Origin: an uncultured Candidatus Competibacteraceae bacterium
Lineage (GTDB): Bacteria; Pseudomonadota; Gammaproteobacteria; Competibacterales; Competibacteraceae
Assembly: GCA_903879705.1 (NCBI GenBank)
Contig: CAIRMO010000071.1
Span: 1 to 38,737, forward strand
Reading direction: 5' to 3'
Length of the DNA stretch: 38,737 nt
Of this stretch, positions 1-38,737 are shown one piece after another (within the stretch, counting starts at the first letter, position 1; each line of letters begins with the position of its first letter). Position numbers and translations under genes: made by a program. Under the pieces are notes generated by a model. That model saw only the letters and a list, made by a program, of their open reading frames with translations, was not told where the DNA came from and made no database searches.

Positions 1-1
1 A

Positions 2-952
2 CTCCTGATGTTTGTGCTGCTGATCGGCAAGCCTTCGGAGAACGTCAGTCTGATCGCGATCGGCGCTTTTGCGGCGCTGCTGGTCGCCTTCCAGAGTTTC
101 GCCGCCAGCCTGGCGATGATGATCATGGTCGGTACGGGACTGATTGCGATTCAGCCGCAGGTGGAGCGCGCCCGGCCGTTGCTGGATGCGGCACCGGAGA
201 TCGGCGAAGAGAAGGCCGATCCGGGGATCTTGTCCGGGGCCATTGAAGTCTCGCACCTGAGTTTCCGCTACGTGCCGAACGATTTTTTGATCCTGGATGA
301 TGTGTCACTGGACGTCGCGCCGGGAGCGTTCATCGCCCTGGTCGGAGCTTCCGGATCAGGCAAATCGACCCTGCTGCGCCTGCTGCTGGGCTTTGAGCAA
401 CCGGAAGCGGGCGGCATTCTCTTTGACGGCCAGGATCTGGCCAGCATCGACGCCACTGCGGTGCGCCGTCAGATGGGAGTGGTGATGCAGAACGCCCAAC
501 TGATGCCGCGATCCCTGTACGACAACATTGTTGGCACCGCCAGCGGGACCCCGGACGATGCCTGGGAGGCAGCGACCCAAGTGGGGCTGGCCGACGACAT
601 CCGCCAGATGCCAATGGGAATGCAGACCGTGGTTCTGGAAGGCGGCGGTGCGTTGTCAGGCGGTCAGATGCAGCGGCTGATGATCGCCCGCGCCATTGTC
701 GGTAAGCCCAAAATCCTGCTGCTCGACGAAGCGACCAGCGCCCTGGACAATCGCACCCAGGCGGTAGTGACCGAGAGTCTGGATCGGCTGCGGGTAACAC
801 GGGTCGTCGTGGCTCACCGCCTCAGCACCGTAGTCAACGCCGATCGAATCTATGTCTTCGAGGCCGGGCGCATCATCGAGGTGGGCAGTTACGCCGAGTT
901 GATGCTGGCCAATGGTGCCTTTGCCCGGTTGGCCGAGCGGCAAACGCTCTAA
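2..952 (+). CDS. NHLM-type bacteriocin-export ABC transporter, ATP-binding C-terminal part (partial)
   Basis: The reading frame is open to the left edge, so only the last ~316 residues are seen. They comprise the end of a membrane domain (hydrophobic to about residue 45) and a complete ABC ATPase domain. Walker A is GASGSGKST, the signature is LSGGQMQR, Walker B is ILLLDEA, and the H-loop is AHR. The stretch around DDIRQMPMGMQTVVLEGGG matches what I know of the NHLM bacteriocin-system ATP-binding exporters, which secrete leader-peptide (nitrile-hydratase-like or Nif11-like) ribosomal peptides across the inner membrane. That family assignment is from recognition of the sequence. The substrate precursor and partner exporter would lie upstream, outside the window. 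The gene ends 8 nt before the convergent phosphorylase gene. A general lipid/peptide ABC exporter is the alternative. Confidence 0.8.
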   Translation, partial: LLMFVLLIGKPSENVSLIAIGAFAALLVAFQSFAASLAMMIMVGTGLIAIQPQVERARPLLDAAPEIGEEKADPGILSGAIEVSHLSFRYVPNDFLILDDVSLDVAPGAFIALVGASGSGKSTLLRLLLGFEQPEAGGILFDGQDLASIDATAVRRQMGVVMQNAQLMPRSLYDNIVGTASGTPDDAWEAATQVGLADDIRQMPMGMQTVVLEGGGALSGGQMQRLMIARAIVGKPKILLLDEATSALDNRTQAVVTESLDRLRVTRVVVAHRLSTVVNADRIYVFEAGRIIEVGSYAELMLANGAFARLAERQTL

Positions 953-960
953 AGCCCCTT

Positions 961-1713
961 TCAGGCCGATTCCAGCATCGGAATCACCCGCGCCAGCAGC
1001 ATCTTGAGCCGTTCCATACCCCCAGCCAGATTCCGCTCAATGTCGGCCATCGTGATTTCGCCGGCGGCTTTACCTGCTGCCCAGTTGGCGACGACCGCGC
1101 ACGCGGCGTAGCGCAAGCCCAGTTCCCTCGCCAGCGCCGCTTCCGGCATCCCGGTCATGCCAACGATGTCGCAACCGTCCCGCTCCAGCTTGTGAATCTC
1201 CGCTGCGGTCTCCAGTCGCGGCCCCTGCGTCGCCGCATAAGTACACGATTCACGGGCATTCAGCTTCAGGGCGCGGGCGGCTTCAATCAACGATTCCCGC
1301 AATGTCGGGGAATAGGGTTCGGTGAAATCAATATGGGTGACCTGGCTGAGATTGTCCTCGAAAAAGGTGCAAGGCCGGCCCCAGGTGTAATCCACAATCT
1401 GATCGGGAAAGGCCAGCGCTCCTGGCTCCATGTCCGCGCGAATTCCCCCCACCGCCGCCGCCGCAATGATCTGTTTCACCCCGATCCGGTGCAGCGCCCA
1501 GAGATTGGCCCGGTAATTAATCCGATGAGGCGGCAGGGTATGCTGAAGGCCATGCCGGGCCAGAAACACCACGACGCGCTCGCCCAACTGGCCGTAAAGC
1601 AGCGGGCTGGAGGGTTCGCCATAGGGCGTAGAGAGGGTTTCCTGGCGGGTGAGGTTCAGGGTGTCCAGCGAGGCCAGGCTGGTGCCGCCGATAATGGCGA
1701 GAGTGGGAGTCAT
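961..1713 (-). CDS. S-methyl-5'-thioinosine phosphorylase (MTA phosphorylase family)
   Basis: This 250-residue protein belongs to the purine nucleoside phosphorylase/MTAP family. It opens with MTPTLAIIGGTSLASLD and contains the phosphate/ribose-site segments LARHGLQHTLPPHRINYRAN and VGMTGMPEAALARELGL. In pseudomonads and related gammaproteobacteria this MTAP-like subgroup cleaves S-methyl-5'-thioinosine, made by deaminating methylthioadenosine, to hypoxanthine and methylthioribose-1-phosphate. The substrate preference here is inferred from overall similarity. The ATG at 1713 is chosen because the family motif starts immediately after it; the frame stays open far upstream across opgG, but that extension is not protein-like. 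It is divergent from opgG and tail to tail with the ABC gene. Confidence 0.85.
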   Translation of the reverse strand: MTPTLAIIGGTSLASLDTLNLTRQETLSTPYGEPSSPLLYGQLGERVVVFLARHGLQHTLPPHRINYRANLWALHRIGVKQIIAAAAVGGIRADMEPGALAFPDQIVDYTWGRPCTFFEDNLSQVTHIDFTEPYSPTLRESLIEAARALKLNARESCTYAATQGPRLETAAEIHKLERDGCDIVGMTGMPEAALARELGLRYAACAVVANWAAGKAAGEITMADIERNLAGGMERLKMLLARVIPMLESA

Positions 1714-1737
1714 GGTCGATCCTGAATGCGGATAGTC

Positions 1738-1766
1738 GGAATACCTAAACCACAATACAATATCAA
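1738..1766 (-). promoter_or_regulatory. Possible sigma70-type promoter for the phosphorylase gene
   Basis: On the minus strand, TTGATA (1761-1766) and TATTCC (1738-1743) are separated by 17 nt, about 25 nt upstream of the ATG at 1713. The -10 match is weak. The divergent opgG promoter must share this 132-nt interval, but no good match for it was seen. Confidence 0.3.
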
Positions 1767-1845
1767 GCTTGGCGGCTTGCCCAAAGCCCATTGAATTCCA
1801 CCACTGAATCCTACCGAACTGAACCGTCAACGGAGCCGTGCCGCT

Positions 1846-3420
1846 GTGAAACTCCGAATGCTGCTGAGTGTTGTTCTGCTGGCGGGCGTGGTCTGCGCCA
1901 GCCCGATAGCGAGCCTGAGCGCGCCCACCGCCCCAGAAGCTACCCCGGCTGCGACGCCGCCGCCCAAGCGGTTCAATTTCGCCGATGTGCGCCGCCGCGC
2001 CGAAATGCTGGCGAACCAACCGTTCCAGACCCCCAGCGATACCCTGCCGGATTTCCTGAAGAATCTTGACTACGACCAGTATCGCTATATCCGCTTCCGG
2101 GCTGAAAAAAGCCTGTGGCGGGATGCCGGATTGCCGTTTGAAATCCAGTTTGCCCCGCTGGGATTTCTGTTCAACCGGAAAGTCGCCATTAGCATCGTCG
2201 ACGAGGGCGAAGTGAGTCCGGTTGAATACTCCAGCGACCTGTTCGACTACGACCACAGCAAGAACAAAATCCCCGACGACCTGCCCCAAGATCTGGGTTT
2301 TGCCGGATTCAAGGTGCTGTATCCGTTGCACACCGACAGCAAATATGACGAAGTAGCGGTCTTCCTGGGCGCCAGCTACTTCCGCGCCATTGGCCAGAAC
2401 CAGAGCTATGGTCTGTCAGCGCGGGGACTGGCGATCGACACTGGACTGCCCAAACCGGAGGAATTTCCCTGGTTCCGCGAATTCTGGCTGGAAAAGCCGG
2501 CCAAGGACGCGACCGAACTGACGGTGTACGCGCTGTTGGACAGTCAGAGCCTGGCCGGCGCTTACCGCTTCGTGATCAAGCCTGGCGTTGCGACCCAGAT
2601 GGAGGTCAAGGCCAGCCTGTTCTTTCGCGACAAGGTGCAGAAAATCGGGTTGGCGCCGCTGACCAGCATGTTCTATCACGGCGCATTGAATGAACGGTTC
2701 TTCGATGATTTCCGCCCACAGGTGCATGATTCCGATGGCCTGTTGATGGCAACCGGCAACGGCGAATGGATCTGGCGGCCATTGAATAATCCGACCCGGC
2801 TGCGCATCAGCGCCTTCCAGGACAATAACCCGCGGGGCTTCGGGCTGTTGCAGCGCGACCGCGCCTTTGACAACTACCAGGATCTGGAAGCGCATTACCA
2901 CCGCCGGCCAGGGGTTTGGATCGAGCCGCAGGGTGACTGGGGCAAGGGATCGGTACAACTCATTGAGATTCCAAGCGATGCTGAACGCTACGACAACATC
3001 GCTGCGTTCTGGACCCCGGAAAAGCCGGTCGAATCCGGCCAACCCCTGGAGTACAGCTACCGATTGTCCTTCTTGCTTGACCTGCCCAGCCTGTCGCCGG
3101 GCGGGCGAACCTTGGCCAGCCGGGTCGGGGCGGGCGGCGTCGACGAGCTGAATCCCGAACGGCGGCGGTTCGTGATCGATTTCGGCGGTGAAATCCTGGC
3201 CAAACTGGCGGAGGACGCTCCGGCGCGGGCGGTGGTCAGCACCTCCAGCGGGCAGGTAGAAAACGTCGTGGCGCACCGGAATCCCTACACCAACGGCTGG
3301 CGGGTCTCGTTCGAGCTGTTGCCGCAAGGCGACAATCCAGTCGATCTGCGCTGCTTTCTTAAACTCGGCGATCATGTCCTGACCGAAACCTGGAGCTATC
3401 AGTGGACCGCAGCAAAGTAA
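1846..3420 (+). CDS. opgG: Periplasmic glucan biosynthesis protein OpgG
   Basis: This 524-residue protein is a full-length OpgG (MdoG), the periplasmic protein that with OpgH makes osmoregulated periplasmic glucans, probably acting on the backbone to shape branching. The N-terminus (MKLRMLLSVVLLAGVVCAS) is a Sec-type signal peptide with cleavage near residue 20-25. It is not a twin-arginine signal, which favours OpgG over the paralogue OpgD. The mature part begins FNFADVRRRAEMLANQPF and continues with LDYDQYRYIRFRAEKSLW, characteristic of the family. Its start is a GTG at 1846. The last 19 nt overlap the next gene, which suggests translational coupling. In most proteobacteria opgH follows directly; here it begins 1.5 kb further on. 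Confidence 0.95.
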   Translation: MKLRMLLSVVLLAGVVCASPIASLSAPTAPEATPAATPPPKRFNFADVRRRAEMLANQPFQTPSDTLPDFLKNLDYDQYRYIRFRAEKSLWRDAGLPFEIQFAPLGFLFNRKVAISIVDEGEVSPVEYSSDLFDYDHSKNKIPDDLPQDLGFAGFKVLYPLHTDSKYDEVAVFLGASYFRAIGQNQSYGLSARGLAIDTGLPKPEEFPWFREFWLEKPAKDATELTVYALLDSQSLAGAYRFVIKPGVATQMEVKASLFFRDKVQKIGLAPLTSMFYHGALNERFFDDFRPQVHDSDGLLMATGNGEWIWRPLNNPTRLRISAFQDNNPRGFGLLQRDRAFDNYQDLEAHYHRRPGVWIEPQGDWGKGSVQLIEIPSDAERYDNIAAFWTPEKPVESGQPLEYSYRLSFLLDLPSLSPGGRTLASRVGAGGVDELNPERRRFVIDFGGEILAKLAEDAPARAVVSTSSGQVENVVAHRNPYTNGWRVSFELLPQGDNPVDLRCFLKLGDHVLTETWSYQWTAAK

Positions 3421-3884
3421 GCGCGGCGCTGCCATACCTGCCCCACTCGACGGCCGCGCCATCGCTCGCTCAATTGCACGGTCGGCTCCAGGCTTACTGG
3501 CAGGCGCTGGGTGTCAGCGACCCGGATCAGGCGGAGGCGCTCAGTGAACAGGCCTTGCGGCGGGCGGTTGAATTGCCGGAGATGCCAGGATGGGATCCCT
3601 TGGCGCGAGCCATTACTGCGGCGGGTGAATTGCTGGACGACTGGCTGGCGCGGGCGCTGGAACTACCCCGATCAGCACCGGAACTGGCGGCGGCGCGAGC
3701 GGCGCTTTTGAGTGGCGTGGCCCCGGACTGGCCAGCGGCGCTGTTTGCGCCCCCCGGCGTAGCGGAAACCGCGCTGGAAACCCTGCGTTCCGCGATTGCC
3801 GAACCGGCCCCAGCGCCGTGTCCCGGCGTCATGCCGGCGCAACGCATTGAACTCTTTTCGCTGCTTGGCCGGTTACGGCGGTAA
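3402..3884 (+). CDS. Unknown 160-aa protein between opgG and opgH
   Basis: I do not recognise this 160-residue protein. It starts with an ATG inside the last codons of opgG (19-nt overlap, different frame), so it is probably co-translated with it. It is rich in Ala, Leu and Pro, has predicted helices such as QAEALSEQALRRAVELPEM, and has no signal peptide or membrane segment. It ends with LFSLLGRLRR. The opgH downstream lacks the ~130-150-residue cytoplasmic N-terminal region of E. coli OpgH. One idea is that this gene supplies a comparable cytoplasmic partner, but I see no clear sequence match to that region. Codon use and GC resemble opgG, so it looks native rather than acquired. Confidence 0.65.
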   Translation: MDRSKVSAALPYLPHSTAAPSLAQLHGRLQAYWQALGVSDPDQAEALSEQALRRAVELPEMPGWDPLARAITAAGELLDDWLARALELPRSAPELAAARAALLSGVAPDWPAALFAPPGVAETALETLRSAIAEPAPAPCPGVMPAQRIELFSLLGRLRR

Positions 3885-3932
3885 TATTAGGAATCCGATA
3901 TGAATTGTGGAATCGTGGCTTCGAACCACCCC

Positions 3933-3968
3933 GGCGCTACGCGCCACCCCTCCTTATCCAAGGAGGGG
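3933..3968. repeat. Double-hairpin repeat (REP-like) after the opgG unit
   Basis: Two adjacent perfect hairpins. The first is GGCGC-TAC-GCGCC (3933-3945). The second has a 9-bp stem, CCCCTCCTT/AAGGAGGGG (3947-3955 with 3960-3968), and an ATCC loop. Short GC-rich paired hairpins of this kind are common dispersed repeats in bacterial genomes. This one may also end transcription from opgG, although no T-run follows (the next bases are AAAATCC). It sits at the left edge of the AT-richer toxin-antitoxin segment. The rest of 3885-4182 is non-coding. Confidence 0.7.
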
Positions 3969-4040
3969 AAAATCCATAACTCCAACCGGATGGCTATAGA
4001 TTCCACTGAGGAAATCATGAACGGTAGTTTCGCTCATTTT

Positions 4041-4070
4041 TTGTAACAAATTGAATTTTATAGGTATAAA
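4041..4070 (+). promoter_or_regulatory. Possible promoter for the toxin-antitoxin pair
   Basis: TTGTAA (4041-4046) and TATAAA (4065-4070) are spaced by 18 nt in an AT-rich stretch about 110 nt upstream of the PIN gene start. The match is reasonable but not supported by anything else. Confidence 0.4.
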
Positions 4071-4182
4071 TTTTGCCCTAACCCGGATCGCTGCCGAACA
4101 ACAGATTGAATATCAAAGACTTTTTTTGGGTAGCGAAAGTACAGTTAAACAGCAAGCTGTATAGAATTAGACCCTTACGAGA

Positions 4183-4665
4183 TTGAATAAATTGGAAAAA
4201 CCAAAAGTTTATATTGAAACATCAGTCATTAGCTACTTGACTGCATGGCGCAGCCGGGACTTAGTAATTGCCGGTAATCAAGAAACTACAAAAGAATGGT
4301 GGGATCGACGAAATGATTTTGATCTATTTATTTCGGTTTTCGTTATGGAAGAAGTTTCGGGTGGCGATTACACAGCGGCTACTGAAAGACTGAAAGCGTT
4401 AAAAGGCATACCTGAAATAGAAATTGCGGATCAGGTAGCAATAATCGCTGAAAAACTGCTGAATGAAGCGTCACTGCCGAGTAAGGCACGAGTTGATGCT
4501 TTGCACATTGCCACTGCGGCTTTCGGCGGTATGGATTACCTCCTGACGTGGAACTGTACGCATATTGCAAATCCAGCATTCAGATTCAAAATCGAAGCAG
4601 TAATTCGTTCACTTGGATATGAACCACCCATTATTTGCACACCACAAGAACTTTTGGAGACATGA
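4183..4665 (+). CDS. PIN-domain toxin (VapC family)
   Basis: A 160-residue PIN-domain protein of the VapC-like type II toxin family, which are Mg-dependent RNases. The N-terminal strand with the first acidic residue is VYIETSVISYL, a conserved Glu lies in FVMEEVSGGD, and the C-terminal core is RVDALHIATAAFGGMDYLLTWNCTHIAN with the conserved Asp of DALHIA and the NCxHIAN segment typical of this subgroup. The start is a TTG at 4183; no strong ribosome site is visible. It ends 4 nt before the next small gene, its likely antitoxin, so toxin precedes antitoxin. The gene is clearly more AT-rich than its neighbours, consistent with transfer into the opgG-opgH interval. Enzyme activity is inferred from the family. 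Confidence 0.85.
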   Translation: MNKLEKPKVYIETSVISYLTAWRSRDLVIAGNQETTKEWWDRRNDFDLFISVFVMEEVSGGDYTAATERLKALKGIPEIEIADQVAIIAEKLLNEASLPSKARVDALHIATAAFGGMDYLLTWNCTHIANPAFRFKIEAVIRSLGYEPPIICTPQELLET

Positions 4666-4669
4666 AAGT

Positions 4670-4915
4670 ATGACCACTAATCCCATTATTCAAGAAATTC
4701 ATAGGACTCGTGAAGAATACTCCAAACGTTTCGGTGACGACCTGAAAGCCATCTGTAACGATGCCCGGAATAAACAAGGCCGTGATGGTCACAGGGTGGT
4801 ATCGGCGAGTCCTAAGCGCATCGGCGTATTCACGCCAGAAGCAGATCGCCTGGATGGCGTGAAACAGAATCCCGCACTCAATCAACCCACCATCAATTCA
4901 CCACACGACTTTTAA
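4670..4915 (+). CDS. Probable antitoxin partner of the PIN toxin
   Basis: An 81-residue protein beginning MTTNPIIQEIHRTREEYSKR. Small proteins with this opening, typically found directly downstream of PIN-domain toxins of this subgroup, are annotated as their antitoxins. The N-terminal helix (EIHRTREEYSKRFGDDLKAI) and basic middle fit a toxin-binding peptide, but no ribbon-helix-helix or AbrB fold is obvious. The ATG at 4670 lies 4 nt after the toxin stop, giving tight coupling. The tail after about residue 55 (FTPEADRLDGVKQNPALNQP) is unlike the short C-terminus I associate with the family and is more GC-rich. It could be host sequence read through at the insertion edge. Its stop is 9 nt before opgH. 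Confidence 0.65.
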   Translation: MTTNPIIQEIHRTREEYSKRFGDDLKAICNDARNKQGRDGHRVVSASPKRIGVFTPEADRLDGVKQNPALNQPTINSPHDF

Positions 4916-4924
4916 TCCTCCTCC

Positions 4925-7000
4925 ATGACCCAAACCGTTCCAACCCCGAACCTGGGGCACACCCTGCGGCGAGTGGCATTCTTCCTGCTAGTGACGCTGA
5001 CCACGCTGATCGCGCTGGGCCTGATGGCCAGCGCCTTTCACAGCAACGGCCTAAGTCCGATGGAGTTTTTGCTGTTGCTGTTGTACGCGATCCTGTTTTC
5101 CTGGATCTGCATGTCGTTCTGGACCGCATTCATGGGCTTTATCGCGATCCTGCTGGGCCGCGACCGCTGGGCGATTTCCCGCCAGCCGGGGACCCCGCCC
5201 GATCCCGCCGCGATCCCGCCACGCACCGCGATCCTGATGCCGATCTATAACGAGGATTCCGAGCGAGTATTCGCCGGGCTGCGGGCCATTCACCAGTCGC
5301 TGGCGGATACCGGCCAACGGGACCGCTTTGATTTCTTCATCCTCAGCGATACCCGTGATCCGGCGGTCTGGGTCGAGGAAGAACTGCGCTGGCAAGACAT
5401 GGTGCGGGCGCTGGACGGCAAGGGCCGGATTTTCTATCGCAACCGTCCGGAGAACACCAGCCGCAAGAGTGGCAACCTGGAAGATTTCTGCACCCGCTGG
5501 GGCGGCCATTACCGCTACATGATCGTGCTGGACGCCGACAGCCTGATGCAGGGCACAACCCTGGTCGAGATGGTGCGGCTCATGGAACTCCACCCCAAGG
5601 TCGCGCTCATCCAGACCCCGCCGATCCCGGTCAACCGCGAGTCGCTGTTCGCCCGGATCCTGCAATTCGCCAGCAGCATTTACGGGCGGATGTTCACCGC
5701 TGGCCTGAATTACTGGCAACTGGGCGAAAGCAATTACTGGGGCCATAACGCCATTATCCGCATTCAGCCGTTTCTCGATCATTGCGGCTTGCCGAAACTG
5801 CCAGGGCGCGAACCGTTCGGCGGCGACATCCTCAGCCATGATTTTGTCGAAGCGGCCTTGCTGCGGCGGGCCGGCTGGGAAGTGTGGCTGGCCTACGACC
5901 TGGAAGGCAGCTACGAAGAAATCCCGCCCACCCTGATCGACTACGCCAAGCGCGATCGCCGCTGGTGCCAGGGCAATCTTCAGCATGTGCGGCTGGCGTT
6001 GGCGCACGGTTTTAATGGACTGAGCCGGCTACATTTTTTGATGGGGGTGATGTCCTACGTCGCTTCGCCGCTATGGCTGCTGTTCCTGATCGCCACCGGG
6101 GTTGAAGCCTTCATTCAGGCCCAGCATCACCCAGTCTATTTCTTTGGCGATAACTGGATTCCGGTGTGGCCTGTGTCGTTCGCGGTCGAAATGACCACCG
6201 TGTTGCTGGTGACCCTGACCATGCTGTTCCTGCCCAAACTGCTGGCTTTGTTGCTGTTGCTCAAGGATCGCCGACTCGTGCGAGCTTACGGCGGGATCAT
6301 CGGGGCCAGCCTGAGCGTGGCGCTCGAAACCGCCTTTTCGGTGCTGACCGCGCCAGTGCTGATGCTGTTTCAGACCAAGTTTGTCGTGGCGATCCTGATG
6401 CGCCGGGCCGTGGGCTGGCCCTCGCAACAGCGCGGCGATCACATGACCAGCTTCCGCGAGGCGGCCTTCACTCATGGGTTTCAGACCCTGATCGGCGTTG
6501 TCGCTGGCGTACTGAGTTACCTGTATATACCCGCATTCTTCTGGTGGTTTACCCCGGTGCTACTCGGCCTGACGCTGGCGATCCCGGTCTCGATCCTGTC
6601 CAGCAGCATGGCGCTGGGCCGCCAATCGCGCCAGATCGGTCTGTTCCTGACCCCGGAGGAAAGCGAACCGCCTGCGGTGTTGCACTATCTCGAAGAGAAC
6701 TTGCAGGACGACGAACCGGCGCTGCCAGCGTTGCAGGGGATTCCCGTCAACCGATTCATCCAGGCGCTGACCGATCCTTACGTCAACGCACTGCACCGGT
6801 CGCTGTTGCCGGAGTGCGAGCCACCGGGCAAGCGTCGCCGGCATTATTTGGAAGGGCTGATTCACCAACTCGAAGAGGAGGGGCCAGACAGCCTGAGTCC
6901 AGTGCAGCAACGCGATCTGATCACCGACCCGGAGACCCTGCTGCGGCTGCATGCCCTGTTCTGGAGCCGACCGCCGGCCAATGCCGAGTTGTTGCCCTAG
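4925..7000 (+). CDS. opgH: Periplasmic glucan glucosyltransferase OpgH, short N-terminus
   Basis: This 691-residue inner-membrane GT2 glucosyltransferase elongates the glucan backbone from UDP-glucose and exports it to OpgG. Visible features are two N-terminal membrane segments (about residues 13-36 and 43-75), the acidic motif VLDADS, the acceptor-site region LSHDFVEAALLRRAGWEVW, and the processive-synthase motif RDRRWCQGN. A block of C-terminal membrane segments follows (about 370-580). E. coli OpgH is about 847 residues. The missing part is mainly the cytoplasmic N-terminal region, reported in E. coli to contact FtsZ. No purine-rich ribosome site precedes the ATG (the bases are CCTCCTCC), so translation may depend on the antitoxin gene upstream, or the start may have been altered by the insertion. 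Confidence 0.93.
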   Translation: MTQTVPTPNLGHTLRRVAFFLLVTLTTLIALGLMASAFHSNGLSPMEFLLLLLYAILFSWICMSFWTAFMGFIAILLGRDRWAISRQPGTPPDPAAIPPRTAILMPIYNEDSERVFAGLRAIHQSLADTGQRDRFDFFILSDTRDPAVWVEEELRWQDMVRALDGKGRIFYRNRPENTSRKSGNLEDFCTRWGGHYRYMIVLDADSLMQGTTLVEMVRLMELHPKVALIQTPPIPVNRESLFARILQFASSIYGRMFTAGLNYWQLGESNYWGHNAIIRIQPFLDHCGLPKLPGREPFGGDILSHDFVEAALLRRAGWEVWLAYDLEGSYEEIPPTLIDYAKRDRRWCQGNLQHVRLALAHGFNGLSRLHFLMGVMSYVASPLWLLFLIATGVEAFIQAQHHPVYFFGDNWIPVWPVSFAVEMTTVLLVTLTMLFLPKLLALLLLLKDRRLVRAYGGIIGASLSVALETAFSVLTAPVLMLFQTKFVVAILMRRAVGWPSQQRGDHMTSFREAAFTHGFQTLIGVVAGVLSYLYIPAFFWWFTPVLLGLTLAIPVSILSSSMALGRQSRQIGLFLTPEESEPPAVLHYLEENLQDDEPALPALQGIPVNRFIQALTDPYVNALHRSLLPECEPPGKRRRHYLEGLIHQLEEEGPDSLSPVQQRDLITDPETLLRLHALFWSRPPANAELLP

Positions 7001-7125
7001 AGTGCGTCGGTCTTTGTAAATTAACCGATTGAAATAAAATGACTTTCTTTTTTCGGCTATGGAACATCAGTCTTTTATAATCAAGTGGTTGTGCAAATAG
7101 CCCGACACACCACAGTCCTGGATGT

Positions 7126-7859
7126 TTCGGATGCAAGTGCTATATCGAAACCTTGGCCGAACGGGATATGAAGAAGCAGGGACTGGCGGTCAGCGACAAG
7201 GGCCAGATTCCGTATTACGGCGTCATTGATCCGAAGACCGGTCTTCCACAAGGGATTGATAAGGGCTGGGATTATCAGCCGGGGGCAAACCAGACTACCC
7301 CGCTCTATGATTTGATTGCCCGCAAGTTGCCTGGCCTCCCCGCCCCGCTTGGTGCGGCAATGATGGCAAACCTAAAGGACGCGCTGGTCATGGAACAGCA
7401 ACTGGCGTGGTGGGATACGCTGGATGAATGGCTGAAATCTGGGAAGCAGGCCAGCCGCTTGGCGGTTGTAGGTGCGATAGACCCGGACACGCTAGCTTGG
7501 TTGGATTCAGTAAAAAGTATCCAGCCGATCACCGCTGAGATCGCCGTTCCTGATAGTTTGATTTTGGGGCAAAAACAGCGACGCCACACAGGCGCAGGAA
7601 ACGCCTTGACGGATGCTGAGTGGCTGAAACTGCCAGAAATGCTGGCAAATCCAGAGCGGATTCTGTTCGATACCCGTAGCGGAAAGTTGCTCTATATTTA
7701 TCCGGCGGAAGGAACAGACAAAGCTAGTTTGCTGTTGAGTTTGATTATCAGCGGTCACGCAAACAGCAAATCACGAACACTGTCGTTTCCGCGTTTAAGA
7801 CGCAGCAGACAGATATTGACGGCATGGTTAAAGGAAGGATTTGGGAGCCAGTCAAGTGA
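7126..7859 (+). pseudogene. Mu-like phage head-morphogenesis protein with PBECR-type nuclease domain, decayed
   Basis: This resembles the C-terminal half of a Mu gpF/SPP1 gp7-type minor head protein. A Cys motif FGCKCYIETLAERDMKKQGL is followed by PYYGVIDPKTGLPQGIDKGW, typical of the end of the head-morphogenesis domain. A helical linker comes next, then a region (LPEMLANPERILFDTRSGKLLYIYP, split here as LPEMLANPERILF and DTRSGKLLYIYP) like the phage Barnase-EndoU-ColicinE5/D-RelE (PBECR) nuclease fused to such proteins. The N-terminal half is absent. A frameshift near 7740 moves the true tail (SAFKTQQTDIDGMVKGRIW, then a TGA at 7857) to another frame; the unshifted frame runs on as a non-homologous tail to 8025. 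The call rests on recognition of motifs, not on a search. Confidence 0.7.
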
Positions 7860-7987
7860 ACGGGCGGGAGGTCGGCAGTTCCTCCATTCATCGGCGAATG
7901 TTCGCCCAGGTCTGTGGAAGCCATTCCCACAGCTCGCCCGATCACTGACTTACCTGATTAGGTACCACACCCACAGGAAAATTCAAG

Positions 7988-8239
7988 ATGCAATCCACCA
8001 TCATCAACATCGGAACGCAGTATAGCGAAGTGTTTAAGGAGCCTGACGCACATTGGGTTCCGACTGAGGACTGGAGTCCTTCCAAATACGGTCCAGCCGA
8101 CCCGTCGTTATGTACGTTTCGCGGCAATCATTCATGTGAAGGCGACGGTAGTTGGTGCGGGTACAATAGCGGTATTTCCAGGGGCGATTTTAATGTTTGT
8201 ACTGGCCCGCTGACTGAAACTAATTTGAACAGCGCCTAA
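7988..8239 (+). CDS. Unknown 83-aa protein within the prophage remnant
   Basis: I do not recognise this protein. It starts MQSTIINIGTQYSEVFKEPD after a purine stretch (CAGGAAAATTCAAG) and ends one base before the ATG of the gpG-like remnant. It contains four cysteines (TFRGNHSCEGDGSWCGYN and others), many Trp, Gly and Asn residues, and no signal peptide. Its position between gpF-like and gpG-like sequence suggests a phage accessory gene. It could also be a chance frame in decayed DNA. Confidence 0.4.
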   Translation: MQSTIINIGTQYSEVFKEPDAHWVPTEDWSPSKYGPADPSLCTFRGNHSCEGDGSWCGYNSGISRGDFNVCTGPLTETNLNSA

Positions 8240-8296
8240 ATGGCCGGCGCATCGCTCGACATCCAGCTTCAAATCAGCAACGCCACCGAAGTCAAA
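8240..8296 (+). pseudogene. First codons of a Mu gpG-like virion morphogenesis gene
   Basis: An ATG directly after the stop of the previous gene opens [18 protein letters not shown], closely resembling the start of Mu gpG-type virion morphogenesis proteins, which follow gpF in Mu-like phages. The similarity is lost after about 19 residues, and the frame then runs on into ndk without phage-like sequence. I read this as the right edge of the prophage deletion. The exact breakpoint, somewhere in 8290-8400, cannot be set by eye. Confidence 0.5.
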
Positions 8297-8410
8297 GAGG
8301 GTCCGAGCGTTCGGCTGCGCCGCGTTGCCGGTAGGGATAGAATGCCGCTAAACTTTGATCGGTCTAGCTCACCATCCGCTGATCAACCTCATTCTCACTT
8401 GGAGCCTTGC

Positions 8411-8842
8411 ATGGCCGTGGAACGCACTCTGTCGATCATTAAACCCGATGCCGTCGCACAAAACGTCATTGGCAAAATTTACCGCCGTTTTGAAAGCCTG
8501 GGCCTGCGGATCATTGCCGCTCGAATGCTTCATCTGAGCCGCGATCAGGCCGAGCGCTTCTACGAAATCCACCGTGAACGCCCGTTTTATCAGGAACTGG
8601 TCGCCTACATGACCTCCGGTCCGGTTATGGTTCAGGTGCTGGAAGGCGACGACGCTATTACCAAGAACCGCGAAATCATGGGCGCAACCGATCCGAAAAA
8701 AGCCGCGCCCGGCACACTTCGCGCTGAATTCGCCGAAAGCATTACCCGCAATGCGGTCCATGGTTCCGATGCCCCGGACACCGCCGCGCTCGAAATCGCC
8801 TTCTTCTTCGGCCAGGATGGCCTGTGCCCCCGCACCCTCTGA
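8411..8842 (+). CDS. ndk: Nucleoside diphosphate kinase
   Basis: A 143-residue, full-length NDK that transfers the gamma phosphate from ATP to nucleoside diphosphates through a phosphohistidine. It starts [21 protein letters not shown]; the active-site region is [15 protein letters not shown], with the catalytic His in the conserved NxVHGSD motif. The ATG at 8411 matches the family start; the frame is open upstream to 8240, but that part is prophage debris. In many gammaproteobacteria ndk heads the ndk-rlmN-pilF-rodZ block, as here. The rlmN start is 25 nt past its stop. Confidence 0.96.
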
Positions 8843-8867
8843 ACCCGTTCCGGGAACCCTGCCCGCT

Positions 8868-9971
8868 GTGACCGCGTCCATCGGCACGATCAACCTGCTC
8901 GATCTGGATCGCCGCGATCTGGAAGCCTGGTTCGTCGATCGGGGCGAAAAACCGTTCCGCGCCGTTCAGGTGATGAAATGGATTTATCACGAGCGGGTCA
9001 CCGACTTTGCCGCGATGAGCAATTTGAGCCGGGCATTGCGCGAGCGGCTGGCAGAATGCGCCGAAATCCGCCCGCCAGAGATTATTCTCGATCAAGCCTC
9101 GCAGGACGGTTCCCACAAGTGGTTGATTCGGCTTGACAGCGGCAACAGCATCGAAACCGTGTTCATCCCAGAACCGGATCGCGGCACTTTGTGCGTCTCC
9201 TCACAAATCGGCTGCCCGCTGGATTGTTCGTTTTGCGCCACCGCTCAGCAAGGCTTCAACCGCAACCTCACCGTTGCTGAAATCATCGGTCAGGTCTGGC
9301 AGGCCAGCCAGGCGCTGGGCGATGTCCGCAACGGCGAGCGCCGGATCACCAATATCGTGCTGATGGGGATGGGCGAGCCGTTGCTGAACTTCGCTAACGT
9401 GGTCAAGGCCACAGACCTGATGCAGGACGATCTCGCCTTTGGCATTTCCAAGCGCCGGGTCACGCTCAGCACCGCTGGGGTGGCGCCGGCGCTGCACCGG
9501 CTGCGCGAAGTCTCCGAAGTCAGTCTGGCGGTGTCGCTGCACGCCCCGACCGATGAGTTGCGGAACCAACTGGTGCCGCTAAACCGCAAATATCCCATCG
9601 CCGAACTGCTGGCGGCCTGCCAGGCGTATATCGCTGATAAGCCGCATCGCCGAATCACCTGGGAATATGTGTTGCTGGACGGCGTGAACGACGCCGAAGC
9701 CCACGCCCACGCCTTGGCTGCGCTGATTCGACGGATTCCCTCCAAGGTCAATCTGATTCCGTTCAATCCGTTCCCAGCCGCCCGCTATTGCCGTTCCAGT
9801 CCGGCGGCCATTGCCCGGTTCCAGGCCATTCTCATGGACTATGGCCTGACCACCGTGATCCGCAAAACCCGTGGCGACGACATTGCCGCTGCCTGTGGGC
9901 AACTCGCGGGACAAGTGCTGGCCCGGGGCCGGAGTCGCCATCCGGTTCATGCGCTGCGGCTAACCAGCTAG
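8868..9971 (+). CDS. rlmN: Dual-specificity 23S rRNA/tRNA adenine C2-methyltransferase RlmN
   Basis: A 367-residue radical-SAM enzyme that methylates C2 of A2503 in 23S rRNA and A37 of some tRNAs. The cluster-binding motif CPLDCSFC (CxxxCxxC) is at about residues 118-125, the SAM-binding segment is [11 protein letters not shown], and the C-terminal Cys (AAACGQLAG) expected for the methyl-carrying mechanism is present. The N-terminus [25 protein letters not shown] is the usual RNA-binding helical domain. The GTG at 8868 was chosen because it lies just before the conserved start; the frame is open further up inside ndk. Confidence 0.95.
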
Positions 9972-9983
9972 GGGTGCCTGCTG

Positions 9984-10742
9984 ATGCGACCCTCATCAAT
10001 CCTGCTCCTGCTGTCCTTGACGTTGTGGCTGGCGGCCTGCGCCAACACCCAGGAACGGGAGATGAAGAAAAACGCCGCCGAGGCCAATTTCAAACTGGGC
10101 ATTGGTTATATGCAGTCCGGCCGGTTCGAGGTCGCCACTGAAAAGCTGTTAAAATCGTTGCAATTTGATGATAAAAACCCCGAGGCGCACAATGCGTTGG
10201 CCGTGCTGTATGAGGAAATCCGCGAGTACGGCCCGGCTGAGACGCACTACAAACAGGCGATTGATCTCAAGCCGGACTACACCTTGGCCAAATTGAACTA
10301 CGCCCGACTGCTGTGTACTCACCAACCGGCCCGGATGGCCGAGGGCGAAGGCGAATTCCAGAAAATCGCTACTGATCCGGCCAATGCCGGTGCGACCGCG
10401 GCTGATGCCTATGTCGGGCTAGCCTGGTGCGCCCGCCAACGCAATGATGTCGCTCAAACCGAGACCTGGTTGCGCAAGGCGCTGGAGAGTAATTCCAGCA
10501 ATGCCCCTGCCCTGTACGAACTGGCCCAGATCAGCCAGAGTCAGAACAAAACCCTGTCGGCCCGCGCTTTTCTGCAACGCTATCATGCTCAGACCCGGCC
10601 CACGCCGCCGAGCCTGGCGCTGGGCGTCCGGATTGAAAACGCCCCGAATGGCGACCCGCAGTTGCGCCAGGAATACGCCAAGTTGCTGCGATCCCAATTT
10701 CCCAATACCGACGAAACTCGCCGCCTGAATAAACCGGAATAA
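9984..10742 (+). CDS. pilF: Type IV pilus biogenesis/stability lipoprotein PilF (PilW)
   Basis: A 252-residue outer-membrane lipoprotein that assists assembly of the PilQ secretin. The signal peptide ends in the lipobox LAAC (Cys19). About six TPR units follow, for example NPEAHNALAVLYEEIREYG and KPDYTLAKLNYARLL. Length and layout match the PilF/PilW family. It begins 12 nt after rlmN and is followed 11 nt later by rodZ, giving the common rlmN-pilF-rodZ order. Other pilus genes are not in the window, so this gene is in its usual detached site. Confidence 0.93.
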   Translation: MRPSSILLLLSLTLWLAACANTQEREMKKNAAEANFKLGIGYMQSGRFEVATEKLLKSLQFDDKNPEAHNALAVLYEEIREYGPAETHYKQAIDLKPDYTLAKLNYARLLCTHQPARMAEGEGEFQKIATDPANAGATAADAYVGLAWCARQRNDVAQTETWLRKALESNSSNAPALYELAQISQSQNKTLSARAFLQRYHAQTRPTPPSLALGVRIENAPNGDPQLRQEYAKLLRSQFPNTDETRRLNKPE

Positions 10743-10753
10743 GAGTAACCGGA

Positions 10754-11788
10754 ATGAGTATGCCCACCCCTACCCCTATCCCTACCCCTATCACTACTGT
10801 TTTCACTCCACCACCCGGAGTCATTGGCGCTCACCCGGAATCCTTGGGCGGCTGGCTGGCCCAGGTGCGCGCCGAGGGTGGCCTCGATCTGCGCGATGTT
10901 GCCCGGCAACTGCGCCTGAATCCCACCATCATCCACGTCATCGAAGCCGATGATTTCGCCCGGTTGGGACCGCCCGTATTCGTGCGCGGCTACCTCAGCC
11001 GTTACGCGCAACTGCTGGATTTGCCCGAGGCGGAGGTGCTGGAGCGTTATCGCCAGCAACACGATGACACCCAGCTTCCAGCGCTGAAGGTGGTGCTGCC
11101 GATCCAGCGTCAGACTCGAGTGCGGGATTTGCGCGGCCTGTTCTACCTGCTGGTCCTGGGCGGCATTGGCTGGGCAGCGGTTGAGCATCTGGATGATTTG
11201 GACCCTGGCCGGCTGACGGCGCTGTGGTCGGGCAGCCACCGCAGCGGCAGCCCGACCGTGGCTACCCCGACGACCACTGCCGTGCAAGTTCAATATCCCT
11301 TTCAGCCCAATCCGGGTGAGGCGGTCAGGGAACCGCCAAGCCTTACTTCGCCACCGACGGTTGAACCCGCCCGCCATCTTCCCGATCCTGATTTGGCGCC
11401 AGCGATTGCGGCTTGGCAGCCGTCGGTACCCACCCCGGAGCCTGCGCCGATTCTGGCGGTATCGGGGGTAGGCACTGCGCCTACTGCACCTACCCTGTCG
11501 GTCAACAATACTTCCCCGGACAGCAGCACTGGAGCCAAGTTGTTGCTCGAATTCAGTAATGACTGCTGGGTCGAAGTAAAAGACGCCCAAGGCAACATAC
11601 TGGCCAGCGGTATGATGCGGGCCAATACCACTCGCACCCTGTCCGGGTCGGTGCCATTCAAGGTCACGCTAGGCAATGCCCCTGCCGCCCGGATCATTTT
11701 CGACGACCGGCTGGTTGACACCACGGTCTATGTCCCCCGGCATGGTACCGTCAGCCGGTTCACCCTGGATCGCGGCGGCCAGCCCTAA
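10754..11788 (+). CDS. rodZ: Cytoskeletal morphogenesis protein RodZ
   Basis: A 344-residue single-pass inner-membrane protein linking MreB to the elongation machinery. The N-terminal Xre-like helix-turn-helix is at about residues 30-95 (LGGWLAQVRAEGGLDLRDVA; PPVFVRGYLSRYAQLLDLPE). One membrane segment lies near 128-146 (FYLLVLGGIGWAAVE). A Pro/Thr-rich periplasmic linker leads to the C-terminal DUF4115 domain with ECWVEV-like FSNDCWVEVKDAQGNILASG. The first ~20 residues are low complexity, encoded by a CCCTAC/CCCTAT microsatellite, and may vary in length between strains. ispG normally separates rodZ and hisS in gammaproteobacteria; it is absent here. Confidence 0.93.
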   Translation: MSMPTPTPIPTPITTVFTPPPGVIGAHPESLGGWLAQVRAEGGLDLRDVARQLRLNPTIIHVIEADDFARLGPPVFVRGYLSRYAQLLDLPEAEVLERYRQQHDDTQLPALKVVLPIQRQTRVRDLRGLFYLLVLGGIGWAAVEHLDDLDPGRLTALWSGSHRSGSPTVATPTTTAVQVQYPFQPNPGEAVREPPSLTSPPTVEPARHLPDPDLAPAIAAWQPSVPTPEPAPILAVSGVGTAPTAPTLSVNNTSPDSSTGAKLLLEFSNDCWVEVKDAQGNILASGMMRANTTRTLSGSVPFKVTLGNAPAARIIFDDRLVDTTVYVPRHGTVSRFTLDRGGQP

Positions 11789-11888
11789 TTCCCGTGCAGT
11801 GCCGGTTTTTGCCGCCGGCGCCGCGGTTTTCGCCCACCTTTACCGGCTGGGTGCGGATTGAAACAAACAAACCAACCAACCAATCAAC

Positions 11889-13175
11889 ATGACTAAGCAG
11901 TTGCAAGCTATTCGCGGCATGAACGACATCCTGCCTGCCGAGGCGGCGCTTTGGCAGCGTCTCGAAACCACGGTGCGCGAGGTCCTCGCCGCCTACGACT
12001 ATCAGGAAATCCGCCTGCCGCTGGTGGAGAAAACCGAGTTGTTCGCCCGCTCCATCGGCGCAGTAACCGACATCGTTGAAAAGGAGATGTACACCTTTGC
12101 CGACCGCAACGGCGACAGTCTGACCCTGCGCCCTGAAGGCACCGCCGGCTGTGTGCGGGCCTGTCTGGAACACGGTTTGCTGCACCACCAGACCCGGCGG
12201 CTGTGGTATGCCGGGCCGATGTTCCGCTACGAGAGGCCGCAAAAGGGCCGCTATCGCCAGTTTCATCAGGTCGGAGCCGAGGCTTATGGCATGGCTGGAC
12301 CGGACATTGATGCCGAGTTGATTTGCCTGAGCGCCCGGCTGTGGCGGCGGCTAGGTCTGAGCGCGGTCAGTTTGCAATTGAACACTCTCGGTTCCAGCGC
12401 TGCCCGCGCTGCCTACCGGGAACAACTGGTCAGCTATTTCACCGCGCGGCTGAACGAACTCGACGAAGACAGCCGGCGACGGTTGCAGACCAATCCGCTC
12501 CGGATTCTGGACAGCAAGAATCCGACGATGCAGGCGGTAATCGCCGAAGCGCCAGCGTTGCTGGATCAGCTCGATCCGGAGTCCCTGGCTCATTTCGAGG
12601 AACTCAAAGCACTCCTGGACAGTGCCGGGATCGCCTATCAGATCAATCCCCGGCTGGTGCGCGGCCTGGATTATTACTGCCAGACCGTGTTCGAGTGGGT
12701 GACCGATACCCTCGGCGCACAGGGCGCGATTTGCGCGGGCGGCCGCTATGACGGGCTGATTGAGGAACTGGGCGGCTCGGCCACCGGCGGCATTGGCTTC
12801 GCGATGGGCTTGGAGCGGTTGGTGGCGATGTTAGCCGCTGCTGGGCAGCCGAGCGCAGAGTTAGCCCCACATGCCTATCTGATTACGGTCGGCGCAGCGG
12901 CCCAGCGGCGCGGGCTGGCGCTGGCAGAACAATGGCGCGATCTGTGGCCGGAACTGCGGTTGCGGTTAAATTGCGGCGGCGGTGGTTTCAAGGCCCAATT
13001 TCGCCGCGCCGATCACAGTGGTGCCCGGTTTGCGCTAATTCTCGGTGAAGAGGAAGCCGGATCCGGCACGGTCGCCATCAAACCCTTGCGCGAAGCCCAG
13101 GCTGAACAAATCACCCTGCCGCAGGATCAGGCCTCCGCCTGGCTGCGGAGCGCCGCGTTGGCAAAAACCCCATAA
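11889..13175 (+). CDS. hisS: Histidyl-tRNA synthetase
   Basis: A 428-residue class II synthetase that charges tRNA-His. It starts [20 protein letters not shown]. Class II motif 2 is in [20 protein letters not shown], the His-specific motif is [15 protein letters not shown], and motif 3 is [12 protein letters not shown]. The C-terminal anticodon-binding domain runs from about residue 325. The 100-nt leader ends in a repetitive CAAA/CCAA tract (about 11861-11888) with no Shine-Dalgarno sequence, an unusual start region for an essential gene. It is followed 33 nt later by yfgM. Confidence 0.97.
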
Positions 13176-13208
13176 CCCACTGGACCGAATGGCTGAGGAT
13201 ACAAAGAG

Positions 13209-14051
13209 ATGGAGCAATACACCGACGACGAACGGGTCGAAGACCTTAAGAAATGGTGGAAGGAAAACGGGGCCAGCATTCTAATTGGCATTGCGCTGGG
13301 GGTGCTGGCGATTTTTGGCTGGCAATACTGGCGTTCCTGGCGCGATGCCCAGACGGAACAAATCTCGCAGGCCTATGAGGTGTTTGTGGCGGCGGCGGAA
13401 AAACCCGATGCTGAGTACGCCCGGCAACGCGGCCAAGCGGTCGTGACCGATTTTCCGAAATCACCTTACGCCGCTCTGGCGGCATTGCGGCTGGCTAAAC
13501 AGGCGATGGCCAGCGGCGATGCGGCGGCTACGGTGCAACAACTGAACTGGGTGATCGCCAATGCCCGACTGGATGAGATCAAGGACATCGCCCGGTTGCG
13601 GCTGGCGCGAGCGCACTTGGCTACCGGGCAACTGACCGAAGCCGGGAAGCTGCTGGACAGCGTGGCTACCGCCAGTCTGAACGCCGAACGCGAGGAATTG
13701 CGGGGCGATGTTTATCTGGCCAGCAATGATCCCGTCAAAGCCAGAACCGCCTATGCCGCAGCGATGGCGGCGGGCGGTAGCCAAGGATTGCTGCAAATAA
13801 AAATCGACAACCTGGCTGCGCCTACCGCCGACATGATCGTCATCGCCGCGCCGGTTCCACCGCCGCCGGAAGCTCAACCCGAACCAGCTCCGGCTCCGGC
13901 TGAATCCGCTTCAGTTTTAACCGAACCCGCCACAATAGAACCGGCTTCTATTGAATCGGCTCCAGCTCCGGCAGAACCCGCAGCAGTTTCGACTCCGGCA
14001 GAACCGGTTGCCACTCCGCTGCCACCTGCTCCCACGTCCTCAGGGCAATGA
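13209..14051 (+). CDS. yfgM: Ancillary SecYEG translocon subunit YfgM
   Basis: A 280-residue membrane-anchored TPR protein. The cytoplasmic start EQYTDDERVEDLKKWWKENG is the family signature, with one membrane segment at about residues 23-40 (ILIGIALGVLAIFGWQYW) and then periplasmic TPR-like repeats. In E. coli YfgM works with PpiD at the Sec translocon. Residues after about 215 form a Pro/Glu/Ala-rich tail (APAESASVLTEPATIEPAS and similar) about 65 residues long. E. coli YfgM has 206 residues, so this tail is an extension, probably flexible and repeat-expanded. Its stop overlaps the bamB start by 4 nt (ATGA). Confidence 0.92.
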   Translation: MEQYTDDERVEDLKKWWKENGASILIGIALGVLAIFGWQYWRSWRDAQTEQISQAYEVFVAAAEKPDAEYARQRGQAVVTDFPKSPYAALAALRLAKQAMASGDAAATVQQLNWVIANARLDEIKDIARLRLARAHLATGQLTEAGKLLDSVATASLNAEREELRGDVYLASNDPVKARTAYAAAMAAGGSQGLLQIKIDNLAAPTADMIVIAAPVPPPPEAQPEPAPAPAESASVLTEPATIEPASIESAPAPAEPAAVSTPAEPVATPLPPAPTSSGQ

Positions 14052-15217
14052 ACATGATCTGCCGCATCTTCCTGCTTCTGACTCTGGTTCTAAGCGCCGG
14101 CTGTAGCACGATTGGCGGCTGGTTCAGTTCCGACAATTCCATTCCGCCTGCCGAGTTGCAAACGGTCGCCCAGCCGGTTGGCGTCCAGCAGCTTTGGGAA
14201 ACTAAAGTGGGTTCCGGCGCGAAAGACCAGTTTATCCGGCTGACTCCAGCGCTGGCGGACGGGCGGATTTACGCCGCCAGCGCTGATGGCGTGGTCGTGG
14301 CGCTTGACGCGATCAGCGGCCAACAGCGTTGGGAAACCAGTACACAATTGCCTATCACTGGCGGCGTCGGTCTGAGTGATACCGGACTGGTGCTGGTCGG
14401 CGGCGGCAAGGGTCAAGTGGTCGCATTGTGGCAGGAGAACGGTCAGGAAGCGTGGCGGGCGCAAGTCTCCAGCGAGGTGCTGGCTGCGCCCCGCGCCGGC
14501 AACGGCATCGTGGTGGTGCGTTCCGGCGATGGCAAATTCACCGGTCTCGATGCCCGCACCGGCGAGCGGCGCTGGGTCTATCTCCATGCCATCCCTACCC
14601 TTAGCCTGCGTGGCAGTGCCCCGCCACTGGTGGTGCAAGGGCTGGTTGTTGCCGGACTGGATACCGGCAAATTGCTGGTGCTGTCGATCGACAAGGGTTT
14701 GCCGCTGACTGAAAAGACCATCGCCGCGCCGCGTGGGCGCACTGAAATTGAACGGATGATCGACATCGATTCGGAACCCAAGGTGGTCGGTGACACGCTC
14801 TATCTGGCTGCCTATCGTGGCAGTGTTGCCGCCATTGACATGCGCGGCGGCAATCTGATTTGGACCCGGAACCTCTCCAGCTACGCCGGCCTGGACGTCG
14901 ATGCGGGGCAGGTTTACGTTAGCGACGATACCGACGCAGTGGTGGCACTGGATCGCCGCAGCGGCGGGACACTCTGGAAACAGCCGGAACTGACCGGACG
15001 CAGGCTATCGGCTCCGGCGACGACTGATGATTATGTCGTGGTCGGCGATTTCGAGGGCTACCTGCACTGGCTGAGCAAGGAGAGCGGGCGGATTGTCGGG
15101 CGGATTCGGGCAGCCAGTACGCCGATCATTGCGCCGCCGGTGGTCGCCGGTAACGTGGTCTTTGCCTATGGGAAAGGCGGGACACTGGGCGCATTCCGGG
15201 CCGGTGGCCAGCAATAA
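14048..15217 (+). CDS. bamB: Outer-membrane protein assembly factor BamB
   Basis: A 389-residue lipoprotein of the BAM complex, which inserts beta-barrel proteins in the outer membrane. The signal peptide ends in the lipobox LSAGC (Cys19). Repeated PQQ-type blades follow, for example VALDAISGQQRWET, GLDARTGERRWVY, AIDMRGGNLIWTR and ALDRRSGGTLWKQ, forming an eight-bladed propeller. It is coupled to yfgM by a 4-nt overlap. der, which follows bamB in many relatives, is not downstream. The 192 nt after it contain only a doubtful 40-codon frame. Confidence 0.95.
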   Translation: MNMICRIFLLLTLVLSAGCSTIGGWFSSDNSIPPAELQTVAQPVGVQQLWETKVGSGAKDQFIRLTPALADGRIYAASADGVVVALDAISGQQRWETSTQLPITGGVGLSDTGLVLVGGGKGQVVALWQENGQEAWRAQVSSEVLAAPRAGNGIVVVRSGDGKFTGLDARTGERRWVYLHAIPTLSLRGSAPPLVVQGLVVAGLDTGKLLVLSIDKGLPLTEKTIAAPRGRTEIERMIDIDSEPKVVGDTLYLAAYRGSVAAIDMRGGNLIWTRNLSSYAGLDVDAGQVYVSDDTDAVVALDRRSGGTLWKQPELTGRRLSAPATTDDYVVVGDFEGYLHWLSKESGRIVGRIRAASTPIIAPPVVAGNVVFAYGKGGTLGAFRAGGQQ

Positions 15218-15409
15218 ACAAACCATCAGCAGGCGCTCATGCTTAATCTGAAGCCCTACCATAAAGCGATTCACGGTTATTGTGGGGCGATGGCGGCGCT
15301 CCGGGAAGGATGCTTATATGGCGGATTTTCAAAGTTATTCTCCTCTCCCGTGCAAGGGTGAGCTGTGAGATTCTCCAGTCGCAAACAGCCTCGAAGGAAC
15401 CCTGTTTCA

Positions 15410-15976
15410 ATGAAATTTTGCAGCCAATGCGGCGCTCCCGTCAGCCTGCGCATTCCCCTGGGCGATAACCGGCTCCGGCATGTCTGCGAGGCCTGTGGCG
15501 TTGTCCACTATCAGAATCCGAAAATCGTTGCGGGCTGCATCCTCGAATGGCAGGGCCGGATTCTGCTGTGCCGGCGTGCGATCGAACCCCGCTACGGATG
15601 GTGGACCCTGCCAGCAGGATTCATGGAGAATAGCGAATCGGCGGTGACAGCGGCGGCCCGCGAGGCGTTCGAGGAAGCCAACGCGGTAGTCGACCATCTA
15701 ACCCTGTACGGCCTGTACTCGCTGCTCCACGTTAGTCAGGTCTACCTGTTGTTTCGCGGCCAGCTTCGTGATGGCTACGCCAGCCCCGGCGAGGAAAGCC
15801 TGGAAACGCGCCTGTATGCCGAGGACGAGATCCCCTGGGAGCAGATCGCCTTTACCGTTGTCCACGAAACCCTGCGCCAGTATTTCGCCGAACGTCAGGC
15901 GGGCGCCTTTACCCTACAGGTTGGCGACATCATCCGCGAGTCGGAAAACCAGTTCCGCCTTCATCGCTATTCGTGA
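15410..15976 (+). CDS. Nudix hydrolase with N-terminal zinc ribbon
   Basis: A 188-residue protein. Four cysteines (CSQCGAP at the start and CEACGVVHYQNPK, about residues 4-7 and 29-32) form a zinc ribbon of the Nudix_N_2 type. The Nudix box follows: GFMENSESAVTAAAREAFEE with the REx2EE core intact. These enzymes cut nucleoside diphosphates linked to another group; members with this layout act on ADP-ribose or FAD/NADH-like substrates, but the substrate cannot be read from sequence. The ATG at 15410 has AAGGAA 9 nt upstream and places the ribbon at the N-terminus; upstream in-frame starts have no such support. Confidence 0.88.
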   Translation: MKFCSQCGAPVSLRIPLGDNRLRHVCEACGVVHYQNPKIVAGCILEWQGRILLCRRAIEPRYGWWTLPAGFMENSESAVTAAAREAFEEANAVVDHLTLYGLYSLLHVSQVYLLFRGQLRDGYASPGEESLETRLYAEDEIPWEQIAFTVVHETLRQYFAERQAGAFTLQVGDIIRESENQFRLHRYS

Positions 15977-16080
15977 TTCCACCGGGTCGGGCCGGCAGTT
16001 TCATCAACTCCCACTGTCCTATAGTTTAAAGAACCGCCGGTCGTCGGCGCGATACTGAAACAACTCTCAGGAGAACCCGG

Positions 16081-16281
16081 ATGAAACCCTATCTCGTGAT
16101 CGTCGAAGACCCCAGTTCCGACCAACTCATCAATGTCGCCATCATTCAGGCGGAAACCGAGCAACAGGCAGAGACCCAAGCCCAGGTGCTGTTTCCGCCG
16201 TTGCCCGATCAGGACTCGTGCGTGTACGACGTGCATGAGTTGACCCACCACTATCCTGGGGGCTGGACCTACCAGGACTGA
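16081..16281 (+). CDS. Unknown 66-aa protein
   Basis: I do not recognise this small protein. It has a good ribosome site (AGGAGA, 8 nt before the ATG). The sequence opens MKPYLVIVEDPSSDQLINVA, continues with a Gln/Glu-rich helix (QAETEQQAETQAQVLF) and ends HHYPGGWTYQD. It looks like a compact alpha/beta fold with no signal peptide. It lies 15 nt before the next unknown gene, with which it may be co-expressed. Confidence 0.65.
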   Translation: MKPYLVIVEDPSSDQLINVAIIQAETEQQAETQAQVLFPPLPDQDSCVYDVHELTHHYPGGWTYQD

Positions 16282-16296
16282 GGTTCTCTCCCCGCA

Positions 16297-17094
16297 TTGG
16301 AAGCCCGCCGTGTGGAAACGCCTACCGAAACTGCTGATGGCGCAACGACCGGCCTGTCTTACCTGATCAGGGAGGAGGAACAACTCGCCCAGGTCTGGAC
16401 GGTCCAGGATCGCGCCGAGTGTGAACAGCACATTCAGGATATCGCCAATCAGTTCACGGCGGCGCGCCAGTGCCTGGAAGAACTGCGCGTCCAGACGGAT
16501 ACGCTCTGGGAACGATTCACGATGTTGGCCTTGGAGCGGATTCTGTCTGGACAGCTTCGTGAGTTTCTCGATGAACTGGATGCCGAACTATACGAACTGA
16601 ACCCGCAGTTGATCGAGATGGACTGCACGATCGACCGGCTGCGGGTTAGCGTTCAGGAGCAGCGGCGCACGCTGGGAAAAAAGATCATCATGCTGGAAAC
16701 GCTGACGCATCGAACCTCAAGCCTCAATCACATCAATATGATGTTGGGCCGGCTGGAGGGTTTGGAGGCGCATTTGCCGGGCCGGCCGGAAATATCCCCG
16801 GAAGTAAGCGAACGGCATCAGCGCCGTCAGACCAGCTTGCCCGGCGACCTGCTGTATCTGCGGGTTCGCTTGCTGACCACCCGACTCGCTCTGATCGCCT
16901 CGAATCAGGCCAAGCAACTGAGCGCGTTCGACGCCGAATTGATGGTGCTGTTACCCGATGTCCAACACCTGAAAGTCGATCTCGGTGCGCTGGCGACCCG
17001 GATTGACTGCATCAGCGGGCTGTCGCGCTACTGGCTGGCGTATCTCGATCTAACGGAAGACGGCTCCAGGTTCCAGGCACCGGCTCCCCGATGA
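16297..17094 (+). CDS. Unknown 265-aa predicted coiled-coil protein
   Basis: I do not recognise this protein. It is almost wholly helical and rich in Glu, Arg, Leu and Gln, with long heptad-like stretches (for example RAECEQHIQDIANQF and LRVSVQEQRRTLGKKII). It has no membrane segment or signal peptide, so it is likely cytoplasmic. The TTG at 16297 is used; a GTG at 16312 is an equal alternative because neither has a strong ribosome site. It follows the 66-aa gene by 15 nt. A structural or scaffold role is possible but not shown. Confidence 0.6.
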   Translation: MEARRVETPTETADGATTGLSYLIREEEQLAQVWTVQDRAECEQHIQDIANQFTAARQCLEELRVQTDTLWERFTMLALERILSGQLREFLDELDAELYELNPQLIEMDCTIDRLRVSVQEQRRTLGKKIIMLETLTHRTSSLNHINMMLGRLEGLEAHLPGRPEISPEVSERHQRRQTSLPGDLLYLRVRLLTTRLALIASNQAKQLSAFDAELMVLLPDVQHLKVDLGALATRIDCISGLSRYWLAYLDLTEDGSRFQAPAPR

Positions 17095-17223
17095 ATCCTG
17101 CATCACACCTGCGATGCCTGGCGCGACAGTTACCGCACCAGCGGCCTTGCGATAACAGCACCGCCATCATCCGGGCGCTGTTGGAATCGGACCCGCCAGC
17201 GATAATTTTCCGCGACAGCCAAA

Positions 17224-19233
17224 TCAAGCAGACCCGGGTACTGGCCGCCGCCGGAGCGCGGCCGTCGATTGGCGGTTGGTCGCACTTCGGGTCGATCCGG
17301 CGGGAGCCGCTTGATCGTCGAGTTGAAAGAAGCTCATCAAGTCCTGAAGCTGGTGGGCTTGATCGCTCATCGATTGACTGGCCGCGGCGGATTGCTCCAC
17401 CAGCGCCGCGTTCTGCTGGGTGGATTGGTCGATCTGCAAGATCGCCCGGGTAATCTGCTTGATGCCGTGGGCTTGCTCCTGCTCGGCAACCGCGTTTTCG
17501 GAAACCATAGCGCTGACCTGATTGATGGCGGAAATAATTTCGCGCAAGGTCTGCCCGGTTCGATCCACCAGTTGGCTGCCGTCTTCAACTTTAACCACAC
17601 TGCCGGAAATCAAGGTCTTGATTTCCTTGGCAGCATCGGCGCTGCGCTGCGCCAGTTTGCGGACTTCTCCGGCTACAACCGCAAAGCCGCGCCCCTGCTC
17701 ACCGGCCCGGGCCGCTTCCACCGCCGCGTTTAACGCCAGTAAATTGGTTTGAAAGGCAATTTGGTCAATCACCCCGATAATGTCGGCGATCCGATGGCTA
17801 TCCTGCTTGATAGCGGTCATAGCGACAATAGCCCGCTCGACCACCTCGCCACCCTGTTCCGCCTGGGTTCGCGCCTGGATCACCTGCTGATTCGCTTGTC
17901 CGGCATTTTCAGCGCTTTGCTGGACCATGGTGGTCAGCTCTTTCAGGCTGGTGGCGGCTTTCTCCAGGGCCGCGGCCTGCTCCTCGGTCTGGCGCGATAG
18001 ATGATCGCTGCCGAAAGACACTTCCTGGGCACCGGTTTTAACCATTTCCGCTGCCTGCCGGATTTCCCGAACGACCCCCATCAATTTTCCCTGGGTGGCG
18101 CTCAGGGACTTCGATAATTCACTGATTTCGTCGGTGCCGATCACCGTAATTGGGTTATTTAGATGACCCTCCGCCATTGAATGTGCGACTTTTTCCACCT
18201 GCCGAATCGCCTGGCCCAAGGCGTGAGTAATGGCATAGGCGAGGAGCAGGGTGAAGACCATGCCGAGCAAAACCCCGCCCAGCGTCTCGTACTTCTCGCG
18301 GGTCAACGCCGCGAGACGGGCTTGCAACGCTGTCTCCAAGGCCGACATGACCCCGTCATAAAGGGTAAATCCGGCTGCTATTGCCCGGCTACCGTTGGTA
18401 AAGACCTCGCCAGCGGTCAGCCCGGCATCGATCTGCTCGCCACCGACCACCCGCTGTTCAATCAAAGCGAGAAAATCGGCGGTTGCGGTGCCCAGCGTCG
18501 TCAAGAGCGCATCGAGCGACGACTTGAACGTTGCGTTGTCGGCAAACGCCAGGGTCAAGAAGTTCTGGACATTCTGCTGGGAGTGCTCGATTTGACCGAC
18601 CAGGCCCCAAATCCAAATCAGGTCCTTTTCAGTGCGCTGCCGCGAGGCTACGATCCCGGCACCCATACCGCGCAATTGCCCCAAGTCGTCTGTCATCAAC
18701 GGCAGTTCGCTCACTATGGCATCAACCAGATAGTGGTAGCTCGGTTCAGATTCCATACTCAGGTGCGAGGTCGTCCCAAGGCTGTCAATCAGGTTCAGCA
18801 TTTTCTTGAGCAAGGCGTTATGGTGAGCGAAGCTTTCCTTGACGGTGAAATGGGTATTGTTGGCATTCAGGGTTTGCCAATCGGCCTTGATCGCCTGCCA
18901 TTCCATGTTGAGCGTGGCACCATACTGGGCATCAGCCGCATCAATGGCCCGAATGTCTTCGGCGATTTGCCCTTTTTTAGCCGCGAGCTTTTCGCCAAAA
19001 GAGGTATCGCCGTTCAGGTAGGCGTTGCTCATGCCGCGATGTTCGGCCAGGTGCGGCAGAATCCCGCGCACCGGTTGCAGGTAGTGCAGCCCCATGATTT
19101 CCTTGTTGGTAAGGTGAATGACCCGGTCTACCTCGGCGATGAGCAGGGTGGACAGCACCAGCACCGGGATGCTTAGCATCACCACCACCAGCGCCAGTTT
19201 TTTTCCGATGTTTATCCGATTCAGGATGTTCAA
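17224..19233 (-). CDS. Methyl-accepting chemotaxis protein
   Basis: A 669-residue chemoreceptor. TM1 is at about residues 12-33, a large periplasmic helical sensor domain spans 35-315, TM2 is at about 318-338, then a HAMP domain, then the signalling domain. The conserved hairpin tip is [20 protein letters not shown] followed by [19 protein letters not shown]. The sensor contains [13 protein letters not shown] (64-76), reminiscent of nitrate/nitrite-type helical sensors, but the ligand is unknown. The end ([11 protein letters not shown]) has no NWETF-like CheR pentapeptide. The start is a TTG at 19233 with poor ribosome-site support. It stands alone, convergent with the coiled-coil gene. Confidence 0.93.
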
Positions 19234-19638
19234 GACCAGGTTTTCCCCATGATTTGTAAAAATTCAGTATGCAAAGTTTACCGGAGGTTTAGTGTTGAAT
19301 GCAGGTTCCTTGAATAATCCGCTTTACCACTCTACTTTCGCCAGTTCAAGAAAAGTTTTTTATATTCAATGTCTTGTTTGTCAATGTTCCGGGTTGCCGC
19401 AAAATTCATGCCTGTGAAACCCAATTGCTTATAAAAATGAGCGAAACTGCCGTGGTCACCAGACCATTGCCGATGCTGGCTTTGTCGGGTAAGGAAGCGG
19501 CATTACTACCGCTCGTCGGGTAAGGAAACGGCATTGCTGCCACTGCCTCCCCAAGTACCGTACTTGAAAGTTGCCCTTCATACCGATCAAGGCGCATCGA
19601 AGCCCCCTGTCACGGGGGCTGGTTCCGCAACTTTCAAG
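19234..19638. other. Intergenic stretch with repeats, no gene recognised
   Basis: About 400 nt between the chemoreceptor start and the end of the glycosyltransferase gene. The part nearest the receptor (19234-19400) is AT-rich and must hold its promoter; a minus-strand TTGACA exists near 19373-19378, but its spacing to the nearest TATAAA (14 nt) is too short to call. The rest carries a tandem repeat and an inverted repeat listed separately. A 63-codon minus-strand frame (19406-19597) crosses both and looks fortuitous. Confidence 0.6.
19484..19541. repeat. Imperfect 27-bp tandem repeat
   Basis: Two 27-bp copies, 19484-19510 and 19515-19541, are separated by GCTC. Both begin GTCGGGTAAGGAA and end CC; they differ at three positions. 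The function is unknown. Confidence 0.8.
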
Positions 19639-19639
19639 T
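19562..19639. repeat. 78-bp segment bounded by a 13-bp perfect inverted repeat, with inner hairpin
   Basis: ACTTGAAAGTTGC (19562-19574) is the exact reverse complement of GCAACTTTCAAGT (19627-19639). Between them lies a 7-bp hairpin, AGCCCCC/GGGGGCT (19601-19607 with 19614-19620). The right arm overlaps the first base of the glycosyltransferase stop codon. It may be a small mobile-element relic or a folded 3' end terminating the minus-strand operon. No T-run is present, which weakens the intrinsic-terminator reading. Confidence 0.65.
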
Positions 19640-20397
19640 CAGTCGTACTGCTTTCTGGATAAGGGCAGCAAACCCAGCGACCGTAATAACCCCATTGGAT
19701 ACAGGCCGCGTTTGAGCAGTTCCTTAGCAACCATGACCGTAATCCGCCAAGTATCCCGCCACGGCCGGTAATGGCTGAGCCGACTTTGGGGCAAATACAG
19801 GGCTTCGATGACCACGGCCACTGGCGGATAACCGCAATGAGTCGCTTGAATCAGCAGGGCGCTTTCAAACACAAAACCACCCCCACCATTACGCGGCGGC
19901 CTTAGTTTGCGCAGGAACGCAGCAGGATAGAGCCGGAAGCCGGACTGGGTATCGCGGATCGGATAGCCGGCAGCCCACGACACCCAGAAATCAGCCATCC
20001 CATTCGCGAAGCGCCGCAACCGGGGCGCGGATTCGCGGCGCTCCAGTCGGGCAGCCATGATCAGCCGATCCGGCTGGCGTTGCCGGGCGTCCAGCAGTTT
20101 CGGAATATCCTCCGGACGGTGCTGTCCATCGCCGTCCAGCGTAATGACGGCATCCGCGTCCATGGCCAGCGCCGCCTGCATCCCGCGCCACAGCGCCTCG
20201 CCCTTGCCCTGATGATCGGGCTGGCGCAAGACCGTCGCGCCGGCGCTTTCCGCCTGAGCAGCGGTAGCATCGCTGGAGCCGTCATCGATCACCAGCACGG
20301 TTGCTGCCTGTTGCCGGGCGCGCTGGACAATGCCGGCAATGGTCGCGGCTTCGTTATACGCGGGAATGACGATGGTAATCGCCATGAGCGGTGTCAC
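19639..20397 (-). CDS. Family 2 glycosyltransferase (dolichyl-phosphate-mannose-synthase-like)
   Basis: A 252-residue GT-A fold glycosyltransferase. The start is MAITIVIPAYNEAATIAGIV, the acidic motif is TLDGDGQHRPEDIP, and the later QSGFRLYP and FESALLIQA segments are typical of polyprenyl-phosphate or lipid-directed GT2 enzymes. There are no C-terminal membrane helices, so it is likely peripheral. The GTG at 20397 overlaps the stop of the ketoreductase gene by 4 nt; an in-frame ATG at 20385 is an alternative. As the last gene of a fatty-acid-like operon it probably glycosylates that lipid product, which is inference from context. Confidence 0.85.
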   Translation of the reverse strand: MTPLMAITIVIPAYNEAATIAGIVQRARQQAATVLVIDDGSSDATAAQAESAGATVLRQPDHQGKGEALWRGMQAALAMDADAVITLDGDGQHRPEDIPKLLDARQRQPDRLIMAARLERRESAPRLRRFANGMADFWVSWAAGYPIRDTQSGFRLYPAAFLRKLRPPRNGGGGFVFESALLIQATHCGYPPVAVVIEALYLPQSRLSHYRPWRDTWRITVMVAKELLKRGLYPMGLLRSLGLLPLSRKQYD

Positions 20398-21113
20398 ACC
20401 ATGCCGCCATTGAGATTGATGATCTGCCCCGTCAAATAAGCCGCCGATTCCGAAGCCAGAAATCCGGCCAGGGCAGCGACTTCTTCCGGGGTTCCGGCCC
20501 GGCGCATCGGGATCAGCCGTTTAATAACGTCGGCATCAAATCCTGTTGCGGTATCTCTACCCGCAATCAGGCCCGGCGCAATCGCGTTGACCGTGATCCC
20601 CCGCGAGGCCAGTTCCAGCGCCAGCGCCTTGGTCGCGCCGTGCAGACCGGCTTTAGCGGCGGCGTAGTTGGTTTGCCCCCGGTTGCCGATCACCCCGGTC
20701 AGCGAAGAAATAGTAATAATCCGGCCCCATCGGGTGCTGATCATCGGCAGCAGCAGCGGTTGAGTGACGTTGAAAAAGCCATGCAGACACACCTCAATCG
20801 GCAACCGCCATTGTTCCGAACTCATTCCGGCCATCGGCGCATCGGCATGAACTCCGGCGTTATTGACTACCACCTGAATCGGCCCGGCGTCCAGCAACCC
20901 GGTCAGCGCATCGCGGGTTTGCACTTCATCGGCGACATCGAACACCGTGGTTTCCGCCGAACCGCCCGTCGCCTGAATCGCCGCTGTAACGGCTTCCGCC
21001 CGTTCCGGATGGTGGCAGGCGTGAACAATGACATACAGGCCATCATTAGCCAGTTGCCGGCAAATCGCCTGACCCAGATCGCCGCTGCCGCCGGTCACCA
21101 ATGCCCGCTTCAT
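20394..21113 (-). CDS. 3-oxoacyl-ACP reductase (FabG-like short-chain dehydrogenase)
   Basis: A 239-residue classical SDR. The NADP site is ALVTGGSGDLGQAI, with NNAG in VVVNNAGVHADA; the catalytic Ser is in ITISSLTG and the Tyr-x3-Lys is in NYAAAKAG. The C-terminal NLNGGMV is FabG-like. It reduces a 3-ketoacyl thioester, here presumably in a dedicated polyene or lipid pathway rather than housekeeping fatty-acid synthesis, because it is coupled by 4-nt overlaps to a chain-length-factor gene upstream and a glycosyltransferase downstream. The pathway is inferred. Confidence 0.9.
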   Translation of the reverse strand: MKRALVTGGSGDLGQAICRQLANDGLYVIVHACHHPERAEAVTAAIQATGGSAETTVFDVADEVQTRDALTGLLDAGPIQVVVNNAGVHADAPMAGMSSEQWRLPIEVCLHGFFNVTQPLLLPMISTRWGRIITISSLTGVIGNRGQTNYAAAKAGLHGATKALALELASRGITVNAIAPGLIAGRDTATGFDADVIKRLIPMRRAGTPEEVAALAGFLASESAAYLTGQIINLNGGMV

Positions 21114-21904
21114 GGCGTCACTTCTACCCTTAATCCCATGCCGCTTTCATCAGCCAGCGTGACCTGTTGACCGGCAGGCTGGGCGATTGCCTGCAACAGC
21201 GGCAAACACCGGGCAGCAGGATTGCCGATCCGCAATCGCACCAGCTCCGGATCGGCGCTGGTGCTAGTGGCGGAAACGGCAGTTTGATGCAGATAGAGCG
21301 TCGCCAGCCGCGGTTGAGTCGGGCGTGGATTCAGCAGCAAGGCCACGCCGAACGGTGCGGCGATGATGCGCCGTTCCGATAGCGGGAATGGCTGCGGCAC
21401 GTCGTAGGCAATAAATAAAACCGGCGCAGCTTCCGCCCATGCCAGCGCCGCTGTTTCCAGCAGACCGGCTACAAAGCTGCTGTCATAAGCGGACAGGCTG
21501 ATCGAGGGCTGAGTACATCGGGTGGCAATGGACCAGTAACCGGCGGTGGTGTTATGCACCGATTGATGAAAGTGGGTTGGCGAAACAGGCCGGTCAGGCA
21601 AGGTCAGCGCCGTGCAAATCTTGTCCAGCACCTCGCTGTCGCCACCCGATGAGGCGAAAACGGAGCGGATGGTTTGTGGGTCGCTGCCGGCTTGGGTGAT
21701 GGCTTCCTGGGCGACGTGCAGCGCCAACTTGACCAAGCCGGTGACGCGCCGCCGCTCATTCGGCGGCAACAACGCAGCGACTGGCGCGGATATGGGCGAG
21801 GCGAGGTAGAGTTGTTCACCAGACAGGATCGCCCGGCTGGCCAACCAGCCCGTCAGGCCCGGCGCCAGCAGACCCGCGCCTTCAACGGACAGAGGGCAGT
21901 TCAT
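21110..21904 (-). CDS. Beta-ketoacyl synthase chain-length-factor-like protein
   Basis: A 264-residue protein starting MNCPLSVEGAGLLAPGLTGW, resembling the short ketosynthase N-terminal-like family (PF13723) found in aryl-polyene and flexirubin clusters. It has thiolase-fold segments (FASSGGDSEVLDKIC; FHQSVHNTTAGYWSIA), but the position of the ketosynthase active-site Cys is replaced (SAYDSSFVAGLLE), so it is likely non-catalytic and pairs with a true ketosynthase. No such partner, acyl carrier protein or ammonia-lyase gene is in the window. It is the first gene of the three-gene operon; its own promoter region contains the dispersed repeat described next. Confidence 0.8.
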   Translation of the reverse strand: MNCPLSVEGAGLLAPGLTGWLASRAILSGEQLYLASPISAPVAALLPPNERRRVTGLVKLALHVAQEAITQAGSDPQTIRSVFASSGGDSEVLDKICTALTLPDRPVSPTHFHQSVHNTTAGYWSIATRCTQPSISLSAYDSSFVAGLLETAALAWAEAAPVLFIAYDVPQPFPLSERRIIAAPFGVALLLNPRPTQPRLATLYLHQTAVSATSTSADPELVRLRIGNPAARCLPLLQAIAQPAGQQVTLADESGMGLRVEVTP

Positions 21905-21935
21905 CAGAATTCGAAAACCTATTGGAAATTGGTAT

Positions 21936-22026
21936 TACCTTCACCCAACCCTTTGATCCTGCTAAAAGAAGCTAATTGCGCTTATCCGCGCTATGGTTCG
22001 TATCACAGGAAAATTTAGAGGAGGAA
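21936..22026 (+). repeat. Dispersed ~90-bp repeat, copy 1 (ends in AGAGGAGGA)
   Basis: This segment, running from ACCTTCACCCAACCC through GCTAATTGCGCTT to TTTAGAGGAGGA, recurs in reverse orientation at 26531-26624 with roughly 80% identity and small indels. At the other copy it is the leader of a broken Uma2-family gene and ends in a strong ribosome-binding sequence. Here no recognisable gene follows on the plus strand, so the leader may be what remains of a lost copy. Nothing else is seen in 21905-22162 except a weak hairpin. Confidence 0.75.
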
Positions 22027-22082
22027 CGATCTTGACAGCGAACCGAGCCACCGCAATGTTATGACCAGGTTGCTAAACGACA

Positions 22083-22107
22083 CAGCCCGAGTTTATGGCC
22101 CGGGCTG
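22083..22107 (-). terminator. Possible terminator of the carboxylase operon
   Basis: A 7-bp stem, CAGCCCG/CGGGCTG, with an 11-nt loop lies 56-80 nt downstream of the pccA stop on the minus strand. No T-run follows, so it may be only a folded 3' end. Confidence 0.3.
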
Positions 22108-22162
22108 GATGTGCGGAAGTTGAACGGTGAATGGGCAGGATACCCGTTGACCCTCCAGGCGC

Positions 22163-24148
<1,986 letters not shown>

Positions 24149-24161
24149 GCGTCCCACCCCC

Positions 24162-25694
24162 TTACAGCGGAATGTTGCCGTGCTTGCGCCACGGATTTTC
24201 GAGTTCTTTATCCCGCAGCATCGCCAAAGAGCGGCAGATGCGCTTGCGGGTGCCGTGGGGCATGATTACGTCATCGATGAAGCCGCGATGGCCGGCGATG
24301 AACGGATTGGCGAATTTCTTGCGGTATTCCTCGGTGCGATCCGCGATCTTGGTCGCGTCGCCAATGTCCTGGCGAAAGATAATCTCGACCGCGCCTTTTG
24401 GCCCCATCACCGCAATTTCAGCGGTCGGCCAGGCGAAATTGACATCGCCGCGCAGGTGCTTGGAACTCATCACGTCATACGCGCCGCCGTAAGCCTTGCG
24501 GGTAATCACCGTGACTTTCGGCACGGTGCATTCGGCAAAAGCGTAGAGCAACTTGGCTCCGTGCTTGATGATGCCGCCGTATTCCTGGGCGGTGCCGGGC
24601 ATGAAGCCGGGTACGTCAACGAAGGTGATAATCGGGATATTGAAGGCATCGCAGAACCGCACAAACCGGGCGGCCTTGATCGAGGACTTGATGTCCAGAC
24701 AACCGGCCAGCACCATCGGCTGATTGGCGACGATCCCCACCGGCCAGCCATCCATTCGGGCGAAGCCGGTAATGATGTTCTTGGCGTTCTCCGGCTGCAC
24801 CTCGAAGAAATCGACATCATCCACGACCTTCAGGATCAGCTCCTTCATGTCGTAGGGCTTGTTGTTATTGTCGGGAATCAGGGTGTCGAGCGAGAAATCT
24901 TCCCGGTCAGCCGGATCGGGGGTGGGCCGGAACGGCGGCTTCTCCTTGTTATTCGGCGGCAGGAAGTTGATAAACCGCCGCAGCATCAGTAAGGCTTCGA
25001 TGTCATTCTCAAAAGCCCGGTCACACACTCCCGATTTGGTCGAATGCGCAATCGCCCCGCCCAATTCCTCGGCGGTGACCTCTTCGTGAGTCACGGTTTT
25101 CACCACCTCCGGGCCGGTCACGAACATATAGGACGTGTCCTTGACCATGAAGATGAAGTCGGTCATGGCCGGCGAATACACCGCGCCGCCGGCGCAGGGT
25201 CCCATGATCACGGAAATCTGCGGAATCACCCCGGACGCCATGACATTGCGCTGGAACACATTCGCATAACCGGCCAGCGAGGCCACGCCTTCCTGGATGC
25301 GGGCACCGCCGGAGTCGTTCAGGCCGATCAGCGGCGCGCCGACCTTGATGGCGTGATCCATGATCTTGCACATTTTTTCAGCGTGGGCTTCGGACAGCGA
25401 ACCGCCGAACACCGTGAAATCCTGGCTGAACAGGAACACCAGCCGACCATTAACCGTACCGTAGCCGGTCACCACCCCGTCGCCGGGAGTGCTGGTGTCG
25501 GCCATACCAAAGTCAGTGCAGCGGTGTTCAACAAACATATCCCATTCTTCAAAACTGCCCGGATCGAGCAGCACGTCGATGCGCTCGCGGGCGGAGAGCT
25601 TGCCCCGCTTGTGCTGCGCGTCGATGCGGCGCTGCCCTCCACCCAGCCGGGCGGCGGCGCGTTTTTGTTCTAATTGATGAATGATGTCATGCAT
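24162..25694 (-). CDS. pccB: Propionyl-CoA carboxylase, carboxyltransferase beta subunit
   Basis: A 510-residue carboxyltransferase of the crotonase-like family. It begins [20 protein letters not shown] and contains the acyl-CoA and biotin-binding oxyanion regions [17 protein letters not shown] and [16 protein letters not shown]. Its size and opening match PccB rather than AccD or methylcrotonyl subunits. The ATG at 25694 is preceded by AAGGAGAGA 6 nt upstream, a clear start. The longer open frame to 25907 is rejected because that stretch is not protein-like and lies in the 5' region. First gene of a two-gene operon with pccA. Confidence 0.94.
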
Positions 25695-25999
25695 GAACGC
25701 TCTCTCCTTACAAATATCGGGCGTCATCAGCACGCTGACGACGGTGGGAGCTGGAAAGTCCGCCCCGGCGACAGGACGAACCGGACGAAAAATCGGGAAG
25801 GCGTGGTCAAGGTTAGTTAATGGATGATTTGTCAAGGGGTTGGCAGGAGGACGAGGGGGCGAACCACCCGCCTTGACTTCATCAGCCATAATAAGGTTTT
25901 TAGGCATTCTGCGCTATGCGCCCCCGGATATTTTCGCAGCGCCCACCTTGCGTAAAGCGTCTTCAAGCCATGCCGGGGCTGCCGACTAAAACCGTCGTT
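25695..25999. other. Intergenic region upstream of pccB
   Basis: About 300 nt between pccB and the Uma2 relic. It must hold the pccB promoter; a minus-strand TTGACA is present near 25828-25833, but no convincing -10 follows at 16-18 nt. Nothing else recognised. Confidence 0.5.
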
Positions 26000-26457
26000 C
26001 TACAGGTGGTTCGGGTCGATGCCCAAGGCGCGCAGGCGATCGGCCAAGCGATCGGCTTTCGCCGCTTCCTGTTCGGCCCGCTTCAAGCTTTCCCGCCGCC
26101 GTAACCCGATTTCGAGCTGGTGGCGCTCCGGATCGTAGTTGTAGTACGCCTCCGCCCCATACTGGTCGTAAAAGCGCAACGTGTTCGCCATTTCCATCCG
26201 GCTATTGGACGGCGACAACACCTCGAACGCCACCATCACGTCCAGGGCCATCGGCCCGGAAATTTTCCGATCCAGCACGGGATACACAGGAGATCGCCGG
26301 CAATGAACACATCCTCGCGGTCGGCGAAAAGAATTTCCAGATTTTCCTTGATCTTGACCAGCCATTCGTACTGTTCGGTATTCCCCGCCATGGGTTGACC
26401 ATCGTTCTCTGGATAGGGATCATTCGGGTCGTAATAGGACAGGGGATTGATGAGCAT
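26000..26457 (-). pseudogene. Broken Uma2-family (DUF820) endonuclease gene
   Basis: The first frame begins at 26457 (MLINPLSYYDPNDPYPENDG) and carries the Uma2 opening with QYEWLVKIKENLEILFADRE and VFIAGDLL. It then ends after a frameshift near 26275-26300. The remainder appears in another frame (FEVLSPSNSRMEMANTLRFY; YYNYDPERHQLEIG) and ends with the family's usual coiled tail ADRLADRLRALGIDPNHL. The middle of the PD-(D/E)XK-like domain is shortened relative to intact members (180-230 residues). The family is linked to mobile genes; its function is poorly known. Its leader is the repeat at 26531-26624. Confidence 0.75.
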
Positions 26458-26530
26458 CGCCTCCCGCGCAGAAGTGGGACGGGTTGCCGCCTCCGTAAGT
26501 AGCGACTCATTAGATGATAAGCCATCGCTA

Positions 26531-26624
26531 ATTCTCCTCCTCTAAATTCTCCTGGGGTACGAACCGGGGGCGGACAAGCGCAATTAGCCTCTTTTAGCGG
26601 GATCTAACGGGTTGGGTGAAGGCA
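26531..26624 (-). repeat. Dispersed ~90-bp repeat, copy 2 (leader of the Uma2 relic)
   Basis: This is the reverse-complement partner of 21936-22026. Read on the minus strand it ends GAATTTAGAGGAGGAGAAT, 30-75 nt upstream of the Uma2 relic's possible starts, so it is a leader with a strong Shine-Dalgarno-like end. A further fragment with GAATTTAGAAGAGG occurs on the plus strand near 26665. No gene is seen in 26625-26733. Confidence 0.75.
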
Positions 26625-26733
26625 ACGATCCGGTTCTGCACCGCAACCACCTGTTATCGCAGTAGAATTTAGAAGAGGCGCATTATTGTCCATTGCAGCA
26701 CTCTGAGCAATTTCGCCAAAGATCACCTCTCCT

Positions 26734-28020
26734 CTAAACGAACAACTGCGCCGCCGCCGCCGGATTGCTGGCGAAATAAAGATGCAGATACGAAGCAGTC
26801 AACCGCCCGACCCGATACACCGCCTCACCCGGCTTGCCGTCGCGCTGCCGGCGACTATGGGCCAAGGGCAGCAATGGCGTTTCCAGCCTGGAGTGATGGA
26901 ACGTATGCCCACGCAACTCGCCCTCTGGTAGTTCCACCGATTGCATTCCCAGCCCCGCCAGCTTTGTCTGCAATGCCGCATGGCCCGGCAACAGCCCCAG
27001 CATCGCCGCCCGGTGGCCTTTCTGGTCCGCCAGTGATTGCAGCGTGTACAGCAGGCCGCCGCATTCAGCATAAAGCGGTTTACCCGCCTGATGATGCCGG
27101 CGCAGCGCTTCACGCATCGACCCATTGCCGGCCAGCGTATCGAGATGCAGTTCCGGGTAGCCACCTGGTAGATAAACGCTATCCACTTCCGGCAAAGCGC
27201 TATCGGTGAGCGGCGAAAAAAATGCCAGTTCCGCGCCCATCGCCCGCAGCGTATCCAGATTGGCCGGGTACAGGAAAGCAAACGCGGTGTCGCAGGCGAT
27301 GCCGATGCGGACGCCGCGCAGCAACCGGGGCGGTGGTTCAACGGTGACCGGGGCAAAGGCGACCGGCGGCGGCAATTCCGCCAGAGCGGTTTGCGCGATC
27401 AGCGCGGCGGCGGCTTCCAGCCGGGTTTCCAGATCAGCGATTTCCACCGCCTGCACCAGGCCCAGATGCCGGTCGGGCAGGGCAATTTCCCCGGCGCGGG
27501 GCAACCAGCCGTAATAGCGAAGGTCCGGCGGCAGGCTTTCCGCCAATAATTCAGCATGGCCTGGCCCGGCGACCCGGTTTGCCAGCACCCCGGCCAGCGG
27601 TAAGTCAGGGCGATAATGCGCCAGGCCGTAAGCTATTGCGCCGAAGGTTTGCGCCATCGCATGAGCATTGATCAGCGCCAGCACCGGGACGCCGAACAAC
27701 CGAGCCAGATCGGCGCTGGACGGCGTTCCGTCAAACAGTCCCATCACCCCCTCAATCAGGATTAAATCGGCTTCCTGCGCTGCCTGATACAGAAGCGCCC
27801 TGCAATCGCGTTCGCCGACCATCCATAAATCCAGTTGGTAAACCGGCTGGCCGGAAGCCCGCTCCAGAATCATTGGGTCGAGAAAATCCGGCCCGGTCTT
27901 GAAGGCCCGGACGGTATGGCCCCGGTTGCGGTGGTAACGCGCGAGCGCGGCGGTCACGGTGGTTTTGCCTTGGCCGGAGGCCGGAGCGGCGAGCAGGAGT
28001 GCGGGGCAGGTCGTGGGCAT
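26734..28020 (-). CDS. cobB: Cobyrinic acid a,c-diamide synthase
   Basis: A 428-residue CobB/CbiA-type amidotransferase that amidates the a and c carboxyls of the corrin ring using glutamine and ATP. The N-terminal P-loop is APASGQGKTT; the dethiobiotin-synthetase-like domain runs to about residue 240. The glutaminase domain contains PLYAECGGLLYTL with the nucleophilic Cys, YLPGGYPELHLD, and HTFHHSRLETP with the catalytic His. The family does not reveal whether the substrate is cobyrinic or hydrogenobyrinic acid, but cbiD nearby points to the anaerobic (early cobalt) route. It is divergent from the GST-cbiD pair; no cobalamin riboswitch was seen in the shared interval. Confidence 0.93.
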   Translation of the reverse strand: MPTTCPALLLAAPASGQGKTTVTAALARYHRNRGHTVRAFKTGPDFLDPMILERASGQPVYQLDLWMVGERDCRALLYQAAQEADLILIEGVMGLFDGTPSSADLARLFGVPVLALINAHAMAQTFGAIAYGLAHYRPDLPLAGVLANRVAGPGHAELLAESLPPDLRYYGWLPRAGEIALPDRHLGLVQAVEIADLETRLEAAAALIAQTALAELPPPVAFAPVTVEPPPRLLRGVRIGIACDTAFAFLYPANLDTLRAMGAELAFFSPLTDSALPEVDSVYLPGGYPELHLDTLAGNGSMREALRRHHQAGKPLYAECGGLLYTLQSLADQKGHRAAMLGLLPGHAALQTKLAGLGMQSVELPEGELRGHTFHHSRLETPLLPLAHSRRQRDGKPGEAVYRVGRLTASYLHLYFASNPAAAAQLFV

Positions 28021-28063
28021 TGGGAGAAATCAAAAGTTAAAGGTTAAAGCTTGTTGTGGTGTA

Positions 28064-28105
28064 AAACGGGCATCTTGCCCGTTTCAATACGGGCTGGAAG
28101 CCCGT
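28064..28105. repeat. Paired GC hairpins (REP-like)
   Basis: Two adjacent perfect hairpins. AAACGGGCA/TGCCCGTTT has a TCT loop (28064-28084), and ACGGGCT/AGCCCGT has a GGA loop (28089-28105). Paired hairpins of this CGGGC...GCCCG type are dispersed repeats in many bacterial genomes. They lie between the divergent cobB and GST genes. Confidence 0.75.
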
Positions 28106-28218
28106 GCTAGGCCTGTAGTAAAGGCTATGGAGCGTGAACAGTTGCCAGAATCGGCTATTTCGGCGATGACCGCAGTGGCAGTCTATTCTTAAAGAAACTA
28201 CCGACCCCACACATGATC

Positions 28219-28275
28219 GGGACTCAATTTCCAACTCGGGACCCGATTTCCAACTCGGAACCCGATTTCCAACGA
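28219..28275 (+). repeat. Three tandem 19-bp direct repeats upstream of the GST gene
   Basis: Units 28219-28237, 28238-28256 and 28257-28275 share the pattern GGGACCCGATTTCCAACTC with one to three changes each. The last unit ends 14 nt before the GST ATG and is followed by the ribosome site GGAGA. They could be regulator-binding iterons or simple slippage repeats; the sequence alone does not say. Confidence 0.85.
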
Positions 28276-28289
28276 CCGGAGAAATTCCT

Positions 28290-28913
28290 ATGTTCCAGGT
28301 TTATGGCTGTCCCCGCACTCGTTCTACTCGTGTTGTCTGGGCGCTGGAAGAAGCGGGCGTCGAATATGAGTACCAAAAAGTCGACCTGTTTGCTGGTGAA
28401 GGTCGGCAGCCCGCCTATCTGGCGCTGAATCCCGGCGGCAAGGTGCCAGCGCTGGCCGATGACGATCTGGTGCTGACCGAGTCAGCGGCCATTTGTACCT
28501 ACATCGGCGACGCTTTTCCCACCAGCGGCCTGACCCCATCATTTGGTTCCCCGGAACGCGCCCGCTATAACCAGTGGTGCTTTTTCGCCATGTGCGAACT
28601 GGAACAGCCACTGTGGACGATAGCCAAGCACCGTTTCGCCCTGCCGGAAAAACGCCGGGTGCCGGATGCAATTGAAACAGCGGTCTGGGAGTTCGCCATC
28701 GCCACCAAGGTGCTGGCCACAGGTCTCGGCGGGCGGGAGTTTCTGGTCGCGGAACGGTTCACCGCCGCCGACATTCTGGTGGCGCATACCCTGGCCTGGG
28801 CGCAATCGTTTGAGTTGCCGCTGGGTCATACCGTGTTGGAAGCCTACGCCGAACGGTTGTTGGCGCGGCCCGCGCTGGCCCGGGCCAAGGCACAGGAGCA
28901 GAATGCGGTCTGA
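28290..28913 (+). CDS. Glutathione S-transferase family protein
   Basis: A 207-residue cytosolic GST-fold protein. The thioredoxin-like N-terminal domain is at residues 1-78, with [17 protein letters not shown] and the glutathione-binding [20 protein letters not shown] (cis-Pro and Glu-Ser). The all-helical C-terminal domain ends with the capping motif [15 protein letters not shown]. The catalytic residue is likely the Ser or Cys near residues 7-13. The substrate is unknown. Its stop overlaps the cbiD start by 11 nt, so the two are translated from one mRNA, an unusual partner for a corrin-synthesis gene. Confidence 0.9.
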
Positions 28914-29997
28914 AACCCCCGAAATCCGCCATCTGCTGCGCTACGGTTACACCACCGGCGCTTGCGCCACTGCGGCCAGTCTGGCGGCAGCGCATCGTTT
29001 GCTGGCGGGGGTTGAACCGGCTCAGGTGACTATCACCCTGCCACGCGGCCAGCCGGCGCAATTTCCGTTAGCTTACTGCCGGTTGACGGCGACTGGCGCG
29101 GAAGCAGCGGTGGTCAAGGATGCTGGTGACGATCCTGATGTAACTCATGGGGCGCTGATTGTCGCCGAGGTGAGATTGCGCCAAGCGCCGGGGGTCGCGT
29201 TCCAGGCCGGAACGGGGGTGGGAACCCTCACTTTGCCTGGCTTGCCGATTCCACCCGGCGAGCCGGCCATCAATCCCACTCCCCGGCGGATGATCGCGGA
29301 GCATTTGGCACAGGCAGCCGTTGAGTCAGGTTATTGCGGTGGATTTGAAATCGTTATTGGTATTGAAAACGGCGCGGAACTGGCGTTAAAAACGCTGAAT
29401 CCGCGGCTGGGTATTATTGGCGGACTGTCTATTCTTGGCACGACTGGCATCGTCCGGCCTTTCTCCTGTTCTGCCTATATCGCTTCGATCCAGGAGGCCA
29501 TTGATGTGGCTCGCGCCAATGGGTGCAGTCACATCGCTGCATGCACCGGCGCTGCCAGCGAAAATCTGATGCGAACCCATTATCGGTTGCCGGACTTGGC
29601 GCTGATTGAAATGGGCGATTTTGCCGGGGCAGTGCTGAAGCATCTGCGGCGGGCGCCCATTCCTCAACTGAGCCTGGCCGGCGGCTTCGGCAAGATCAGC
29701 AAACTGGCGGCGGGTCACCTCGATTTACACAGCCGCAGTTCTAGCGTGGACTTTCTATTGCTGACCAGGGAGGCGGCGGCGCTGGGTGCAAAAGCCGACT
29801 TGCAGGCGGCAATGCGAACCGCCAACACCAGCCAGCAGGCATTGGCGCTAGCTCATGCGGCGGGGTTGCCATTAGGCGAGCGGATTTGCGACAAGGCTCG
29901 CGATCAGGCCCGCGCCATTCTTCCGCCTGAGGTCACAGTGGAAGTCTGGGCGATGGACCGCGAAGGCCAACCGGTCGGTCATGCCGGGTTTGCTTGA
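28903..29997 (+). CDS. cbiD: Cobalt-precorrin-5B (C1)-methyltransferase CbiD
   Basis: A 364-residue CbiD that methylates C1 of the contracted corrin ring in the anaerobic cobalamin pathway. Family signatures are [19 protein letters not shown] near the start, [14 protein letters not shown] (about residues 68-81) and [14 protein letters not shown]. The length is as expected. The ATG at 28903 overlaps the GST end by 11 nt; the frame is open inside the GST gene, but homology begins here. It and cobB are the only corrin genes in the window, so the rest of the pathway must be elsewhere. Confidence 0.94.
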
Positions 29998-30133
29998 GAA
30001 TAGAGGATGATGAGCAGGTTTCAGCGGGGTCTTGCGACTCCGGCCCGCGCCTTCCCCTCCACCGGCGTTAGTTCCCGCCCAACTAGCGGTAGCCAGCGCC
30101 TCACTTCGCCGGGCTTTTCCACGTTATCGGCGG

Positions 30134-31774
30134 TTACATATTCGGATAATTCGGCCCGCCGCCACCTTCCGGGGTCACCCAGTTGATGTTCTGGGTCGGG
30201 TCCTTGATGTCGCAGGTCTTGCAGTGGACGCAATTCTGGGCATTGATTTGCAAACGCGGGTTGTTGCCCTCGCTGTCCCGGATGATTTCATAAACCCCCG
30301 CCGGGCAATAGCGCTGCTCCGGGGCATCGTACCAGGCCAGATTGACCTGAATTGGGACCGCCGGGTCCTTGAGGGTCAGGTGGCAAGGCTGATCCTCGCC
30401 GTGATTGGTGTTGGAAATAAACACCGAGGACAGCCGGTCGAAACTGACCTTTCCGTCCGGCTTGGGATAGTCGATCTTCGGACACCCGGACGCCTTCTTG
30501 AGCTTGGCATGATCCGGTTTATGGTGGAGGGTCCACGGCGCTTTGCCCCGAAGCATGTAAGTATCCAGCGCCGAGTACGCAATCGCGGCCCACAAGCCCC
30601 AACTGAACGACGGCTTGATGTTGCGGACTTGATAAAGCTCTTCCCATAGCCAGCTCTTTTGCAACGCTTCGGGATAGTCGGTAACTTCATCCGCGCTGCG
30701 CCCGGCCCTGACCGCGGCGAACACCGCTTCCGCCGCTACCATCCCCGACTTCATTGCGGTGTGCGTACCCTTGATCTTGGGCGCGTTGAGAAAGCCGGCG
30801 GTGTCGCCAATCAGCAGTCCACCGGGGAAGGTCAGTTTGGGAATCGACTGGAAACCGCCGGCGGAAATGGCCCGCGCCCCGTAAGCCATGCGTCGCCCGC
30901 CTTCAAAGGTCGGACGAATATCGGGATGGGTCTTGAAGCGCTGGAATTCCTCGAACGGCGACAAGTGCGGGTTTTCATAACCCAGGCCGACCACAAACCC
31001 GACCGCAACCTGATTATTTTCGAGATGGTAGAGGAAGGACCCGCCATAGGTACTGGCGTCCAGCGGCCAACCGACCGTGTGGACGATCTTGCCCAATTGG
31101 TGCTGGGCAGGATCGATCTCCCACAGTTCCTTGATGCCGATGCCGTAGGTCTGCGGATCCACGCCCTCGCGCAGCTTAAACTGCTCGAACAGAGTCTTGG
31201 TTAGCGAACCCCGACAGCCCTCGGCGCAGAGGGTGTAGCGGGCACGCAGTTCCATCCCCGGCGCAAACTGTTCAGTCGGCTGACCATCGCGGCCTATGCC
31301 CATATCACCGGTCGCCACGCCCACGACTGCGCCGTCACTGTTGTACAGCACTTCGGCGGCGGCGAAGCCGGGGTAGATTTCCACCCCCAGTTCTTCAGCC
31401 TGGGTCGCCAGCCAGCGACACAGGTTGCCCAGACTGATGATGTAGTTGCCGTGGTTATTCATCTGCGGCGGGGTGGGCAACCGGTACGAACGCGCACGGC
31501 TCAGGAACAGGAACTGGTCTTCTCCCGCCGGCGTGTGCAGCGGCGCGCCCCGTTCCTGCCAATCAGGAAACAGTTCGTTCAGGGCGCGCGGCTCGACGAC
31601 TGCCCCGGACAGGATGTGCGCCCCGACCTCGGACCCTTTTTCCAGCACGAATACGCTGAGTTCCTGATCGTGTTGCGCGGCTAACTGCTTCAAACGGATC
31701 GCGGCAGCCAGGCCAGACGGGCCAGCGCCGACGATCACCACGTCATATTCCATACTTTCGCGTTCTACTTTCAC
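30134..31774 (-). CDS. Electron transfer flavoprotein-ubiquinone oxidoreductase
   Basis: A 546-residue membrane-associated ETF-QO that passes electrons from acyl-CoA dehydrogenases, via ETF, to ubiquinone. The FAD-binding motif is [14 protein letters not shown], the conserved [12 protein letters not shown] and [20 protein letters not shown] are present, and the C-terminal [4Fe-4S] domain has CPAGVYE and [20 protein letters not shown]. The ending [10 protein letters not shown] is typical. A GTG at 31774 with AGGAG about 8 nt upstream gives the [13 protein letters not shown] start, like the MEREYMEFDV start of pseudomonad forms; the ATG at 31753 is an alternative. It is convergent with cbiD, and ETF subunit genes are not adjacent. 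Confidence 0.95.
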
Positions 31775-31903
31775 CGGGTCACTCCTTCTGGGTCATTCAG
31801 GTTGGAGACGGCGGGAAATCCCCCGCTTGAGCGTGGAATCTCCGCAACTTTCGCGATTGTAGCAAGCCGCCGCCCTGAATTATTGCTCTTTAACGCCAAG
31901 CCA

Positions 31904-32060
31904 GATCCATCAACGAAAGCCGCCGGGCTGGCGGTGTTAGCCTGTGGAGAGACTGTAAATCCTGTTTCCGCGAAAGTGGACATAGGCAGGACTCAGTAAA
32001 GCAGGAGGCCCTGATAGTGATGTCAGGAATCCCCGTCCTTTAGGGCGGGGAGGATGTCAA
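31904..32060 (+). mobile_element. Solo IS200/IS605-type right end with tnpB 3' codons, copy A
   Basis: The first 96 nt (to the TAA at 31997-31999) read as the last 31 codons of a TnpB-like protein (DPSTKAAGLAVLACGETVNP and onward). They are followed by a structured tail, GGAATCCCCG...CGGGGAGGATGTCAA, with a hairpin at 32031-32050. This is the usual layout of the tnpB 3' end plus right end in IS605-group elements, where the TnpB guide RNA arises. The rest of the element is missing. The end at 32060 lies inside the WS/DGAT gene, supplying its last ~12 codons. Copy B shares about 90% identity over most of the length. Confidence 0.8.
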
Positions 32061-33486
32061 GCTCCCAGGGACTCATCAGGGTGATGAGTAACAGCTTTTC
32101 AAACTCGCCAGCGAACCGCCCGATAATCGCTTCCGGGTCGGCGACCAGCTTCTGATCAGCGACCAGCCCGAAATGCACCCGGTTGTTATAGCTGAGAATA
32201 CTGACGCCTATGCCGATCTGCCCGGACTGCGGCACCCAAAACATCATCTCGGCCATCCGCGCCCCGCCCAGATAAATCGGTCCACTCGGACCCGGGACGT
32301 TGGTCATCACCGCCGAGGCTTTCTTACTCAGCATCTCCAGCAATGATTGCTGTATCCGGTTTGGCCCCATCCCGGCGGCCCCGAGCAGTCCTAGCGCGAG
32401 GATCGGCTGAAATGATTCTTTCAACTCGTTCATCCGTTGCCGCACTTCGTAGACCCGCTCCAGCGGGTTAGCGATGCCGACCGGCAGGGTCAGAAATACC
32501 AATCCGAAGTAATTGCCGAGCTGAGCGGCTTTCTCCTGCGAGCGCAGATTGACCGGGATCACCGCTCGCACCTGCAACTCGGCAGGAACTGGATCGCCCT
32601 GCTCGACCAGATAGTCACGCAGCGCTCCCGCTACCGTCGCCAGCAGCACGTCGTTAACCGATCCACCGAGCGCCCTGCCGATGGTCTTGACCTGATCCAA
32701 GGGCAGCGGCTCGGCCCAAGCGACCCGCTTGGAGACGCCCAGATCGCCCTTGAAGCGGGTTCTGGAATCATCGTTCATGAGGGCGAGACGGATAATTTCA
32801 GCCGTCAGCCGGACCCCGGTGCGGGCATAGTCCAACGCATGAGTCGGATGCTTGAACATATCCGCCCCTTCTCCGATCAGCCCCCGGCCCAGCTTGAGAG
32901 TGGTCTGCACCGCCTTGTCCACCGGATTGAAAAACCGCCGAAAAATACCGGCTTCCTCCTCAGCCCGTTTAACTTCGGCCTCGGGCGTAGGCGCGACACC
33001 GGGGGCAGGATCGGTCAGTGCCAGCAGAACGTGAATCAGGGCGATGCCGTCGGCATAGCTGTGGTGAATCCGCAGAATGATGGCGCTGCCGCCCTGGTAG
33101 TCTTCGACCAGATGGAATTGCCACATTGGTTTTGAGAAATCCAGCGGGGTACTCATCAGATCGCTGGCCAAATGTTGCAATTCAGCCTTGTCGGCCCGGC
33201 CCGGCAAGGCAGTACGCAGCACATGGCGGTTAATGTCGAAGTACGGATCGGTTTCCCAGAATGCGCCGGCAGCTTTTTGCGCCGCCCGTTGAGTAAAGCG
33301 CCGATATTTCAGGAATCGGGTCTCGACAACCTCGCGCAGCCGCTCATACCCCAATCGCTCGGCGAAAATCATAACCCCGGTAATCATCATCAGATTGGTC
33401 GGGCGTTCCATCCGCAGCCAAGCGGTGTCAATCCCGGAGATGCGCTCGCTGTCTTTGTTTTTGGGCATGAGGAAATCCAGAATCAT
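32023..33486 (-). CDS. Wax ester synthase/diacylglycerol acyltransferase (WS/DGAT)
   Basis: A 487-residue bifunctional acyltransferase that esterifies fatty alcohols or diacylglycerol with acyl-CoA to make storage lipid at the inner membrane. The catalytic motif HHSYADG (HHxxxDG) is at about 141-147. The C-terminal domain has GSVNDVLLATVAGALRDYL, RAVIPVNLRS and VMTNVPGPSGPIYLGGARM, all typical. The frame ends with LDILPALKDGDS, encoded by the transposon right end 31904-32060 rather than native sequence, so the original C-terminus was altered near SPWE. The ATG at 33486 has GGAAAA upstream; an in-frame ATG at 33468 is an alternative. It is divergent from the acyl-CoA-binding-protein gene. Confidence 0.9.
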   Translation of the reverse strand: MILDFLMPKNKDSERISGIDTAWLRMERPTNLMMITGVMIFAERLGYERLREVVETRFLKYRRFTQRAAQKAAGAFWETDPYFDINRHVLRTALPGRADKAELQHLASDLMSTPLDFSKPMWQFHLVEDYQGGSAIILRIHHSYADGIALIHVLLALTDPAPGVAPTPEAEVKRAEEEAGIFRRFFNPVDKAVQTTLKLGRGLIGEGADMFKHPTHALDYARTGVRLTAEIIRLALMNDDSRTRFKGDLGVSKRVAWAEPLPLDQVKTIGRALGGSVNDVLLATVAGALRDYLVEQGDPVPAELQVRAVIPVNLRSQEKAAQLGNYFGLVFLTLPVGIANPLERVYEVRQRMNELKESFQPILALGLLGAAGMGPNRIQQSLLEMLSKKASAVMTNVPGPSGPIYLGGARMAEMMFWVPQSGQIGIGVSILSYNNRVHFGLVADQKLVADPEAIIGRFAGEFEKLLLITLMSPWELDILPALKDGDS

Positions 33487-33502
33487 CTGGATTTTCCGCG
33501 AG

Positions 33503-33530
33503 AAACCCCGACATTGATGCCGGGGAGGGA
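33503..33530 (+). repeat. Hairpin resembling an IS200/IS605-type right-end stem
   Basis: GAAACCCCG...CGGGGAGGG, a near-perfect palindrome (stem 33506-33510 with 33521-33525 and an inner CAT/ATG), has the same GAA(A/T)CCCCG-CGGGGAGG architecture as the ends at 32060 and 33807. The TGTCAA terminus is not present. It lies 17 nt upstream of the WS/DGAT ATG. Confidence 0.5.
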
Positions 33531-33627
33531 TAGCGGACGGCGCGGCAGTTCCCCTCGTGGGGACTGTTTAAGCGCCGCTCTTTTCGGTAAAATCTCCCAC
33601 ATCAGATCGTGATAATCAAGCGATCCG

Positions 33628-33807
33628 GATCCATCAACGAAGGCCGTCGGGCTGGCGGTGTTAGCCTGTGGAGAGACTGTAAATCCTGTTTCCGCGAAAG
33701 TGGGCATAGGGAGGACTCGGTGAAGCAGGAAACCCGGATAGTGATGTCAGGAATCCCCGTCCCCCGCATTCGCGAGGGCAGGCCTTTTAGGGCGGGGAGG
33801 ATGTCAA
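33628..33807 (+). mobile_element. Solo IS200/IS605-type right end with tnpB 3' codons, copy B
   Basis: Homologous to copy A from the GATCCATCAACG codons through the TGTCAA terminus, in the same orientation. The tnpB-like frame ends with a TGA about 95 nt in. The terminal hairpin (33755-33797) is 23 nt longer than in copy A because of an extra internal segment containing CGCATTCGCGAGGG. It ends 62 nt upstream of the acyl-CoA-binding-protein ATG and so sits in the divergent promoter region shared with WS/DGAT. No transposase, full tnpB or left end is found beside it. Confidence 0.8.
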
Positions 33808-33869
33808 AGTTGCAGCAATCTCGAATTCCGGTGCCAAAGGCCACGACTACCCCACGGAGAAAACCCGCC

Positions 33870-34130
33870 ATGTCCGACTTAGCGACCCGTTTCCAAACCG
33901 CCGCCGATGACAGCAAGCAGCTCAGCAAGCGGCCCGACAATGACACCCTGTTGAAGCTGTACGCCACCTTCAAGCAGGGATCGAGCGGCAATGCTGAAGG
34001 CAAGCGCCCCGGTTTTACGGATCTGGTGGGCCGCGCCAAGTACGATGCCTGGGCCAAGCTGAAAGAGATGCCCAAGGAAGACGCCATGCAGCAATACATT
34101 GATTTGGTCGAGTCGCTCAAGAATGCCTGA
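33870..34130 (+). CDS. Acyl-CoA-binding protein
   Basis: An 86-residue four-helix acyl-CoA-binding protein (ACBP family). It begins MSDLATRFQTAADDSKQLSK and carries the signature LLKLYATFKQGSSGNAEGKRPGF, here split as LLKLYATFKQGSSGNAEG and KRPGF, then GRAKYDAWAKLKEMPKEDAM. The conserved Tyr and Lys residues that hold the CoA are present. It binds long-chain acyl-CoA in the cytoplasm and may deliver it to the neighbouring WS/DGAT; that link is inference. The ATG at 33870 has GGAGA about 9 nt upstream and marks the family start; the open frame further up is transposon-end sequence. A strong terminator follows. Confidence 0.95.
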   Translation: MSDLATRFQTAADDSKQLSKRPDNDTLLKLYATFKQGSSGNAEGKRPGFTDLVGRAKYDAWAKLKEMPKEDAMQQYIDLVESLKNA

Positions 34131-34160
34131 CCAAGCATAGTTCAGCCGTTTGAACAAAAA

Positions 34161-34184
34161 AGCCGGAACCCAGGTTCCGGCTTT
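34161..34184 (+). terminator. Rho-independent terminator after the ACBP gene
   Basis: A 9-bp stem, AGCCGGAAC/GTTCCGGCT (34161-34169 with 34174-34182), is preceded by AAAAAA and followed by TTTTGCTTT, 30 nt past the ACBP stop. The A-run on the left would let it act in both directions. Confidence 0.85.
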
Positions 34185-34292
34185 TGCTTTAGGCGATTTC
34201 CTGATTTAAAGATGATTCCGCAAACAGTCATTTCCCAGCCGCGTCATACCTGCGCAAGCGGGTATGACGGAGAGAAGCGCCGCCAGACACGG

Positions 34293-36152
34293 TTAGGCTC
34301 CTTTGTTGCCGCCTTCATCATACAGTGCCCGAATCAACGACTTATCGCGCTGGTAAATATCATCCCGGAACTGAATGTCACCGTTCTCATCCGCCCAGAC
34401 CGTCCAGTACAACAGGTAGACCGGAATCTGCTGCGGCAGGGTGACCACCCGCTGCTTACCGCTGGCGGCGGCGGTTTTGATGGCGTCTTTGCTCCATTTC
34501 GGGTCGTGCTTGAGCAGGTATTCGGCCAGTTCGACCGGGTTGGAAATGCGGATGCAGCCCGAACTGAACGTGCGCTGGCTACGGCTAAACAGGCTGCGCG
34601 ACGGGGTGTCGTGCAGATAGACGTTGTAAGGATTGGGGAACATGAACTTGATCCCGCCCAGCGCGTTGCGCGGTCCGGCATCCTGGCGCAACTGGTAATT
34701 GAAATTGCCCGCCCCGACCGCGCTCCAGTTCACTGCGCCTGGATTGATCTGCTGTCCGGCGCTGTTATAAACGCGAATGCCCTGGCCGGCCAGCGCGTAA
34801 GGGTTGCGCCGCAGTTTCGGCAACTTGTCCTTGACCGCGATGGAGCGCGGTACATACCACTTGGGACTGAGTACCAGATAGGCCATGTTGGCGGTAAACG
34901 TCGGGGTTTGCCGTTCCTGCCGGCCCACCACCACGTTTGATTCGATCACCGGCTTGCCGTTTTCGATCACGCTCATCCGAAAACTGGGAATGTTGACCAG
35001 GATATAGCGTGCGCCGAAATCATCCGGCAACCAGCGCCAACGCTCCATGTTCAATTCAATTTGGCGAATCCGCTCCGAAACCGGCACATTAAGGGCAGTC
35101 AGGGTGGCAGCGTTGACGTTCCCCGTCTCGGCCAGACCATGTCGACGCTGGAAACCACGCATCGCCTCGGTCACTGTCTTGTCATGCGCCGGGTTCTTAC
35201 CCCACTCGCCGCCGACCTCGCCCAAGTCACCACTGGCCTGCAAGCGGGTCCGCAAGGCTTTACCCGGCGCGGTGCCGACGATCGGCCAGCCGCCAGCCTC
35301 TTCAACCTTGCGGTAGCGATGCAGTGTGTCCCGCAACTGGACGTAACCTTTGCCCTGCGGACTCAGCGCCCGCAATGAAGCAACGATCTTGTCTCCGGCC
35401 AGCGCTTCGCGCAGGGTTTCAGCCAGATCGCGGGACCGGGGCTTGATTGCCCATTCGGGATCGACCTTGCGCGGCGACAGCCGGCCCGACAACAGGTGCG
35501 AGGCATAGGTCAGATACGCATCGGTGAACAGCAGATCGGCATCGGCCAGTGGTCCGGCAGTCGGCGCGGCCTCGCCCTGCTCCAGTGACTTGAGCAACTT
35601 TTGCAAGGCAGCACGGTGGTAATCAGCAGCCCGTAGCCCTTCACGGTCTGCCTCGCCCAGCGCCTTGATGAGATCAGCCGCTGCCGACAAGGGCTTGCCA
35701 TCAGCGCTGAGCCAAGCGGCCCGATAGTCGCGCTGGGCGTAAAAGGGCATCAGGTAATGCGCCCGCAGCTCGCGGTTCTCGACTTTGACCGTGGTCGGCA
35801 ACGGATCAATGCGGATCCGCTGGCAGATTTGATCGGCGATCCGGTTTTGCAGCCCGTTATCGATCGCTGGACAAGGCGGCAACTGTGGTGGTGGGGCGGC
35901 GACGGTTTCAACCGGTGCGGCTTCCTCGACCTTCGGCTCCGGCTCGGCGTCTTCTTGTTGATCCAGCGGCGCGGGGCCGGGTTTCAATGCCGCGACTGCC
36001 GAAAGCGCGTCTGATTTCGGCGAACTGATGGGGGTATTTTGAATGGCTGGCACCGGATCGCTGGCCGCTTGCGCCACAACGGGTGGAGAGTTAAGCGCAC
36101 AAGCGCCTAATAGCGTACAAAACCCTAAGGAAACAATGATCCGCTTGGACAT
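34293..36152 (-). CDS. Lipoprotein L,D-transpeptidase (YcbB/LdtD-like)
   Basis: A 619-residue murein L,D-transpeptidase that forms 3-3 cross-links in peptidoglycan. The signal peptide ends in the lipobox LLGAC (Cys18), unlike E. coli LdtD which is membrane-anchored. A Pro/Glu/Ala-rich linker (about residues 25-100) comes before a long helical scaffold. A peptidoglycan-binding motif (VTEAMRGFQRRHGLAETGNV) follows, then the YkuD catalytic domain with YLHDTPSRSLFSRSQR and SSGCIRISNPVELAEYLL, which carries the His, Ser and nucleophilic Cys. The ATG at 36152 gives the lipoprotein signal; the upstream frame to 36212 adds 20 residues without sense. Confidence 0.92.
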   Translation of the reverse strand: MSKRIIVSLGFCTLLGACALNSPPVVAQAASDPVPAIQNTPISSPKSDALSAVAALKPGPAPLDQQEDAEPEPKVEEAAPVETVAAPPPQLPPCPAIDNGLQNRIADQICQRIRIDPLPTTVKVENRELRAHYLMPFYAQRDYRAAWLSADGKPLSAAADLIKALGEADREGLRAADYHRAALQKLLKSLEQGEAAPTAGPLADADLLFTDAYLTYASHLLSGRLSPRKVDPEWAIKPRSRDLAETLREALAGDKIVASLRALSPQGKGYVQLRDTLHRYRKVEEAGGWPIVGTAPGKALRTRLQASGDLGEVGGEWGKNPAHDKTVTEAMRGFQRRHGLAETGNVNAATLTALNVPVSERIRQIELNMERWRWLPDDFGARYILVNIPSFRMSVIENGKPVIESNVVVGRQERQTPTFTANMAYLVLSPKWYVPRSIAVKDKLPKLRRNPYALAGQGIRVYNSAGQQINPGAVNWSAVGAGNFNYQLRQDAGPRNALGGIKFMFPNPYNVYLHDTPSRSLFSRSQRTFSSGCIRISNPVELAEYLLKHDPKWSKDAIKTAAASGKQRVVTLPQQIPVYLLYWTVWADENGDIQFRDDIYQRDKSLIRALYDEGGNKGA

Positions 36153-36192
36153 GGCGATGAGCGACCTGATGCTGGCGAGTGACTTAATGTAG

Positions 36193-36228
36193 GGTATCAA
36201 TGATACCAACAAAGTATTAAAATGACAA
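36193..36228 (-). promoter_or_regulatory. Promoter of the L,D-transpeptidase gene with overlapping palindrome
   Basis: On the minus strand TTGTCA (36223-36228) and TATCAT (36200-36205) are spaced by exactly 17 nt, about 50 nt upstream of the ATG. The palindrome GGTATC-AAT-GATACC (36193-36207) covers the -10 box and could bind a repressor. The prediction is from sequence only. Confidence 0.55.
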
Positions 36229-36343
36229 CTGAATGACTGGATAAAACAACAAAAATCGGAGTATTTCAGTCCGGCTTAGAGCGCAGCCGGCCTTTCTGTA
36301 TCGATCAGCGCTGGCACTTTTTCTCGTTCCCCGGTTTCCCTTA

Positions 36344-36544
36344 TCACACTAGCCGTTCCAAGCCGATGTACGCCACCGCAACGGTCAGTTGCCATTTGCC
36401 CATTGCACCGCGCCCGGCCAAGGTCAGGACGCCAAAATAGTAAAGGATCCAAGCGGCGCGGTGGTTCGGATGAGGCGATCTCAGGGAATTTGCTCGGTGA
36501 ACTGCCCCGGAACCGTGACCGAGATCACCCCGCCCCAGGTACAC
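36344..36544 (-). CDS. Doubtful small frame after the DUF4280 gene
   Basis: The part after the DUF4280 stop (HRAAWILYYFGVLTLAGRGA, then MGKWQLTVAVAYIGLERLV) looks like one or two short membrane segments, so a small protein or the tail of a broken gene is possible. The ATG at 36544 lies inside DUF4280 in another frame, and no better start with a ribosome site was found. No family recognised. Confidence 0.25.
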   Translation of the reverse strand: MYLGRGDLGHGSGAVHRANSLRSPHPNHRAAWILYYFGVLTLAGRGAMGKWQLTVAVAYIGLERLV

Positions 36545-36870
36545 ATCAACTTCGACGTGTTATTCAGCGTCGGCATGTTGCTCAGCATGACGGTCGGCGA
36601 TCCTGGGACCCAAGGCGCGGGCGTGACCGGGATGCAGGGCATCGGGGTCAGCACCCCCATCGCCGCCGCCGTCGCCGCCGCAACCGTCGGATTGGCTGGA
36701 CTCATACACATCCCAAAGGGCAGGATGTTGACCATGGGCTTGTTATCCATGATGTTCGCCGCCGGCATATTGCTGGTCATCATCATGTTGATCGGTAACA
36801 CGATCAGCGAACTCGGCGCGACGCCGAAGCTGCACATCAATACCGCACCGTTACAAACATGCATCCCCAT
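36481..36870 (-). CDS. PAAR-like DUF4280 protein
   Basis: A 129-residue protein starting MGMHVCNGAVLMCSFGVAPS, with NIMDNKPMVNILPFGMCMSP and TPAPWVPGSPTVMLSNMPTL, as in the DUF4280/PAAR-like family. These proteins resemble the sharpened tip of VgrG spikes and are found with type VI secretion or other contractile devices and polymorphic toxins. Several conserved Cys (VCNG, MCSF, MCMSP, PCIPV, MCTWGG) may bind metal. The start at 36870 has AGGT 7 nt upstream. It lies 28 nt after the flavin-reductase gene. No VgrG, Hcp or toxin gene is in the window, so its secretion partner is unknown. Confidence 0.85.
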   Translation of the reverse strand: MGMHVCNGAVLMCSFGVAPSSLIVLPINMMMTSNMPAANIMDNKPMVNILPFGMCMSPANPTVAAATAAAMGVLTPMPCIPVTPAPWVPGSPTVMLSNMPTLNNTSKLMCTWGGVISVTVPGQFTEQIP

Positions 36871-36898
36871 AGTTATACCTCCACTGGAACTAGCGAAT

Positions 36899-37915
36899 TC
36901 AACGCGGCGCGAACTCGAAGGGATCGCAGAACAATTGCGCCGCCGGCAATCTCCGCGCCGCGAAGGCGGGTTTGGCGGCAGCGATCATCGGCGGCGGGCC
37001 GCTCATATAGACATCGTAGCCGCTCAGATCAGGATAGTCGGCGGCGACCGCTTCATGTACCCAACCCGTCCTGCCCGACCAGTGATCCTCTGGGCATGGT
37101 TCCGATAAGACCGGCGTGTAACGGAAGTTTTCGTGTTCTTCCACCCAGTGGCGCGGCAATTCATCCAGATATAACTCCAGTTTGGCCCGCGCACCCCAGT
37201 ACAGACGCAAAGGCCGATCCAGCCCGATGTGGAAAGCGTGTTCCAGCATCCCTTTAAGCGGAGCGAACCCGGAGCCGCCGCCAATCAGCAGGATCGGGCG
37301 CGGCGAATCTTCACGCAGAAAGAAGGTTCCCAGTGGCCCCTGAAAGCGGAGCAGTGCTTTGTCCTTCATCCGGTTGAACACATAATCGGTGAAAAAGCCG
37401 CCCGGCGCGTGGCGAATATGCAGCTCCAATAATGCGTCGGCATGGGGCGGATTAGCCAGCGAGAAGCTGCGCCGCCGGCCGTCGGCCAGCAGGATGTCCA
37501 CATATTGCCCGGCCAAAAATTGCAGGCGCTCGGTATTGGGCAGCTTGAGGAACAGCCGCATCACGTCGGGAGCTAATAATTCCCGTTGTTCAACCCGGCA
37601 CGGCAGGGTCTTGACGATGAGGTCGCCGCCGGTCTTGACTTCACGGACCTCGATGAGCAGGTTGGAACGCGGTTGAGCCTGGCATAACAGCGCCTTGCCC
37701 TCGATCTGCTCGCGTTCGCTGAGGCCGGGCGGACGACCGTCGGGATAGGCCAGTTCGCCGGACTGAACGGTCGCCATGCAGGAACCGCAGGTTCCGTTGC
37801 GACAACCATAGGGCAGGACGCTGCCCCGTTCGCGCAGGGCGGCGTCCAGCACCGATTCATGTTCCGCAACCGGAAATTCATGACCGCTGGGCAGAAGCGT
37901 GACACGGTAAGGCAT
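36899..37915 (-). CDS. 2Fe-2S ferredoxin/FNR-type NAD(P)H reductase (CDP-6-deoxy-glucoseen reductase-like)
   Basis: A 338-residue electron-transfer protein. An N-terminal plant-type ferredoxin domain has CRNGTCGSC and a fourth Cys in ALLCQAQ (about residues 37-80). It is followed by an FNR-like FAD domain (RRSFSLANPP) and an NAD-binding domain (LLIGGGSGFAPLKGM; YDVYMSGPPPMI). The layout matches CDP-6-deoxy-delta-3,4-glucoseen reductase-like and related oxygenase reductases. In many gammaproteobacteria this type sits away from sugar clusters with an unknown electron acceptor, so the name should be read loosely. The ATG at 37915 starts MPYRVTLLPSGHEF; the longer frame to 37954 has no support. 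Confidence 0.88.
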   Translation of the reverse strand: MPYRVTLLPSGHEFPVAEHESVLDAALRERGSVLPYGCRNGTCGSCMATVQSGELAYPDGRPPGLSEREQIEGKALLCQAQPRSNLLIEVREVKTGGDLIVKTLPCRVEQRELLAPDVMRLFLKLPNTERLQFLAGQYVDILLADGRRRSFSLANPPHADALLELHIRHAPGGFFTDYVFNRMKDKALLRFQGPLGTFFLREDSPRPILLIGGGSGFAPLKGMLEHAFHIGLDRPLRLYWGARAKLELYLDELPRHWVEEHENFRYTPVLSEPCPEDHWSGRTGWVHEAVAADYPDLSGYDVYMSGPPPMIAAAKPAFAARRLPAAQLFCDPFEFAPR

Positions 37916-38041
37916 GTTCGGGTGATCCTGAACGCTTGGAGAGACTGGGCACACATGCTACATTTTAACGGACGGCAACGCACGGTGCGCACTGTTTGAT
38001 GGTAATGGCGACATGGCCCGGCGTGTAGCAAGTTCCCGTTT

Positions 38042-38129
38042 GGAGAGGTGGCAGAGCGGTCGATTGCGACGGTCTTGAAAACCGTTGATCCGCAAGGATC
38101 CGTGGGTTCGAATCCCACCCTCTCCGCCA
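38042..38129 (+). tRNA. tRNA-Ser (anticodon UGA)
   Basis: An 88-nt tRNA with a 7-bp acceptor stem (GGAGAGG/CCTCTCC), anticodon stem ACGGT/ACCGT, loop CTTGAAA with anticodon TGA, the long variable arm typical of serine tRNAs (TGATCCGCAAGGATC), T-loop GGGTTCGAATCCC, and an encoded CCA end. It reads UCA and related serine codons. It stands between two minus-strand genes. tRNA-Ser genes are frequent phage integration sites, but no integrase or att duplicate is seen nearby. Confidence 0.97.
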
Positions 38130-38241
38130 AACAGCAAAAATCCAGTTGCCGCATCTCCCGTCAAATCTCCCCCGCACTTCCCGGCCTGGCTGTTTGTCCA
38201 CAACGCCACAGCGCCCTGCCTGACCTTGCCAAACCGTTCAG

Positions 38242-38737
38242 TTATCCTGGCGGAGGCCCGGAAATTGGCCCGGCAGGCGCTGACCCTGGAGACGGTTCGA
38301 CGGCTAAAAATCGCTCACCCGACATCACCTGCGGCACCAACCGTCCCGATGGCGCTGTGATCATCCGCACCACCTGCGGGTCGTGATTCGGCCCAAAGCT
38401 GACATGCACCGGCAACCCCTCCGCATAGAAATACAGCCGGTCGAATGGCGTGTTTGCCACAATCCATTGCGCTACTTCCAGCATGTTCTCATCCTCGACA
38501 ATGAAATCGACCGCCGCACCCCGCCGCACGCAAACCGGTCGACCCTGCCGGTTTACCTCATGCGCCGCGTGTTGATCGCGCTTGGAGTCAATACGGCCGG
38601 GAATCCGCCGGGCCAGCGGCAGTGAACAGAAGCCATAACTCAGCCGGATCATGCCGAAGTAATCGATCACCGGGTCCAGCACGTTCAGGGCCAAATCCAG
38701 CAGGGCATTATAACTTTCCGGTTCCCGGGGCAGATTG
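38242..38737 (-). CDS. Peptidase M15-like protein (partial, continues past window)
   Basis: At least 165 residues; the frame is open to the right edge, so the N-terminus is missing. The visible part has YNALLDLALNVLDPVIDYFG near its start. RGAAVDFIVEDENMLEVAQW, then PFDRLYFYAEGLPVHVSFGP, resembles the G-A-x-D and His-x-His-type segments of peptidase M15A/M15_3 (zinc D-Ala-D-Ala carboxypeptidase-like) proteins, which are often phage- or cell-wall-related. The first His ligand region (DQHAAHE) is less certain. Its end is a Pro/Gly-rich tail. A non-peptidase relative is possible. Confidence 0.5.
   Translation of the reverse strand, partial: NLPREPESYNALLDLALNVLDPVIDYFGMIRLSYGFCSLPLARRIPGRIDSKRDQHAAHEVNRQGRPVCVRRGAAVDFIVEDENMLEVAQWIVANTPFDRLYFYAEGLPVHVSFGPNHDPQVVRMITAPSGRLVPQVMSGERFLAVEPSPGSAPAGPISGPPPG

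Follow-up and report, generated by a model that had tools for sequence, protein, structure and literature searches.

IS200/IS605 elements move as single-stranded circles and insert 3' of a short motif (PMC8612924). The reRNA of ISDra2 is ~150 nt long, spans the 3' end of tnpB and the right end (RE) of the element and takes its guide from the right flank; the target motif lies at the left (PMC8612924). A PATE-like element of ~271 nt in Halanaerobium hydrogeniformans has a left end (LE) of 28 nt and no tnpA, and carries the last 58 nt of tnpB together with the whole 160-nt RE (PMC7290912). RAGATH-18 RNAs lie next to IS607 TnpBs in 64% of cases (10,258/16,029), so others do not (PMC11061315). Our literature search found no paper joining TnpB, reRNA and MITE and none on an IS605 transposase in Competibacter; PMC12558985 gave nothing for MITE, PATE, solo and similar terms.

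The DNA analyzed here (the window, 38,737 nt) is contig C71 of a Competibacteraceae genome of 3.62 Mb in 148 contigs (G000). A preliminary description had noted two solo TnpB-type right ends, A and B, around a wax-ester synthase (WS/DGAT) gene and had suggested that they might be inert scars, MITE-like elements moved in trans or sources of guide-like RNAs. As the ISDra2 reRNA module and the Halanaerobium PATE-like anatomy have already been described in the texts cited above, A and B belong to a known kind. What appears to be new is the spread over genera and the apparent retention of RNA structure without tnpB. We consider it very probable that B is a PATE/MITE-like IS200/IS605 derivative of a TnpB-only parent and A its left-truncated kin, which would have been mobilized in trans, undergone later recombination or deletion and kept a putative guide-RNA scaffold.

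Results

Copy A (31904-32060) and the right part of B (33628-33807) are true repeats, both on the + strand and both ending in TGTCAA, with 93% identity in their first 135 nt and 100% in the final 22 nt (E 2.2e-53 for B against A in a search of the whole genome). As had been stated, the contig of the window lacks any tnpA or tnpB family match. The 31-34 final tnpB-like codons that had been counted have to be corrected to 27 codons plus stop in each copy (KAAGLAVLACGETVNPVSAKVDIGRTQ and KAVGLAVLACGETVNPVSAKVGIGRTR), located by tblastn and translation at 31916-31999 in A and 33640-33723 in B (both +) and 84-89% identical to residues 353-371 of the TnpB of the full element L086. In A, which was delimited by repeat match and tblastn, the tnpB remnant is followed by the right-end hairpin (32031-32050, +) and then the AGGATGTCAA end, a tip that is common to the IS605 elements on contigs C8 and C69 of the same genome. 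The region 31910-32060 (+) of A would be a putative TnpB guide-RNA (omegaRNA/reRNA) scaffold, as suggested by its fold, by covariation and by a sub-threshold Rfam match, and the flank from 32061 would then be its guide.

The term 'solo right end' did not hold for B. The 142 nt to the left of its right part are also present at C4 with 90% identity, and B's left end matches two full-length elements: 33483-33536 is 92.6% identical over 54 nt to G030:C41 (L086/L229), and 33483-33577 is 90.5% identical over 95 nt to G038:C47 (L230). Because this stretch matches the left ends of full-length elements, B is an element of 321 nt without a gene (33487-33807, +). Its left end (33487-33536, +) contains a hairpin at 33506-33525 and is followed by a second hairpin (33539-33576, +; boundaries set by eye) with a T run after it, which recurs in tnpB-free copies and, upstream of tnpB, in the full element at G038:C47. 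The right part of B holds the tnpB remnant, the putative RNA scaffold and the right end. For A, a search for a left end at its locus found none.

Both parental candidates came from a search across the family (39 genomes, 22 with matches) that led to G038, G009 and G030. G030:C41 is a full parent, with a left end, a TnpB of 371 aa carrying the Pfam domains Cas12f1-like_TNB, OrfB_IS605 and HTH_OrfB_IS605, and a right end. The second, G038:C47, has a left end, a TnpB that is 86% identical to that of G030:C41, and a right end that is truncated where the contig stops. The fetched stretches around the two parents gave no match to the C69 TnpA. B, C4 (43372-43668) and G038:C252 can be aligned end to end, and tnpB is deleted at about the same place in each. 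B differs from the other two in the ~20 nt that directly precede the retained tnpB codons, and GATCCATCAACGAA is a stretch common to A and B that is missing from C4 and G038:C252. B, C4 and G038:C252 thus carry the LE and RE of a fuller relative, with no transposase gene and no tnpB past its last codons between the ends, and several dispersed copies exist, as expected of PATE/MITE-like elements; A has no LE. The 'MITE-like' option of the preliminary description fits B, C4 and the relatives.

A further peculiarity of B is a 23-nt palindrome (33763-33785, +) inserted into its end-hairpin loop. Twenty bases of this stretch gave 10 matches in G000 and 0 in the control. Seven of these copies were inspected in their surroundings (C81, C10 and C135 were left out) and lie within IS605-type end hairpins in the same orientation, on C16, C34 (twice), C55, C71, C77 and C141. 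For this reason the reading of the palindrome as a REP insertion is weakened.

Besides A and B, the latter counted in two rows, the 16 match rows of the G000 search include C4:43524-43668 at 93% and a partial match on C34; the others are shorter right-end tips. The genome thus holds shorter remnants and one sister of B, C4:43372-43668, which has both ends. IS605 elements with the same right-end tip were present on C8 and C69; each encodes a divergent TnpB along with a Y1 TnpA (Pfam was run for C69). With full elements sharing the ends in relatives and IS605 elements sharing the tip in the genome itself, the proposed TnpB/IS605 origin is supported; neither a non-TnpB repeat nor the absence of any IS605 element with this end, the two outcomes named as speaking against it, was what we found. 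A derivation of A and B from G000's own C8 and C69 elements is rejected for the upstream part, as only the last ~45-54 nt match. The IS605 elements of G000 are inserted at TTAC, not TCAT. The full element on C69 (L026, 837-2423) interrupts a response-regulator-like gene, whose TTAC is joined in frame to the right flank when read by eye. Besides the two IS605 TnpAs, weaker Y1_Tnp matches were seen on C128, C86 and at C69:13453, one of them with an internal stop. Left-end-like copies after TCAT occur on C22, C32, C82, C108 and at C55:55232; a motif search of the ~1.5 kb downstream of these left ends found no right-end tip.

The distribution of such elements among relatives was assessed with a covariance model built from 10 copies, which gave 94 rows, from 21 of the 39 genomes. 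We examined 47 of the 94, chiefly those with high scores; several rows at contig edges and the majority of low scorers were not included. A match to a left end, defined as one that starts no later than position 10 of a left-end query, lies 298-394 nt from the end of the RE at 23 of the 47 loci, with no tnpB past its final codons; three of these are of type 1 (the B/C4 kind), 16 of type 2 and four of other kinds. A long tnpB was found at seven loci, and the remaining 17 had no found LE, were cut by contig ends or were unclear. As the loci were retrieved with a model of the RNA region, the presence of that region in them is not independent evidence. The both-ended type-1 elements are B and C4 in G000 plus one in relatives, so the type is present in two genera. 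All 16 of type 2 are from relatives (G009, G016/G017, G030 and G035/G038) and carry four genus labels. Among the matches listed for 40 genomes, G001 has a 76% match to a type-2 element over nearly its full length; against plasmids, the best listed match covers 20% of the query. No tnpB parent of the type-2 elements was found at the 47 examined loci.

We also observed a separate element of 265 nt with a similar RNA-like core, which has GG at its ends and no IS605-type end hairpin. Copies are L309/L310 (G000 C54:44730-44871 and C138:17225-17380), L311, L312, L313, L320 and L321. In G016, four of five compared copies are identical and one is 99.6% identical; further copies, at 83-89%, occur in G000 and G017 (two in each) as well as in G002 and G038. 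Over its last 55 nt the element is 80% identical to the G016 locus L323, where a broken tnpB accompanies a serine recombinase (Pfam Resolvase), and because of this match the element looks like an IS607-type non-autonomous element.

Directly to the left of B lies TCAT (33483-33486, +), the complement of the ATGA at the WS/DGAT start. Of 26 loci with an LE, which include the C69 IS605 element at TTAC, 18 have TCAT directly before the left end. The complementary ATG starts a frame of at least 150 codons at 13 of the 18 TCAT loci (two of these frames leave the fetched piece) and not at the other five, compared with 30/148, 24/149 and 15/136 background TCAT sites (69/433 in total). The binomial P of this excess is 1.6e-7 if the 18 loci are independent, an assumption that related copies do not satisfy. 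In the case of B, this ATG belongs to WS/DGAT, and the G001 and G002 proteins align with it from residue 1. On the right side, the base homologous to the first one after B's right end is preceded by TTAT in both G001 and G002. The preceding motif is mostly TCAT at the left ends and TTAT at the counterpart of B's right end in two relatives, and B's two flanks come from different sites.

The homologue of B's right flank starts 143 nt (G002) or 142 nt (G001) past the complement of the WS/DGAT start codon; B occupies the place of these 142-143 nt upstream of WS/DGAT, and since they are present in relatives and missing in the window, B's flanks derive from two different sites. By eye, the relatives that were read share a conserved block upstream of WS/DGAT, and this block is absent from the window. 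The different origin of B's flanks would be explained if two copies had recombined or if DNA had been deleted.

Copy A lies at the other end of the same gene. The WS/DGAT frame of the window (32023-33486, -) encodes about 475 native residues followed by ~12 codons (LDILPALKDGDS) from the complement of A, and its native C-terminal codons are lost. The relatives' proteins (L094, L096, L098, L100 and L102) measure 494-497 aa in four of five cases and 480 aa in one, and by this comparison A replaces the last ~20 codons. While A's right end adjoins WS/DGAT coding DNA, homology of its left flank to the region upstream of ETF-QO in G002 stops at 31900. As WS/DGAT and ETF-QO lie on different contigs in G002, A probably marks a rearrangement.

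We then considered the retained 3' region as RNA. Folded as RNA, A (31904-32060) reaches a z of -4.63; B as single-stranded DNA folds no better than shuffles (z -0.65). In the 10 copies, 43 pairs are formed in 97.4% of cells, and covariation is 0.202 versus 0.111 in shuffled (0/500) and 0.028-0.067 in slid alignments; pairs changed on both sides (5 versus 4.2 in shuffles, 136/500) and further pair types (20 versus 18.6, 114/500) are not in excess. In 17 type-2 copies, 98.2% are paired, with a covariation of 0.154 versus 0.105 shuffled (0/500); only 9/500 shuffles matched the number of pairs changed on both sides, and further pair types showed no excess (381/500).

In a less circular test, structures without pseudoknots were taken from other rows. 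The terminal hairpin is a DNA feature for recognition by TnpA and was for that reason omitted. Type 1 (A, B, C4, G038:C252 and G038:C294), tested on the structure of five other rows, is 93.1% paired versus 34-46% when slid. Pair-breaking changes numbered 4 versus 8.6 expected in type 1 (P 0.02) and 7 versus 14.3 in type 2a (P 0.008). The difference was not significant in type 2b (2 versus 4.5, P 0.11) or in the five parent-like rows that supplied the type-1 structure (3 versus 5.0, P 0.16). In this group G030:C41 is the only row with a full tnpB; two others leave their contigs and the last two retain 25-45 codons. Of the type-2b pairs, type 2a can form 66%, against 61 and 54% after a slide of one column, a weak transfer of structure. 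The signal was thus weaker, but still there, after the switch from same-row to other-row structures. Rfam searches of A and B reached no curated RNA family at its gathering score: sot0042 (27.1 bits, E 1.5e-4, gathering score 88) and HgcC (20.8 bits, gathering score 50) for A and RAGATH-18 (27.5 bits, gathering score 44.9) for B all lie among chance matches. As DNA, the putative scaffold spans the tnpB 3' end and the RE up to the end of the element, as a TnpB guide RNA should, and its RNA structure is conserved, with some measures not above shuffles.

The suggestion of inert scars fits A, and B in part, because both are at deletion junctions. According to this reading, A and B are decaying and immobile, have no RNA function and inherited their structure from the parent; it is a serious possibility, towards which we do not lean. 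A's lack of a left end agrees with it, as do the two broken pairs found in each of B and C4 (on a structure derived from the same rows, and hence circular). Near A and B, one promoter-like site was found against a shuffle mean of 0.9, no excess, and no close TnpB of the parental type was found in G000, which would also suit inert remnants. Both-ended elements of B's type in two genera and type-2 elements under four genus labels argue against it, however, and so does the depletion of pair-breaking changes in types 1 and 2a, which persists without the terminal hairpin.

Selection might instead act on DNA only, with the RE hairpin and the cleavage end maintained for TnpA and the upstream ~100 nt carried as passengers. 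The part that A has in common with the IS605 elements is indeed the last ~45-54 nt, and copies reduced to the tip exist in the same genome (C101, C39, C126 and C79). Pair-breaking changes are nevertheless depleted upstream of the end hairpin in types 1 and 2a, and we find this reading rather doubtful. The number of copies with the long module is no argument against it, because the search that retrieved them used a model of this same module.

Another functional reading would make A and B stand-alone guide-RNA genes, whose RNA would serve a TnpB in trans and help to hold the element at its site. The kept module fits the published reRNA, with tnpB 3' end, RE and flank-derived guide (PMC8612924). 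Covariation points the same way, as do the separate IS607-like elements of the same family that keep a similar RNA-like core. The genome offers no cognate TnpB, however: the parental TnpB gave four matches in G000, to C8 and C69 (36-37% identity, spanning part of the protein only), to a fragment on C104 (38%) and to a remnant on C4, and the ends of the C8 and C69 elements share with A the final ~45-54 nt alone. We regard this reading as unlikely. Insertion next to ATGA is a pointer to HEARO/IscB, and TCAT is ATGA on the other strand, but the codons match TnpB and no HEARO was among the Rfam matches even at permissive E-values, so that an RNA of this type is rejected as having next to no chance.

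Discussion

Sequence comparison establishes the parent/derivative anatomy and the shared ends, shows that the type is present in two genera and reveals the deletion junctions. We propose that an IS1341-type parent lost most of tnpB, leaving the LE, the second hairpin, the last 27 codons and the RE, as in B, and that A would be an element of B's type truncated at its left. Such elements were probably moved in trans: Y1 TnpA genes are present in the genome, and the IS605 elements of G000, which share the RE hairpin and the TCAA end, may have supplied the enzyme. Insertion would have taken place 3' of TCAT- or TTAT-like sites, and neighbouring DNA would have been lost through later recombination; the simplest course is an exchange between two direct copies in the case of B and a one-sided deletion in that of A. 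With less confidence, we suggest that the retained ~150-nt RE region could still form an RNA scaffold, with the flank after TCAA as its guide, which would be usable only where a compatible TnpB is present. A guide-like RNA from A or B, the third option of the preliminary description, may draw indirect support from RNA structure and is weakened by the absent parental TnpB and by chance-level promoters. Against the PATE/MITE-like reading as a whole we count the lack of a close parental TnpB, the chance-level promoters, the Rfam scores below gathering, the flank mismatch, the missing LE of A, the TTAC sites of the IS605 elements, the two covariation measures that do not exceed shuffles, the two test sets short of significance, the weak transfer between types 2a and 2b and the single full tnpB among the rows that gave the type-1 structure.

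A wider view would join the IS605-type elements (types 1 and 2) and the 265-nt IS607-like elements of this bacterial family as TnpB scaffolds that are mobile without their nuclease, with a selected scaffold, a site-derived guide and a TnpB acting in trans; we put this forward as a speculation that will probably not hold. Non-autonomous elements would exploit the RNA-guided nucleases of others if their RNA is made and is used in trans. A multi-genus set of tnpB-free copies is useful, as it lets the RNA scaffold be tested apart from the gene. With left ends at start codons (TCAT being ATGA reversed) and two deletion junctions, these elements may also reshape 5' regions and gene ends.

Among described systems, the IS1341-type TnpB-only elements (PMC9956272) resemble the parents G030:C41 and G038:C47 in having tnpB between LE and RE; the copies in the window carry no gene. 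The RAGATH-18/IS607 reRNA (PMC11061315) is linked to B by a below-threshold match, and B differs from it by its IS605-type hairpin ends. With the ISDra2 reRNA (PMC8612924), A and B share a like module, but most of tnpB is deleted in them and the RNA is putative here. The Halanaerobium PATE-like element (PMC7290912) has the same anatomy as B. That element is one copy in one genome, whereas the elements presented here occur in several genera, possess a second hairpin and had their RNA structure tested.
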